Assembly (NCBI RefSeq): GCF_029525575.1
Contig: NZ_JAPDIA010000009.1
Location: 434,001 to 498,000, forward strand
DNA from: Cohnella rhizosphaerae
GTDB taxonomy: Bacteria > Bacillota > Bacilli > Paenibacillales > Paenibacillaceae
Length of the DNA: 64,000 nucleotides
Reading direction: 5' to 3'
This document shows positions 1 to 64,000 of the stretch, piece by piece. The translations under genes and the position numbers were made by a program. Position 1 is the first letter of the stretch. Each line of letters starts with the position of its first letter. The notes under the pieces are model-generated. The model had not been told where the DNA came from. It did not search any database and worked only from the letters and a program-made list of their open reading frames with translations.

Positions 1-131
1 CGAAGCGGCCGAATGAGCGCGGTTGCTTCCTTTTCCCGATTGAGCAATCGAGAAGAAATGCACGTCTCCCTGATATGGTAAACTGAAGTCAGAGTCCGGT
101 TCGGACAAAACGAAACCATGAGGTGACGACG

Positions 132-549
132 ATGGCTTTTCAAATTTCGCAAACGTTTCTCAATCTGCCGGTCAAGGATCTGAAGCGTTCCATCGCCTTC
201 TTCGAAGCGCTCGGCTTCGCGTTTAACCCGCAATTTACCGACGACAATGCCGCCTGCCTGATCTTAAGCGATACGGCATACGCCATGCTGCTGACCGAGC
301 CGTACTTCAAGACGTTTATCAAAAAAAGATATCGCCGACGCGGCGCAAACGACGGAGTTCATCATGGCCGTCTCCGTGAGCAGCAAAGATGAAGTGCAGG
401 AGCTCGTCCGCAAGGCGTTGGCGTCCGGCGGTTCGGCATCCAACGATCCGCAGGATCACGGCTTCATGTATACCGAGAGCTTCCAGGATCCGGACGGCCA
501 CCTGTGGGAAGTATTTCACATGGATCCGACGTACGTACAGGAGTCCTGA
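132..549 (+). CDS. VOC (glyoxalase/bleomycin-resistance fold) protein, frameshifted
   Basis: Small VOC-superfamily protein of about 138 aa after correction. The start at 132 has AGGTGA five bases upstream, better than the in-frame GTG at 123. The N-terminal half reads TFLNLPVKDLKRSIAFFEALGF, a typical VOC beta-alpha opening, shown here in part only: LNLPVKDLKRSIAFFEALG. The C-terminal half (FQDPDGHLWEVFHMDP) lies in another frame. A7 at 321-327 is where the frames meet; with A6 the protein reads FIKKDIADAAQ and continues to the stop at 549. VOC proteins include metal-dependent lyases, dioxygenases and antibiotic-binding proteins, so no substrate can be given. It is followed by a bidirectional terminator and a tandem array. 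Confidence 0.8.
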
Positions 550-569
550 TCGCTTAAACGGACACCAAT

Positions 570-611
570 AAAAGCCCGCGAACCCGTCCCTTGGACGCGC
601 AGCGGGCTTTT
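570..611. terminator. bidirectional hairpin terminator after the first VOC gene
   Basis: A perfect 10-bp inverted repeat, AAAAGCCCGC (570-579) and GCGGGCTTTT (602-611), puts a T run after the stem on either strand. It follows the VOC stop by 20 bases and marks the left edge of the 51-bp repeat array. Confidence 0.8.
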
Positions 612-654
612 CCATATGCAGCAGTCCTTACAATCCGAAGTCTTGACCGCGCCT

Positions 655-1365
655 AACCGCCGCTTCTCGCCTCCCGGAAGTCCCGACCAGGAACAAATCA
701 CGCCCGCCCGCAGCTCCTCGCCTCCCGCAAGTCCCGTCCAAGAACAAATCGCGCCTCCCTGAAGCCACTCGCATCCCGCAAGTCCCGACCAAGAACAAAT
801 CGCGCCTCCCCGAAGCTACTCGCATCCCGCAAGTCCCGACCAGGAACAAATCGCGCCCGCCCGCAACCTCTCGCATCCCGGAAGTCCCGACCAAGAACAA
901 AGCGCGCCCGCCCGCAGCCACTCGCATCCCGCAAGTCCCGTCCAAGAACAAATCGCGCCCGCCCGTAATCTCTCGCATCCCGGAAGTCCCGTCCAAGAAC
1001 AAATCGCGCCTCCCCGAAGCCACTCGCCTCCCGCAAGTCCCGACCAAGAACAAATCGCGCCCGCCCGCAGCCCCTCGCCTCCCGGAAGTCCCGTCCAAGA
1101 ACAAATCGCGCTCGCCCGCAACCTCTCGCCTCCCGGAAGTCCCGACCAAGAACAAATCGCGCCCGCCCGCAACCTCTCGCATCCCAGAAGTCCCGATCAA
1201 GAACAAATCGCGCCCGCCCGTAACCTCTCGCATCCCGGAAGTCCCGACCAAGAACAAATCGCGCCCCCACGCAACCTCTCGCCTCCCGCAAGTCCCGTCC
1301 AAGAACAAATCGCGCCTCCCCGCAGCCACTCGCCTCCCGGAAGTCCCGACCAGGAACAAATCGCA
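655..1365. repeat. tandem array, 14 copies of a 51-bp unit
   Basis: GAACAAATC recurs at 691, 742, 793, 844 and on to 1354 at exactly 51-bp steps. The unit has a near-constant half (AAGTCCCGACCAAGAACAAA) and a half in which a few alternative words are shuffled between copies: GCCCGCCCG or GCCTCCCCG; CAACCTCTC, AAGCCACTC or CAGCCCCTC; CATCCC or CCTCCC. There are no spacers, so it is not CRISPR. Because 51 is divisible by three and the unit lacks stops, long spurious ORFs run through it on the minus strand. It fills the gap between two convergent genes and is flanked by hairpins at 570-611 and 1391-1443. The unit aligns with that of the array at 61828-62290. Confidence 0.95.
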
Positions 1366-1390
1366 TATACGCACGATCTTCCGCAAGAAA

Positions 1391-1443
1391 AGCGCACATT
1401 CGTTAAAAGTCCGCCGGAAGCGGTCTTTTAACGAATGTGCGCT
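1391..1443 (-). terminator. long hairpin terminator of the second VOC gene
   Basis: A perfect 19-bp inverted repeat, arms 1391-1409 and 1425-1443, with a 15-nt loop. Read on the minus strand it lies 13 bases past the stop at 1456 and is followed by TTTTC. The stem is unusually long for a simple terminator. Confidence 0.75.
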
Positions 1444-1455
1444 CACTTTGCGCGC

Positions 1456-1863
1456 TCAGCCCTGTTGCTGCTCCGTCGACACTTGCCATTCGACGCCGTA
1501 CTTGTCCCGCAGCGCGCCGAACAAGGCGCCCCAAAATTGCGGCATCAGCGGGTCGTGGACCGTGCCGCCGGCCGCCAGCTTGTCGAATGCCGCATGGGCT
1601 TCTTCGGGCGTGTCGAACAGCAGGCTGAGCGCCGATCCGTTGCCCCGTTCGATCTGCCGGCTCGGGCTGTCGGACATAAAGATCGTGATGCCGCCCGCGA
1701 CCATGTGCAGGTGCATGATCTTGTCCTTCAGCGCTTCGGGCGTGCCCGGCGCGTCGCCGAACGTCATGACCGAGAGGAGCTCGGCGCCCAGCGCGTCGAC
1801 GTAGAACTGGGCTTGCGACCTCGCGTCTTCGGAAAAAATGTAGGGAACCAACCTTGCCATCAT
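1456..1863 (-). CDS. VOC family protein, PhnB-like
   Basis: 135-aa protein on the minus strand. The start at 1863 (MMARLVPYIF) follows GGAGG by seven bases; longer upstream frames lack such a site. It resembles PhnB-type VOC proteins: RLVPYIFSEDARSQAQFY at the N-terminus, a DKIMHLHM strand, and the late EEAHAAFDKLAAGG and FGALRDKYGVEW motifs, the last typical of this subgroup. Enzymatic role is unknown; many members have no demonstrated activity. It is convergent with the first VOC gene and divergent from the MFS gene that starts 160 bp away. Confidence 0.85.
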   Translation of the reverse strand: MMARLVPYIFSEDARSQAQFYVDALGAELLSVMTFGDAPGTPEALKDKIMHLHMVAGGITIFMSDSPSRQIERGNGSALSLLFDTPEEAHAAFDKLAAGGTVHDPLMPQFWGALFGALRDKYGVEWQVSTEQQQG

Positions 1864-2022
1864 TATCAGCCTCCTGAATTCATCATGCGTGTGCCGATCT
1901 TCTTTTATTCTATCATCGGGGCGCATTGCCCATTTCTTTTCGATTGCTCTTTTGCGCGCTTTGGGGGAAAATGTTCCTATTGTCCGGCCAACCTGCTAAC
2001 GCAACGTACGGAGGTTTATTCA

Positions 2023-3274
2023 TTGATCAAGCGCGCTTCGAAAATGAGCTTGAACGAAATATGGCTGCTGTCGATCGTATTCGGCGGCTTCCTCGTGTTC
2101 GGATTGTCGGAAAACGTAAAAGGTCCCGCGATTCCTCGGATGCAGCTGGACTTTGGCTTAAACGAGGGACAACTGGGCTTGATGCTCGCGCTGAACTCTC
2201 TCGGCTATCTGGTGGCCTGCTCCTTCACTTCTTATCTCGCCGACAAAGTCGGCATCAAGGCGACCAGCATCGCGGCGTTCGTGTCGATGGCGGCGGGGGG
2301 CGTGCTGATCGGCGTCTCGAACGGCTTTCAGGCGCTGACGGCTTCGTACTTTTTTTATGTATATCGGCAACGGCATGCTGGAGATCGCGCTCGCCATTCT
2401 CGCCGCGCGCATCTTCGTCAAGCATACGGGCTTCCTTATGAATCTCTCGCATTTTTTCTACGGCCTGAGCTCGATCGTCGCGCCGATCGCGGCCGCGTCG
2501 ATGATGGGCTGGCGACTGCCTGGCGGGGACGCGCTGGGCTGGCGGGGCATGTACGTTATCGTGCTGATGCTGTCGCTGCTGCCGGTCATTCCGGCGCTCC
2601 TCGGACGCCTCCCGATCGAGCCGGCGCACGACGAGTCGGAGGAGCGTATCTCCTACCGCAAACTGCTTCGCGATCCCGTCGCTTGGCTCATCGTGCTCGT
2701 GCTTACTTCCGGCGTCATCTCGGAGCTGTCGATCGGAAGCTGGCTGGCGAATTTTCTGGAAAAAGCGTACGATTGGAGCCCGACCGATGCGTCGGGCATG
2801 CTGTCGGCCTTTTTCCTCTGCTTCACGCTTGCGAGATTGTTGCTCGGACCGTTAACGGACCGTTTCGGCTACACGATGTCCATCATGGTCCTGTCGCTGA
2901 GCTCGGGCATATGCAGTATCGCGGCGCTGATTGCGGGGGAGGGCGGCGCGATTCTGTTCGCCCTTGCCGGCGTCGGCATCGCGCCGATCTATCCGACCGT
3001 CATGGCGCTGCTAGCCAAGCGTTATCCCCGAGGCACAGGAACCGCGATCACCTTTACCGTCACGCTCATGGGCATCGGCAGCGTGCTCGGCAATCTCGCG
3101 ATCGGCGGTTTGATCGAGGGGGTGCGCGACTTGTATGCAGACAGGGGCGATGACGCGAGCAGGCTGATCGGCCTGCAGGCGGGGTATGGTTTTATCGGTG
3201 CGATGGCGCTGCTGTGCGCAGCCGCATGTGTCGTGCTGTATCTATATTTGCGCAAAAGAGGGGAAAGGTACTGA
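2023..3274 (+). CDS. MFS transporter, frameshifted
   Basis: Major facilitator superfamily permease of about 416 aa after correction, with roughly 12 hydrophobic segments. TTG at 2023 is preferred because GGAGG at 2010-2014 lies eight bases before it; the ATG at 2044 is 29 bases away. The N-terminal part (ENVKGPAIPRMQLDFG, then SYLADKVGIKATSIAAF with the loop 2-3 motif) is broken at T7, 2350-2356. With T6 the reading continues FFMYIGNGMLEIALAILAAR into the C-terminal half, which contains a second related loop (GPLTDRFGYTMSIM). The substrate is not predictable. The next gene starts seven bases after the stop, so the two may be cotranscribed. Confidence 0.85.
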
Positions 3275-3280
3275 GCCGCC

Positions 3281-4030
3281 ATGGATCATCTAAGCATCGG
3301 GATGCTGGCGCTGGTCGTCGCGGGCGGATTCGCGGCCGCCTTCGTCGACTCGGTCGTCGGCGGGGGCGGACTCATCTCGGTGCCCGTCCTGCTGACCGCC
3401 GGACTGCCGCCCGCGGCGGCGCTCGGCACCAACAAGCTGGCCGGCACGCTGTCGTCGCTCACGAGCACGCTGTCCTTTTTCGCGTCGGGCCATGTCGACG
3501 TCCGCGCGGTGCGGGGGCTGATCCCGCTGTCGCTGCTGGGCGCCGCCGCCGGAACGCTGACGCTTCGGCATGTGCCGTCCGGCTTCCTGAAGCCCATGGT
3601 CGTCGCGATGCTGGCGGTCATCGCCGTATACACGCTGCTTCGCAAGGATTGGGGCGAGCGCGGCGCCTTTGTCCGCTTTACCGCAGGTACCGCCTGGCTG
3701 ACGGGAAGCGCCGCGTTCGCGCTCGGCTTCTATGACGGCTTTTTCGGCCCGGGCACCGGTTCGTTTTTAATCTTCGCTTTTTTGCTGCTCGGCTTCGACT
3801 TCGTGAAGGCCGCGGGCAACGCGAAGGCGCTGAACTTCGCCAGCAATCTGGCGAGCCTCGCGACCTTCCTCGCGCTCGGCTCCGTCCACTACGGCGTCGG
3901 GCTGCTCATGGTCGCCGGCTCCTGGATCGGCTCGCGCTTCGCGATCCGCCGCGGCCGCGCTTATATCAAGCCGCTCTTCCTCGTCGTATGCGCTTTGCTG
4001 ATCGGCAAGCAGGCGCTCGAATTGCTGTAA
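3281..4030 (+). CDS. TauE/SafE (TSUP) family sulfite/anion exporter-like permease
   Basis: Intact 249-aa membrane protein with seven or eight hydrophobic segments and the two family signatures: FVDSVVGGGGLISVPVLL near residue 25, followed by LGTNKLAGT, and the inverted-repeat counterpart FYDGFFGPGTGSFLIF near residue 150, followed by AGNAKALNFASN. Members export sulfite, sulfoacetate or other organic anions across the membrane; the substrate here is unknown. It starts seven bases after the MFS stop with a modest GGGAAAGG site, so it is probably in the same transcript. Confidence 0.9.
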   Translation: MDHLSIGMLALVVAGGFAAAFVDSVVGGGGLISVPVLLTAGLPPAAALGTNKLAGTLSSLTSTLSFFASGHVDVRAVRGLIPLSLLGAAAGTLTLRHVPSGFLKPMVVAMLAVIAVYTLLRKDWGERGAFVRFTAGTAWLTGSAAFALGFYDGFFGPGTGSFLIFAFLLLGFDFVKAAGNAKALNFASNLASLATFLALGSVHYGVGLLMVAGSWIGSRFAIRRGRAYIKPLFLVVCALLIGKQALELL

Positions 4031-4074
4031 ACGTCACTTTCGCCGCAACCCGTTGGCGCATTCCCTCGCTCATC

Positions 4075-4262
4075 CGGACCTAGCGGCCGCTATTTGTCGC
4101 GATTCGCGCGAATCACTGACGCGTGCGGACCGGAAAGTCGCTATTCCCTCCAAACGAATCGAATTCCGCCTTCAAAAAAGGGAATTTGCGGCCCCTCAGT
4201 CCGCTAAGCCTTCAAACACACCTTATTTCTGAAAATAGCGGCCGCTGGGTCCGCAGCCCGGG
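4075..4262. repeat. degenerate 50-51-bp intergenic repeat (class I), about four units
   Basis: Related words recur at near-regular steps: CCGCTATTTG near 4087, TCGCTATTCC at 4138, GCGGCCCCTCAGTCCGC at 4188 and GCGGCCGCTGGGTCCGC at 4238. The same words occur in the arrays at 26446-26726 and 29266-29574. The block lies between two convergent genes and is followed by a small hairpin at 4268-4282 (CGATGC-GCG-GCATCG). I see no other content in the gap 4031-4303. Confidence 0.65.
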
Positions 4263-4303
4263 CACAACGATGCGCGGCATCGCTATTCTGTCTGGGAGGT
4301 AAA

Positions 4304-5261
4304 CTACCGTCGCGTCTCGCCCGGCAGCGTCAACGACAGCTCGCCCTGCGTCTGGCCGCCGGGTTCGCCTGCGGTCGCGGCGCGCCAGCCGAGGATTTCC
4401 TTTCCCGCGTCGCTAAGACGGCCCGAGGACAGCACGTTCGTCGCGACCTGGTCCGTGCTGGACCAGAACAGATAGCTGCCTTGCAGCTTCGGAGCCGTGC
4501 CCTTTTGATCCGTCACCTTATTCTCCCACAGCAGCTCGATCGTATCTTTCTCTCCGACCGGAATATGCGCCTGCCACTTCACGATCCAGCCGTCCTCGGA
4601 CAGCTCGGCGTATGACGCCTGATCTCCGTTCACGACGATCATGCGGTCGGAACGGCCTTCGGGGAACAACCAAGTGACGTTGTAGCCTTCGCGTTCGTGC
4701 GTGTTGGGCAGCAGGTCCACGGCATAGTGCGTGAGTCCGGGCGGAAGCGACATCGCGAGGCGTCTGGCGTCTGCGAGATCGCCCTCGCGGAGCAGCGCGA
4801 GCTGCGACGCGTCCAGCGGGGCACGAATGCGCACGTCCCGTCCTTCCACGGATACCCGGTATCCGAACTGCTCCGCCAGAAACCGCAGCGGGACATACAC
4901 GCGGCCGTTTACGATCCGCACGGGACTGTCGAGCTTGATGCCCCCCATACGCGCCGGATTGCCGCTCGCGATCGCGACGCCGCTGCCGACGGCAAGCTTG
5001 ACGCGCTCGTTCCATTTGCCGAACGTGGCCGTCTTGGCCGCCGGGTCCCAGGACAGCGACAGGCCGAGCGGACCGGCGACGGCGGCGAGCGGCACCATCG
5101 TCCGGCCCTTTTCTACGATGGGGGCGTCGGCCGCCGGGACCAGCTTGTCCTTCACGTAAATATGCGCGGGGGGGCGCGGCAAAGGCCGAGTCGGCGCCGA
5201 CCGCTGCGTTTGCAACCAACGCGCTTGCGACAAAGGCGATGCAGACGATTCGCTTGAACAT
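4304..5261 (-). CDS. copper amine oxidase N-terminal-like domain protein, secreted, frameshifted
   Basis: About 318 aa after correction. The start at 5261 has AGAGAGGAG upstream and begins a signal peptide (MFKRIVCIAFVASALVANA, cleavage near AFA-APP). The mature part opens with IYVKDKLVPAADAPIVEKGR and TMVPLAAVAGPLGLSLSWD, then RVYVPLRFLAEQFG, the hallmarks of the CuAO-N-like domain common in Paenibacillaceae exported proteins. C7 on the coding strand (5168-5174 as G7 on +) breaks the frame between signal peptide and domain; with C6 it reads AAPPAHIYVK. The C-terminal 200 aa are not recognised. No oxidase catalytic domain is present, so no enzymatic activity is implied. Confidence 0.85.
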
Positions 5262-5371
5262 GCGTACACGCTCCTCTCTGACCGATTAGACGAGACTTGC
5301 GGTAAATAGTTGCTGAGTTCCAAGCGTTTCGCGCGCCCGAACAAACGCCCTATTCCACGGACGAACAATGC

Positions 5372-5380
5372 TGTTATAAT
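5372..5380 (+). promoter_or_regulatory. extended -10 promoter element for the sensor kinase operon
   Basis: TGTTATAAT is a perfect TG-N-TATAAT extended -10. No good -35 is visible at 17 bp. It lies 53 bases upstream of the kinase start at 5434 and between divergent genes. Confidence 0.6.
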
Positions 5381-5433
5381 AGCGGCAGCAAAAGGTCCGT
5401 CCATCAATGCCGGCTGCGAAGCGGAGGCTGCCC

Positions 5434-7197
5434 ATGAATTTCATTCGACGTTACGCGTTCCTTCCTTCCCTCAGAGGGCGGCTGATCGTGATCCTGATTA
5501 TCGCGGCGGTCATTCCGAGCCTGCTGACCGGGTACATTTCCTATCGCTGGATCTATATCGTGCAGACGCAAAAAATCGAGCGGGACTGGGTGGCGAAGGC
5601 GGCGCGGGACCGGGACGAGCTGGACCGGAAACTTGAGGAACTCGCCAAGGTGTCGCAGCTGCTCGACGTCGAAGGCGGCATCGGGCGGGAGGTCGTGCAG
5701 TTCATCCGAAGCGCCGATTCGTTCGAACGGTCGGTGCTGTACCGGAATATCGCCCAGTCGATGGCCAACGTCAATTTCTCGAACCCGAACGTCGGCGCGA
5801 TGTTTTTCTATGCCCCGGACCTCGCGGAACCGCTGCTTTTTCCCAATACGAGCGCGAAGCTGGCGTTCGATCCGCAAGCGCTGCCGGTCTTCTACACGCA
5901 GAAGCTGTTCTCCTACTTCGGGCCTTATCCTTCGCTCGACCCCGGGGACCGCAAATACCCGGTGTTTTCCCTGCTGCGCAAGCTGCCGTACGGCAAAGGC
6001 CAATTCCTGTACGCCTATATCGAGACGAAGATCGCGGGTCTTGAGGATATGTTCGCCCCTGCCGGCGGTTCGGCCGCCGAAAACCCCAACTCGCCCGTGT
6101 ACCACGTCCTTGCGGATCCGAACGGAAAAATCGTATACAGCACGCTAAAGTCCGATCGGCCGGGCGAGGTCCGCGAGGCGGATTTTGCAAACGGATACAA
6201 AACGTTTCGCGCCGAGGGGCGCCACGGCTGGACCGTCATCCAGCTCATCCCGACCGCTTCCTACAACAGCGAGCTGAATCGCTGGCTGCGAGAGTTCGGA
6301 CTGTTCGCTTCCTTGTCGCTCTTGCTCGGCATTTTCCTCGCCTGGCTCATCTGGCGCATGGTGTATCGTCCGATCCGCATCATTAACAAAGAGATTACGC
6401 ATTTCAGCTACAATCAATCGCCGACCAAAGTATCCGCCACCGGCCTCGCGGAGTTCAACCGGATCTTGACCAACTTCCAGCAGATGAGCCGGCGCATCGC
6501 GGAGCTGATCTCGGACGTCGAGGAGAAGGAAAAGCGCCGCGGCCAACTGGAGGTGGAGAAGCTGCTCGTGCAGATCAACCCGCACTTTCTCCACAACACG
6601 CTCAACACGATTCAATGGCTCGCGCGCATGCAGGGCCAGACCAACATTTCCAAGCTCGTCTCGGTATTCACCCGGGTGCTGCACTACAATCTCGGCAAAA
6701 AGAACATGATGGTGACGGTCAGGGAGGAAGTCGAGGCGATCCAGGATTATATCGAGCTGCAGGGATACCGTTACGATCATGCGTTCAACGTCGGCGTAAG
6801 AGCCGATCCCGCGCTGCTCGAGCTGCCGATCCCGCGGTTCATCCTGCAGCCGATCGTCGAGAACGCGCTGTATCACGGCTTCGACGCGGACGAGGGCGGG
6901 GAGATCGACGTGGTCGTCTCCGAGGAAGACGGACGTTTGCTGCTGCGCGTGCAGGACAACGGGCAGGGCATCGCGGAGGAGAAGCTGGCGGAGCTGCTGG
7001 AAAGCCGCGAGCCGCTCCACAAGTCGGGCCTCGGCATCGGACTCCGCTACGTCCGCGAGATGCTAGGCGTGTACTACGGCAGCTCGGCGGAGCTTAAGAT
7101 GGAGAGCAAACGCGGCGAAGGGACGACGATCTCGATCCGGCTGCCGTTCGACAAGACAGGAGGGTTCGGCCTTGATTCAGGCGTTGATCGTGGATGA
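5434..7197 (+). CDS. sensor histidine kinase, YesM type
   Basis: 587-aa membrane sensor kinase. The start at 5434 follows GGAGG by six bases; the upstream ATG at 5407 has no such site. Order of parts: TM1 at about 17-37 ([19 protein letters not shown]), an extracytoplasmic sensor domain of about 250 aa, TM2 at about 290-311, HAMP-like linker, His_kinase domain with [12 protein letters not shown] (likely phosphorylated His384), N-box VENALYHGF (Asn477), and the ATP-binding motifs DNGQGI and GLGIGLRYV. This family autophosphorylates and passes the phosphate to a partner regulator, here the overlapping downstream gene. The context suggests it senses an extracellular carbohydrate that induces the importer and hydrolase genes. 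Confidence 0.95.
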
Positions 7198-8203
7198 CGA
7201 GCATTTGGTGCGAAAGGGACTCCGTATGCTGTTTCCCTGGCAAAAGTACGGCGTGGAGGTCGCGGGCGAGGCGGCGAGCGGCGAGAAAGCGATGCAGTTC
7301 CTGCGGGAGCATCCGGTGCAGCTGTTAATGACCGACATCACGATGCCGGGCATGTCGGGGCTCGAGCTTATCCGCCAGGCGCAGCGGCACGACGCCTCGA
7401 TCAAGGCGGTCATCCTCACCTGCCACCAGGACTTCGAGTACATTCAGGAGGCGCTGCGGATGGGCGCCGTCGATTATATCGTCAAGACGCAGCTGGAGGA
7501 GATGGATCTCGACCAGGCGCTGGCAAGGATCGTGAGAGCCGTGCGCGCGGAGACGCCGGAGACGCGGCCAAGCGGCAGGCAGGCATCGGCGTTCAAGGAC
7601 GTCGCCGAACGGGCGGGCAGCGTGCGATGGGTGATGGACGACGACGAATTCGAATCGCTCCTGGCGGGGATCCGGCAGTTGAATCCGGACGCGGGACAAC
7701 TCGGGGAACTGTGGCGGACGTCCATGGAGCGCTTGCAGCTGAGCTTCCCGATGTTCGACTGGCAGGAGAAGGAGAGCGGGGAGTCCGCGTCGGCCGACGC
7801 TTACGGACTCGAGCAGCGACTGCGCAAGCTGCGCGAAGCCCTGCAGGCCTGGCTGCGCCGTTCGGGCTATTCCGAGGACATTATCCAGGCGATCGTCAAG
7901 GCGGTCGGACGGATCGCGGAGCAGCCGGTCGCGCACGTGAAGCAGGGCGAAGTGAGCCAATGGGTCAATTTGAGCAAAAACTACTTCAGCACGAGCTTCC
8001 GCGACATTATGCGTTTGACGTTCAGCCATTTTCTGCAGACCGTCAGCGTCCGCGCCGCCCGGGAACTGCTCGTCACGACCAATTACCCGGTTTATTGGAT
8101 CGCGGAGCGGTGCGGCTTCGCGGACCAGCGATACTTCTCCAAGCTCTTCAAGGAACAGACGGGACTGCTGCCGAGCGAGTACAGGCAGCGGCACGGCAAA
8201 TAG
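7172..8203 (+). CDS. response regulator, YesN type (REC plus AraC HTH)
   Basis: 343-aa response regulator starting at TTG 7172, seven bases after AGGAGGG and overlapping the kinase gene by 26 bases, so translation is probably coupled. The receiver domain (1-120) has the acidic pair in VDDEH, phosphoacceptor Asp55 in TDITMPG, the conserved Thr in [10 protein letters not shown] and Lys in DYIVKTQ. A middle linker of about 120 aa follows. The C-terminal 100 aa form an AraC-type double HTH ending [20 protein letters not shown] and TGLLPSEYR. It is expected to bind DNA upstream of the solute-binding protein gene when phosphorylated by the adjacent kinase. Confidence 0.95.
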
Positions 8204-8213
8204 CCAATCGCGG

Positions 8214-8262
8214 CACCCAGCGGGAAAAGCGGAGAACGTCGTCCGTTTTGTTCGGCTGGGTG
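8214..8262 (+). other. two-tier hairpin between regulator and ABC genes
   Basis: CACCCAGC (8214-8221) pairs perfectly with GCTGGGTG (8255-8262), and inside it AAAAGCGGA can pair with TCCGTTTT. No T run follows, so it may be an inefficient terminator, an RNA-stability element or a readthrough control. Confidence 0.4.
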
Positions 8263-8385
8263 TTCGTCGCATGTAGACGATTTTCCGCGAAGAGGGGGGG
8301 AGGATCGTCGGCGGATGCCGGGCGAATGCGGAAAATCACCCTACTTCGCTTGGAATCCCGTCGCTCACGATCCCGCTTCGCGCGT

Positions 8386-8394
8386 TGCTATAAT
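8386..8394 (+). promoter_or_regulatory. extended -10 promoter of the ABC/glycosidase operon
   Basis: TGCTATAAT is a perfect extended -10 (TG-N-TATAAT) 45 bases before the lipoprotein start. The -35 is weak, as expected for an activator-dependent promoter controlled by the upstream AraC-type response regulator (inference). Confidence 0.6.
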
Positions 8395-8439
8395 TCGGTT
8401 GAAGACAGATCCATCGACGACAAGGGGATGAGTGGCACG

Positions 8440-10132
8440 ATGAAAAGGCAACGGGTCGGCACGATTCTGCTCTCGCTCGCGCTCGTATCGGCGCTCGCGG
8501 CATGCAGCGGCAATAACGGAAACAACGCGGAAAATCAGGCAAGCGGCAGCGCCTCCGCGAGCGCCGGCAGCACTGGCAGCGCGACCGCATCCGGCGAGGC
8601 GGAAACCCCTGCCGATCCGCTCGGCAAGTACGACCCGCCGATCGAGGTGTCCGCGGTACGCGCGATCTCCGAGGGCACCAAGTTCGGCGAAGGCGAGTCG
8701 ATCGACAACAACGTCTGGTCGCGCGCCTATGCCGATCAGCTCGGCATCAAGATCAATTACATGTGGACGACGCCGGCCGCGCAGTACGACCAGAAACTCA
8801 ACATCGCCATCGCGTCCAACGACCTGCCCGACATCATGTCGGTGAACGCGGCGCAGCTCAAGCGTCTCGTAGACGACGGGCAGGTCATGGACCTGTCCGC
8901 CGTCTACGACAAGTACGGCTCCGAGCTGACGAAAAAGCTGCTCGCCGAGGACGGGGGGCAACGCGCTCAAGTCCGGCACGTTCGACGGCAAGCTGTACGG
9001 GATCCCGAAGATGAGCTCCGGACTCGGGCAGGCGGACGTGCTGTGGGTGCGGACGGACTGGTTGAAGAAGCTCGGATTGTCGGAACCGAAAACGATGGAC
9101 GACGTGCAAAAAATCGCCGAAGCGTTCGTCAAGCAAGATCCCGACGGCAACGGCAAGCCGGATACGTACGGGCTCGGCGCCACCAAGGACATCTTCGGCT
9201 TCTTCGGCGCCTTGGAAGGCTTCTTCAACGGCTATCATGCCTATCCGAACATTTGGGTGAAGACCGGCGACGGCAAGCTGGCCTACGGCAGCGTGCAGCC
9301 GGAGACCAAAGCCGCGCTGCAGAAGCTGCAGGACATGTACAAGGGCGGCCTGATCGACAAGGAGTTCGGCACGAAGGACGCCACCAAGGTGAAGGACGCC
9401 GCCAATGCAGGGAAGCTCGGCCTGTTCTACGGCTATTTCTGGAACGCGGGCTGGCTGCTCGACGGCAAGAAGGCGGATGCCGCCATGGACTGGAAGCCGA
9501 TCGCGCTGCCCTCGGTCGACGCGGAGCCGGCGAAGGCGCAGGTGCCGTTCGCGATCGGCACGTATTACGTCGTGAAGAAGGATGCCAAGCATCCCGAAGC
9601 CGCGGTCAAGCTGCTGAATTTCGACCTGGAGAAGCTGTGGGGGAAGACGGCCGAGCCGGAAGTATATAACGCCGACAAGAGCGGCAACGCGGTGTTCGAA
9701 TACGCGCTGCTGTACGGCGAAGCGCCGCGCAAAAACCTCGACGCGCACCTGAACGTCGTGAAGGCGCTCTCGGCGAACGATCCAGCCGCGCTTAATGCGG
9801 AGGAGAAAAGCTATTACGACAAGATCGTCTCCTATCGCGGCGGCGACGTAAACTTCTGGGACAGCGAGAAAATGTACGGTCCGGAAGGCTCGCTGGCGGT
9901 CATCGAGGGTTACGCCAAAGACGGCGCTCACCTGGACGACGCGTTCTACGGCGCGCCGACGCAGGGCATGACGGACAACAACGCGACGCTCGGCAAGCTT
10001 CAACTGGAAGCCTTCACGCGAATTGTCATGGGCGGCTCCATCGACGCGTTCGATCAATTCGTCGGCCAATGGAACTCGCTCGGCGGCAAAGCCATTACGG
10101 ACGAAGTCAATGCCTGGCAAGCGTCGCAATAA
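8440..10132 (+). CDS. ABC sugar-importer solute-binding lipoprotein, frameshifted
   Basis: About 563 aa after correction. The signal peptide ends in the lipobox LAAC with Cys22 as lipidation site, followed by an Asn/Ser/Gly/Ala-rich tether. The body fits the large LplA-type family-1 binding proteins that pair with YesMN systems: NVWSRAYADQLGIKINYMW, then YDQKLNIAIASNDLPDIM. G6 at 8953-8958 breaks the frame; with G5 it reads EDGGNALKSGTFDGKLYGIP and continues intact. ATG 8440 (AAGGGG 12 bases upstream) is preferred over ATG 8428, which has no space for a ribosome binding site. It should capture an oligosaccharide at the cell surface and deliver it to the two permeases encoded next. Confidence 0.92.
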
Positions 10133-10168
10133 CGAATCGCAGGACGATTGCGGGAAGAGGCGAACACG

Positions 10169-11065
10169 ATGAAGCGCAAGCACGGCGGCGAATGGCCTTT
10201 TCACCTGATGTTGATACCGGGCGTCGTTCTGGTCTTCATCTACAGCTACGTGCCGATGGCGGGAATCGTCATGGCGTTCAAGCGGCTGGCGCCGTCCAAG
10301 GGGATGTTCGGGTCCCCTTGGGTGGGCTGGCGCAACTTCGAGTACATGCTGCATATGCCCGAGATCTCGGGCGTTCTCTGGAATACCGTTTTTATCGCCG
10401 TCATGAAGATGGCCGCGGGCGTCGCGGTGCCGGTCGCCTTCGCGCTGATGCTGAACGAAGCCCGCAGCCGGCTGTTCAAGCGAAGCGTGCAGACGATCAT
10501 TTATTTCCCGCACTTTCTGTCCTGGATCATTCTGAGCGGCCTCTTGATCGACATCCTCTCGCCGTCCACCGGCATCGTGAACGAGCTGCTCCGCAGACTC
10601 GGCATGAAAGAGATTTACTTCCTGGGCGACCCGGGCTGGTTCCCTTATACGATGGTGCTGTCCGATACGTGGAAGGAGTTCGGTTACGGCACGATCGTCT
10701 ATCTGGCCGCGCTGACCGGCATCAACCCCGCCCTGTACGAGGCCGCGGCGCTCGACGGCGCCGGCCGGCTGCGCCAGACGCTCTACGTCACGCTGCCGGG
10801 GCTGCTTCCGATGATCATCCTCATGTCCGTCTTAAGTCTCGGCAACGTGCTCAACGCAGGCTTCGAGCAGATTTTTAACCTGTACAGCCCGCAGGTCTAC
10901 AAAACCGGGGACATCATCGATACGCTGGTGTTCCGGATCGGACTGGAGAACGCGAACTACGGCGTCGCTACCGCGGTGGGACTGTTCAAGTCGGTCGTCT
11001 CGTTCGGTCTCATCGGGGCCTCGTACGTCCTCGCCTATCGATGGGCCAATTACCGGATTTTTTAG
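10169..11065 (+). CDS. ABC sugar-importer permease, LplB type
   Basis: 298-aa inner-membrane permease of the binding-protein-dependent family, six hydrophobic segments. ATG 10169 is chosen because GGAAGAGG ends eight bases upstream; TTG at 10148 lacks a site. The cytoplasmic EAA loop is clear near the C-terminus: YEAAALDGAGRLRQTLYVTL, the contact site for the ATPase. The opening HLMLIPGVVLVFIYSYVPMAG and the late GFEQIFNLYSPQVY motif match the LplB/YtcP-neighbour group that works with LplA-type lipoproteins. No ATPase gene is present; such systems commonly share an MsmK-like ATPase encoded elsewhere. It is 37 bases after the binding-protein gene. Confidence 0.95.
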   Translation: MKRKHGGEWPFHLMLIPGVVLVFIYSYVPMAGIVMAFKRLAPSKGMFGSPWVGWRNFEYMLHMPEISGVLWNTVFIAVMKMAAGVAVPVAFALMLNEARSRLFKRSVQTIIYFPHFLSWIILSGLLIDILSPSTGIVNELLRRLGMKEIYFLGDPGWFPYTMVLSDTWKEFGYGTIVYLAALTGINPALYEAAALDGAGRLRQTLYVTLPGLLPMIILMSVLSLGNVLNAGFEQIFNLYSPQVYKTGDIIDTLVFRIGLENANYGVATAVGLFKSVVSFGLIGASYVLAYRWANYRIF

Positions 11066-11081
11066 GAAAAGTGGGTCGGCT

Positions 11082-11967
11082 ATGTACAACGATGCATCCT
11101 GGGAAAGACGAACCTTCGTCGCGCTCAATTACTTCCTTCTGGCTCTCGTGGCGCTCGCGTGCCTGCTGCCGATCGTGAACGTGCTGGCGATCTCGCTCAG
11201 CAGCAGCGCGGCCGTCGGCTCGGGACAGGTGAACCTGTGGCCCGTCGGCTTCAATCTCAAGTCGTACGAATTCGTGCTCGGCAAGCCGGAGTTCGGCCGC
11301 GCGTTCACCGTGTCCCTGCTGCGCGTGGCGGTCGGCGTCCCGCTGAACATGCTGCTGACGATTCTCGTCGCCTATCCGCTGTCCAAGGAGCGCAAGGATT
11401 TCCGGTACCGGGGGGCCGTACGCTTGGTACTTCGTGATCACGATTCTGTTCAGCGGCGGGCTCATCCCCTGGTATATGACGATCAAGATGACCGGCATCG
11501 TCGATACGTTCTGGGCGTTGATCCTGCCCGGCGCCGTGCCGGTGATGAACGTTATCCTGCTGCTCAATTTCTTCAAGTCGCTGCCCGACGAGATCGAGGA
11601 AGCCGGCCTGATGGACGGCGCGGGCCGTTGGCAGGCGCTTTGGCGCATCGCGGTGCCGCTGTCCGCGCCGGCGATCGCGACGCTGACGCTGTTCTGCATC
11701 GTCAATCATTGGAACTCGTGGTTTGAAGGACTTATTTTGATGAACCGCCCCGAGCACTACCCGCTTCAAAGCTATCTGCAGACCGTCATCGTGAACCGCG
11801 ATATGTCGCTCCTGTCGGCTGTCGACGTCGCCAAGTGGTCCTTGATTTCCGACCGGACGTCGCGCGCGGCCCAAGTCATCGTCGCGCTGCTGCCGGTGCT
11901 GCTCGTGTACCCGTTTCTGCAAAAATACTTTGCCGAAGGCATCGTCATGGGCAGCGTGAAGGGATAG
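11082..11967 (+). CDS. ABC sugar-importer permease, LplC type, frameshifted
   Basis: About 294 aa after correction; the second half of the importer channel. ATG 11082 follows the first permease by 16 bases with only a weak site, suggesting coupling. G6 at 11410-11415 breaks the frame; with G5 it reads FRYRGPYAWYFVITILFSGG and continues. Six hydrophobic segments are present. The EAA loop is EIEEAGLMDGAGRWQALWRI, and the C-terminal VYPFLQKYFAEGIVMGSVKG is the standard ending of this permease group. Together with the preceding permease it forms the heterodimeric pore. Confidence 0.92.
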
Positions 11968-12001
11968 CGCATCCATCAACTATCGAACGGAGATTATGCA
12001 T

Positions 12002-14689
12002 ATGTGGAAATTGGATTCGCCCGATCGGAAGCTTACGCTTACCGTTTTTCAGGATCAGGAAGAAGGTCTTTATTATTCGCTGGCGTCGGACGGACGCGAC
12101 GTCCTCGGCCGGTCCAGGCTGGGCATGGCGACGAGCCTCGGCGACCTGCGCGCAGGATTCCGGTTCGCGAGAAGCGAGGAAGCCGCGATCTCGGAGCGTT
12201 ATTCGCTGCCGGTGAGCAAGAAGTCGGTCTACGTCAACGAAGCCAACGAGCTGACGCTGCACTTCAGGATCGAACGATTGGCCCTGGCCGTATGCTTCCG
12301 TCTGTTCGACGACGGTCTGGCTTTCCGCTATACGATCGACCGGGGCGCGGAGGGCGCCGGAGGCGGGAATTCAGGCGCAGCCGCGGGCATGGACGCAGGC
12401 ACGAGTGCGGGCCTAAACGCAGGCCTGAACGCAGGCCTGGATATGCGGACTCTTCGCATCTATGCGGAATATACCGACTTCGTTTTCCCCGCGGCCTACG
12501 ACGATCTCTGGCTCCAGGACTGGGTCAACACGTACGAAGGCACGTACAACCGCTGCGGCTGGGAAAAGGCGGGCCGGCGCGACTACGGCATGCCGGCGCT
12601 CCTGCACAGCGCCGGGGACGGCCGCTGGGCGATGATCACGGAAGCCGGCATTCTGAACACGGGCGGCAGCTACTGCTCCAGCCATCTGCAGACCGAGCCG
12701 GACGGCCGGATGAAGATCGCTTTCGCGCCGGAGCAGCTTGAGCCGATGCAGGCCGAACTGCCGCTCGCGACGCCTTGGCGGATCGTCACCGTCTGCGACA
12801 CGCTGGATCGGTTGGTCAACAGCACGCTGAACTACAACCTCAACCCGTCCTGCGACTGGGAGGATACGTCCTGGATCAAGCCGGCGCGCAGCATCTGGTC
12901 CTGGTGGGCGTTCGAGAACGGCGCGCAGCTGTACAGCGAGCAGAAGCGCTACGTCGACTTCGCCGCGGCGATGGGCTTCGAGGCGATCACGGTGGATGCG
13001 GGCTGGGACGACAGCTGGGTGAAGGATCTGTGCGACTATGGCAGAGCGCGCGGCGTCGACGTCTGGCTGTGGTCCGACATGCAGGCGATCGATACGCTGG
13101 AGAAGGCGCAGGAGAAGATTCCGCGCTGGGCGGCTTGGGGCGTCGTCGGGCTGAAGGTCGACTTTTTCATGAACGATTCGCAGCATACGATGTGGCAGTA
13201 CAACATGATCGCGGACCTCATGACCGCGCACAAGCTGATGATCAACTTCCACGGCAGCACGAAGCCGGCCGGCGAGGGCCGGACGTACCCGAACATCATG
13301 ACGGCCGAAGGCATCCTCGGGCTTGAGCATTACAAATGGAGCGGACTGCCGCATGCCGCGCACAACTGCACCGTACCGTTCACCCGCAACGTCGTGGGGC
13401 CGATGGATTATACGGTCACCGGCTTCTCCAACCTGAACCGCAACACGACGCAGGGGCACCAGTTGGCCCTCGCGGTCGTATTCGATTCCGGCGTGCAGCA
13501 CTTTGCCGATTCGATCTATACGTACGAGGCGTGGAAGGGCACCGAATTCCTGCGCAGGCTGCCTGCGAGGTTCGACGAAGTGAAGGTGCTGTCGGGCTTC
13601 CCGGGCGACCATGCGGTACTGATGCGCAGGGCGGATCAAGAATGGTTCGTCGGCGGCATCGTGACGTCGGCGCGGAGCTTGACGCTGCCGCTGGACTTCC
13701 TGCCCGAAGGCGAGTACCAGGCGGAGATCTACAGAGACGGCAAGAACGGCGACGTGCTGAAAAAGGAAGTCCGCAGGTTGTCCAACCGGGAGAGTCTGTC
13801 CGTCCAGTCGCTCGAAAGCGGCGGCTTCGCGCTGTACATCAGCGACGGCAAGCGGGCGCTCAAGTCCGGTACGCAGGGCGGCTACATGGACGCCGACGCC
13901 AAGGCTTATGCTTCGCTGAACGCCGCGCTTCGCGGCAGCGCGGACCGCGTCGCCTGCGAGAACGCGGCGGACGGCAGCGTCGTGCGCTTCGGCCATGACG
14001 GCGGGCTCGCGTTCGAGGGAATCGCGGCGGCGCGCGAAGGCCGGCATACGCTGCGGCTGTTCTATATGTCCGCGGCGCCGAGCAGCCTCCGCGTGAGCGT
14101 CAATGGGGGCGAGCCGCAGGTCGCGCGCCTCGAATCCTCGGGCGGCGACGAGGTCGTCCGGACGTCGGACCTCGTCGTGACGCTCCGGCAGGGCGGCAAT
14201 ACGATCGCGCTGGAACAGACGGGCGACGGCGAGCCGGCCCCGTGCATCGATCACATTCGGGTCATGGGCTGGGCGCCCCACGAGGATAGATTCTATCCGG
14301 CCGAGACGGGCTTGCTGGCGGGCGGCGCGGGACTCTGCTACGTCGACGGCGCCGCCGGCCTGCGCAAGGCGGTCGGCATCGGCCGCGGCGGCTCGATCGC
14401 GTTCGATTCGGTCATGGCGGATGCGGACGGCGAGCATATCCTCACCCTGGACTACTATTCCGGCGAGAACCGGGCGCTGCTCATCGCGGTAAACGACGAG
14501 CCGCCCATCCGTTCCGTGCTCTTCAACACCGGCGGCTGGGGACCGGCCCGTTGGGACATATCGGGCATCAAGGAGGTGAAGATCCGGCTCAGGAAGGGCG
14601 CGAACCGCGTCAAGCTGTACCATGACGAAGAGCTTGCCCCCGAGATCGGGAGAATCGGCGTACGGCTGGAGAAAAGGCTCGACCCATAA
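12002..14689 (+). CDS. glycoside hydrolase family 97, probable retaining alpha-galactosidase-type
   Basis: 895-aa intact protein. ATG 12002 lies nine bases after GGAG; ATG 11996 is a possible alternative. No signal peptide, so probably cytoplasmic. GH97 features: N-terminal beta-sandwich, the conserved RSIWSWWAFENG and TVDAGWDDSWVKDL, GLKVDFFMND with Asp387, NFHGSTKPAGEGRTYPN and MTAEGILGLEH with Glu436. In characterised GH97 enzymes an Asp nucleophile at the VDFF position belongs to the retaining alpha-galactosidase group, whereas the inverting alpha-glucosidase SusB uses glutamates; the assignment here rests on that residue. Residues from about 640 form extra beta-rich, CBM35-like segments. 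A low-complexity insert (AGTSAGLNAGLNAGL) coded by 12-bp repeats sits in the N-terminal domain near 12400-12440. Confidence 0.88.
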   Translation: MWKLDSPDRKLTLTVFQDQEEGLYYSLASDGRDVLGRSRLGMATSLGDLRAGFRFARSEEAAISERYSLPVSKKSVYVNEANELTLHFRIERLALAVCFRLFDDGLAFRYTIDRGAEGAGGGNSGAAAGMDAGTSAGLNAGLNAGLDMRTLRIYAEYTDFVFPAAYDDLWLQDWVNTYEGTYNRCGWEKAGRRDYGMPALLHSAGDGRWAMITEAGILNTGGSYCSSHLQTEPDGRMKIAFAPEQLEPMQAELPLATPWRIVTVCDTLDRLVNSTLNYNLNPSCDWEDTSWIKPARSIWSWWAFENGAQLYSEQKRYVDFAAAMGFEAITVDAGWDDSWVKDLCDYGRARGVDVWLWSDMQAIDTLEKAQEKIPRWAAWGVVGLKVDFFMNDSQHTMWQYNMIADLMTAHKLMINFHGSTKPAGEGRTYPNIMTAEGILGLEHYKWSGLPHAAHNCTVPFTRNVVGPMDYTVTGFSNLNRNTTQGHQLALAVVFDSGVQHFADSIYTYEAWKGTEFLRRLPARFDEVKVLSGFPGDHAVLMRRADQEWFVGGIVTSARSLTLPLDFLPEGEYQAEIYRDGKNGDVLKKEVRRLSNRESLSVQSLESGGFALYISDGKRALKSGTQGGYMDADAKAYASLNAALRGSADRVACENAADGSVVRFGHDGGLAFEGIAAAREGRHTLRLFYMSAAPSSLRVSVNGGEPQVARLESSGGDEVVRTSDLVVTLRQGGNTIALEQTGDGEPAPCIDHIRVMGWAPHEDRFYPAETGLLAGGAGLCYVDGAAGLRKAVGIGRGGSIAFDSVMADADGEHILTLDYYSGENRALLIAVNDEPPIRSVLFNTGGWGPARWDISGIKEVKIRLRKGANRVKLYHDEELAPEIGRIGVRLEKRLDP

Positions 14690-14713
14690 CAAGCCATGCG
14701 GAGGGATTCGTTC

Positions 14714-17700
14714 ATGTTCATGCGGCTCCTGAAAGGCATTATCGTCGCTTCATTGCTGCTTGCCGGTTTATTCTCGCTGGGGCTGACCCGTACGTTCGCG
14801 TCCGCGGTCAGCATCTCGCAGACCGGCACCGTGGTGACGGCGACCAACGGCACGTTGACCGTCACCTACGATCTCTCGACAGGCAAGGGCAACCTGAGTG
14901 CGGGCGCCACGGCGATCATGAGCAACTTTTACTCCGACTACGGCGTGACCGGGAGCGCGACGCGGATCAGCTCGTACGATACGGGCACGCGGACGGCCTC
15001 CTGGAGCACGATCGGCACGGACGGCTATGGCATTAACGGCAAGAAGCTTACGATTACGAACGTACTGACTGCCGGCACGACGATTATTTTAAATCTAACC
15101 ATGTACGAGGATAAGCCTTTCATTCTGGCCCGCATGACCGTCAACAAGAGCACCTCCCAGAGCCTGAACTTCATGGAACCGATCGCGGCGCAAAACCTGG
15201 ACATCGGCACAGGCTCGGACAAGCGCATCTACACGACGCCGTACAGCAACAACTTCGACTTCGGCGTCGCGCCGGTGAACGACTTCGGCAACAGCGAGAA
15301 CGGCTTCGACCGTCCGTACGGCTCGACGCTTACCTGGTCTCCTTTCAACGGCACGAGCTACTGGGTAGCGGCCATGTTCGACAATACGAACAAGAAAGGC
15401 TTCGTCGCGGGAGCCGCTACGACCCGGACCTGGAAAAGCATGCAGTATCTCAAGCAAGCGACGGCCGCGAACGGGCCGTTGACCGGCTTCTCGGTTTACA
15501 ATGCCGGCGGCAGCCAGAGCGGCGCCTCCGTCTCGTCGGATACGTTTTTTCTCGGGTACTACAACGATTATCGTGACGGTCTGGAGCAGTTCGGCAGCGT
15601 CTATGCGGTAGGCGAGCCGAAGCTCGCGTGGAGCGGGGACGTACCGGTCGGCTACAACAGCTTCTACAGCTTCTACGACAAGCCGACGGTCGACGCCATG
15701 AACGCGACGGTGGATTATTATGCCGCGAATCTGAAGCCGCTCGGCTATACGTACATGAACCTGGATTGCTGCTACAGCGGACCGACGGGGACGAAGACGA
15801 CGGCGGACTTCCTGGCGTTCGCGAATTACGTGCATAGCAAAGGCATGAAGGCCGGCAACTACAGCTCGCCGTTCGGCATCTACGAGCCGTTGACGAATAC
15901 GGTGCCGGGCGCGCCTTCCTACACGTTTAACGACATCGCGTTGAAGGACGGCAGCGGAACGCCGATCAAGTCCTACGTGAATTCCTACATCGTGGACGCG
16001 ACGCATCCCGGGGCGCAGGCCTATCTGGCTTACCTGATGAATTACTATTTCGTCAACGCGGGCATGGATTACGTCAAACTGGATTATCTGGACCTGGGGA
16101 TGTTCGAGGGCAACCATTACGATCCGGCGAAAAACGGCATCCAGGCGTACCGGATCGGCATGCAGATCATCCGCGATACGGTATTGGCGGCGCCGCGGCC
16201 GATCTATATCGACGCGTCGATCGCGCCGCTGCTGCCTTCGGGCTACACGCACGGGAGAAGATCGGGCGTCGACACCACGATTCCGCTGCAGAGCAATCTG
16301 TATCCGGGCATCGAACGGCAGGCGCTTAATTCCGCGGCCTCCTGGTGGACCAACGGGACGCTGTATCAGCACAACGACCCCGATATGGCCATTCCGGAAA
16401 ATATCGCGAACGGCTTCAGCAAATTCAGCGGCAATTACGGCCGACTCCTGGCGACCGTGAACATCCTGGGCGGCGGACATCTGCTGATGGGGGACAATAC
16501 GCCGTTTTTGGCGGAGGACCGGATCGCGCCGTTCCTCAATCCGACCTTGATCAACCTCGCCAAGAAGGGCATCGCCGCGAGGCCGGCAAGCATGACGAAC
16601 TATTATCACAAAGGGGAGCATGCGCCGCCTCAAATTTATCTGACCGACACGAACGGCGACAAGATCGTCGGCCTGTCCAACTGGAGCATGACCGCGACGG
16701 CGTCCAGAACGGTGACGTTCGCCGACCTGGGCCTCAGCCCGACGACTGCCTACACGGTTACGGAGCTGTACGGCGGCACGAAGCTGGGGACGTTCACCGG
16801 CAGCTATACCCGGACCCAGCAGCCCGGCGAGTCCGTCATCCTGCGCGTCTCGACGACGGCGTCCTCGCTTCCGTCGCCCGCGGTCAACCTGGCGCTCGGC
16901 AAGACGGCGACCGCTTCGACCGTATGGGGCACGGGCTACGAAGCTTCCAAAGTGACGGACGGCGACGCCGGTACGCGGTGGAGCGCGGACGGCGGCGCAT
17001 ACAACAACCAGTGGATCGAAGTGAATTTCGGCAGCGCCGCCAGCGTCAACCGGGTCGTCCTTCGCGAATACGGCTACGGCGCGCAAGACTTCAAGATCAA
17101 CACGTACGCGCTTCAGTATTGGAACGGCACGAGCTACGCGAATCTGACGAAGGGCTTCACCGTCGGTGACATCAAAACGATCGATTTCCCGACCGTGTCC
17201 ACGACCAAGCTCCGCTTGTACGCGACGACGTCGAATTTCATTCCTTCCGTGAACGAGTTCGAAGCGTACAACGTCGTCGGCAATACAGGCGCGGTCATCG
17301 ATCAGGACGACAGCGGCGCCGCGTATTCTTCTTATTCGGACCTGCGGGCGGGCATACAGCGCATGCAGACGTTCCAGCTGACGCAGACCAGTCTGCCTCG
17401 CCTCGACCTGTACTTGTACGAGAGCTACGTGAGCAAGGTGCCCGAGGATAATCTGTACATCGATATCGTCCGGCTGGATGCGAGCGACAACCCGGTCGCG
17501 AGGCTGTTTACCGCCGCGCTGCCGCCGAACAACATCCCGGGCGTGCCGACGCCTTACGCCGTCTATCCGCGGTTGACCGGCCTCGATACGACCAAGAAGT
17601 ACGCGATTATCGTTCGCTCGCCGGCGACGATCGATGACGCTTCGACGAGCAACAAGTATGGCATCGCATACAGCGACAGCAATCCCTATGCCGGCGGCGC

Positions 17701-17785
17701 CGAGCGGTTGTCGACGAACGGCGGCGCGACGTGGACCACGGAAAACGGCGGCAATCGGGATCTGATCTTCACGATTTACAAGTAA
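14714..17785 (+). CDS. secreted clan GH-D-type glycosidase with discoidin (F5/8C, CBM32-like) domain
   Basis: 1023-aa exported enzyme. ATG 14714 is eight bases after GGAGGG and starts a signal peptide (MFMRLLKGIIVASLLLAGLF, cleavage after TFAS). An N-terminal beta-sandwich is followed by a TIM-barrel with YTYMNLDCCYSG, GMKAGNYSSPFGIY and MDYVKLDYLDLG, where Asp457 is in the position of the clan-D nucleophile. WWTNGTLYQHNDPDM and GGGHLLMGDNTPF are typical of GH27/GH36-like barrels. Residues about 720-855 (NLALGKTATASTVWGTG, DGDAGTRWSADG) form an F5/8 type C domain that binds sugars. The last 160 aa are an unrecognised beta-rich module. It probably cleaves alpha-galactosides outside the cell before import; the exact family is uncertain. 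Confidence 0.85.
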   Translation: MFMRLLKGIIVASLLLAGLFSLGLTRTFASAVSISQTGTVVTATNGTLTVTYDLSTGKGNLSAGATAIMSNFYSDYGVTGSATRISSYDTGTRTASWSTIGTDGYGINGKKLTITNVLTAGTTIILNLTMYEDKPFILARMTVNKSTSQSLNFMEPIAAQNLDIGTGSDKRIYTTPYSNNFDFGVAPVNDFGNSENGFDRPYGSTLTWSPFNGTSYWVAAMFDNTNKKGFVAGAATTRTWKSMQYLKQATAANGPLTGFSVYNAGGSQSGASVSSDTFFLGYYNDYRDGLEQFGSVYAVGEPKLAWSGDVPVGYNSFYSFYDKPTVDAMNATVDYYAANLKPLGYTYMNLDCCYSGPTGTKTTADFLAFANYVHSKGMKAGNYSSPFGIYEPLTNTVPGAPSYTFNDIALKDGSGTPIKSYVNSYIVDATHPGAQAYLAYLMNYYFVNAGMDYVKLDYLDLGMFEGNHYDPAKNGIQAYRIGMQIIRDTVLAAPRPIYIDASIAPLLPSGYTHGRRSGVDTTIPLQSNLYPGIERQALNSAASWWTNGTLYQHNDPDMAIPENIANGFSKFSGNYGRLLATVNILGGGHLLMGDNTPFLAEDRIAPFLNPTLINLAKKGIAARPASMTNYYHKGEHAPPQIYLTDTNGDKIVGLSNWSMTATASRTVTFADLGLSPTTAYTVTELYGGTKLGTFTGSYTRTQQPGESVILRVSTTASSLPSPAVNLALGKTATASTVWGTGYEASKVTDGDAGTRWSADGGAYNNQWIEVNFGSAASVNRVVLREYGYGAQDFKINTYALQYWNGTSYANLTKGFTVGDIKTIDFPTVSTTKLRLYATTSNFIPSVNEFEAYNVVGNTGAVIDQDDSGAAYSSYSDLRAGIQRMQTFQLTQTSLPRLDLYLYESYVSKVPEDNLYIDIVRLDASDNPVARLFTAALPPNNIPGVPTPYAVYPRLTGLDTTKKYAIIVRSPATIDDASTSNKYGIAYSDSNPYAGGAERLSTNGGATWTTENGGNRDLIFTIYK

Positions 17786-17812
17786 GCGAACTGAAGGAAG
17801 GCATGCGACCTC

Positions 17813-20139
17813 ATGATGATCCAATTCGATTCGGACCGACGCCTTTTCTCGATCTCGACGGAGGGCAGCTCGTATGTGTTCGGGCTGAACGAAAAAGGCG
17901 TCCTGCAGCATCTGTATTGGGGAGCTCCGGTGGCGGCCGCGGAATGCGCGCCGCTGCTCGGCTCCCGGCTTCACAGCTCGTTCGATGCCGCGCTCGACCG
18001 CGACATGGAGGAATTCGCCTTTTGGGGCGGCTTGTCGTACATGGAGCCGTCGCTCAAGGTACGCTGGCACGACGGCGTACGCGATCTGCGCATGGCCTAC
18101 GCCGGTCACCGGATCGAGCGGGCGGATGACGCAGACGACGCTTGCGACGCTGACGACGCTGACGACGGCAAGGAGACGCTGACGATCTTGCTCCGGGACG
18201 AGGCTTACCCGCTCGAAGCGCACTTGGTTTATACGGTTTGGCCCGGGCATGACCTGATCGAGCGGTCCGCCAGGATCGTCAATACCGGCGATCGCGACAT
18301 CGTGCTCGAGAGCGTTCAGTCGGCGGCCTGGTCGTTGCCCGAGCTCCGCGATTACCGGCTGACGCACGTGACGGGGAAGTGGGCCGGCGAGTTCCAATTG
18401 CGGGACACGGTCTTGTCCGAGGGCAAAAAAGGTGCTGGAGTCGCGGCGCGGGTTCACCGACAGCCATGCGAACCCCTGGTTTGCGATCGACGAGGGGACG
18501 GCGACCGAGGAAGGCGGGCAGGTGTGGTTCGGCGCGCTCGGCTGGAGCGGCAACTGGAAGCTCGTCCTCGAGAAGACGGCGTTCGGCCGATTGCGGGTCA
18601 CGGGCGGCATCAACGACTTCGACAGCGAATGGACGCTCGGGCCGGGCGAGCGCTTTCAGACGCCGTCGTTCGTCGGAGGCTGCGTCGCGGAAGGCTTCGG
18701 CGCCATGAGCCGCGCGCTGCACCGATACCAGCACGAGCATGTATCGCCAAGCCGGGCGCCGCGCAAGGTGCTGTACAATTCGTGGGAGGCCACCTATTTC
18801 GACGTCAACGCCAAAGACCAGATGGCGCTGGCGGAGCGCGCGGCGAAGGTCGGCGCGGAGCTGTTCGTCGTCGACGACGGCTGGTTCGGCCAGCGGCATC
18901 ACGATCGGGCGGGGCTCGGCGACTGGACCGTGAACCCGGACAAATTCCCGAACGGGCTGGATGAGCTGATCGGCCGGGTGCGGGGCCTAGGCATGGCGTT
19001 CGGCATCTGGGTCGAGCCGGAGGCGGTCAATCCGGACAGCGAGCTGTATCGCAGCCACCCGGACTGGGTGTACCACTTTCCGATGCGCCCGCGGACGGAG
19101 CTGCGCAATCAGCTGGTGCTCGATCTGTCGAAGCCGGCGGTAAAAAGCTACATTCTCGACTTCATGTCCCGTCTGCTTGGCGAGCACGACATCTCCTTCG
19201 TCAAATGGGACATGAACCGCACGATCACCGAGCCGGGCATGCAGGAGCATCCGCTGAACCGGCAAAAGGAGCTATGGATCCGCCACGTGCGGAGCCTGTA
19301 CGAGATCTGGGCGGAGCTGCGGCGGCGCTTCCCGCGCGTGGCGTTCGAGACCTGCGCGGGCGGCGGCTCGCGCATCGATCTCGGGATGCTGCGCTATGCC
19401 GACCAGGCTTGGCCGAGCGACAATACCGACGCGTTCGACCGGCTCGGCATCCAGGAGGGCTTCTCGTATGCGTACGCGCCGAAGCTGATGACCTGCTGGG
19501 TGACGGAGGCGGCGAGCGGAATGAACAAGCGCGTCACCTCGCTGAGGTACCGTTTCCACAGCGCCATGACGGGCACGCTCGGCATCGGCGCCAACCTGAA
19601 CGAGTGGAGCGAGGAGCAATTGGCGGAGGCGGCCGCGCTCGTCGCGCAGTACAAGGCGATACGGCCGCTCGTGCAGGAAGGCAGGCAGTACCGGCTGTCC
19701 GCGCTCAAGCATAAAGGCGTGGACGCGGTGCAGTACGTCGGCGAGGGCGAAGATGGCGAGGAGAGTGTGCTGTTCGCCTTTCTGCACGCACAGCGGCTTG
19801 GGGACGGGTTGCCGCGGCTGTGCCTGCAGGGGCTTGATCCGGACCAATGGTATGAAGTCCTGGGAGAGCAGACAGCGGGCGCGAAAGGAGACGGTCAGGA
19901 GAGCGAAAGCGCGAAGGACGATGGTGCAGGGAGCGAAGGCGGGAAGGACGATGGTGCGGGAACCGAAGGCGGGAAGGACGATGGTGCGGGGAGCGAAGGC
20001 GGGAAGGACGATGGTGCGGGGGAGCGAAGGCGCGAAGGACGTCCGCAGCGGGCGGGCGCTGATGCGAATCGGCGTCGAGCTGCCGCTGCGCGGCGACTTC
20101 GACAGCCTGATGTATCGCATTCGAGCGCTGCGGGGGTAA
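17813..20139 (+). CDS. alpha-galactosidase, GH36, two frameshifts
   Basis: About 774 aa after two corrections. Hydrolyses terminal alpha-galactosyl residues of imported raffinose-type sugars. N-terminal beta-sandwich, then a TIM-barrel with YNSWEATYFDVNAKDQ, FVVDDGWFGQR, VKWDMNR (nucleophile Asp466), CAGGGSRIDLGMLRYADQ and WPSDNTDAFDR (acid/base Asp536), all GH36 signatures; no signal peptide. A6 at 18425-18430 (correct reading EGKKVLESRRGFTDSHANPW) and G5 at 20018-20022 break the frame; after both, the end reads SGRALMRIGVELPLRGDFDS as in the family. Odd: a 30-bp minisatellite at 19915-20030 inserts DDGAGSEGGK units into the C-terminal domain, and an Asp/Ala repeat lies near residue 105. Confidence 0.93.
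19915..20040 (+). repeat. 30-bp coding minisatellite inside the GH36 gene
   Basis: ATGGTG recurs at 19921, 19951, 19981 and 20011, giving four 30-bp units that encode DDGAGSEGGK or DDGAGTEGGK, with a more divergent unit upstream near 19883. The last unit carries the extra G that breaks the frame. It lies in a surface loop between the catalytic barrel and the terminal beta-strands (inference from family layout). Confidence 0.9.
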
Positions 20140-20199
20140 ACGCATCGGGGATTCGATCGGCATCCATCGGCGCGGTCAGGCGGACAGGAGATCAGGAAG

Positions 20200-20808
20200 T
20201 CACGCCGTCAAATGCTTCATTACCATGGCCTCCATGTCGTCCAGAATTCGCCGGTACTCCGTCTCGTTACCATCAAGCAGGAAGCTCATGGCAAGTCCGT
20301 CCCGGACGGCCCAGAACAGATACGCGGCCGAAGACTCGTCCAGGTCGGAGCGGAACTCGCCGGATCGCTTGCCCGATGCAAGGATTCGGCTTAGGAGTTT
20401 AAGGGCTTTATCGAGATAGGCGCGATTGGAGGCGATCAGTTCGGGACGGCGCGACGCGTAGGTCGTGAATTCCAGGTGAAACGTCAGCCATTTGCGGAGC
20501 TCGTCCAGCGGCTGCCGGCGGAAGCGGTCGAACATATGCCGGAGCATCGCTTCGGCGCTCGACGTCTCTTCGTGCAGTGCGTTGAGAGATTCGATCATAT
20601 CGTCCATGCGGGCGTGGGCCAGCTGAATGTAGATCTCCTCCTTGCTGGCGAAGTAGCTATACAGCGTGCCTTTGCTGATACGAAGATGACGCGCGATGTC
20701 GTCGGCCTTCGTCGCCTGGAATCCTTTGTCCAGGAAGCAATGAAGCGCCCCCGCCAGGATGGTGGCTCGCTTCTCTTCCTTATACGCTTCCGTCACTCTG
20801 GGCGACAT
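20200..20808 (-). CDS. TetR/AcrR family transcriptional regulator
   Basis: 202-aa regulator. The start at 20808 has AAGGAG eight bases upstream. The N-terminal HTH is complete: ILAGALHCFLDKGFQATKA, then DDIARHLRISKGTLYSYFAS with KEEIYIQLA. The C-terminal ligand-binding domain is all-helical (EAMLRHMFDRFRRQPLDELRKW). It is convergent with the alpha-galactosidase gene and divergent from the gene at 21085. TetR proteins usually repress themselves and a neighbour until a ligand binds; no clear target is adjacent, so the regulon is unknown. Confidence 0.92.
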   Translation of the reverse strand: MSPRVTEAYKEEKRATILAGALHCFLDKGFQATKADDIARHLRISKGTLYSYFASKEEIYIQLAHARMDDMIESLNALHEETSSAEAMLRHMFDRFRRQPLDELRKWLTFHLEFTTYASRRPELIASNRAYLDKALKLLSRILASGKRSGEFRSDLDESSAAYLFWAVRDGLAMSFLLDGNETEYRRILDDMEAMVMKHLTA

Positions 20809-20939
20809 TGCGCTCGCTCCTTTCCTGTGCCGGGACTGTCACTTTTCCGTTAATTACATGATGGATTGAATATACCGTGACGAGCAGTCGGGCGCAATAA
20901 TGCGGCCGGGGATGCGCAGCCGCTTGGCCGTTCGGCATC

Positions 20940-20968
20940 TTGGCAGCTTCGCCGCAGTATGCTATTCT
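20940..20968 (+). promoter_or_regulatory. consensus-like promoter driving a short leader or small RNA
   Basis: TTGGCA (20940-20945), a 17-bp spacer and TATTCT (20963-20968) form a good vegetative-type promoter. The expected start near 20975 is followed by a 12-bp perfect palindrome CGTTTTAAAACG (20985-20996) and, 40 bases on, an intrinsic terminator. Confidence 0.6.
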
Positions 20969-21016
20969 GATGCTGAATGACTTGCGTTTTAAAACGAACA
21001 TGCGCGTGAAGCACAC

Positions 21017-21055
21017 GCCGCTTGCTCCTGATGGGGAGTAAGCGGCTTTTTGTGT
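21017..21055 (+). terminator. intrinsic terminator upstream of the nuclease-fold-like gene
   Basis: A 12-bp stem (21017-21028 with 21035-21046, one G-T pair) and a 6-nt loop are followed by CTTTTTGTGTTTG. No + strand gene lies immediately upstream, so it ends a transcript of about 75-85 nt from the promoter at 20940-20968, either a small RNA or an attenuated leader of the gene at 21085. Confidence 0.75.
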
Positions 21056-21084
21056 TTGGTGCAAAAAATGTCGGGAAGGCGGGC

Positions 21085-21792
21085 ATGGTTGTGGTCAAAA
21101 GAGAGGTTCGGCAGTTGGCGGTTGAGGCGAAGGCGTCTATCGTAGCTGCGTTTATTGAAAAGCAAAGAAAGACGGCGAAGGGGCAGCGGTTGGAGATGCT
21201 GCAGCGGGATCTCAGCGGCACGATCAAGCTGTTGACCGATCTGCTGCTGCCGGTGTTCGGTTCGCTCGAGGGCTTCCATTTGGAATATGAGATTGTCGGG
21301 ACAAACGGCGTGAAGATTTATGCGGATGTATTCTACGAGCCGCTTGGGCTGGTGTTTGAATGCGACGGCTACGTGCCCCATGTCGAGCTGATCACAAGGG
21401 ATCGCTTCTCGTTCGAGCGCATGCGGGTACGGACGTTCGCGCTGGGCGGGTATGCGTATTTCCCTTTTAGCCGGGACGAGTTGGACAAGAAAATCGAGAT
21501 GTGCAGGCGAGCGGTGTACGAGGCGTTGGGGAGGCGGGGGCGTGGAGGAGAAGGTCTTCGCGAGCTGCCCGTGCATGAAAGGGAACTGCTTAGAATGGCG
21601 GCCGATTCAACAATGTTTACGCCAAAGGACGTTAGAAATTGGTTGGATATCGGCCATAGAAAAACGCGTGAGTTAATTGCAAGCATGAAGCAATCTCAGC
21701 TCATAACGCGTGTCGGAGGCAGCGATTGCAGAGATTTCGGATATAAGCTTGGAGTAAAGGGGAAGGAGCTGCTGAGAGGCGGTGGCTCATAG
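21085..21792 (+). CDS. uncharacterised protein with DUF559/Vsr-like nuclease-fold pattern
   Basis: 235 aa. ATG 21085 has GGAAGG six bases upstream; a longer in-frame start at 21022 would run through the terminator and is rejected. The middle (KIYADVFYEPLGLVFECDGY, then H-x-ELITRDRFSFERMRVRTFA and LGGYAYFPFSRDELDKK) has the order seen in DUF559/Vsr-type endonuclease-fold proteins: D, strand, E-x-D-G, H, then D-R-R and a Gly-Tyr turn. The canonical Lys of PD-(D/E)XK is not obvious, so nuclease activity is uncertain. The last 70 aa (FTPKDVRNWLDIGHRKTREL, IASMKQSQLITRVGG) look like a winged helix. Base composition is lower in G+C than its neighbours. Function unknown. Confidence 0.7.
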   Translation: MVVVKREVRQLAVEAKASIVAAFIEKQRKTAKGQRLEMLQRDLSGTIKLLTDLLLPVFGSLEGFHLEYEIVGTNGVKIYADVFYEPLGLVFECDGYVPHVELITRDRFSFERMRVRTFALGGYAYFPFSRDELDKKIEMCRRAVYEALGRRGRGGEGLRELPVHERELLRMAADSTMFTPKDVRNWLDIGHRKTRELIASMKQSQLITRVGGSDCRDFGYKLGVKGKELLRGGGS

Positions 21793-21837
21793 AGTGAGTG
21801 GGCAATTCGTTAAAAGGGAGTCTGGTTGAGAATAGAT

Positions 21838-22420
21838 GGGGCTATGGGAGCGGAGATCGTGACGAAATGCGATTATCGGCGGCGCATGAGGGGCTATGGG
21901 AGCGGAGATAGTGACGAAATGTGATTATCGGCGGCGCATGAGGGGCTAAGGGAGCGGAGATCGTGACGAAATGTGATTATCGGCGGCGCATGAGGGGCTA
22001 TGGGAGCGGAGATCGTGACGAAATGCGATTATCGGCGGCGCATGAGGGGCCACGTGAGCGGAGATCGTGCCGAAATGCGATTATCGGCGGCGCATGAGGG
22101 GCTAACGGAGCGGAGATCGTGACGAAATGTGATTATCGGCGGCGCATGAGGGGCTATGGGAGCGGAGATCGTGACGAAATGTGATTATCGGCGGCGCATG
22201 AGGGGCTAAGGGAGCGGAGATCGTGACGAAATGCGATTATCGGCGGCGCATGAGGGGCTAAGGGAGCGGAGATCGTGACGAAATGTGCTTATCGGCGGCG
22301 CATGAGGGGCTATGGGAGCGGAGATCGTGCCGAAATGCGATTATCGGCGGCGCATGAGGGGCCACGTGAGCGGAGATAGTGACGAAATGCGCGTATCGGC
22401 AGCGCGTGTGGGACGGTGTC
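21838..22420. repeat. tandem array, 11 copies of a 52-bp unit
   Basis: CGGAGAT recurs at 21851, 21903, 21955, 22007, 22059, 22111, 22163, 22215, 22267, 22319 and 22371, an exact 52-bp period. The unit contains GAGCGGAGATCGTGACGAAA and GATTATCGGCGGCGCATGAG. Copies differ at few sites (TATGGG/TAAGGG/CACGTG, ATCGTG/ATAGTG, ATGCG/ATGTG); the outermost copies are the most divergent. There are no spacers. It fills the gap between two co-directional genes. Confidence 0.95.
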
Positions 22421-22521
22421 CGTGACGAGTTGGCTTGAAATCACCGGATGCGGACTGATATGGTGAGGAAGACGTTTTAATTTGCCATGACCGATTATCG
22501 GGAGAAAGGTTGCTGAGCCAG

Positions 22522-23070
22522 ATGAAGTTGATCGCGCTAGTAGGCAGTCTGCGCAGGGAATCCGTGAATTTGAAGCTGGCGTTGACCATGCAGGAGAGGT
22601 ATCGCGGCAAGTTCGAGCTGGAGATCGCGAATCTCGGCACGCTGCCGTTTTTCGATCAGGACGAGGAGGAGAGTCCGCCTGCGTCCGTGCTGAAGCTGCG
22701 CGAGCAGGTCGCCGCTGCGGACGGCGTGCTGATTCTGACGCCGGAGTACAATTGGTCGGTGCCGGGCGTGCTCAAGAATGCGCTCGACTGGCTGTCGCGC
22801 GGAGATAAGGTGCTGATCGGCAAGCCCGTTCTCGCCGCCGGCGCGAGTCCCGGCATGTACGGTACGCTGCGGGGCCAGCTGCACCTGCGGGAGATTTTGT
22901 CGAGCCCGGGCATCCAAGCGGTCATGCTGCCTCCGGCGGGCAATGAGATCGCCGTCGCGCAGGCGCCGCAAAAGTTCGGCGAAGGCGGCGCCCGCCTGAC
23001 GGACGAGCGCACGCTCACGCATATCGACGTCATCGTCGATCGCTTTCTCAACCTGATCGGGCAGCGTTAA
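22522..23070 (+). CDS. NADPH-dependent FMN reductase family protein
   Basis: 182-aa flavodoxin-like quinone/FMN reductase. It begins MKLIALVGSLRRESVNLKLA, with the phosphate-binding GSLR-x-S-x-N motif, and has the flavin-contact TPEYNWSVPGVLKNALDWLSR. The GGAGAAAGG at 22501-22509 sits 12 bases before ATG 22522; the in-frame TTG at 22510 is an alternative start that would add four residues. These soluble enzymes reduce FMN, quinones or azo dyes with NAD(P)H. It stands alone, with its own terminator at 23087-23131. Confidence 0.92.
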   Translation: MKLIALVGSLRRESVNLKLALTMQERYRGKFELEIANLGTLPFFDQDEEESPPASVLKLREQVAAADGVLILTPEYNWSVPGVLKNALDWLSRGDKVLIGKPVLAAGASPGMYGTLRGQLHLREILSSPGIQAVMLPPAGNEIAVAQAPQKFGEGGARLTDERTLTHIDVIVDRFLNLIGQR

Positions 23071-23086
23071 TCCGCGCAAGACGCAT

Positions 23087-23131
23087 GAAGTCCGAACGTC
23101 CGCTGCGGCGGCGTCCGGGCTTCTTTCTTGT
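23087..23131 (+). terminator. terminator of the FMN reductase gene
   Basis: GAAGTCCGAACGTCCGC pairs, with G-U pairs and one bulge, with GCGGCGTCCGGGCTTC around a short loop and is followed by TTTCTTGTTT. Confidence 0.7.
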
Positions 23132-23252
23132 TTGGGATGGTCAAGCAGGGGGTAAAAGCGACTATCCGCTGTGTTAAGTCGTCAAGCCGGGCGACGGCTG
23201 TCTCGTCGCGGCCGGCCATTCCATCAAGTTAAAGCGAAAGGGAGATCGACGC

Positions 23253-24441
23253 ATGGGCAAGATATTGATTGTCGGGGGCCAGATGGAGAACAAAGGCGCC
23301 CAGGCGATGACGTTCACCGTCGTGAACGAAATCAAGATGCGATACCCGGACAAGGAGCTCGTGCTCATCTGTCCGGACGAGGACCGCAATTACGCGTTTC
23401 AACTGGTGAAGATGGGGAAAAAAATGAAGATCGAGCTGCTGGGCGGCGTCTATACGCTGATCGGCAAACTGATCCCGAACGACGAGCGCGTCAGCATCAC
23501 CAAGGCGCGGATGAAGGAGCTTCTGAAGGAAACCGATCTCATCGTCGACATCAGCGGCTTCGCCCTCTCCTCGCAGTTCAGCATCCGCCACACGATCAAT
23601 TATTTGGCGAACATCCGGCTCGCCCGGCAGAATAAGATTCCGATGGTGCTGCTGTCCCAGTCGTTCGGCCCGTTCGAGTACACCGGCATTTATAAGTACG
23701 TCATACCGCCGATGATCAAAAAAGTATATTCGCTATCCGAAATACATTTACGCCCGCGAGCAAGAAGGGGCCGAGTATCTCGGCAAGTATACGTCGGGCA
23801 ATCTGCGCAGGTCCGTGGACATCGTGCTGCAGGGCGCGAACCCGTACAATCTGGCCCACTTGTTCCGCGACGGCAACTACATAAAGGGAGAGCCGCTCGC
23901 GATCATGCAGAATGCCGTCGGGATCGTGCCGAACGTCAAAACGATGAAGTACGGCACGCGCCAATCGATGCTGGCGATGTACGAGCGCATGACGCAGCAT
24001 CTGCTGGACCGCGGCAAAAACGTCTATCTGTTCCGCCACTCCACGGAGGATCTGATCATTTGTCAGGAGATCAAGCGCCGATTCCCGAACGACGAACGCG
24101 TCGTGCTGCTGGAAGAGGAATACGACTGCATCGCGATTCACGACGTGCTCGTGCAGTTCGAATTTCTCGTCGCGTCCCGTTATCACTCGATCGTGCACGC
24201 GTACAAGAACGGCATTCCGGTCGTGGCGCTCGGCTGGGCGACCAAGTACCGCGAGCTGCTGGGACGATTCGGTCAAGGCGAATACGTATTCGACGTGCGC
24301 GACAGCGCGCATATCGAAGCGAATATGATCGCGAAGCTCGACGCCATGATCGAAAATCGCGACGTCGAAGCCGCCAAGATCGACGACACCCTCAGAGAGA
24401 TTCATCGCGAGAGCATATTTACCGAGGCGTTCGCGCTGTAA
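23253..24441 (+). CDS. polysaccharide pyruvyl transferase family protein, frameshifted
   Basis: About 395 aa after correction. Start ATG 23253 follows AAAGGGAGAT. The N-terminal GQMENKGAQAMTFTVVNEIK and DLIVDISGFALSSQF and the C-terminal VASRYHSIVHAYKNGIPVVA and LGWATKYRELL fit the PS_pyruv_trans family (CsaB-like GT-B fold), whose members add pyruvyl ketals to cell-wall polysaccharides; many homologues are only inferred. A6 at 23718-23723 breaks the frame; A5 gives MIKKYIRYPKYIYAREQEG and then an open frame to the end. In Gram-positives with SLH proteins, pyruvylated secondary cell-wall polymer is the SLH anchor, so a link with the surface proteins downstream is attractive but unproven. Confidence 0.85.
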
Positions 24442-24471
24442 GCGGACAATAGAAAATCGGAGCGACGCGAA

Positions 24472-24525
24472 TAAGCGGCAGGCGGGGACTACGAGATCCC
24501 GTGCTGCCGCTTACTTTACGTTCTC
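24472..24525 (+). terminator. terminator after the pyruvyl transferase-like gene
   Basis: GCGGCAGGCGGGGA pairs, with a two-base mismatch, with TCCCGTGCTGCCGC around an 8-nt loop and is followed by TTACTTTACGTT. It separates two convergent genes. Confidence 0.65.
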
Positions 24526-24542
24526 CCTTGCGAGCGCCTTGC

Positions 24543-24875
24543 TTAAGCGATAGGCGTCCCGTTAGGCAGTTCAACCTCGGGCTGCAAGAGAACGACGTCT
24601 CCCTTTTCCGGAACGCCGCCAAGGACCAGCACTTCCGATCTGAATCCGGCGATGCGCCGGGGTGGAAAGTTGACGATGGCGACCACTTGTTTGCCTGCAA
24701 GCTCCTCTGCCGCGTACCGCTTCGTAATTTGCGCGCTGGACGATTTGATCCCGATCTCCGGTCCAAAATCGATTTGCAGCTTGATCGCAGGAACCTTCGC
24801 ATCTCCAAAAAATTCGGCTTCCTTTATCGTTCCCACCCGAATATCGAGTTCCGTAAAATCGTCGATCGTTGCCAA
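24543..24875 (-). CDS. csaA: CsaA-type tRNA-binding domain chaperone
   Basis: 110-aa protein, the full length of CsaA. It starts at TTG 24875, eight bases after GGGAGG. It has the OB-fold tRNA-binding domain: [76 protein letters not shown]. In Bacillus subtilis CsaA is a dimeric chaperone linked to protein export that also binds tRNA. The gene lies 33 bases downstream of the MerR gene on the same strand and may be cotranscribed with it. Confidence 0.95.
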
Positions 24876-24907
24876 TGCTTCCGCCTCCCGCTTTCTATAC
24901 TCGCGAA

Positions 24908-25358
24908 TCACGCTCTGCGAACGGCAGACGCGTAAAAGACATCGCTGTGCATGTGCCTCATATCGCCCCAGTTGGCGGGATTGGTCGTGTCCGGCATGCG
25001 ATCTTCCATGATGGCTTGATACAGCGCCGTTTTTTTGCTCTAAATGGGCGATATGCCTTTTCGCTTCCTCGAGCCTCGCGAGCGCCGCTTCCTTATGCTC
25101 CTTCATGAGGGCCGCGCGCTGCGGAACGGTCGAATCGCCCTCGATGCAGAGCTCGACGTACGTCTTGATGACTTCGATCGGCATGCCGGATTGCTTGAGG
25201 CATTTGATGCCGTGCAGCCAATTGACGGCTTCTTCGTCGAACATCCGGATGTTGTTTTTATCGCGCCGCACGCTCGGCACCAGTCCTTTGTCCGTATAAA
25301 AGCGCACGGCATGCTCGGTCAGTCCCGTAATATTGGCGGCTTCTTTGACCGTATGCAT
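24908..25358 (-). CDS. MerR family regulator, frameshifted
   Basis: About 149 aa after correction. The start at 25358 follows GGGGAGG by seven bases. N-terminal winged [63 protein letters not shown], then the dimerisation coiled coil [21 protein letters not shown]7 on the coding strand (T7 at 25030-25036) breaks the frame; A6 gives [18 protein letters not shown] and an end at 24908. It resembles the AdhR/YfmP-like group that controls oxidoreductase genes under aldehyde stress, and it is divergent from an aldo/keto reductase 171 bp away. A perfect inverted repeat lies between them. Confidence 0.85.
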
Positions 25359-25398
25359 GCGTAATCCTCCCCGTAAAAAAATGAATTCGATACGGCTT

Positions 25399-25419
25399 GC
25401 CTTCGTGTAACACGAAGGC
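25399..25419. promoter_or_regulatory. 21-bp inverted repeat, candidate MerR operator
   Basis: GCCTTCGTG-TAA-CACGAAGGC is a perfect 9-bp inverted repeat with a 3-bp centre, located in the divergent intergenic region 41 bases upstream of the MerR start and 111 bases upstream of the reductase start. Binding by the adjacent regulator is an inference. Confidence 0.55.
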
Positions 25420-25529
25420 TTTAAGCTTACTGTAACGCAAATCGGCCGTCCGCGGAACCCCGCGCAGCAGGCGTGATACCAGGGGACGCGCCGATTGCCG
25501 TTACAAATAGGACAGTGGGAGGAAATACC

Positions 25530-26381
25530 ATGCAAACCGTAACGTTGAACAACGGCGTGAAAATGCCGATCATCGGCTTCGGCGTCTACCAGATTCCCGA
25601 TGCGGAACAATGCGAGAACGCGGTGTACGAAGCGCTGATAGCCGGTTACCGCTTGATCGATACCGCCGCCGGCTACTTGAACGAGGAAGCGGTCGGGCGC
25701 GCGATCAAGCGCAGCGGCGTGCCGCGCGAGGCGCTGTTCGTCACGACCAAGCTCTGGATCCAGGATGCCGGCTACGAGAGCGCCAAGCTTGCTTTTGCCA
25801 AGTCGCTTAAGAAGCTTCAACTGGACTATCTCGATCTGTACCTCATTCACCAGCCCTTCGGCGATTACTACGGCGCTTGGCGCGCGATGGAAGAGCTCTA
25901 TCGTGAGGGCAAGATCAGGGCGATCGGCGTCAGCAACTTCCTGCCCGACCGCCTGATGGATCTCATCGTGCACAACGAGATCGTTCCCGCCGTCAACCAG
26001 GTCGAGACGCATCCGTTCTACCAGCAGCATGAGAGCGCCGCGTTTATGAAAGAGCAGGGCGTGCAGCATCAGTCGTGGGCGCCGTTCGCCGAGGGACTGG
26101 GCAACATGTTCGGCAACGAAACGCTGGCCTCGATCGCGGAAAAGCACGGCAAGTCCGTCGCGCAGGTCGTGCTGCGCTGGCTCGTTCAGCGACAGGTCGT
26201 CGTCATTCCGAAGTCGGTGCGCAAGGAGCGAATCGTCGAAAACTTCGACATCTTCGATTTTGAGCTGGACGCGGACGACCTCGAACGAATCTCCGGCCTC
26301 GATACGCGGGAGACGCTGTTCCTGTCCTATCACGATCCGAAGTTCGCCAAGATGCTGGGAACGTGGCGGGTCGAGCTTTAA
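25530..26381 (+). CDS. aldo/keto reductase
   Basis: 283-aa NADPH-dependent reductase. ATG 25530 follows GGGAGGAAA by six bases. The TIM-barrel signatures are intact: [33 protein letters not shown] (catalytic Asp and Tyr), LFVTTKLW (Lys), [15 protein letters not shown] (His), [16 protein letters not shown], and [20 protein letters not shown] for the NADPH phosphate. It acts on aldehydes and ketones in the cytoplasm. It is probably induced through the divergent MerR regulator. A perfect 38-bp palindrome follows the stop. Confidence 0.95.
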
Positions 26382-26391
26382 GCAGAAAAGA

Positions 26392-26429
26392 TGCAGAAAG
26401 GACAGGTGCGCGCACCTGTCCTTTCTGCA
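26392..26429. terminator. perfect 38-bp palindrome after the aldo/keto reductase
   Basis: Both arms of 19 bp match perfectly with no spacer, centred on GCGC. It lies 10 bases after the stop. No T run follows on the + strand, so it is either a hairpin terminator without a tail, an mRNA 3'-end stabiliser or a protein-binding site. It forms the left border of the repeat at 26446-26726. Confidence 0.6.
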
Positions 26430-26445
26430 ATAAGATAGCATGTAT

Positions 26446-26726
26446 AAAATCGACAGGTAACGCCCTTCAGCGCCTCTTCGGCTCGGAATACGCCCACAGC
26501 ATGGCGGGAGCAGCCGAAGGCAAGTCGAGTGAAGATACCAGACTCAGATGGACTCAGATGCCGTTATTTCGTAAAAAACGGTGCAATTGCGATCATTTCG
26601 GACTGGAGAGCCGTTATTCACCCAGATCCAGGCTAAAAAAGACGGGCAATCCTCCAATAGCGGCGCCTGAGTCCGCAAGCATGCCGCAATTCGCGCTAGG
26701 AAGAAGAATACCGGCTCCTCAGTCCG
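26446..26726. repeat. dispersed intergenic repeat, copy A (class I 50-bp units)
   Basis: This block matches 29266-29574 over most of its length, from AAAATCGACAGG to GGCTCCTCAGTCCG, including the shared run GGTGCAATTGCGATCATTTC. Its second half has a 50-bp internal period: CCGTTATTTC at 26561, CCGTTATTCA at 26611, CGGCGCCTGA at 26661 and CCGGCTCCTC at 26711. A 10-bp direct duplication (GACTCAGATG twice) is unique to this copy. It lies between convergent genes. Confidence 0.85.
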
Positions 26727-26756
26727 CCGGCGCCGGCGACGTGCCCATGCGCAAGC

Positions 26757-26779
26757 CAAAAAGCCCGCCGGCGGCTTTT
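26757..26779 (-). terminator. terminator of the GH29 gene
   Basis: AAAAGCCGCC-GGCGGGCTTTTT on the minus strand is a short GC-rich hairpin followed by Ts, about 30 bases past the fucosidase stop. Confidence 0.7.
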
Positions 26780-26810
26780 ACAAGTTGCTCCACGACGCGA
26801 TGCCAGCCGC

Positions 26811-28127
26811 TTACTTCAGCTCCAGCTCGACGACCGTCCCGCGCGCATCCGGCAGCGGGTAGGTGTAGTGCTCGGGACGCGCGAAGTTGAAGAATGCGTC
26901 GGCTTCGAAAAGCGCCGCGTTCCATGGACGCGACACCGGCAGCTCCGAGCCGTCGGCGAGCAGCCGCGCGCGTTTGATGCGTCCGGCGAGCCCCGCCAGA
27001 TTGATCGCGCCCACGCTCTCCTCAAAGACATGCGCGTACAGCTTGTTCCCTTTTTGCGTATAACGCCCCCAATCGGGCTTGGGCAGCTCCGCCTGTCCGC
27101 AGCCGTAGATGCTGTCGCCGTTCAGCGCCATCCAGTCGCCGACCTCGGCCAGGATGTCCAGCGACTGCCGCGGGATGCGCCCGCGCGCGTCAGGGCCAAC
27201 GTTCAGCAGCAGGTTGCCGTTTTTGCTGACGCATTCGATCAGCTTGCGGATGACGAGGGTCGGCGTCTTGTAGTTGGTGTCCGAAGCGACGTAGCCCCAG
27301 TTGTTGTTCAGCGTCACGCAGGCTTCCCACGGAATCGGCTGGCCGTCTGCGTCGGTCACGCCGGTCGGCGGGATGATCTGCTCGGGCGAGGCGAAGTCGC
27401 CGGCATACGCGAGCGGCTCCTTCGTATATATGCTGCCTCCGCCTTCGCCGCCGGCCTCCAGCCGGTTATCGATGACGATGTGCGGCTGGAGCGTCCGCAT
27501 CATCCGGATCAGCTCCGAAGCGCGCCACTTCTCGCCCTGCATTTCGTCGTAGGAGAAATCAAACCACATGAGGTCCAGCTTACCGTAGTTCGTCAGCAGC
27601 TCGCGGACCTGACCGTGCATATAGTCGAGGTAACGGTCGAACGTCGATGGATCGCGCTTGTACGCTTCGTTGTCGCGCATTGGATGGTGGGCGTCGCCAT
27701 AAGCCGGATAGTCTTCATGATGCCAGTCGATCAGCGAGTAGTAGAGCCCGACCTTAAGCCCCTCCGCGCGGAATGCCTCCAGGAACTCCGCCACGAGGTC
27801 GCGCCCGGCCTTCGTTTTCGTCGACTTGTAGTCCGTCAGCTTGCTGTCGAACAGGCAGAAGCCGTCGTGATGTTTGGCCGTCAGCACCGCGTACTTCATG
27901 CCGGCCTGCTTCGCCGCGCGCGCCCAGGCACGCGGATCGTAGTCTACGGGATCGAACTCGTCAAAATAAGCCTGGTAGTCCTCGACCGTCGTGCGTTCAA
28001 CGTTGCGGACCCACTCGCCGCGCGCGGGAATCGCGTACAGTCCCCAATGGATAAACATGCCGAACCGGTCCTGCAAAAACCAGCGCGTCCGCTCCTGGCG
28101 GTCCAGCCATTCCTGATTATGTGCCAT
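26811..28127 (-). CDS. alpha-L-fucosidase, GH29
   Basis: 438-aa enzyme without signal peptide, so probably cytoplasmic. The start at 28127 (MAHNQEWLDRQ) has GGAGGAAG about ten bases upstream; the longer frame to 28217 is not supported. GH29 motifs: RFGMFIHWGLYAIPARGEWV, AGMKYAVLTAKHHDGFCLFD, LKVGLYYSLIDWHHEDYP, LDLMWFDFSYDE where the Asp of WFDF is the family nucleophile, and KNGNLLLNVGPDARGRIP. A C-terminal beta-sandwich of about 80 aa follows. It hydrolyses alpha-L-fucosyl residues from oligosaccharides. It is divergent from an AraC regulator, its likely controller. Confidence 0.93.
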   Translation of the reverse strand: MAHNQEWLDRQERTRWFLQDRFGMFIHWGLYAIPARGEWVRNVERTTVEDYQAYFDEFDPVDYDPRAWARAAKQAGMKYAVLTAKHHDGFCLFDSKLTDYKSTKTKAGRDLVAEFLEAFRAEGLKVGLYYSLIDWHHEDYPAYGDAHHPMRDNEAYKRDPSTFDRYLDYMHGQVRELLTNYGKLDLMWFDFSYDEMQGEKWRASELIRMMRTLQPHIVIDNRLEAGGEGGGSIYTKEPLAYAGDFASPEQIIPPTGVTDADGQPIPWEACVTLNNNWGYVASDTNYKTPTLVIRKLIECVSKNGNLLLNVGPDARGRIPRQSLDILAEVGDWMALNGDSIYGCGQAELPKPDWGRYTQKGNKLYAHVFEESVGAINLAGLAGRIKRARLLADGSELPVSRPWNAALFEADAFFNFARPEHYTYPLPDARGTVVELELK

Positions 28128-28294
28128 CGTCGCGACTTCCTCCGTTATAATAGGGATAGGCTCTCGGCCTTGCCAGCCCAGTGTACCAGCATCGGACGGC
28201 AGGCGGGGGAGGGACAAGGTTAAGGCTTGCGGGTACGAGATTAACCTCGTTCGGAAACGCTGCCATACTTACCTGAAAGCGCAGGGGAAAACAG

Positions 28295-29149
28295 ATGGGC
28301 GACGGAACGGCCGGAATCGGCGCGCTTGACGATATACTGTCCCAGCTCCGGATCGACGTGATCGGGGCGTATTTTTCGCAGTGCAGTCCCGTGTGGCGGG
28401 AGATCGATTATGTACCTGCCCACAACAAGCTTTATTACATATGCGAAGGCGAGGGCTGGCTGCGCATCGGCGACAAGGAGCTCCTGCCTGAGCCGGGGGA
28501 GTTGGTGGTCATGCCGGCCAACGTGCTCCAGTCGTTTTCCGCGATCGAAGGGCGCAGGCCGTTTCTGAAATATTGGTGCCATTTTACCGCGGATATCGGA
28601 GATGCGGGGCTGTTTTCGTGGCTTGACGTGCCGTATCGCCTGACGGTGGACGCCGAGCTGCGCGAGGAGGTCGGCCGCAAGTTCGAGGCGCTCGTCGCGT
28701 GCGCGGCCGAACGGGGAATCGGCGCCAGGCTGCGGGAAAAAGCGTACTTGCTGGAGCTGCTGGCGCCGGTCGTCGAACGGGCAGCGCTCAGCCGAACGGG
28801 CGGAACCGCGGAGGACGCGGAGCGGATCATGCTGATCACGCGTTACGTCGAGACGCATCTGGCGGAAGAACTGACGCTGGACGGCCTGGCCGATTACCTG
28901 CATTTGCACCCGAACTATCTGGTCAAATACTTCAACCAACGCTTCGGCATGCCGCCGATCCGGTACGTGAACCGCAAGCGCATGGAGCGGGCCCGCCTGC
29001 TGCTTCGCACGACGGACCGCAGCATCAAGGAGATCGCCGCGGCCGTCGGTTATCCGGACACGAACCACTTCGCCAAGGCGTTCCGCCGCGAGACGAGCGC
29101 GAGCCCGTCCGCATACCGCGCGGCGGGCGGGGTTCCGGGCGAAGGATAG
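28295..29149 (+). CDS. AraC family regulator with cupin sensor domain
   Basis: 284 aa. ATG 28295 follows AGGGGAAAACAG. The N-terminal half is an AraC-type cupin ligand domain (LYYICEGEGWLRIGDKELLP, PGELVVMPANVLQSF). The C-terminal 100 aa hold two HTH motifs: LTLDGLADYLHLHPNYLVKY with FNQRFGMPPIRYVNRKRM, and IKEIAAAVGYPDTNHFAKAF with FRRE, P-S-A-YR. It probably senses a sugar, possibly fucose, and activates the divergent GH29 gene; the 167-bp gap between them would contain the site. It has a strong terminator at 29224-29244. Confidence 0.93.
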   Translation: MGDGTAGIGALDDILSQLRIDVIGAYFSQCSPVWREIDYVPAHNKLYYICEGEGWLRIGDKELLPEPGELVVMPANVLQSFSAIEGRRPFLKYWCHFTADIGDAGLFSWLDVPYRLTVDAELREEVGRKFEALVACAAERGIGARLREKAYLLELLAPVVERAALSRTGGTAEDAERIMLITRYVETHLAEELTLDGLADYLHLHPNYLVKYFNQRFGMPPIRYVNRKRMERARLLLRTTDRSIKEIAAAVGYPDTNHFAKAFRRETSASPSAYRAAGGVPGEG

Positions 29150-29223
29150 CCTGCGTTAAGGCCATTTCTGATATTTTTACGATCTTTCATCCTATCGATT
29201 TTCGCTACTGTCCGCGATCGCTT

Positions 29224-29244
29224 GCCGCGTCGCGGCTTTTTTTT
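29224..29244 (+). terminator. terminator of the AraC gene
   Basis: GCCGC-GTC-GCGGC followed by eight Ts, a compact intrinsic terminator. Confidence 0.85.
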
Positions 29245-29265
29245 AATACGAAAGTAAGTAAATCG

Positions 29266-29574
29266 AAAATCGACAGGCAAAACCCTTAAGCGCCTCTTCT
29301 ACCCGGAATGCCACAGTCCCGACAAGTAACGCTGTACAGCATTCGTAGGCCATCCCTCGCGCATGGAAGTACCGAAGGCAAGCCGAGCGAAGAGACCGGA
29401 CTCAGATGACGCTATTTCGTACAAATCGGTGCAATTGCGATCATTTCGGACTGGAGCGTCGTTATTCGCTCAGATCCAGGCTAAAAACGGTCTCCAATCC
29501 CGCGATAGAGGCATCTGGGTCCGCGAGTGGGACGCAAAGCGCGTTAGGAACAAAAATAAGGGCTCCTCAGTCCG
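29266..29574. repeat. dispersed intergenic repeat, copy B (class I 50-bp units)
   Basis: Second copy of the element at 26446-26726, about 45 bp longer in its first half. Aligned words occur at exact 50-bp steps: GCTATTTCGT at 29411, GTTATTCGCT at 29461, GCATCTGGGT at 29511, GGCTCCTCAG at 29561. It is bracketed by the AraC terminator (29224-29244) and a hairpin at 29598-29617. The rest of the gap, 29620-29813, is AT-richer and should hold the promoter of the next gene; I cannot assign one securely. Confidence 0.85.
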
Positions 29575-29597
29575 TACGCTACTCGCCATTGTGCAAA

Positions 29598-29617
29598 CAA
29601 AGGCCGCAGCGGCTTTC
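29598..29617 (+). terminator. hairpin with T-rich tail after repeat copy B
   Basis: AAAGGCCGC-A-GCGGCTTT is followed by CTCGTTTTTC. It follows no coding gene directly, so it would end only transcripts crossing the repeat. Confidence 0.55.
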
Positions 29618-29813
29618 TCGTTTTTCAGGTCGCGGATCGACTATATAGCCTCGTTGTTTTGATTTTGTTGAGTGAAATTTTAGTCTTTGTTTATTCGCGT
29701 ATGATAGAATCGGTCTGGTTTATGCGAACTTTCTTTTTTTATGAGGAGATGCTGTCGAATTATAGCATTTTATCGTGAAGTGGCCCTGGTATTTCCAAAG
29801 AGGAGGAACACGC

Positions 29814-32800
29814 GTGCGAAAAATAAACCGGCCGATCGCTTGCATCCTGGTTTTTATGCTGATTATGACCTCCCTGCCTGAATGGCTCGGGGGGCAAAGC
29901 CTATGCCGCCGGAGGAGACATGATCGTGACGGCCGTCGGCACCGGCGTTCCCGGCAGCTCGGGAGACGGCGGCGACGCGACGGAGGCGCAAGTGAATTTC
30001 GCGAAGAATATCGCTTTTGACGGCAGCGGCAATTTATATATATCCGAAGCGAGCGGAGCGAGGGTTCGAAAGGTCGATCGATCGACCGGGAAGATCTCCA
30101 CGGTAGCGGGCAATGGGAATCACGGGTTTTGGGGAGACGGAGACTTGGCTCGGTATGCGAATTTGAGTGCTCCCGAGGGAATCGCATTTGACGGCAGCGG
30201 CAATCTGTATATCGCTGACTCTAGTAATAACCGAATTCGAAAAGTAGATGCATCGGGGATTATCTCGACGGTGGCGGGCAACGGAAATTCCGGGGTTTCG
30301 GGAGACGGGGGGAGCTGCCACGTCGGCTGAACTGTCCATTCCTACCGGACTGGCTTTTGACGACGGCAATTTGTATATCGCGGATTCGGGAAACAACCGG
30401 ATTCGAAAATTAGATTTGTCGTCGGGCGATATCTCCACGGTGGCGGGCAAGGGATCCTTTGGCTATTACGGCTACTCGGGAGACGGCGGCCTGGCTACGG
30501 ATGCAGAATTGAACTTTCCGTACGGCTTGGCGTTCGACGATGACGGCAATCTGTATATCGCGGATTCTAATAATTATGTTATTCGAAAAGTAGATGCCGT
30601 GTCGAAGAAAATCAGCACCGTGGCCGGCGTCGCCGGAATTTCCGGCATGTCGCCGGAAGGAGACTTGGCGGCGGCATCCTATTTGGGTCTCCCGATGGAA
30701 TTGGCATTCGACAGCAACGGGAATCTGTATATCGCGGATGCGGGGATCCAACGAATTCGGATGATCGATACGGCAGGGTATCTTACGACGGTGGCAGGAA
30801 ACGGCGCGGCTTCTTATTCGGGAGACGGGGGGAGCGCCGACGTCAGCCACTTTGAATATTCCGATGGGGGTAGCCGTCGACAGCGACGGTACGGTCTTTA
30901 TCTCGGATTCGGCCAACAGCCGGATCCGGAAGCTTGTTCCGTCCAACAATGCGAATCTGAGCGGGCTGACGATGTCCGGCGGCGCCAGCTTAAGTCCGGC
31001 GTTTTCCTCATTCGTGACGAGCTACACGGCAACTGTGGCGAACACGGCGAGCAGTGTCACGCTGACGCCGACGACGAGCGACAGCTACGCGACGGTGACC
31101 GTCGACGGGACGCCGGTGACGAGCGGCACGGCATCGGGCGCGATCAGCCTGAACGTTGGGAGCAACGGTCCGATCGAGATCGAGGTGACGGCGAAGGACG
31201 GCACGACGAAGACCTATACGGTGACGGTGACCCGGGCGCCGAGCCTGAGCGCGAATGCGAGCTTGAGCGGCTTGAGCTTATCGAGCGGGAGCCTGAGCCC
31301 AGCGTTTGCGGAGGGGACGACAAGCTATACGGCAAGCGTCGCGAACGGAGCGAGCAGCATCACGGTCACGCCGACCGTGAGCGACAGCAACGCGACGGTG
31401 GCGGTTGACGGCACGCCCGTGACGAGCGGCACGGCATCGGGCGCGATCAGCCTGAACGTTGGAAGCAACGATCCGATTGAAGTTGAGGTGACGGCGCAGG
31501 ACGGGACGACGACACAGACCTATACGGTGACGGTGACGCGGGCGCCGAGCCTGAGCGCGAATGCGAGCTTGAGCGGCTTGAGCTTATCGGTCGGGAGCCT
31601 GAGCCCGGCGTTTGCGGAGGGGACGACAAGCTATACGGCAAGCGTCGCGAATGGCGTGGACAGCATTACGATAACGCCGACCGTGAGCGACAGCAACGCG
31701 ACGGTGACGGTTGACGGCACGCCCGTGACGAGCGGCACGGCATCGGGGGCGATCAGCCTGAGCGTAGGGAGCAACGCTCCGATTGAAGTTGAGGTGACGG
31801 CGCAGGACGGGACGACGACACAGACCTATACGGTGACGGTGACGCGGGCGCCGAGCCTGAGCGCGAATGCGAGCTTGAGCGGCTTGAGCTTATCGAGCGG
31901 GAGCCTGAGCCCGGCTTTTGCGGAGGGGACGACAAGCTATACGGCGAGCGTGAGCAATAGCGTATACAGCGTGACGCTGACGCCGATCGCGAGCGATCTT
32001 GCTGCTTCGATCAAGGTGAATGGCACGTTAGTCCCCAGCGGCTCGGCATCCGGCGCGATTCCGCTGAACATGGGCACCAACCCGATTGTGGTTACGGTAA
32101 CGGCAGAGGACGGTACGACGACGATTGCATACGCGGTGACGGTCACCAGGGCAAGCGGCGATGATACGCCGCCCGCAGCGGTTAACACGCCGCCTGCAAC
32201 CGACGACACGCCGCCCGCATCCCGCGGACCTATTCTTAATGAAAAAGATCTCGAATGTGGCGAAGTTAAAAGAAACGCTTCAAGCTGCGCTTAATAGCGT
32301 TGCACCTATGCCGTTCGCGGATGTGCAGGCGGGCAGCTGGAGCGCTCAAGCGATTCAAGTCGCTCAGCAGCTCGGCATCGTGCGCGGAAGATCGGACGGC
32401 GGTTTTCACGGGAGCGACCCGATCACGCGCGCCGAGTTTGTCGCGATGGTGGCGAAAGCTTTGCATCTCGATAGGGCAAGCGATGAGGGCTCGATCTATT
32501 CCGATACGAAGGGCCACTGGGCCGAGCCGGCCATCGATGTGCTGACGGCCGCCGGCGTTGTCGAAGGCGTAGGCAACGGTGCCTTTAAGCCGAACCAGCA
32601 GATTTCCCGCGCCGAAATATCGGCCATCCTGGCACGGCTGATGGTTCTCGATCAGACGGCCGAAGAAATCAACTTCCCGGATACGACCTACAGCTGGGCG
32701 CGCGCTTATATCGAGCAAATGGCCGGCGCCGACATTGTCAGAGGCTTGGACGACGGCAAGTTCTATCCGGGCGCCGCCGCGACGCGCGAACAAGCGGTAA

Positions 32801-32862
32801 CGATGATTCTTCGGATGCTGACCGTGAGCCGCAACATCGATCTGAAGCTTATAGAGTTATAA
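29814..32862 (+). CDS. surface protein: NHL propeller, cadherin-like beta-sandwich repeats, three SLH domains; frameshifted
   Basis: About 1014 aa after removing four extra bases. GTG 29814 lies seven bases after AGGAGG and starts a signal peptide (MRKINRPIACILVFMLIMTS, cleavage near AYA). Next are five or more NHL-type beta-propeller repeats (NLYIADSSNNRIRKVDASG, ISTVAGNGNSGVSGDGG), then four cadherin-like beta-sandwich domains (SLSPAFAEGTTSYTASV) repeating every 306 bp with near identity, a Pro/Thr linker, and three SLH domains (DPITRAEFVAMVAKAL, GHWAEPAIDVLTAAGVVEG, SWARAYIEQMAGADIVRG) for cell-wall attachment. Breaks: G6 at 29889, 30307 and 30827, A5 at 32242. Its ligand is unknown; the build suggests adhesion or scaffolding. 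Confidence 0.88.
30950..32150 (+). repeat. 306-bp coding tandem repeat, cadherin-like domains
   Basis: The unit encoding LSGLSLSSGSLSPAFAEG begins near 31262, 31568 and 31874, with a diverged first copy near 30955. Identical stretches longer than 100 bp between copies make copy-number change by recombination likely. Confidence 0.9.
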
Positions 32863-32896
32863 AGAACCCAATAAAAGCGGCTTTTTTTGACAACAG

Positions 32897-32936
32897 AGCG
32901 TGTCTATAACCTTTTATAGATGCGCTTTTGTCACTT
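32897..32936 (+). terminator. terminator between the two surface-protein genes
   Basis: GCGTGTCTATAA pairs, with one mismatch and a bulge, with TTATAGATGCGC around a 4-nt loop and is followed by TTTTGTC. Confidence 0.7.
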
Positions 32937-32977
32937 TTAGTATGAAATCGGCCTTGTTGCTTTAATAGGAGGATCCC

Positions 32978-35900
32978 ATGAAACGATTGAAGCTTTATAT
33001 GAGGACAAGATTGGCTTCCAAGCTGGTAGCGATGATGTTATCCATTGCCGTCGTATTTACGATGCTGCCCGTCGCGGCATCCGCGGAGGACGTCGTTGCT
33101 GCGGCCGACATCTCGATCGGAACGGCCGCGCCGTATAACGGGGCGGCGATCGCCGATGGCGCGATTACGTTCGGCGGCGGATCGACGACGTCCGTGCAAT
33201 GGTCTGCCAACGGCGGCGCCTATGCCGCAGCAAGCGGCTTTTTTTGCGCAGAGCACCATCTATCGGACCCGGTACGTGTTCACGGCCGACTCAAGCCATG
33301 TATTCGATCCTGCAGCCGGTGCGTATCAGCAGGGCGGGGCGCGAGATTTGTCGGGCAGCATCGCCAATCTGGGCGCGGGGACTTTTTACCGCCACCGTCA
33401 GTCAGGCGTTTACGTTAAACGATACGCTGACGATCACGGTCACATGGCCCAATGCGACGATCGAACCGTCGGATATTTCGATCGGCACGGTCGCGCCGGT
33501 GAAGGGCGCGGCGATCGAAGACGGCACGAATTCGTTCGCTCATGCTACCGCCGTCGTCACCTGGTCCACCAACGGCACCAGCTTTAATCCGGCCAGCGGC
33601 GTTTTTGCCCCCGGCACGACTTATTTCACCAAATACGAGATTACAGCCGACGCAGGGTACGCGTTCGACACTACCAGCCGTATTTACAACGACGGGGCGA
33701 AGTCTTTGGCGAGCCGCATCTTCAATCTCGGCACGAGCTTCCTGGCGGGAGCGAACGTCTCGACGAAGGTGCGCGCGGGCGACACCTTGACCGTCTTCGT
33801 GATGTGGAATACGACGGCGACCGCGACGGGGCAGACCATTATCGAAGCCGGCGACATCCGGATCGGGACCGCGGCGCCGGCGCCGTCGGTGCTGGCGGCG
33901 AATGGCACGAATACCTTTAATCATGCAACGGTTGATTATATCGAGTGGTTTGATCAATCGGTTTACTTTGACGAAGGCACGGCTTCATTTGTATCCGGAA
34001 AAACTTATAAGTCTAGCTATGCCATCCTCCCGGCCAACGGCTATGCTTTCGACACGCCTTTCGCTTACACGAAAGGGCAGTCCAGAGATTTGTCGAGCCG
34101 GATCTCGAACCTTGGCACAGGGACGTTTTACGTATACGGCTATGATGAAGGTTTATTAATCGAGGTGACCTGGCCGCAGACCGGTCTGATCGTCCCTGCC
34201 GATCTCTCGATCGGCACGGTTGCGCCGCTGCCGGCAGCGAGCATGGCGGACGGCGCGAATACGTTCGGTCACGCCGCCGCCTCGATCAAGTGGTCTGCCG
34301 ACAACGGCGCGACCTTCGATACGGCAAGCGGGGCCTTCGCCTACGAAACGACCTACCAGACGCAATACGTCATCACGGCGGCATCCGGTTACTTTTTCGA
34401 CGCGGCCGCCGGGGCGTACGAGGCGGGCGGCGCAAAGGCGTTGACGAGCCGTATGGCCAATCTCGGTTCAGGCACCTACACGGCGGTCGTATCCGGCGCG
34501 TCGAAAGACACGTTAACGATTACGGTGACTTGGCCGAAGACGGCCTCCGCGCCGCAGACGACGATCGCCGCTTCGGGGCTGTCGATCGGCACGGCTGCGC
34601 CTGCGACAGGCTCGCCTGTCGCGGACGGCGCGAATTCGTTCGCGCACGCAAGCGCAAGCGTGTCATGGTCCGCCGATAACGGGGCGAGCTATGCGGCGGC
34701 AAGCGGCACGTTCGCGCCTGGGCGGGCTTACAAGTCGAAGTACGTGCTGACTGCGGACGCGGGCTATATTTTCGATGCGACAGCGGGCGCTTATGACGGA
34801 ATTGCCGTCGCGAATCTGGGCGCCGGCTCGTTCGCGGCTGTCGTATCGACGACGAGCACCGCGAATGACACACTGACGATCACGGTAACCTGGCCGGCGA
34901 CGGCTGTCGCGGCGATTGCGGCGTCCGACCTGTCCATCGGGACGGTCGCGCCGGCGAGCGGCGAGCAGGTCGCGGACGGCACGAATGCATTCGACCACGC
35001 CTCCGCCGTCGTCGCCTGGTCAAGCGACGGCGGTGTGAATTATGCGGCTGCCAGCGGCGTTTTCGACCCGAATACGGTCTATAAGACGAAGTATGTGCTA
35101 ACTGCGGCGAGCGGCTATGCCTTTCAAACGGCAGCGAACGCCTATGACGACGTGTCCGTCGCCCATATCGGCGGCGGTTCGCTCAGCGCGAGCGTGTCGA
35201 CGGCGGTCACGGCGAACGATACGCTGACGATCGTGGTCACCTGGCCGGTGACGGGACCGGCGACGATCGCCGCTGCAGACCTCTCGATCGGCACTGCCGC
35301 GCCGGTGACGGGCGCCGCGCAGGCGAACGGCACGAATACATTCGCGCACGGTTCGGCGGTCGTTGCCTGGTCGGGCGACGGCGGCGCGACTTATGCGGCG
35401 GCCTCTGGCACGTTTGCGCCGATGACCGCCTACAAGACCAAATATGTACTAACGGCTGCCGCCGGCTACGTGTTCGATTCGACGGCGGGCGTCTACAACA
35501 AAAACGGCGCAAGAGATCTCTCCGCGCGAATTGCAAGCCTCGGCACAGGTACGTTCGCCGCGACCGTATCGACGACGACAGCGGCGAACGATACGCTGAC
35601 GCTGATCGTATCTTGGCCGGTCACAAACGCCATCAAGATCTTGCCTTCGGACCTGACGATCGGCACGCTCGCGCCGGTGACGGGCGCCGCCCAGGCGAAC
35701 GGCAGCAGCACCTTTGCGCATGCGACCGCGAGCATCGCCTGGTCCGCCGACAACGGCGCATCCTATCAGCCTGCGAGCGGGCTGTATGCGCTGGGAACGA
35801 GCTACAAGACCAGATATGTGCTTACTGCGGCATCGGGCTACCAGTTCGATACGACCGCGGGGGCGTATGCGGCGATCGGCATCGCCAACCTGGGTGCGGG

Positions 35901-38900
35901 CACCTTCACCGCCCAGGTGTCGACGACAAGCGCAGCGAACGATACGCTGACGATCGTCGTCTCCTGGCCGGCGACGGCGATCTCCGACACGCTGAAGCTC
36001 GTCTCGTCCAACGCGACCGATTTTCAAGCTTATTCGGGCAGTACGATCATTCCGGAGCAGGGTCTGACTGCGGCCGCCGAGGAGGACTACACCCTCACGC
36101 TGGTGAACCGCAGCATCGACTCGTCCGATCCGTCCGCGCCGCTTGTCGCAGCGGTCGTAGGCAGCCTGCGGGTCATCGACGATCAAGGCAACAATGTGCT
36201 GAAGGGCATTCAAAAGGTGTCAAGCGGCGTCGCCCAGAATCACCCTTGGAGCCTGAAGCTGACGATCGGCAAAAATACGTCGGCATCCGTCCGAAATTTA
36301 AAGATCATGGTCGTGAGCGGGACGGGCCGAAGAGTCGATATTCGCAACCTTATCGGCTTCGCGAGCCCGACGCTCGAATATGCGATTTTGCCGAATCCCA
36401 AAAGCGCATTTCCTTACGAATACGGCAACTACTATTACTTCGAGACAGGCGACCGCGTATCGATGAAGACTTCGTCGTTCGGGCTAATTCCCGCCGGCGT
36501 ACAACTGGTCGGCAAGCAAACGTCCAAGACGACGCCTGTAACGAATACGTTGTTCGATACGACAAACTACCAATTCGGCTATACGTTTACGATGCCGAAC
36601 GAGCCCGCCTTCTTGTCCGTGACCTCGACGGACGGCAAAGCCGCGCACGACATCCTGGTGAAGTCTACGATCTCCGGCGCCGTATCGCCGTCGTTGTCCG
36701 GAGGTTCGACTTTCGTAAAGGCGACCGGAGGGAAGCCCGCGACGGATCATTCGGGCGACATCGTCACCGTCGATTTAGGCAGTTACAATACCCGAATCTA
36801 TAAAGTTAAGGGCATCGAAGTCAGATCCGAGCTGCTGAACGTGACATTGCCGGTTACGGCGAACGGCAACGGCACCTATTCGTTTGCGATGCCTTTTACC
36901 GATGCGATCGTCACGGTGCTCGTCGACCGTATCGTATCGAACCCGCTTCAGACGGAGATTGTCAACAACGCGAGCGCGCAGGTCGATCTGAATCTGGACA
37001 CTTATTATCCGGGCGATGCGCTGCAGGTGCAGATTGCGAATACTGATCCGACGAAGTTCGTAGCCAGCATTCAAGTCTGGCGCGTCATCGAGGGCGGCAG
37101 CATACGGCTCAAGCAGGGCAAGCCTGCCGATCCGTACGCCTCGCAGATCGTGTTCGGCACGACGCCCTATCCGTCGGATTCTGAGCTGACGGCCGGCGCG
37201 ACGTTGAAGGTGGTCGTCCAGTTCGGCGAGGTCACGGTGCCTGTGTCGACCAACAGCGCCGCGCAGTTCTCGAATTATCCGGCGCAGGTGCGGCTGAACG
37301 AGGCGATTAAGTTCTCCTTCGCGCCGCCTGCCGACACGAGCAAAATTTATTCGCCGGCCATCAAACTGCACGATGCGGTTACGAATACGTCGAACGTCTA
37401 TCCGTGTACGTACGTGAAGTCCGATCCGCAAGACCAGACGAAAAGTGTGTATACATGCCCGGCCGTCACGAAGAGCCGGATCGATTCGGTCGAGCTGCTC
37501 TACGATTCGGTCGATGCAGGCTCGCCGACGTCCGGGGCGGCCAAGCTGCGGAACATCTCGTCCATCGCGCCGAACTCCAGGCTGGCGGGCGTGTTCAAGA
37601 CGATCGTGGTGTTCGGCGCGAATATGGACGGCAAAGGCCAGGTGTACATCGGCACGTCGCCCAATCCGACATTGCCGGCCGCCCTCGTCAACGTGACCGC
37701 CGCCTCGCTGGTCATTAACGTGCCGGCGAGCATGCTGTCCAGCACCGAGGACGTCACTTATTACGTATCCGCCAACGGCGTGCAGCGGTCCATCACGATC
37801 GCATCGGCGCAAAATTTGAGTCATACGGAATTCGGCTATATGGCGATTGTATCGAATGCACAGTTCAATCATTCGGTGCTCGTCGCCGAGAGCGAGAAGG
37901 CGCTGAATCAGCAGTTGGGCAACCGCAAGGCGCTCATGACGCTGAAGGGCAGCTTCAAGTCGAACGCGAACAGGTTCGGCGAGTACAATTTCAGCGGCAC
38001 GACGATCGTCAACGGCGGGCTGACGAGCTATCTGCCGACCGCCGACAGCAAGCTTCGCGTGTTTGACTCGGGGGGACGGCGACGTCTCGATCACGATGGA
38101 CGACGTCAATCTGATCGCGGGCACGTACAGCCTGCTGAAGGCCTCCGACGGCTCGATCGAGCTGGAAAAGGGCATCGAGTACGTGGACGAGTATGCGAAG
38201 GACTCGGACGGTGATCTGCTGGACCCGGGCCAACGAAACATCGAGATTGCCATCGGCCGTCAAAATAAGCTGATCGTCCTGGGCAGCGGCATGCAGGCGG
38301 GGATTACGGGCGCCACGCTGCTCGGAAATGCCATCATGTTCGACGGCAAGGTTTACTTCGGAATGGCGCTGCCCGGCAGCGGCAACGTGGGATTCGGTCT
38401 GACGATCGACCGTCTCCAATACGGTATGAACGGGCAGGGAAGCCTGGATTTCCAAGGGGTCAAGGCGGACGGTTATTTTACCCCGGGGAACGATATGTCC
38501 AAGAAGCTTCTGGGCGGCTTCGGCATCGGCGCAACGGCCGAGGGCTCGATCGATACGTTCGAGAACGAATACGCGATCGGCTTCGACGTAGATGCGAAGC
38601 TGGCGAACTTCGCGGCGAGCATGAGTATGAAGAAAAACGGCGCGAACGGCCTGTTTATCCCGGACACGATCAAGATCGTCGTCGGATTGAGCAACGGCAT
38701 TCCGGTGACGCCGATGGTGCCGATCGCGCAGTTGACGCGCATCGGCGGCGGGGTATCGGGCCTGGCCGACACGATCACGGGCAACTACAAGGGCGTGGCG
38801 CCGATCATGATCACGATCAATGGCGACCTTGAAGTAGGCAGCCTCGTCGCCGGCGAGGGACTGCTCGAGTTCAACGACGTCGAGCTTGCGATCGGACCGT

Positions 38901-41900
38901 CCGGAATTACCCTGTCCGGCAACCCTACGCTGCTCAAGATGGAGCTGTTCGACAAGTTCAAGGCAGGCATCTACATCACGAACACGTCGGTATCGTATCA
39001 AATGGACATCGCAGCCAACATTTTGAAAAACTTCTCGGTCATTCTGGCTGGCGGCAATGCCAATCTTACCTATTACAGAAACAACGGCTTTAACTTGAAC
39101 GGTCAACTGTACGGACGTCTTCAAATTCCGGAGATCGACGTCGGGCTGTTCGATATCGGTCCGTATACGTTGGCCAACCAAACTGTAGGACTCAGCAATT
39201 CTAACGCTTACGCGGCGTTCAGCATTCTCGGTTTCGGCCTCAAAGTGAACTACTCGTTCGGAAGCGGCTCTGTCAGCGTAGGACGCAGGAGCCTCATGGC
39301 GGAATCGACCGGACAGGCCTTCTACGACGAGGACGGCAATGCGGTGGGGCAGTTGAATGCTTTCTCCAACGTGAGCGTGGTCGCTTCGAGCGGCACGGCC
39401 GGTTTCATGAGAGGACTTGCGCTTGCGCCGACGACCTCGACGAATGACGCGGGTACCGTCCATACGGTGACGTTTCCTGACGGCTTGACGGACGATTATG
39501 CCGTGCTCGTCAATGCGGACCCGGAGGACATCGGCATTCTGGATCCGGAAGGCCATCCGTACGGATTGACCTATCCCGGCACGCTAAGCGACGGAACGCC
39601 GTTTTACGACGATCCGAATGCGAATGCGGCGGTCGTGTCCGATCGTACGATTATGATTCGACTGGGCGCGCAGACGGGCGATTGGACGATCTCGTCGAGT
39701 CAATCGTTCGACAGCTCCATTATCGCGATTGCGCCGGTGCCGGAGCTTGCGCGTGCAGCGTACGACGGAGGAACCGGGGCGGCAAGCTGGGATTTGACCG
39801 GACTCGATACGGACGCCGAAAACTATCGCGTCGAAGTCCGCTTGTCCTCGGACAACGGCGACGACCCGGCGGATACGGGCGCTGGCGTACTCATCCATAC
39901 GATCGATATCGATCCTGCGCAGGTGACGGACCGCGCCATTAGCGGCAGCTACGTATTTACGGAGGAAGACTTGCGTTACTTGCAGAGCGGTACGTATTAC
40001 CCTCGGATAACGTTGGTCGGGACGCCGAACGCGGACACGTCCAGATCGATTCCGTATTCGAGCCTGAACGCGAAGCAAGCCGATGAACGTCGTCAATTCG
40101 CTCGCGCCTGGCGCGATCAGCGCTGTTGCGGGCTCTGCGGGCGGCGGCGGCACGATCCATGCGTCATGGAGCGGCGTCGCGGGAGCGGACGGCTATCTGG
40201 TGCGCCTGCTCGATGCGGACGGCAATGCGGTCATGTCGCCGACCTCCTATACGGACGAGCTCGACGGCGACGGCAACCCGACGGGCAACCGGATCGCGCA
40301 CGCAGGCAGGCCGATCGAGTATCAAATCTCGGCGGACGATGCGGTCAACGGCGCTTTCAGTCTTGATTTTGGCGGAATGGAATCCGGCAGCAGCTACATG
40401 CTTGCGGTCACGCCGTTCGCCCTTACGGACGATTCAGGCTCCTCCTACATCTACGGCGCTACGACGGCGACGGACGTCGTCGAAGTGCCGCTGGTGAAGA
40501 TGCCGGTCCTGCATGTGGCGTCGAACCTCGGCGCGATCGCGAGCGATTCGGCGCTCGGCAATGTCCTTGCGGTGAACGGCGACTTCGAGCTGAATATCGC
40601 GACGACTTACATCGGAGCCGAAGACGGGCAGTCCCGTGACCTGGCCGCGAAGTTTACGGTATGGCAGAGCGACGGAACGCTGGACGAAGCGACGAATATG
40701 CCGAACTTTACGCAAATCTATGCCAGCGCCGATTATGAAAATCATATCGCGGTGCCGGTGACCGTTGACGGCGATGCGGGCTCGAGCTTGATTCGGATCG
40801 TGGCCGAGAACGATCAGGGCGACGTATCGGAGTACGGGCTGGCCGTGCGCTACAGCAATCTTCCCCCCGGCTTTGTTCGTCGATACGGATCAGGAAGGGA
40901 AGATATTAACCGATTCGGAGGGCAAATACGAGATCCAGGGCAGTACCGCGCCTTATGCGACCGTATGGGACAGCCAAGGGAATCGCATAACGGCGAACGA
41001 ATCGGGACGCTTCCGCATTAGCGGGACATTAAGCGCCGGCACGCAAGCTTATAGCACGATCACGGCTATCGATGCGTTGGGCAACGTCGCGCAGGACGAT
41101 GTCAAGATCGTAAAGGCTGACACGGGAACGGACCCTGGGACAGATCCGGGAACGAACCCGGGTACAGATCCAGGTACGAACCCGGGCACGGACCCCGGTA
41201 CGAACCCGGGTACAGATCCTGGTACGAATCCGGGAACGGACCCCGGTACAGATCCTGGTACGAACCCGGGAACGGACCCCGGTACGAACCCGGGAACGGA
41301 CCCGGGAACGAACCCGGGTACAGATCCTGGTACGAATCCAGGTACGAACCCGAACACGCCGCAGACGGGGCCAGGGCAATCCGGGGGGACAAACCGACGG
41401 CGGGACGGATAACGGAACGACTGCGGGCTCTTCGTTTAAGGATGTGCGCGCCCAGACGCCTTGGGCAGAAGCTGCGATCGAGCGAGCATACAAGCTGGGT
41501 ATCGTATCCGGCAGAACGCCCGAACAGTTCGCTCCGAAAAGCGATACGCGAAGAGACGAAGCAATCGTGATGCTCGCAAGAGCCCGACATTTGACCATTG
41601 GCGTTCAGGCCGATCTGGATGCGGCAGCCGCCTACTTCGCCGATTGGAACGGACTGGCCGAGTGGAGCAAGCCCTATATTGCTGCCGCTTTCGCGAAAGG
41701 ACTGGTGACCGGCACCGTTCGCAACGGCAAGTATTATATTAACGGGGCCTCGCCCATTACGAGAGCGGAAGTTGCGGTGCTGCTGCAAAATGCATATCGG
41801 CTTGCTGCGGATGCGAGCAACCTCAAGTCTTTCGGTGACACGATTCCTTCATGGGCGGTAGACAGCGTTAGCGCGCTCGCGTCCCGGAGGGTAATCAACG

Positions 41901-41986
41901 GCTATCCCGATTCAACGTTCATGGCCGGAGCCCATGCGACGCGAGCGGAGATCGTGGTCATGCTCATGGCGCTGATCGACGCTTAA
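32978..41986 (+). CDS. giant SLH-anchored surface protein (about 3000 aa), six frameshifts
   Basis: After correction 3000 aa. ATG 32978 follows AGGAGG and opens a signal peptide (LVAMMLSIAVVFTMLPVAA, cleavage at ASA). Residues to about 1000 hold eight repeats of about 115 aa, each opening with (D)xSIGTxAP and ending NDTLTIxVTWP. Then come Ig-like segments, a Ca-binding-looking DSGDGDVSITMDDVN patch near 38080, long beta-rich parts, an Fn3-like domain near 40130, a linker of 19 GT(D/N)P units at 41128-41358, and SLH domains to the stop. Breaks: T7 33239, T5 33383, G6 38070, about 40078 (no long homopolymer), C6 40863 and G6 41383. The repeat family is not one I can name; it is likely a cell-surface adhesin or matrix protein. 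Confidence 0.85.
33100..35990 (+). repeat. eight coding repeats of about 115 aa
   Basis: The motif IGT-x-AP occurs near 33115, 33480, 33865, 34213, 34586, 34936, 35290 and 35660. Each unit continues with a DGxNxFxHA strand, WSxDxGxxY, ASGxF, YKTKYVLTAxxGYxFD, and a closing DTLTIxVTWP strand. Spacing varies between about 345 and 385 bp. Confidence 0.88.
41124..41360 (+). repeat. 12-bp coding repeat, GT(D/N)P linker
   Basis: Nineteen consecutive tetrapeptides GTDP or GTNP, encoded by 12-bp units with synonymous third-base changes, form an extended Pro/Gly/Thr spacer just before the SLH domains. It would lift the extracellular part away from the wall. Confidence 0.95.
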
Positions 41987-42031
41987 GAGGTCGTAACAGG
42001 CGGATGCTCGCTGCGACATAAGCATGTGCCG

Positions 42032-42495
42032 CATCGTTAATGAGCCAAAGTGACTTGCTTGCGAGGAAATAAGGAAGCGCGACATCGTTAATGTGCCGAC
42101 ATTGGGTGCTTGCGAGGAAATAAGGATGCGAGACATCGTTAATGTGCCGACATTGGGTGCTTGCGAGGAAATAAGGATGCGAGACATCGTTAATGTGCCG
42201 ACATTAGGTGCTTGCGAGGAAATAAGGAAGCGCGACATCGTTAATGTGCCGACATTAGGTGCTTGCGAGGAAATAAGGAAGCGAGACATCGTTAATGTGC
42301 CGACATTGGGTGCTTGCGAGGAAATAAGGATGCGAGACATCGTTAATGTGCCGACATTGGGTGCTTGCGAGGAAATAAGGATGCGAGACATCGTTAATGT
42401 GCCGACATTAGGTGCTTGCGAGGAAATAAGGATGCGAGACATCGTTAATGTGCCGACATTAGGTGCTTGCGAGGAAATAAGGATGCGAGACATCG
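42032..42495. repeat. tandem array, nine copies of a 51-bp unit
   Basis: CATCGTTA recurs at 42032, 42083, 42134, 42185, 42236, 42287, 42338, 42389, 42440 and 42491 at exact 51-bp steps. The unit contains GTGCCGACATTGGGTGCTTG and GCGAGGAAATAAGGATGCGA. The first copy is degenerate and the last is cut off. The array fills the gap between convergent genes and is followed by a strong terminator. Open frames on both strands are an artefact of the period. Confidence 0.95.
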
Positions 42496-42513
42496 TTATT
42501 TACGCGACGAAAC

Positions 42514-42557
42514 GAAAAGAGGAACGTCAGGGGCTCGCTCCCGACGTTCCTCTTTTT
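42514..42557. terminator. bidirectional terminator between array and parB-like gene
   Basis: AAGAGGAACGTCAGGG and CCCGACGTTCCTCTT pair almost perfectly and carry T runs on both strands; the right arm overlaps the stop codon of the minus-strand ParB-like gene. Confidence 0.85.
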
Positions 42558-43788
42558 AAATGCGCCTGACGACTTCGGCTCTCGCCGTCCGGCAGGCGTT
42601 CAGATGGCCTTCGAGCCGGCCGATCAGGTCGTCGAGCCCGTCCCGCAGCGCCTCCGGATCGACGGAGGTGGCTGCCTGCAGCTCGGCCGCCAGCGCTTCC
42701 GGCGTCGGCAGCGCCGCGAGCAAATCGCGCAGCGTGACCATCGTCCGCGCGCCGGCTGCCGCTGCAGCCATTGCCGCCACGGCCGCAGCCGAATCGGACT
42801 GGCTAAGCGCTGCCGATCCCGGCTGCGTTCCTGCCGCTGCGGATGCCGTCGCCGCTGCGGCCTGCGCGGTTCCGCCGCTCGCCGCCGCTCCGGCGGCGCC
42901 CGACGTCCCGGCTCCGCCCGCCGCCCCGGCGTCGGGACGCAGCCCTGCGTCGCCCGCTCCCGCACCGCCGGCGGCTTCCGCCTTTTGGCGCTGCGCTTCT
43001 TCGCGTTCCGTCTCCGCGCGCTCGGCTTCGGCCTCCGCCTTGCGCCGCTCCGCGTCCGCCGCCGCGCGGGCCCGTTCCTTGCGGCTCGCCTCGTAGGCGG
43101 ACCAGGTGTCCAGCAGCCCCGGCCCGTCCTTGTAAAGCAGCTGGCTCTTCGTACGCTCCGAGATCGAAGCGTCCTTGAACAGCTTGGCGATCCGCTTCAC
43201 GTCGACGACGGGCATCTCGTCCTTCGCCATCGTAAGGGCCAGGGGATCGCGGTACTCCATCGGCAGATCCTTGAGCGGGAGCAGTTGGTCCTCGGTCAAC
43301 GTGCCTTTGCGGATATCGGTGCCGCTGACGACGAGCTTCTTGACCGCGGGCCCGAACTTCAGCAGCTCGCATTTGTTTTTGATATACGACTCCGGTTTGC
43401 CGAGCTTGGCCGCCAGAAACTTCACCGAGCTCGCGAACTTCGGATCGTTCAGCAGCTTGTCGAACGCTTCGCCTTCCTCGATCGGCGTGAAGCCTTCGCG
43501 CGTCAAATTCTCGGCGACCTGCTCGAGGTAGATCTCCGTCTCGTCGGTCGCGTCCGACACGATCGCGGGGATCGTGTCGCGGCCGAGCTTCGAGCAGGCG
43601 AGGTATCGGCGGTTGCCGTAAATAATTTTGTAGCGTCCGCCCTCGGCCTTGCGCACCTTGATCGGGGACAGCAGGCCGATCTCGCCGATGCTGTTCACCA
43701 GCTCCTGCAGCGACTCCTCGCCGAACCGGTAACGGGGCTGATCCTTGTCTTCGTCGATCAGATTCATAGGCAATTCGATGATTTGCAT
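42556..43788 (-). CDS. orphan ParB/Spo0J-like nuclease/partition-domain protein
   Basis: 410 aa. The start at 43788 has AGGAGA about ten bases upstream. The N-terminal ParB domain is recognisable: LIDEDKDQPRYRFGEESLQE, LVNSIGEIGLLSPIKVRK, then GNRRYLACSKLG in the place of the usual GERR box, and AENLTREGFTPIEEGEAF. An HTH-like middle (KLGKPESYIKNKCELLKFGP) follows. Residues about 225-350 are a charged coiled coil and then an Ala/Gly-rich linker; the last 60 aa form a predicted helical end. There is no parA neighbour and no visible parS. The GERR-to-GNRR change may alter CTP hydrolysis. It could be a plasmid-type, nucleoid-occlusion-like or regulatory ParB; the role is unknown. Confidence 0.8.
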   Translation of the reverse strand: MQIIELPMNLIDEDKDQPRYRFGEESLQELVNSIGEIGLLSPIKVRKAEGGRYKIIYGNRRYLACSKLGRDTIPAIVSDATDETEIYLEQVAENLTREGFTPIEEGEAFDKLLNDPKFASSVKFLAAKLGKPESYIKNKCELLKFGPAVKKLVVSGTDIRKGTLTEDQLLPLKDLPMEYRDPLALTMAKDEMPVVDVKRIAKLFKDASISERTKSQLLYKDGPGLLDTWSAYEASRKERARAAADAERRKAEAEAERAETEREEAQRQKAEAAGGAGAGDAGLRPDAGAAGGAGTSGAAGAAASGGTAQAAAATASAAAGTQPGSAALSQSDSAAAVAAMAAAAAGARTMVTLRDLLAALPTPEALAAELQAATSVDPEALRDGLDDLIGRLEGHLNACRTARAEVVRRI

Positions 43789-43920
43789 GTCGGCATAATC
43801 TCCTGTACGAATAATGGACGCCGCGCGGGCGCCATCGGCTTATCTATCTATTATAGTACAGGTTGTAGCGGATAGGAACGCACGCTCCCCGCTGTCGTCG
43901 CGATCCACTTTGTTCTGCGT

Positions 43921-43966
43921 AAAAAAAGAAGCTGCGAACGCCGAAGCGTCGCAGCCTCTTTCTCGA
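43921..43966 (-). terminator. terminator of the minus-strand SLH gene
   Basis: On the minus strand GCTGCGACGC-TTCG-GCGTTCGCAGC, with one bulged base, is followed by TTCTTTTTTT nine bases past the stop at 43975. Confidence 0.85.
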
Positions 43967-43974
43967 TCCGGTAT

Positions 43975-46900
43975 TTACTGCGCAGCGATGTGCTCCGCGC
44001 CTTGGGCATCGACCGTGTACTTATGGTTGGTCGCCGCTTCTTCGATGTCGGCGAATGCCCAGTGGGTAGCCGGCACGTCCGTAAAGGTAACCGTCGTCGC
44101 CCCGTTCAGCGGACCGCGGCCGAACAGACGGTTCAGCACCTTGACGGCTTCGGCGCGCGTCAGCTTCTGGTCAGGCTTAAACGTCTGACCTGCATAGCCC
44201 GTCATGATGCCTGCAGAGGTGACGTAGGAGATCGCGTCCGCAGCCCAGTGGCTGTCGGATACGTCGCTATAGTTACCGTTGCCGGGATTCTCTACGCCTT
44301 GCGACGTCGTCGGACCCTTCTGCATCCAGCGGGCGGCGATCGCAGCCATCTGGGCCCGGGTGACGGAGCCTTCGGGATCGAACATCGTCTCGGAGACGCC
44401 GCCCATGATGCCCGCAGACTTGGCTTTGAGAATTTCGTCCATCGCCCAATGTCCGGCCTTGACGTCCGAGCCGGCCGTCGTGCCGGCCGATACCGTCGTG
44501 TCAGGCAGGTTGCGAGCGAGCATCGCCGCCATTTGGGCGCGCGTCACGAACGCATTCGGACGGAAGTCCGTGCCGAATCCGTTAATATAAGGCGTGTGCG
44601 TAGTCGTCGTCGGGGTTGTGGTGCCGTTCAGGCCGTCCGCATAAACGATCGCGAAGGTACTGAATTTTTTTAACGGTGAACTGAATGCCTGTCATGTTGT
44701 TCATCGTCACGACTTTGCCCTGGATCAGTTCCTTGGTGCCGTCGCTGTGCTCGGCATAGACGCCGAGATGGTTCATGATGCGATCGCGCTCGGCCGCATC
44801 TGTCGGCAAGCCGTTTTTCAGCGGCAGGAACAGGCTGACTTCGCGGCTTTGCAGATTCGTTTCGATCTGCATCGGACGACCGTAGATTTTAATGGATTCG
44901 TCCTTTGCGTAATCCTGAACGGCCTTTTCCTGCTTGGCTCTCGTCTCGACCTGAACGCGTCCGTCCTCGGACTTGACCGGTACGAGACGGAAGTACAGAT
45001 CCTGTCCGAAGCCGGAGAGCGAAGCCGTCGGGATCGACACGATGCCGTCGCCGGTCGACAGCTCGAGATTCATTTTACCGTCGTTGATCTGCGTCAGAGC
45101 CGCAGCCGGGATCGTCACCGACACTTCCGATACCTTGTCTTCGGCATCGGGGATGGCGATGCGGACAGTGCTGCCGCCTTGCGCCTTGGCTTTGTCGACA
45201 GCTTCCTTGGCGATATCGGAAGACAGCGTTACGCTGTCCGTCACTTTGCCGGACGCATCGGTCGTACGGGTGACCGGCGTGCGGGCCAGGCCGCTGCCGT
45301 CGCTGCCTTGGACGTCGACATAGCGCGTTTCGGTGTTGTTCGACGGTACATACACATATGGTGCGTTAAAAGAGACGCTGGTCGTCGGGCTTGCCGTCCT
45401 CACGCCGTTCTCTTTGACGCGGACGAGCACGGTGACATATCCGGAGAAGACCGGCGCATTTTCAGGATCGTAGCTCTTCCAGGTCGTGCCGTTGTCGGTC
45501 GAGTACTCCATCGTCGCATCGGCGCCGACGAGCTTGTCCGCATTGTCGTCCGCCGTGACCGAAGGCGCAGCCGGCGTGAAGAATTGGTTGAAAGTGGACT
45601 GAATCGCGGCCAGATCGGCGTAGCCGCCTTCGGGGCGCTTGTCGAGCATCCAGCTGCTTAGCTCGGCCGTTATTTCGTCTTCGGGATTCAGGCTTTCCAT
45701 CTTCGAAAGGTCGAGATTCCATTCTTCGATATCGATGTCCGGGTGAGTCTGCTTGAAGCTTTCATACGTCTTTTGGATTTGTTGAAATAAAATACCGAGC
45801 GAGCTTGTCATGCCCTCCGGCGTCGTTACGCTGTTAATGGCGACTTGCGGATAGAAGGAAAAGGAGCCCAACAGGAAGGTCAGCATGCTGCCGGTGCCGA
45901 CTCCGCTGCCATTGCCGTTTTCTCCGCCATTGCCATTTGCCGGTGGCTCTTCGTTGATCAGCGTTGTAAACGTAATATAGAGGGTGTACTTATAAATATA
46001 TTTTTCGACAGGCGTTAATGCATCGTAGGCTTCATTCATCTGGGTAGCCATCTGAGCCGGTTCATACTCAGGGAAAACCGTCTCAAGTCCGCCTAGCTTC
46101 GCGAATGCCGCATCGATGACGTCGCTCATCGAAGTGAAGCTTTGATTATCCAGCAGCTTAACGGGAATGGCGGCCAGATCGGAGACATACTGGAGCTGCG
46201 CCAGGTTGTCATAATACATGCGGGAGCCTTCGCTTGGGCTGCCTGATCCGAACAGGTTCATGACGGTCGCGGCCCAGGACATTTTGAGTTCTGTGATCCA
46301 GCTCTCGAAGTCATCGGGCAACGTCAAGCCCAGATCTTCATCGATCAGCGCATCCAGCAAGCCTTCGACGTCTTGGTTCTCTATGGCTTCATTGACGACG
46401 CGAAGGGTAAAGAAGTTGTCAAAGTTGGACTGAATGGCAGCGACGCTTGCGTAGCCGGCTTCCGGACGTTGGTCGATCATCCACTGGCCGAGCGCCATCC
46501 ATTTGACTTGGGCTCCCTCGTCTGCTTCCGGGTCTCCCAGTGTTATGGCTTTGCTGAAGTCAAGTCCCATATCGGCGAGGGGAGCATTAGGGTACTCGGA
46601 TTTGAAGTCGGCGAGATCGCCCAAGTAATCCATTAAACCCCATATAACATAGATCATTTCTTCGGCGGACTCAGGCTGGCTAAAGCCTGGCACTTGGCCT
46701 TCCGGCTGGAAGATCAACATAACGAGCAACAAAGGCGAATATTCTTCGCCGGTTAAGGCCATTGCAGCCTGATTTTGAATAAAGGTGTCGTAAATTTGCC
46801 GGTCGGCGGGCGACATGGCAGCGATGTGATCGGCCATTTCCTTCAAATACGCGACATCGGGAGAATTGGGGAACAACGTCTCGATTCCCGAAGACAGCGA

Positions 46901-47308
46901 CAGAATCTGATTGATCTTGCCGCTTATACCTCCCATGCTTACATCATTACGCGACTCAAACAAAAGGCCAAGTACGTCCAGCTTGAATTGAATCTGCGCA
47001 AGGCTCTCATACAGGTTATCCTCGCTGGGCTGGAAAAAACCTTTGATAAAATCCATAGCATCAGACAAGTCATCTTGGCTCCAACTGGAGAAGTTGTCGG
47101 GGAGATCGAGGTCTCCCGCTTGTTCGCCGTTGGTAAGCGCTGTCATTAAGGCCGGTTCGTCTTCTGCCTCATTGACCGCAGTGACCGTGTTGTTAGGCGC
47201 GGTAGCGGCGCTGGCGATTTCCCAACCGCCGACAACGCCCAGCAGCGGTTGAAGCAATAAGAGGACAGCGAGCAGTCGAGCGACAAATCTGAAGTTTTTT
47301 GGAATCAT
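43975..47308 (-). CDS. SLH-anchored surface protein with duplicated novel helical domain, frameshifted
   Basis: About 1110 aa after correction. Start at 47308 with AGGAGAAGGG upstream; signal peptide VARLLAVLLLLQPLLGVVGG, cleavage near ASA. Two copies of an unrecognised, mainly helical domain of about 270 aa follow: LPDNFSSWSQDDLSDAM and LPDDFESWITELKMSWA open them, and WMIDQRPEAGYASVAAIQS and WMLDKRPEGGYADLAAIQS close them. Then a beta-rich region and three SLH domains (GHWAMDEILKAKSAGIMGG, SHWAADAISYVTSAGIMTG, THWAFADIEEAATNHKYTV). A7 (T7 at 44665-44671 on +) breaks the frame; A6 reads VKKFSTFAIVYADG. It is the only SLH gene here on the minus strand. Confidence 0.88.
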
Positions 47309-47431
47309 CTCTCAGTTCCCTTCTCCTGTTGTATTTAACCTCAATAAAAATTAACACCGCTGCGAAGCTTGTTAAACACATTAATTTCCATAAGATTAAG
47401 AAAGAGGTGTTCTGAAATTGATCGAAAAACG

Positions 47432-47464
47432 GCAAAAAAAGGCCCTGAACGCAGACGGGGCCTG
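47432..47464 (-). terminator. terminator of the ArsR gene
   Basis: On the minus strand AGGCCC and GGGCCT pair around a loop and are followed by seven or more Ts, about 17 bases past the ArsR stop. Confidence 0.75.
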
Positions 47465-47480
47465 AATGAATAGTGAATCA

Positions 47481-47813
47481 TTATTGCTTGTCTTTCCCAT
47501 CCTTACCCTGCATTTCAGCGAGCAAAGCGTCCAGCCGATCCAGCCGCGCCTCCCACGACGCGCGAAACGCCGAGAGCCATTCGTCCATTTCCTGAAGCGG
47601 CTCCTGGCGGAGCTTGTACATGCGCTTGTTGGCCGCCGGCTGGGACTCGACCAGCCCCGCTTCGCTCAGCACGCGCAGATGCTTGGACGCCTGGGGCTGG
47701 CCCATCGCCAGCCGTTCGGCGATATCGCCGACCGAAAGAGGGCCTTCCCGCAGCAGCTCGACCATGCCGAGGCGGTGGGGCTCCGCGAGCGCGCCGAACG
47801 TAGCCGTATTCAT
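47481..47813 (-). CDS. ArsR family HTH regulator
   Basis: 110-aa winged-helix repressor: FGALAEPHRLGMVELLREGP, LSVGDIAERLAMGQPQASKH, LRVLSEAGLVESQPAANKRM. No metal-binding Cys pair is present, so it is not a classical metal sensor. It is the second gene of a two-gene unit with an SRPBCC protein 46 bases upstream, a pairing common in Firmicutes and Actinobacteria. A 20-bp perfect palindrome upstream of the pair is its likely operator (autoregulation). Confidence 0.93.
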   Translation of the reverse strand: MNTATFGALAEPHRLGMVELLREGPLSVGDIAERLAMGQPQASKHLRVLSEAGLVESQPAANKRMYKLRQEPLQEMDEWLSAFRASWEARLDRLDALLAEMQGKDGKDKQ

Positions 47814-47859
47814 AAACGAAACCTCCTAGACCCTTGCAAGTGCCAAGTTCCAAAATCGT

Positions 47860-48372
47860 TCAACCGCGCTTCATCTGCGGCAATACGTCTTGCGCGAGAT
47901 TATCCAGGGCCATCGCGGTACCTTCGCTCATGCCCATTTTGAGCGTCGCTTGCAGCTCTTCTTCCGTAGGCAGGCGGAAGTTTAAGACGAGCGTCGTCCG
48001 GCCGTCGCCCGCGTCCGCGAATCGTACCGTAACCTCTTGCTTCGGAATGACATCCGTCGGATTCGCCTGCTCGTCCGCGAAGGTGACGGCGTACGATATG
48101 CGCTCAAGCGGATGGATTTCCTCATAGATCCCCAGCACCCACTGTGTTTGACCTTCAGGCGAACGCATGCAGTAGTGCCATTTGCCGCCCGGCCTGAGGT
48201 CGATCCGGCAGACCGGAATCGTATACGGCTTGGGCGCCCACCACTTCGCCAGCAGGTCGGGGTTCACGAACGCCTCGTACACCATCTCCCTTGGCGCATC
48301 GAATACGCGCTCCATGATGAACGTCCGGCCATCGACGCGCGTGACCGGCTGATTTGTCCCGTTTTGATTCAT
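47860..48372 (-). CDS. SRPBCC (AHSA1-type) domain protein
   Basis: 170 aa. The start at 48372 (MNQNGTNQPVTRVDGRTFIM) has AAGGAGG seven bases upstream; the longer frame to 48531 runs through the operator and is rejected. Typical AHSA1-like motifs: ERVFDAPREMVYEAFVNPDL, LAKWWAPK, LRPGGKWHYCMRSPEG. The helix-grip fold binds hydrophobic ligands; the substrate is unknown. First gene of a unit with the ArsR regulator. Confidence 0.92.
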   Translation of the reverse strand: MNQNGTNQPVTRVDGRTFIMERVFDAPREMVYEAFVNPDLLAKWWAPKPYTIPVCRIDLRPGGKWHYCMRSPEGQTQWVLGIYEEIHPLERISYAVTFADEQANPTDVIPKQEVTVRFADAGDGRTTLVLNFRLPTEEELQATLKMGMSEGTAMALDNLAQDVLPQMKRG

Positions 48373-48403
48373 TTTTCGTTCCTCCTTAATCGTATTAGCA
48401 ACA

Positions 48404-48423
48404 ATATATCCAATTGGATATAT
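48404..48423. promoter_or_regulatory. 20-bp perfect palindrome, likely ArsR operator
   Basis: ATATATCCAATTGGATATAT is a perfect palindrome 31 bases before the SRPBCC start. Its AT-rich arms around CCAATTGG fit sites bound by ArsR proteins encoded with SRPBCC partners, and its TATA core may overlap the promoter. Confidence 0.75.
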
Positions 48424-48487
48424 AGCTGTCAACGCATATTCGGGTAACCTATACATTTTTTGCCCCTCGCTACATGACTCAGGTCGC

Positions 48488-48563
48488 GCGAAGTCATGAC
48501 CGGCATGACAAAACCGATGACGGCTGCTCACTAGTGGGATCGGCCGCTAAAACTTACGCTAGA
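48488..48563 (+). repeat. 76-bp direct repeat, copy 1 (upstream of the giant SLH gene)
   Basis: Identical, except at one position, to 56701-56776. It contains GTCATG-ACCGG-CATGAC (6-bp inverted repeat), CACTAGTG and GCTAAAACTTACGCTAGA, and ends 33 bases before the start codon of the next gene, where a promoter or operator is expected. Confidence 0.9.
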
Positions 48564-48596
48564 GCATAGAGTCGTCGAGAATACGGAGGTATTGTG

Positions 48597-51500
48597 ATGA
48601 GGTTTATACGAATGCAAAAACGGCACTCGATGCTGCGCGTGTTAGTCGTGCTGGCCCTGCTACTCGGCAGCGTGCTGCCTGGCGGAGTGCCGCGGTCGGC
48701 GATGGCCGGGGATCCGCCGGAGGAAACGATGGCACCGCCGGAGGACGTAAGGAATCTGGACTGGAGCTTGATCGATTACAATCGCGTGCAGCTGCAATGG
48801 GAGAAGCCGTTGCTGCCCGACAGTGCAGAGGAAGATCCGAATATCGAGAAATACGAGATTTACGAAGCGGGGTCCAATGCGGTGTTCGCGGAAACGCTGG
48901 ATACGCATGTCGTCATCGGCGACCTGGCTGAAAAGCGAATTTACAGATTCATCGTCAAGGCCGTGAATGCGGAAGGCGAACGATCCTCGGGCGAAACAAC
49001 GTATCCGGGCACGTCTCCTCAATACTCGGCCGAATTGGCGTCAGCCTCCATCGGAAGCGGAGACGAGCGCATGATGGATTTAAGCGCGGACGGATCTACG
49101 CTGCTGCTAGCTAACGGCGCGGGGTCCTCCATCTATGAATTCAAGACGGCGACAGGCGTTCTGCGCGCCCTCCCATTGACGCAAGACGGGGAACCGCTCA
49201 ACGCGTCGATCAACGGGCTGTCCGTCAGCGGAGACGGTTCGGCGATCGTTTTTGCCACGGCATCCGATAATTTGAAAGGAATTCCGCAGCCGGGCGGCGA
49301 GAAAACCGTTTACGTATACGATGTCCGCAGCGACACGCTGCAAGCGATCAGCCAGCCGGGTGCGAGAAGTACCGAACCTTCGATCAGCGCAGACGGCAAT
49401 CGTATCGTCTACGATGAAGCCTCCCAGATTTATCTCTACGAGCGGCAGTCGAATACGCGTATTCTCGTGAGCGCCAATACGGCGTCGCTGCCGAGCGACG
49501 ATCTCAACTACCGCCCCGTGATCAGCGCGGACGGCAAGTATATTGCTTACTACTCCTCCGCATCGGATCTCGCGGGCGTTCCGGCGGACGGTCCGGAGCA
49601 GACGCTGGTCGTTTACGATGTTGATTCGCACGCCGTAGACAGCTATTCGCAGGAGGCAAGCAGGTATAATCAGCTCGCGATTAGCGATGACGGCTCAAGG
49701 ATTGCCTTCACGGCGCGGTACGGAGGATTCGCGAAGCCATTCGTGTACGACAGGACCACAGGCGAGACCAAGTATCTCAACAACGATCGTCCCCAATCGG
49801 AAGACAAAAATAAATCGTATTTGAACATTTCCATCAGCGGAGACGGACGTACGGTGGCGGCGGATCTACTGCACCACGACAAGGCGCCCGGCCAAGCCAG
49901 CGCTTTCGGCGAACGTTTCGACCTGACCGAAAACCAGGACGGAGGCATCGTCGTCGCGAAGGCTTCGCAAACGTTCAATCCCGCATATACGACGGCTCGC
50001 AATACGCTCGATCGCGACGGAAAAAAATTGTATCTCCTGAACGTGACAACGCTGTACGTCGAGTGCAGCGAGACGTGCGATGCAGGCGAGCCTGGCGGTC
50101 ATATTCAAACGGTGTCCTGGAGCGTGCCGGGCGACGCTTGGGCAGGCGACGAGCTGAAGCAGGGAGCGACAATGAGCTTGCAGGCAATCGGCCAGCCGAG
50201 CCTAGCGCTCGAGGCTATCGTCGACTATAGCCTGCTGTCCGAAGCGGGGCCGCCCGAGAAAAAACAGGCGGTCGTCCCGCTGAGCGAAGATGCGCAGGCT
50301 GCGGGCATCTATCGCGCACAATGGCAGCCGCCTTCTGGAACGAGCGCAGTCGACAAGCTGTCCGCGAGGGAGAAAGACGCAGGCGAAGCTGTCTCCGCGC
50401 CCGGGCTGCCCGTACGGATTGCAGGTATGCTGCGCGTCGCGATTTCCGGAAAGGAAGGACTTCCGGAGGCGATGACGCTGACGGCTACTCATGAGGGCAA
50501 AGCCCCCCGTATCGGCGACGATTCGTCCCGGCGCGCAGTCATACGACCTCCCGCTCGCTGCGGGAGCGGCCTATGCCGTCAAATTGTCGGCGGAGACCGA
50601 GGGCGGAGAAGAGATCGTGCTTGCTTCGGACGCCGGCATTCAGGTGACGGGGGGCGCAGTGACGCAGCTTGCGCTAACGCCGACGCTGCCGGCAACGTTG
50701 CAGGTCAAGGTCGAACTATTCGGCGAGCCTACGCAAGAACTTAAGGTCATATTTAAGAAAGACGGCAGCGACGAGCCGGTGGCCGAGGTCAAGCCGGACG
50801 GGAGCGGGATCGCGACGCTTCCCGGCAGCCACCTGGCAGGCGAGGCCTTCAAAGTGTCGATCGCCGTTCCGGCCGGTTATGTCGCAGGCGGGGAGCAACG
50901 TATCGTACTGAAGCTCGGTGCGAATGCTTTGCGCTTCACCGTAAAGAAAGAAGACGCGGCAGTACGTGATCTCTTCATGACCTACGCGAAAGTGATAGCC
51001 GGAACAACATATGAATCGCTGCCCGTGCAGGACAGCGACGCGACGCTTGTCGTAGAATCGGACCCCGGCCAGCAATTGGCCGCGGACGTCGGCTACTGGT
51101 TCTGGGAGAACCAAGATGACGCCGAGCCGGTCAAGCGGACGGCGCGCATCGCGCTCGCCGAGCGGGAAGGGAGCGGCAGATACGAGGGCAGCTTCCGGAT
51201 CGTCGCCGGCATATCCAGAATCGAATCGGCTCGCGTCATCTATAACGGGCATGCCGTCGACAGGGACTATGCGATCGGGAAAAATGTCGCCGGCAGAATG
51301 ACCTTTCGAATGCCCGAGCCTGAGCAGCCGCTGACGGGCTGGGAATCGGCCGCGGTGGGAAGCTGGTTGAAGGTCGCCTATTTCAAGGACAGATACATGA
51401 ATTATTCCGCGAACGGCATTCTCGGAGATGACCTGGCGCTTACTTTCGACGTACCGTTTTCCGGCATCGAGTATGCGGCGACACTGATGCCCAAGAGCGG

Positions 51501-54500
51501 CTCGGCGCTCTCCATTCTGCAATTTAACGCCAAGCAAACAGGCTATGGGCGCACCGACTTAATAGATATTCCTGCAGCCTACTTTGTATCGCTGGCAGCA
51601 GTTCTGCGATTTGAAGACGGCGCGGAGGGCGGGGCGAAGTATTGGTTGGAAGATCCGGCCGGCGCTGTCGTAAGCGAAGGAACCGCTTGGATCGGCCGGG
51701 ACAGCACGCTTAGACTGCCGCTCAAGCTGTCCTCGGGCGGAACCTACCGGCTGAAGCTGGTGCCGAACGATCCGGCTTATCAACCTGCCGAGCAGCCGAT
51801 CCTCATGGATCGCCTCAACGTCGCGGCGAGCGTGACGCTAAGTCCGAAGCCGCTCGGGAAGCTCGAGGGCGTCGTAAAGGGCAAGGACGGCAAGGCAGCG
51901 GCAGACGCCCAGATCGTAGCCGAGCTGCTGGACGACGGCAAGAGCAAGCTTTTCTATGCGAGGACGAATGCTTCAGGCGCTTATTCGCTGCAGCTGCCGG
52001 AAGGTCAAATTCTGATTCGCGCGATCGCGACATCGTCCGTTCAGGGCTATCAGAGCCAACAGGAGTCCGTCCGGATCGCCGCGGGCAAGACAGCGCAAAA
52101 AGCGCTTCAGATTCTGGATTTTGCCGATGTGGGCGTGAAGCTGTACACGCTGCAGCCGGGCGGCACCTGGCAGGGACCGATACCGATCGACGCATTCGTC
52201 GCAGGCGCATATAAATTATCATCCGACCGCATCATTCAATCGCTGCAATCCCGCATGATCCTGCGCGCGCTGCCGGGTGAGACCGTGCAGATCTGCGCGG
52301 ACGGCCGGGATCTGAACCTGTCCGCCGAATGCAAAGCGGTCAAGATCGGCGAGGACGGCAAGGCCGAAGTCGAGCTCCGTCTTAAAAACGAAACCTCCAA
52401 AGCCGCGGTCCGACTGCTCGGCGCGGACGGACAGCCGCTGACAAGCGCCTTCGTGGAACTGCTCAACGGCGAAGGTCAATATATACCTAACATTAATTAT
52501 AATCTTGCGCCAGGCGAAGAACGCGGCATCCTGACGCTGCAGGGCTCGGGCAGCTATAAAGCGACCTTCTACGCGAACGGCGGCTTTGCAGAAGTTTCAT
52601 TCAGCACCTCGCAAGGAGAGACGACCGACCTGGGCGCGGTCGTGCTGCAGCCGTACGGCGCGTTCGCGAGCGGCAAAGTCAAGCAGGCTGTCACCGTGTC
52701 CGATTCGAAGGTGGCGCCCGGCAGCACGACGACGCTGCGCGTTCTCTATCAGAATTACTATGCGCAGTCGTTCGCCGCCGAGGATGCGGAGATCGTCGTC
52801 GCGCTGCCGGCGGGCGCCGAGCCTGTCGAAGGCACGGCAGTCGTGGCAGGCAAGGCGGCTTCCTATAGCGTAGAAGGACGGAATCTGATCCTGCCGGTCG
52901 GCACAGTGGCGGACAACAAGCAGCAGAGCGCGCAAGTCAAGCTTCGGTTTGACGAAGCGGTGGGCAACGAGCCCGCGCTCCAGGCTTCCATTCGCTACAA
53001 GATGAAGGGCGAGCAGTCAAGCGAGATGTTGGGCATGGCCGTGCTGTCCAAGGTTCGCGTCTCGCTCAGGGCGCCGGCGCTGACGGTCAAGCGCCAGCTG
53101 TCGCTCGGCGGTTCGGCGCCTGCGGGAGCCGCCGTAACGATTTACGACGGCAGGAACCCGATCGGCACCGCCACGGCCAATAAAGACGGTATATGGTGGG
53201 CTGACTCGACGCTGACCGGAAGTGACGGCGTCTATATGGAGCATAGACTAAGCGTTGAGGCCGACGACGGTACAGGGGCGCGAGTCTCCGGCGAAGAGGC
53301 CGTCGTCGTCTACGATCCGAACGATCCAGGTCTGGTATCGATGACGATTTTGTCGAATCACAAGGAAGTAACCTTTAACGTTGAAGGCGGCGTCGCGGTA
53401 TTTCCGCTCTCCGTCGTTACCAACGCGCCGATCGCTTACCGCCTGAATTTCAGGGATCCGGAGCGGGTGTACGACGTTCGCGTGCAGAACGGAGATACGC
53501 TGTCGCAGGCGGCAAAGGGAGCCGACGGCGTATACCGGGGCGTGATGCCCTTCTCGAAGAGCTTCGGTCAAGTGTGGATCGACTACCGGACGAAGAGCGA
53601 TTCGGCCGAGCTGGCCGCCCGTCCGGCGATTACCGAGGAGGAGCTGCGGAATTCGCTGCCGGCGGCGCTGCGGGACATCGCGGTGTCGAGAGTCACCAAT
53701 GCGGGAGAAGTGACGCCGGGCGGAGAGCGGATGCCGGAAGGCGCATTCGAAGCCGACGTGCGGGTCGCGGAAGGCGTCACGTCCACGATTCGGGGGAACG
53801 TTCGAATCGGTTGCCTATACGGTAAGCGACAAGGATCTGGCTTGGCAAGCGCGTACGGGCTTATCCGTTTTCAACTTCAAGGAGAGCCATACAGAGCTTA
53901 AGGACGGATCGCTGCAGACGACCGTCAGCTTCGTAATGCCGGCCGCTTCTGCTGCGGCCCGCGGAATTCAGGGCGTCTCGATAGGAGGCATCGGGATCAC
54001 GCTGAACGGGCTGATCAAGTTTGGAGATGCCGGCTTTAAAGGCTGGTCTGCTGCTAAAGCGGGGCAGGATTCGCTGAAGAACTATCGGCGTGCCCAAGAT
54101 CTGCTGCAGGCTGCGGAAGCGATATGCGATCCCCAGGCGAGAGAATATTATTCGGAGTTTGCGCGGGAAGCACTGTTCGACGTAAAAGCCCACTATATGG
54201 CGTCTTTGACGCTGAAGGCGATCAAAAACTTCGGTAAGATCGATAAAGGGCCTGGGGTGCTGTTCAGCGCCGCGAGCGAGTATGCGTCCGTGACGTTCAA
54301 GGAAGTCGAAAACAACGAGATGGACGAACTCGAAGCGCATATCAAGCAGTATTCATGCAAGCTGAAGCCTTACCCGCCGACCGATCGCAAGGATCCGCCG
54401 GCGGCGTCGCCCAAGTACATCTGGGATCCGAGCGGTTACGTCTACGAAGGCATGCCGTCCAATCGCGTAGAAGGCGCGACCGCTACGGTGATGGAGCTGG

Positions 54501-56644
54501 TCGGCGACGCTTGGACCGTATGGGACAGCGCGTGGTACGGACAGGAAAACCCGCAGTCGACGGACCGTGAGGGAAGGTACGGCTGGGACGTGCCGGAGGG
54601 CAAGTGGAAGGTTCGTTACGAGAAGGATGGCTACGAGACGGCGTACAGCGATGCACTAGACGTACCGCCGCCTCAGCTCGAGGTCAACGTGCCGATCGTC
54701 TCCTACGCGGCGCCGGAGGTGCAGTCCGTGCGTCCGGCACCGGGCGGAGCCGGCGTGACCGTATACTTCGCCAAGCCGGTGAACGTCGAGTCGCTTGAGG
54801 ATGCGTTCACGCTGAAGGATGCGGCAGCGGCGGATGTCGCGGGAACGGTCAAAGCCAAAGATGTCTATACGGACAAAGACGGATTGGCGCTCACGATGGA
54901 GGCCGAATTCGTTCCCGATGCCGCGCTTCGTGTCGGCGACAGCTATACGCTGACGGTGCTCGGCACGGTACAGAGTTATGCGCGCGTACCGATGGGCGAG
55001 GATGAGACAGCGACATTTAAGGTGGAAGCTTCCGACATGACGCCGCCTGCCGATGTCACAGCTCTTGAAGGCGGAATGACGGACGAAGGCGCCGTGCTGA
55101 CATGGGGCGATCCGTCCGACAAGGATCTTGCCGCCGTGAACATTTACTGGAAAAAGGCTGCGGACGCTGCGTACGGCCATCCTGTCACGGTGTCCGCCGG
55201 AACGATGTGGGGAGCCGTCCCCGGTCTTGACGCGGACGCCGAGTACGAATTCAAGGTTGCTGCGGTAGACGAGGCAGGCAATGAAGCGCGCGGCGTCGCA
55301 TTCGACTGGACGCCGCAGGGCGGCGCGGACTTAACGGCGCCGCTGCCGGTCTCCGCATTGGCGGCAAAAGCGCAAGGGGACGGTGCGATCCGGCTGACTT
55401 GGACGGATTCGTCGTCCGTCGATCTGGCAAAGCTGCGCATCGAATGGCGAATCTCCGGTTCACAAGACAAATACGCGACGGCCGAGGTGGAGAAGGGCAA
55501 AGGCGAGTTTACGGCTAACGGCCTGAAGCCGCTCACCGAATATGAGCTTCGCGTAATTGCGGTTGACGCTTCGGGGGAATGAATCGAAGCCCGTCGGCGC
55601 GTCGGCCTCGACCGGCGCGTCCGGACCGAGCGACGGACCGGTAGGCTCGGGGGCGGCGGTCCGACGGATCCGAACGAAGAGAGCGGCGATCTCGGAGAAG
55701 CGGGCGCGAGCCTGAGCTTCTTCGGCGGCAACTTCAAGCTGCAGCTGCCTGGCAGCGGCGGCGCGGCCGGCGCCGCCAAAAAGGTGACGGTATCGAAGGC
55801 GCTTAATTCGCCGGCACCGGCGGACACGCATCTTCGGCTGCTGTCGGACGTCTATGCCTGGAAGCTTGAAGCGGGCAGCCGATTGTCAGCCGCCGTCAAG
55901 CTGACGATCGCGTACGATGCGGCGCGGCTGGACGGAGCGGATCCGCGCAAGCTGGGGGTGTACCGTCAGGATGCCGCCGATAAGACGCGTTGGACCTATG
56001 TCGGCGGCGTCGTGGACCGCGCGGCAGGCTCGGTGGAGGCGGATGTATCGGAGCCGGGCGCCTACGCAGTGCTGATAGCCGAGTACAAGTTCGGCGATCT
56101 GGCGAATCATTGGAGCCGCGAAGATGTCGAAGCGCTGGCGTCGCGCGGAATCGTGACCGGCGATCCGGACGGTTCGTTCCGTCCGAACGGGAAGATCACG
56201 CGGGCGGAATTCGTGAAGCTTTTGCTGCCGGTTTTTGCGAACCGGGCGGGAGCGAATCAGGGAGCCTCCGGAACGTTTGCCGATGTACCGCAGGACGCCT
56301 GGTATGGAGAAGCCGTATCGATCGCGACGACGGCAGCCATCGTGCAGGGCGCGGGCGGCAAGTTCAGGCCGACCGATCCGGTCACGCGCGAAGAGATGGC
56401 CGTCATGCTGTATCGGGCGCTCGGGATCGTCACGGACGATCTGGATCCCGAGAAGCTGCTGAGCGTATTTAACGACGGCGCTAAAGTGTCGGGCTGGGCG
56501 AGGATGCAGGTTGCCTATGCCGTCAAGGCAGGGCTGCTCAAGGGCAGCGGCGGCAGGCTGAATCCGGGCGCTGCCGCCACGCGAGCCGAGGCGGCAACCG
56601 TGCTGCTCCGCGTTCTGGAAGCGCAAGGAAAGATAGAGAAATAA
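48597..56644 (+). CDS. giant SLH surface protein (about 2681 aa), frameshifted
   Basis: About 2681 aa after correction. ATG 48597 is seven bases after GGAGG; signal peptide LRVLVVLALLLGSVLPGGVP, cleavage at AMA. Order: an Fn3 domain, a PD40/TolB-like beta-propeller (DGSAIVFATASDN, SADGNRIVYDEASQ, SADGKYIAYYSSASD), several carboxypeptidase-regulatory-like beta-sandwiches (GVVKGKDGKAAADAQIVAEL), a DUF11-like section near 52700, a helical segment near 54000, two Fn3 domains (55030-55590), a Gly/Ser linker and three SLH domains to the stop. Breaks: C6 at 50503, G5 at 53792, and compensating shifts at G5 55573 (extra base) and G5 55649 (missing base). The function is likely surface scaffolding or adhesion. 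Confidence 0.85.
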
Positions 56645-56670
56645 CAATAGGTCAAGGTTAAATAAGAAAC

Positions 56671-56703
56671 CGCTCCTTCTGTCATGCGCATGACGAAGGA
56701 GCG
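56671..56703. terminator. hairpin overlapping the second 76-bp repeat
   Basis: CGCTCCTTC-T-GTCATGC pairs with GCATGAC-GAAGGAGCG, a 16-bp stem with one bulged T. There is no T run on the + strand, but on the minus strand GGTTTCTTATTT follows. The stem contains GTCATG/CATGAC, the same inverted half-sites as in the 76-bp repeat that begins at its right foot. Confidence 0.6.
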
Positions 56704-56776
56704 AAGTCATGACCGGCATGACAAAACCGATGACGGCTGTTCACTAGTGGGATCGGCCGCTAAAACTTACGCTAGA
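56701..56776 (+). repeat. 76-bp direct repeat, copy 2 (upstream of the cupin gene)
   Basis: Second copy of 48488-48563, one mismatch (T for C). It ends 35 bases before the cupin start, so both copies sit at the same distance from a downstream start codon. Confidence 0.9.
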
Positions 56777-56811
56777 ATCAGCTGTTATCGCCAAATAAGG
56801 AGAATGATCCT

Positions 56812-57459
56812 ATGTCAGCAACGCAAACGCAACGTACGATTCGCAATCCCCAGATCGGCGACGAGGTCACCTTTCTGGAGACCGCGCAGGAATCGGGCGG
56901 CGCTTACGAATGGGTGGAGGTCCGCCTTCAGCCCGGGGGCGGCACGCCCTTGCACTACCACACGACGTTCGAGGAGGAGTTCGAAGCGATCGAGGGCAGG
57001 CTGTCGCTCGATTGCGACGGCAAGACGCTGCTGCTTGAACCGGGCCAGAAGGCGGTAGCGCCGCTGGGATCGAAGCATCGCTTTTACAACCAGGAGAAGA
57101 CGGAGATCGCGTTCCGCGTGAAGATACTGCCGGCGCGCAGCTTCGAGAAGTTCCTGCGCATGCAGTACGGCCTGGCGCGGGACGGCAGAACCGGCGCGAA
57201 CGGCATGCCGAAAAGCATGCTGGAGCTGGCCGTGGTGATCCGGATGGGCGAGAGCTATCTCATCGGTCCGCCGGTCTGGTTACAGAAGGGCATGTTCGGT
57301 CTGCTGTACCGGATCGCGCGTTGGCGCGGCATTGAGCGGAGGCTGCTGGATGCGTACTGTCCGAAGTCCGGGGCGAAGAAGGGATCGGGCGAGCGGTATG
57401 CGGGGGGTATCCTGAAGCGTAGTTACGAAGTCGGAAAATCGGATGCCCGGCACCCCTAA
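56812..57459 (+). CDS. cupin domain protein
   Basis: 215 aa. ATG 56812 follows AAGGAGA. The N-terminal 100 aa form a cupin barrel: VRLQPGGGTPLHYHTTFEEE and FEAIEGRLSLDCDGKTLLLE with the H-x-H and E metal ligands, then PLGSKHRFYNQEKTE. The C-terminal half is helical with two hydrophobic stretches (SMLELAVVIRM, GMFGLLYRIARW). The reaction is unknown. Its upstream region carries a 76-bp sequence shared with the giant SLH gene, so the two may be coregulated. Confidence 0.85.
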   Translation: MSATQTQRTIRNPQIGDEVTFLETAQESGGAYEWVEVRLQPGGGTPLHYHTTFEEEFEAIEGRLSLDCDGKTLLLEPGQKAVAPLGSKHRFYNQEKTEIAFRVKILPARSFEKFLRMQYGLARDGRTGANGMPKSMLELAVVIRMGESYLIGPPVWLQKGMFGLLYRIARWRGIERRLLDAYCPKSGAKKGSGERYAGGILKRSYEVGKSDARHP

Positions 57460-57568
57460 ACGACGCCGCGATCGCGATTGGAAGCGGGGGCTGACCGGGA
57501 TCGCGCGGCCTTGGTGCTGACCGGGGCTGAAGCGATCGGCAAAGTTTTAAAGAAATCCTAAACAGCAA

Positions 57569-57610
57569 ACGACGAACCCCGAACCTGTAGCAGGTCGGGG
57601 TTCGTTTTAT
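57569..57610 (+). terminator. terminator of the cupin gene
   Basis: CGAACCCCGAACCTG pairs, with one bulge, with CAGGTCGGGGTTCG around a 3-nt loop and is followed by TTTTAT. Confidence 0.85.
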
Positions 57611-57646
57611 ATGCAATGGTTCGGTCAGCCCAATCTGATCAGGTAC

Positions 57647-57830
57647 TTTCCAGCGAAAGTACGTTGTCTACGTTGCTACGTACGTGCGCCTAAATGCTTT
57701 CCCATGACAGCACTTCGACTACGTTGCTCCGTCCGCGTACCCAAGTAATTTCCAGCGACAGCACTTCGCCTGCATTGCTTCGACCGAGCGCTAATGTGCT
57801 TCTGAATGACTGCGTTTCGGCCCCGGCCGC
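57647..57830. repeat. degenerate 51-bp tandem repeat, about 3.5 units
   Basis: TTTCCAGCGA, TTTCCCATGA, TTTCCAGCGA and TTCTGAATGA begin at 57647, 57698, 57749 and 57800, exact 51-bp steps, each followed by (A)GnACnTCGnCTnCnTTGCT. Copies are far more diverged than in the large arrays. It lies after the cupin terminator and before a co-directional gene. Confidence 0.8.
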
Positions 57831-57902
57831 GAAGCCCGATTAGGAAGTCCGGCGCCCTTTTGGTAAAATAAGCGGATAATTCCGATGTCCAAGGAGACTG
57901 CG

Positions 57903-58478
57903 ATGAAGCTCGGATTCGATATCGACGATACGCTCATCCGTTTGCGGGAGCATGCTTTTCGTCTCTACAACAAGAAGCTGGGCAGACAGGTCGACATCGC
58001 CAAGCTGCATGCGCTCGCGTGCATTCCGATCCACGAAGCGTTCGGCATGACGCCCGAGGAGGGCAAGCGGATGTGGGACGAACTGCGCGAACAGATCTAC
58101 TTCAGCGATTGCCCGCCTTATCCGGGCGCCGTCGAGGCGCTAAGCGAGCTGGACAGGCTGGGGCACGAGATATATTACATTACGGCCAGAGGCCAGGGGC
58201 ATTGCGACCGCACGCTGGCATGGCTGAAGGCAGCGGGCTTTCCCGTACGTCCGGGCAGATTCTACTGCGGCATGGGCGACGCGGAAAAAATCCACGTGAT
58301 TCGCGAGCTCTCCCTCGACTATTATTTCGACGACAAGCCTGTCGTGCTGGACACTTTGGCCGAGCTCCGCATGCAAGTTTACGTGCGCGACCAACCGTAC
58401 AATCGGCATGTGACGTTGCCACGTATCGTTTCGTGGGACGAATTGTTTAAGCTATTAAGCATGGATCCGCCTAAATAA
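57903..58478 (+). CDS. HAD-superfamily 5'-nucleotidase-like protein
   Basis: 191 aa. ATG 57903 is six bases after AAGGAG; the ATG at 57885 precedes that site. HAD motif I is GFDIDDTLI (Asp6, Asp8), motif II is YYITARGQ, motif III is near EKIHVIRELS and motif IV is YYFDDKP, as in the NT5C/YqfW-like putative nucleotidases. It probably dephosphorylates a small phosphometabolite in the cytoplasm; the substrate is not known. Confidence 0.88.
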   Translation: MKLGFDIDDTLIRLREHAFRLYNKKLGRQVDIAKLHALACIPIHEAFGMTPEEGKRMWDELREQIYFSDCPPYPGAVEALSELDRLGHEIYYITARGQGHCDRTLAWLKAAGFPVRPGRFYCGMGDAEKIHVIRELSLDYYFDDKPVVLDTLAELRMQVYVRDQPYNRHVTLPRIVSWDELFKLLSMDPPK

Positions 58479-58586
58479 TTGCCGGGCAGCGACGCAATGT
58501 AAGAAGTCTGGCTGCGGGCAGCGCGGCGGTCAAGCATGAACGACGATGGATAGTTGGCGGGGCTGCGGGCGATGCTGCGGCTCCGT

Positions 58587-60216
58587 TCAGTGCTGGGCTG
58601 CGTAAGCTTCAGCCTCCAGTGCGGGATCCATGCGTTCCCGGCTCATAAGGAGCGCGGCGGCGAGCGCCAGCACGGCCGGGAGGAGGCTCCATAAAAAAGG
58701 TCGTCGAGATGGAGGACGAGAGCCCGTCGGTGACCGTGGCCAGGAGATCGCGCGGAATGTGCGCGCGGGCCGCGGGTTCCATGAGCGCATGCGGGTCGCT
58801 CAGGTCGAGGCCGCCAAGGCTGCCCGTGCCTGCGCCTGCGCCTCCGTTCGTTGCTGCGCCGGCTAACGAACCGGCTCCCGTGTCGCCGGCCGTCGCAGCC
58901 GTACCGTCTGCGGTCGCGCCTCCGGCAAGCGCGCCGCCCAGCGCCTCCGACAGCCTGCGGGCCATCGCGTGACTCTGAATGATGCCGAACACCGTGATGC
59001 CGAGCGTCATGCCCAGCGAGCGGAGAAAGTTCAGCGTAGAGCTGGCGGAGCCGCGCTTGTTCGCCGGCAGGGCGTGGATGGCGGCATTGCCGAGCACGGA
59101 GAAGGTCGCGCCGACGCCGAGTCCGACGAGCACCATGTAGACCGTGACGATCCAGCGCGGCGTGTCCGCGGTCAGCGTCGTCAGGAGCGCGATACCGACG
59201 ACAAGAATGACGACGTTCGGGATGAGAATCGTGCGGTAGGAAAGCTTGTTCAGCAGGCTGCCGCCGAGCGTCGCGGTGACGACCGTGCCAAGCATCATCG
59301 GCAGCAGCACCATCCCCGAGTTCGTGGCGGAGCCGCCCAGAACGCCTTGCATGTAAATGGGAATGTAGACGGACGCGGTAATGAAGGCGGCGCCGCTCAG
59401 CATGGCCAGCGCATTGCTCGTCGCGTACAATCTGCTGCGGAACATCGCGAACGAGATGATCGGTTCGGCGGCGCGCCGCTCCGCCCATACGAAGAGTAGC
59501 GCGAGCGCGGCGGCGCCGGCGAACAAGCCGACGATTTCCGCGGAGTCCCAAGCGAACGTCTTGCCGCCGAGCTCCATGGCGAATACGAGGCAGACGATGG
59601 TGCCGACGAGCGAGGCCGCGCCGGTCCAATCGATGACCTGGCGCTCGTGCTGCGCCGACTCTTTGTAGAAGAAGGCGATCATCGCGAACGCGATCAGTCC
59701 GAGCGGCAGATTGATGTAGAAGATCCAGTTCCACCCGATATGATCCGTAATATAGGCGCCGAGCAGCGGTCCGAAGATGCTGGAGAGGCCGAATACGGCG
59801 CCGAACAGGCCGCCCAGCTTGCCGCGGCTCTCCGGCGGCACGGCGTCGAACATGATCGTAAACGCGATCGGCACGAGCGCGCCCGCTCCGATCCCCTGGA
59901 CGGCCCGGAACAGGCTGAGCTGAAGGATCGAATCCGCCGTGCCGCAGAGGGCGGAGCCGATCATGAAGCAGACGACGCCGAAAACGAAGAAGCGCTTGCG
60001 ACCGTACATATCCGACAGCTTGCCGAAGATCGGCATGCCCGCCATTTCCGCGACCATGTAGGCCGACGTTACCCATACGAATTTGTCGAGACCGCCGAGC
60101 TCGCCGATGATGGAGCCCATGGCCGTCGCGGTGATGGAGTTGTCCATCGAGGCCATCAGAATGGAGAGCAAGAGCCCTGCGATCACGATGCCGGTATTTT
60201 GCGTTGTTCGTACCAC
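58587..60216 (-). CDS. DHA2-type MFS drug exporter, 14 TM, frameshifted
   Basis: About 542 aa after correction. GTG 60216 is preferred, with AGGA about nine bases upstream; the ATG at 60225 lies within that site. EmrB/QacA features: ILMASMDNSITATAMGSI, the loop motif GKLSDMYGRKRFF, RAVQGIGAGALVPIAF and motif C GLSSIFGPLLGAYITDHIGW. A6 at 58693-58698 breaks the frame; with one base removed the end reads TTFLWSLLPAVLALAAALLM as the last TM. The loop before this TM is a Gly/Ala/Thr-rich expansion of about 45 aa, longer than usual. It should export toxic compounds by proton antiport. Confidence 0.9.
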
Positions 60217-60398
60217 TCGAATCATTCCTTTGCGCTGGTTTGGTTCTGTTCGTTCTCGCTGTCTGTACTCATTGTATGGGAGCGTCCTTGACAACAGTCT
60301 GTCAGTATTCGCGAGTTTTCCGTTTACGCAAGGACGAATTTGTAAGATGATAAGAGGAATGGTTTTTAAATAGACAGACTACAGGATGGGGAGCTGGC

Positions 60399-61197
60399 AT
60401 GAGCTACAAAATCGTTTTTTTTCGATATCGACGGAACGCTGGTGGACGAGGAAAAACGCATTCCCGAGGATACGCGCCTCGCGATCGCGGAGCTGAAGGC
60501 GAGCGGGATCGAGCCGGTCATCGCGACCGGGCGCGCGCCGTACTTTTTCAAATGGCTGCTGGAGGAGCTCGACATCGAGTCGTTCGTCAGCTTGAACGGC
60601 GGCTATGTCGTCTACAAGGGCAAGGAACTGTACGACAGGCCGATTCCGATCGGCGATCTGGAGAAGCTTGTCGAGTTCTCCGGACGCGCAGGGCATCCGC
60701 TCGTATTCGAAGGCAAAGCGACCTATCATACGAACCATGAGAACGACGAAGGCATGTGGAAAGCCGTCGATTCGCTGCGGGTGGAGCGGCCGGGGTTCAA
60801 TGCCGATTTTTGGCGGGGAGAGGGCATTTATCAGGTGTTTCTGCATTGTACGGAAGGCGAGGAAACGGCATACTTGCCGGAGCTGCCGGGACTGCGGTTC
60901 ATTCGCTGGCATCCGAACGCGCTGGACGTGCTGCCGCATACAGGCTCCAAGGCCGAGGGCATCCAGGCTATGCTGGACGCGCTCGGTATAAAGCCGGAAG
61001 AAGCGATCGCCTTCGGGGATGGATTGAACGACAAGGAGATGCTGGCGCTCGTCGGCCTCGGCATCGCGATGGGCAACAGCCATCCCGAGCTGCTGGCGCA
61101 TGCTGACTATGTGACGGGGCGCGCGGACGCGGGCGGCATCCGTCAAGGTCTGGTCTATGCGAAATGCATTCCGGACGGGAAGGGGGCGGCGGTATGA
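60399..61197 (+). CDS. Cof-type HAD hydrolase, frameshifted
   Basis: About 265 aa after correction. ATG 60399 follows GGGGAG. T8 at 60415-60422 breaks the frame after eight codons; with T7 it reads VFFDIDGTLVDEEKR, restoring motif I (Asp9, Asp11). Motif II is PVIATGRAPYFF, the cap follows, and motif IV is IAFGDGLNDKEMLALVGLGI, then AMGNSHPELLAHADYVTG, all typical of Cof-like sugar phosphatases. The last codons overlap the next start (ATGA). Confidence 0.93.
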
Positions 61198-61760
61198 GCA
61201 TGGAAGTGAAGTTTTGCTCGTCGTGCGGGTCCCCCATGGAGACGCGCGACGTCGACGGCACGCCGCGGCGCGCCTGCACGGCATGCAGCTTCGTGCATTG
61301 GGGCAATTACAGCATCGGCGTCGGCGCGCTCGTAGAGCGCGACGGCAAGATCCTGCTTGTACGCAGAGCGCAGGAGCCGGGCAAAGGGTACTGGACGAAC
61401 CCGGGCGGCTACGCGGAGCAACTGGAGCAAATCAACGAGACGGTGCGGCGCGAGGTGCTGGAGGAGACCGGCATCGAGGCGGTCGTGACGGGCGTCGCGG
61501 CGCTGCGGGACCAGCCGAGAGCCGTGCACAATTTGTACGTCGCGTTCTCGATGACATACGTCGGCGGCGAAGCGGTGCCGGACGGCGTGGAGGTGGATGC
61601 GGCGGGTTTCTACTCGCTGGCGGAGATGGACACGATGAACGTCGCGCCGTTCACGCGCTGGCTCGTCGACGTGGCGCTAAAACGCGGCGGTTCCGCGGGC
61701 CTCGCAGTCGACGAAGCGCCGATCGTGCCGCTGCCGGGGTACGGTCTGTTCAGGTGCTGA
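61194..61760 (+). CDS. NUDIX hydrolase with N-terminal zinc ribbon
   Basis: 188 aa. ATG 61194 overlaps the TGA of the HAD gene (ATGA), so it is translationally coupled. Residues 1-35 hold a Cys4 zinc ribbon (FCSSCGSP and ACTACSF). The Nudix box is complete: G-YAEQL-E-QINETVR-REVLEETGI. Members with this ribbon resemble NADH pyrophosphatase or ADP-ribose hydrolases, but the substrate is not certain. The HAD/NUDIX pair suggests joint clean-up of phosphorylated metabolites. Confidence 0.93.
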   Translation: MSMEVKFCSSCGSPMETRDVDGTPRRACTACSFVHWGNYSIGVGALVERDGKILLVRRAQEPGKGYWTNPGGYAEQLEQINETVRREVLEETGIEAVVTGVAALRDQPRAVHNLYVAFSMTYVGGEAVPDGVEVDAAGFYSLAEMDTMNVAPFTRWLVDVALKRGGSAGLAVDEAPIVPLPGYGLFRC

Positions 61761-61777
61761 AGCACGATCGGCCGGTT

Positions 61778-61820
61778 AGGGGCGGCGCGTTATCTTTAAA
61801 GGCAGGTACGCGCCGCCCCT
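61778..61820 (+). other. 12-bp inverted repeat after the NUDIX gene
   Basis: AGGGGCGGCGCG (61778-61789) and CGCGCCGCCCCT (61809-61820) pair perfectly around a 19-nt loop. No T run follows. It is the left border of the repeat array. Confidence 0.6.
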
Positions 61821-61827
61821 GAAGTTC

Positions 61828-62290
61828 GCAGAAGTCTCAACCAGGAACAAACAAGCCACCTCGGCCGCACCTCGGACCGCGAGAAGTCTTAACCAGAAAC
61901 AAACAAGACCCCTCGGCCGCCCCTCGGACCGCGAGAAGTCTCAACCAGAAACAAACAAGCCCCCGCGTCGCCCCTCGGACCGCGAGTAGTCTCAACCAGA
62001 AACAAACGCCTCCCCCCGCGCCGCCAATCGGACCGCGAGAAATCTCAACCAGAAACAAACAAGCCACCTCGCCGCTCCGCGAACCGCGAAAAGTCTCAAC
62101 CAGCAACAAACAAGCTACCTCGCCGCTCCGCGAACCGCGAAAAGTCTCAACCAGCAACAAACAAGCCCCCGCGCCGCCCCTCGGACCGCGAAAAGTCTCA
62201 ACCAGCAACAAACAAGCCCCTGCGTCGCCCATCGGACCGTGAGAAGTCTCAACCAGCAACAAACAAGCCACCTCGGCCGCCCCGCGGGCC
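61828..62290. repeat. tandem array, nine copies of a 51-52-bp unit
   Basis: The T of AAGTCT (variants AAGTCT, TAGTCT, AAATCT) lies at 61835, 61887, 61939, 61991 and 62043 (52-bp steps), then 62094, 62145, 62196 and 62247 (51-bp steps). The unit contains GAAGTCTCAACCAGAAACAA followed by a C/G-rich variable part ending CGGACCGCG. It aligns with the unit of the array at 655-1365 (GAAGTCCCGACCAAGAACAA). It lies between convergent genes, with hairpins on both sides. Confidence 0.95.
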
Positions 62291-62301
62291 GCTGGACGCA
62301 T

Positions 62302-62349
62302 AAAAAGGCAGGTCCGATACAGCCAGCGCGGCTCCGGACCTGCCTTTTT
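62302..62349. terminator. bidirectional terminator right of the array
   Basis: AAAAAGGCAGGTCCG and CGGACCTGCCTTTTT form a perfect 15-bp stem with T runs on both strands, and serve the minus-strand gene that ends at 62396. Confidence 0.9.
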
Positions 62350-62395
62350 GAGGTTCAATGAAGTGACCGCTTCGGCAAATTCTACACGGGCGGGC

Positions 62396-62812
62396 TCACG
62401 CCGGACGCCAAGTCTGCTGCTCCCCGTCTTTCTCCGTGTACAGAATGAGCGTCGGCGCAAGCTTCAGGATGACGTAGTCCGGATCGTGCGGGCCGTCGAG
62501 CCACTTTTTGAAGTAGCTTTTCCACACGTCCGACTTCAGCTCCTCGTCCGTGGAGATCGCCACCTCGCCCTGCACCTCGACGATCTCGCCCGGCCACAGC
62601 CGGCCTTCGAGACCAAGGAGCAAGGATGCCTTCGGATTCGCCTCGAGCTCGTCGACCTTGTGCGTATCGCGGTGCGTCGCGAGCAGGATCGTCAGTCCGT
62701 CGTTGAACACCTGCATATAGCGCAGCGAAGGCTGGCCGTCGTGGACGGTCGCGAACGCCCCGAACTTATATTTTTCGATCGCCTTTGTCAGCTTCTTTTC
62801 CAGATCGCTCAT
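62396..62812 (-). CDS. pyridoxamine 5'-phosphate oxidase family (general stress protein 26-like) protein
   Basis: 138-aa split-barrel flavin-binding protein. The start at 62812 follows AAGGGAG. Motifs: KYKFGAFATVHDGQPSLRYM, THRDTHKVDELEANPKASLL, VEVQGEVAISTDEELKSDVW and the final APTLILYTEKDG. Length matches the YdaG/GSP26-like group rather than true PdxH. It probably binds FMN or F420-like cofactor; its reaction is not known. Confidence 0.9.
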   Translation of the reverse strand: MSDLEKKLTKAIEKYKFGAFATVHDGQPSLRYMQVFNDGLTILLATHRDTHKVDELEANPKASLLLGLEGRLWPGEIVEVQGEVAISTDEELKSDVWKSYFKKWLDGPHDPDYVILKLAPTLILYTEKDGEQQTWRPA

Positions 62813-62942
62813 GCGAATCAGCTCCCTTCAAGTTTGGTCTCGATTATCGTACCCGGATCTTGGAATCGCCAACCATCAGCCGCCGGGCCTTATTCGCTGC
62901 GATGTGACGGGCGAGGGCGATGCTGAACGAATCGGCAGCTCC

Positions 62943-63969
62943 TCAGCGTTCTTCCAGAGGCGGGGCGCAAGATTCGCGCGCGATAAACGCGCCGTAAATG
63001 GACAGCTTGGTCGGATTGCCGCCGTAGTCGATCTTGCGGATGAGGAAGTCCACGGCCTCGTAGCCCAGCTGCTCGCGCTGGACCTGGACCGTCGTGAGCG
63101 GCGGCTTCGCGCGGGCGGCCTCTTCGATATCGTCGAAGCCCGCCACGGACAGCTCCCCCGGGAATTCGGACGCCTGCCGCGGTCAACATCTCGATCAGAT
63201 TGACGGCGATGCGGTCGTTGGCGCAAAACCAAGCCGTCGGATAGCCGTCCAGCCCCTCCAGCCAGGCTTGTACTTCCGACGGCTGCGAGTGGAGCGTCGC
63301 GAGCGGCGCTTCGCCGGTCAGGCAGTATTTGTCGGGAATGGCGAGTCCGGCTTCGCTCATTGCCTGGCAGTAACCGAGCCAGCGCTCCATAAAGCTGCGG
63401 GTCATGCCGATCGCGCCGATAAATCCGATCTCGCGGTGGCCGAGGCCGATCAGGTACGACACGATGCGAAACGCCTCGGTCGTATTCGCGGTGACGACGG
63501 CGTCGAGCTTCAGCGTATCGTAGTCGTGATCGACGATGACGAGGGGCGCCCCGAGGTCCAGCAGACGGCGTACATATTTTTCGCGGAACACCCCGAGCAG
63601 CAGCAAGCCTTCGTACAGGGCCTGATGCCATTCTTGCGGAAGCAGCAGCGCTTCCTCCATTTGCTCCGTAATTTCGCATCGTAACGCCGCGCACCCGGTT
63701 TCCTTTGCCCGCCTGTCGATGGCCCAATAAATTTCCTTGTAGAAGCCCTGATCGTGCCTCAGATACTTCGGAATGAGAACGAGCAGGTTGCGCGTCCGCC
63801 TGCCTTCCTTATCTGTCCGCGCGCGGTAGCCGAGAAGGTTCGCGGTCTCGAAAACGCGGTCCCGCAGCGATTCGCTTACGCCGGATTTGCCGCTCAGGGC
63901 GAGCGATACGGCATTTTTAGAGACGCCGAGCGCATCCGCGATGGTTTGCATCGATACTTTTCCGTTCAT
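62943..63969 (-). CDS. LacI family transcriptional regulator, frameshifted
   Basis: About 341 aa after correction. The start at 63969 has GAGGG upstream. LacI-type HTH: MQTIADALGVSKNAVSLALS, GKSGVSESLRDRVFETANLL GYRA, with the hinge helix. The periplasmic-binding-like sensor domain follows (APLVIVDHDYDTLKLDAVVT, GLGHREIGFIGA, PTAWFCANDRIAVNLIEML). G5 on the coding strand (C5 at 63154-63158) breaks the frame; G4 gives RIPGELSVAGFDDIEEAARA and an end at 62943. It is the last gene of the window; targets probably lie beyond the right edge or include itself. Confidence 0.9.
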
Positions 63970-64000
63970 GGTCGCTCAGCCCTCGGATCGTTAGTGGCTT

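Follow-up and report, generated by a model that had tools for sequence, protein, structure and literature searches.

Two near-identical promoter-like blocks before a giant SLH surface-protein gene and a cupin gene in Cohnella rhizosphaerae point to a shared candidate regulator

Two adjacent genes of Cohnella rhizosphaerae, one for a giant SLH surface protein and the other for a cupin, are preceded by almost the same stretch of DNA. What does this stretch do, and why are there two of it? The window analysed here is the whole stretch of 64,000 nucleotides (contig NZ_JAPDIA010000009.1, positions 434,001 to 498,000 of the forward strand, assembly GCF_029525575.1) taken from a genome of 8.5 Mb in 9 contigs that we call G000; the other G numbers denote compared genomes. 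Block 1 (48488-48563) and block 2 (56701-56776), both on the plus strand, form a 76-nt direct repeat with a spacing of 8213. The original prediction had described near-identical copies differing at one base and ending 33-35 bases before two start codons, and direct comparison bears this out. That is, 75/76 bases match, with C against T at base 40 as the sole mismatch. Block 1 stops 33 bases short of an ATG at 48597 (30 short of a GTG at 48594), and block 2 stops 35 short of the ATG at 56812. Such a match cannot be chance. The explanation that we regard as quite likely, judging from the sequences and their comparison, is that the block is a complete activator-dependent promoter, and that a DesR-like NarL/LuxR regulator, encoded with a hybrid kinase 30 kb away, would switch on the SLH and cupin genes. 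Two copies would then exist because a promoter-plus-SLH unit sits upstream of a promoter-plus-cupin unit.

The gene behind block 1 (48594-56644, plus strand) is broken in the window into open reading frames at 48594-50744, 50491-53901, 53936-55582 and 55784-56644. Its orthologues in relatives are intact, each a single frame of 2684 (G005), 2684 (G013) or 2694 amino acids (G036), and the G005 protein has three SLH domains (PF00395), fn3, CarboxypepD_reg and a PD40 match. Since four single-base length differences from the G005 gene lie in or beside runs of G or C, and the G000 assembly is 91.5% complete, the breaks in the window are probably assembly errors. A terminator-like hairpin follows the gene (56671-56703, plus strand; fold of -22.1 kcal/mol, z -6.6) and abuts block 2. 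Its T-tract is present in G005, G013 and G036 and missing in G000; in G005 and G013 the hairpin is followed by 27-28 more bases, T-tract included. Because the G000 hairpin lacks this tract, transcription may possibly run from the SLH gene into the cupin gene in this genome.

Behind block 2 lies the gene for a Cupin_2 protein (56812-57459, plus strand; PF07883, E 4e-10); all six genomes that carry a block have a close orthologue of this gene (83-95%) behind one. On the left side the neighbour is a divergent AHSA1 gene (47860-48366, minus strand; PF08327, E 4.8e-27). Control of this gene by block 1 was considered and rejected: the promoter scan gives AHSA1 a promoter-like site of its own (48432-48403, minus strand), and G005 keeps the block with no AHSA1 gene adjacent to it. 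Within that promoter-like site, at 48405-48425, lies the palindrome ATATATCCAATTGGATATAT, also found before AHSA1 in G012 and G018, which is possibly a repressor site. Elsewhere in the window, units of 12 nt and of about 51 nt are repeated in tandem (41075-41386, 41954-42600 and 61830-62326).

The search for further copies that the original prediction had proposed was run, and no third full copy was found in the 8.5-Mb genome; the other eight matches are 15-25 nt long. The block with its left flank was then searched in 60 genomes (G000 included), of which nine matched and none had more than two full copies. Two blocks 8.2-8.3 kb apart are found in G000, G005, G013 and G036, and one block, directly 5' of the cupin gene as the single-copy counterpart of block 2, in G012 and G018. 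In G017 and G021 the block is diverged and precedes a different giant SLH gene (SLH'). The match in G029 is just 20 nt long, and we did not count it as a promoter-type site because its surroundings do not align with the block. Within a genome, the two blocks are 69/76 (G013), 61/76 (G005) or 65/76 (G036) identical, and the near-identity of the copies is thus particular to G000.

Comparison therefore reveals two states of the locus. The order is block-SLH-block-cupin in G000, G005 and G013, and block-SLH-block-cupin-SLH' in G036. In G012 and G018 it is block-cupin-SLH', with AHSA1 before the block and no SLH gene between them, so the presence or absence of the SLH gene among close relatives coincides with the duplicated promoter. 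The ancestor of G000 probably carried SLH' after the cupin gene, as G036 still does, because a probable deletion scar at 57479-57629 (plus strand) matches both ends of the G012 gene: 57479-57535 corresponds to its 5' end and 57550-57629 to its 3' end and terminator.

Which state came first? The original prediction held that the direct repeat could delete the whole surface-protein gene by recombination and leave the cupin gene under an intact promoter. The predicted product, AHSA1-block-cupin with one block, does occur in G012 and G018, although it could also be the state before an insertion. The G012 block has the left flank of copy 1 and the right flank of copy 2, a pattern that fits block-by-block recombination and also the locus before insertion. 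Alongside the promoter reading, then, stands a history that we consider plausible, if on balance the less probable one: the one-block state is older, the SLH unit and second block were inserted later, and the block pair was never a deletion site. Both G012 and G018 keep the cupin-SLH' order without an upstream SLH gene, as this history would have it, and rpoB does not place G018 inside the SLH carriers. G012 fits it less well. In the rpoB tree, a single-gene tree in which the G012 assembly has a frame break, G012 groups with the SLH carriers G013 and G036 (93/97), G000 groups with G005 (97/96) and G018 is unplaced. Moreover, G012 shares AHSA1 (99.2% identical) and the cupin gene (94.9%) with G000 on either side of the missing SLH-plus-block unit. 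The evidence favours loss of the SLH unit in G012, because rpoB nests this genome among SLH carriers. Other neighbouring genes of G000 and G012 are about 85-92% identical, against 99.2% for AHSA1; local gene exchange at the locus is likely, because the AHSA1 similarity conflicts with the rpoB grouping, and such exchange would blur gain and loss.

Tentatively, and with a little less assurance than we give the insertion history, we suggest that the operator-promoter block is both a control element and an exchange boundary. Giant SLH promoter-plus-gene units would be added or lost by homologous recombination at the block, such that a lineage could exchange one surface protein for another and keep its remaining genes under the same sensor. 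Recombination between the two blocks would excise a single unit, and the cupin gene would retain a whole promoter, as in the two one-block relatives. Surface-layer loci recombine in other bacteria. The S-layer/SLH switching systems have SLH-domain surface proteins in common with this locus, but in Cohnella the promoter-plus-gene units are bounded by the operator itself.

What, then, is in the block? The inverted half-sites GTCATG-n5-CATGAC and the motif CACTAGTG, on which the original prediction had built its operator, are present letter for letter. Their reading as an inverted, palindromic operator did not hold up: neither the GTC prefix nor the TG that follows CACTAG is conserved in the sites of other Cohnella genomes, which keep direct RTGAC repeats and T(C/A)ACT instead, and inverted GTCATG half-sites were rejected as the operator. 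VraR has an ACT-AGT site as its consensus, and CACTAGTG resembles it in the block only; the resemblance is not kept in the other sites across the genus. In the layout that comparison supports, three RTGAC half-sites (+0, +9 and +21) are followed, 11 bp beyond the last of them, by an inverted T(C/A)AC; after a further 20 bp comes TTACGCT. In block 1 the array spans 48496-48534 (ATGAC at 48496-48500, 48505-48509 and 48517-48521, TCACTAG at 48528-48534), and the -10-like TTACGCT lies at 48554-48560, 20 bp after TCACTA. In block 2 the array spans 56709-56747 (ATGAC at 56709-56713, 56718-56722 and 56730-56734, TCACTAG at 56741-56747), with TTACGCT at 56767-56773. All of these elements are on the plus strand, and both arrays are among the matches to the generic pattern described below. 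An additional CATGAC stands 5' of block 1 (48473-48478, plus strand), and (A/T)TGAC occurs near the same place in several other left flanks.

The array and the -10-like element are kept in the 10 block copies of the six genomes. Of the columns, 14/17 vary in the spacer (50-66) and 5/47 in columns 3-49, while TTACGCT (67-73) is invariant (0/7). The sigma-70 promoter scan gave no match and no -35 at either block, and an ordinary sigma-70 promoter was ruled out on this ground. Because an array stands at a fixed distance from a -10-like element and the -35 is absent, the layout is that of an activator-dependent promoter; a -10-like element at a fixed operator distance without a -35 is a feature of activator-dependent sigma-A promoters.

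Pattern searches extended the array beyond the blocks. The generic pattern (TGAC-N5-TGAC-N7..9-TGAC-N5..6-TMAC) matches G000 in exactly three places: block 1, block 2 and a site 146 bp before the gene of the candidate regulator. When the pattern was lengthened, loosened and given the -10-like element, it matched both blocks and one more place at 2 mismatches (control 1). Across 37 Cohnella genomes the generic pattern has 33 matches in 15 genomes (reversed control 1), the block core with at most 3 mismatches occurs at 19 places in 12/37 genomes (reversed control 0) and a second core form at 14 places in 7/37 (control 0). Twenty-eight sites share the 12- and 11-bp geometry, which the search expression itself imposes; most of them have a further RTGAC 9-10 bp upstream, and many, not all, carry an element like TTACGCT or TTACAAT, 20 bp beyond T(C/A)ACT(A/G). 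In 898,548 strand-bases of surrounding DNA, each of the 18 pattern matches is either a block or an array upstream of a regulator gene. A count of RTGAC by itself is less telling than the array pattern, and its comparison set includes genes beside arrays: the 300-bp regions upstream of other genes have a mean of 1.4, and 12/151 have five or more.

A gene of the same module adjoins every one of the 33 generic-pattern sites. The neighbour is a divergent regulator or kinase gene at 14 sites and a giant SLH/SLH' gene or cupin gene at 15; of the remaining four, one has GH44 alone beside it, one the gene for a 199-aa protein, one that for a 156-aa lipoprotein-like protein and one that for an FAD oxidoreductase. 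The protein beside an array site in G006 has three SLH domains too. Single neighbour cases are circular, because some of the reference genes came from beside such sites, but recurrence across genomes (of GH44, the 199-aa protein, the FAD oxidoreductase and SLH') is not. Array-like sites also occur in clusters: contig C14 of G017 (loci L129 and L130) has five in some 20 kb, along with two regulators of the candidate family, and G007 has two divergent ones 88 bp apart (L138:7209 and L138:7297).

In an order-wide search of 296 genomes (7 of them Cohnella), the other 289 gave 17 matches and the reversed control 7. Six matches are occurrences of a single sequence with no relation to the module. We inspected 16 of the 17 (the omitted one is on a short stretch). 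In G124, a genome of another family, the array adjoins two module genes, a GH44 piece and the 199-aa protein, and one of the G106 matches lies 615 nt from a receiver-domain match; none of the others among the 16 matches the module reference set. The G124 array suggests module transfer or an older origin.

Which regulator could read these sites? The diverged array sites adjoin two-component systems with a NarL/LuxR-type regulator, a HisKA_3 kinase and a GH44 glycosidase of ~1200 aa. Four regulators from beside such sites were made into a profile (A1) and searched in the 37 Cohnella genomes; the best match scores 352-358 bits in the six block genomes. In G000 it is a NarL/LuxR-type gene at G000:C6:520487-521140, 30 kb downstream of the blocks, and the distance is 30-42 kb in the five block genomes that have both on the same contig. 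The G035 orthologue has a receiver domain (PF00072, E 1.6e-29) and a GerE domain (PF00196, E 2.2e-13). The partner kinase is a hybrid (HisKA, receiver, HisKA_3) in G034 and in the block-genome orthologue of G036, its frame is broken in the G000 assembly, and a weak 7TMR-DISM match was seen in the G034 kinase only, of the two kinases examined.

A tree of 30 regulator matches (the best from each genome having one, plus a second G017 copy) unites 18 genes, which come from 17 genomes, in one clade with support of 98/98. The strict array occurs in 15/17 genomes with a clade regulator and in 0/20 of the other Cohnella genomes (p 1.5e-8, too generous a value because related genomes are not independent). 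With the mismatch-tolerant site lists, the figures are 12/17 and 1/20. A four-element array lies at most 300 bp upstream of 14/18 clade genes, of 0/3 in the sister group and of 0/9 others; it is missing at the second G017 copy and in G013, G027 and G007. In the block genomes the second spacing of these regulator-upstream arrays is 13, not 12, and they were missed by a position-weight scan, so a regular expression was used instead. All 18 clade genes have the recognition helix EGT(V/I)RNY, which is no clade marker on its own because lower-scoring matches in G033 and G024 have it too. NarL-type regulators of another subfamily (loci L136 and L137; 31-39% identity to the candidate family) were set aside as partners rather than excluded.

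It is also possible, though unlikely, that the block is such a promoter but answers to another regulator, be it a paralogue among the response regulators or an activator of unrelated type, and that the array upstream of the candidate marks a further target (the gene itself or its divergent neighbour). Several related regulators exist per genome, with four matches in G000 at E <= 1e-50, G019 has a promoter-type site (the one exception in the tolerant lists) and no clade regulator, and the four clade genes without an upstream array point the same way. The distribution of the strict array argues against it. Only one of the four G000 matches has an array nearby. Seventeen further regulator matches score at least 279 bits, a line drawn after the best match per genome had been seen and with second-best matches filling the gap; just one of them (G034) has a strict array within 1 kb. 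The half-site, furthermore, equals that of DesR and RR11.

The candidate regulator as activator is thus the reading we prefer. We infer that its phosphorylated form, a NarL/LuxR-family response regulator with DesR-like specificity, would bind the array and recruit sigma-A RNA polymerase to TTACGCT as a -10 without a -35, and that the giant SLH protein and the cupin would be turned on together. In four of the six block genomes (G005, G012, G018 and G036), the regulator-side array is followed by TTAAGCT and then by a GH44 gene, and the glycosidase would be turned on there as well; G000 and G013 have no GH44 gene at that place. The inducing signal may be a plant polysaccharide, as the GH44 partner suggests. 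Co-regulation of the two genes, the central claim of the original prediction, gains support from the comparison: the array and -10-like element are kept while the spacer drifts, and the array also stands before the regulator and other module genes. As a prediction, shared regulation of the SLH and cupin genes is well supported.

How does the array compare with known operators? DesR of Bacillus subtilis is a NarL/LuxR-type regulator. For DesR, PMC11034029 gives the motif [ATGACA]-N2-[TGTCAT], and for pneumococcal RR11 it gives [ATGACATTTGTCAT]-N7-[AGTGACA], with a third half-site near the inverted pair and positive autoregulation of TCS11. The half-site ATGACA in these accounts of DesR and RR11/TCS11 (Streptococcus pneumoniae; PMC11034029) is the same as that of the block, where binding is predicted. 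The arrangement differs, in that DesR has inverted half-sites whereas the Cohnella array has three direct repeats, spaced by 9 and 12 bp, and an inverted T(C/A)AC. The hybrid kinase (HisKA, receiver, HisKA_3) and the targets (surface SLH proteins, cupin and GH44) are likewise unlike those of the DesR and RR11 systems. Reversed, the fourth element is RTGAC exactly in 12/33 sites and with one mismatch in 21/33, a partly circular count since TMAC is in the search pattern; the last two elements have the DesR spacing in 7/33 sites and one base more in 26/33. They would appear to resemble the DesR inverted pair with two direct half-sites added upstream. The half-site letters of VraR/LiaR operators differ from those of the Cohnella block; for LiaR of Streptococcus mutans, PMC4447274 describes an inverted repeat of 16 bp that has an A-rich element at its side. 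The solved structures nearest by sequence are VraR (E 6e-40) and then DesR, the latter matching in the receiver domain only. Among the best 25 of 80 NCBIfam models none reaches its cut-off (the top one, NarL, scores 138.7 of 250 bits), and because no model of these 25 fits we liken the regulator to DesR in the way it would work but do not call it DesR: neither NCBIfam nor the receiver-only match to the solved DesR makes it an orthologue of DesR or of any named equivalog.

Could the repeat instead be mainly a recombination, integration or mobile-element sequence, with any effects on expression secondary? A near-identical direct repeat bounding 8.2 kb and the existence of one-block relatives are what such a sequence might produce. 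We nevertheless find it very improbable, given that no searched genome has more than two full copies, that conservation falls on the half-sites and the -10-like element, and that the same array stands alone before single genes in other genomes. Least probable of all, and hardly credible, is a transcribed leader (a riboswitch or structured RNA) common to both messages: the block does lie just upstream of two start codons, but the window has no Rfam match at gathering score, the blocks fold no better than shuffles (z -1.0 and -1.2) and the most variable columns lie between the array and the -10-like element, and a structured RNA was rejected.

With the block read as an activator-dependent promoter, a class of giant SLH surface proteins gains a candidate regulator, an operator and a short list of targets, and a polysaccharide-degrading GH44 enzyme would be tied to these proteins under one sensor. 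A literature search found no regulon of this kind among its top matches on Cohnella S-layer/SLH, GH44 two-component systems, S-layer direct-repeat deletion and Cohnella two-component regulons. The SLH' genes offer an observation of their own. Their upstream regions in G035 (L096), G017 (L101) and G021 (L104) have, following the array, a conserved leader, CCTCGCAYGAG ... GCGAGG ... GGTTCATTGTG, between the promoter and the SLH' start, which is possibly a structured 5' leader.
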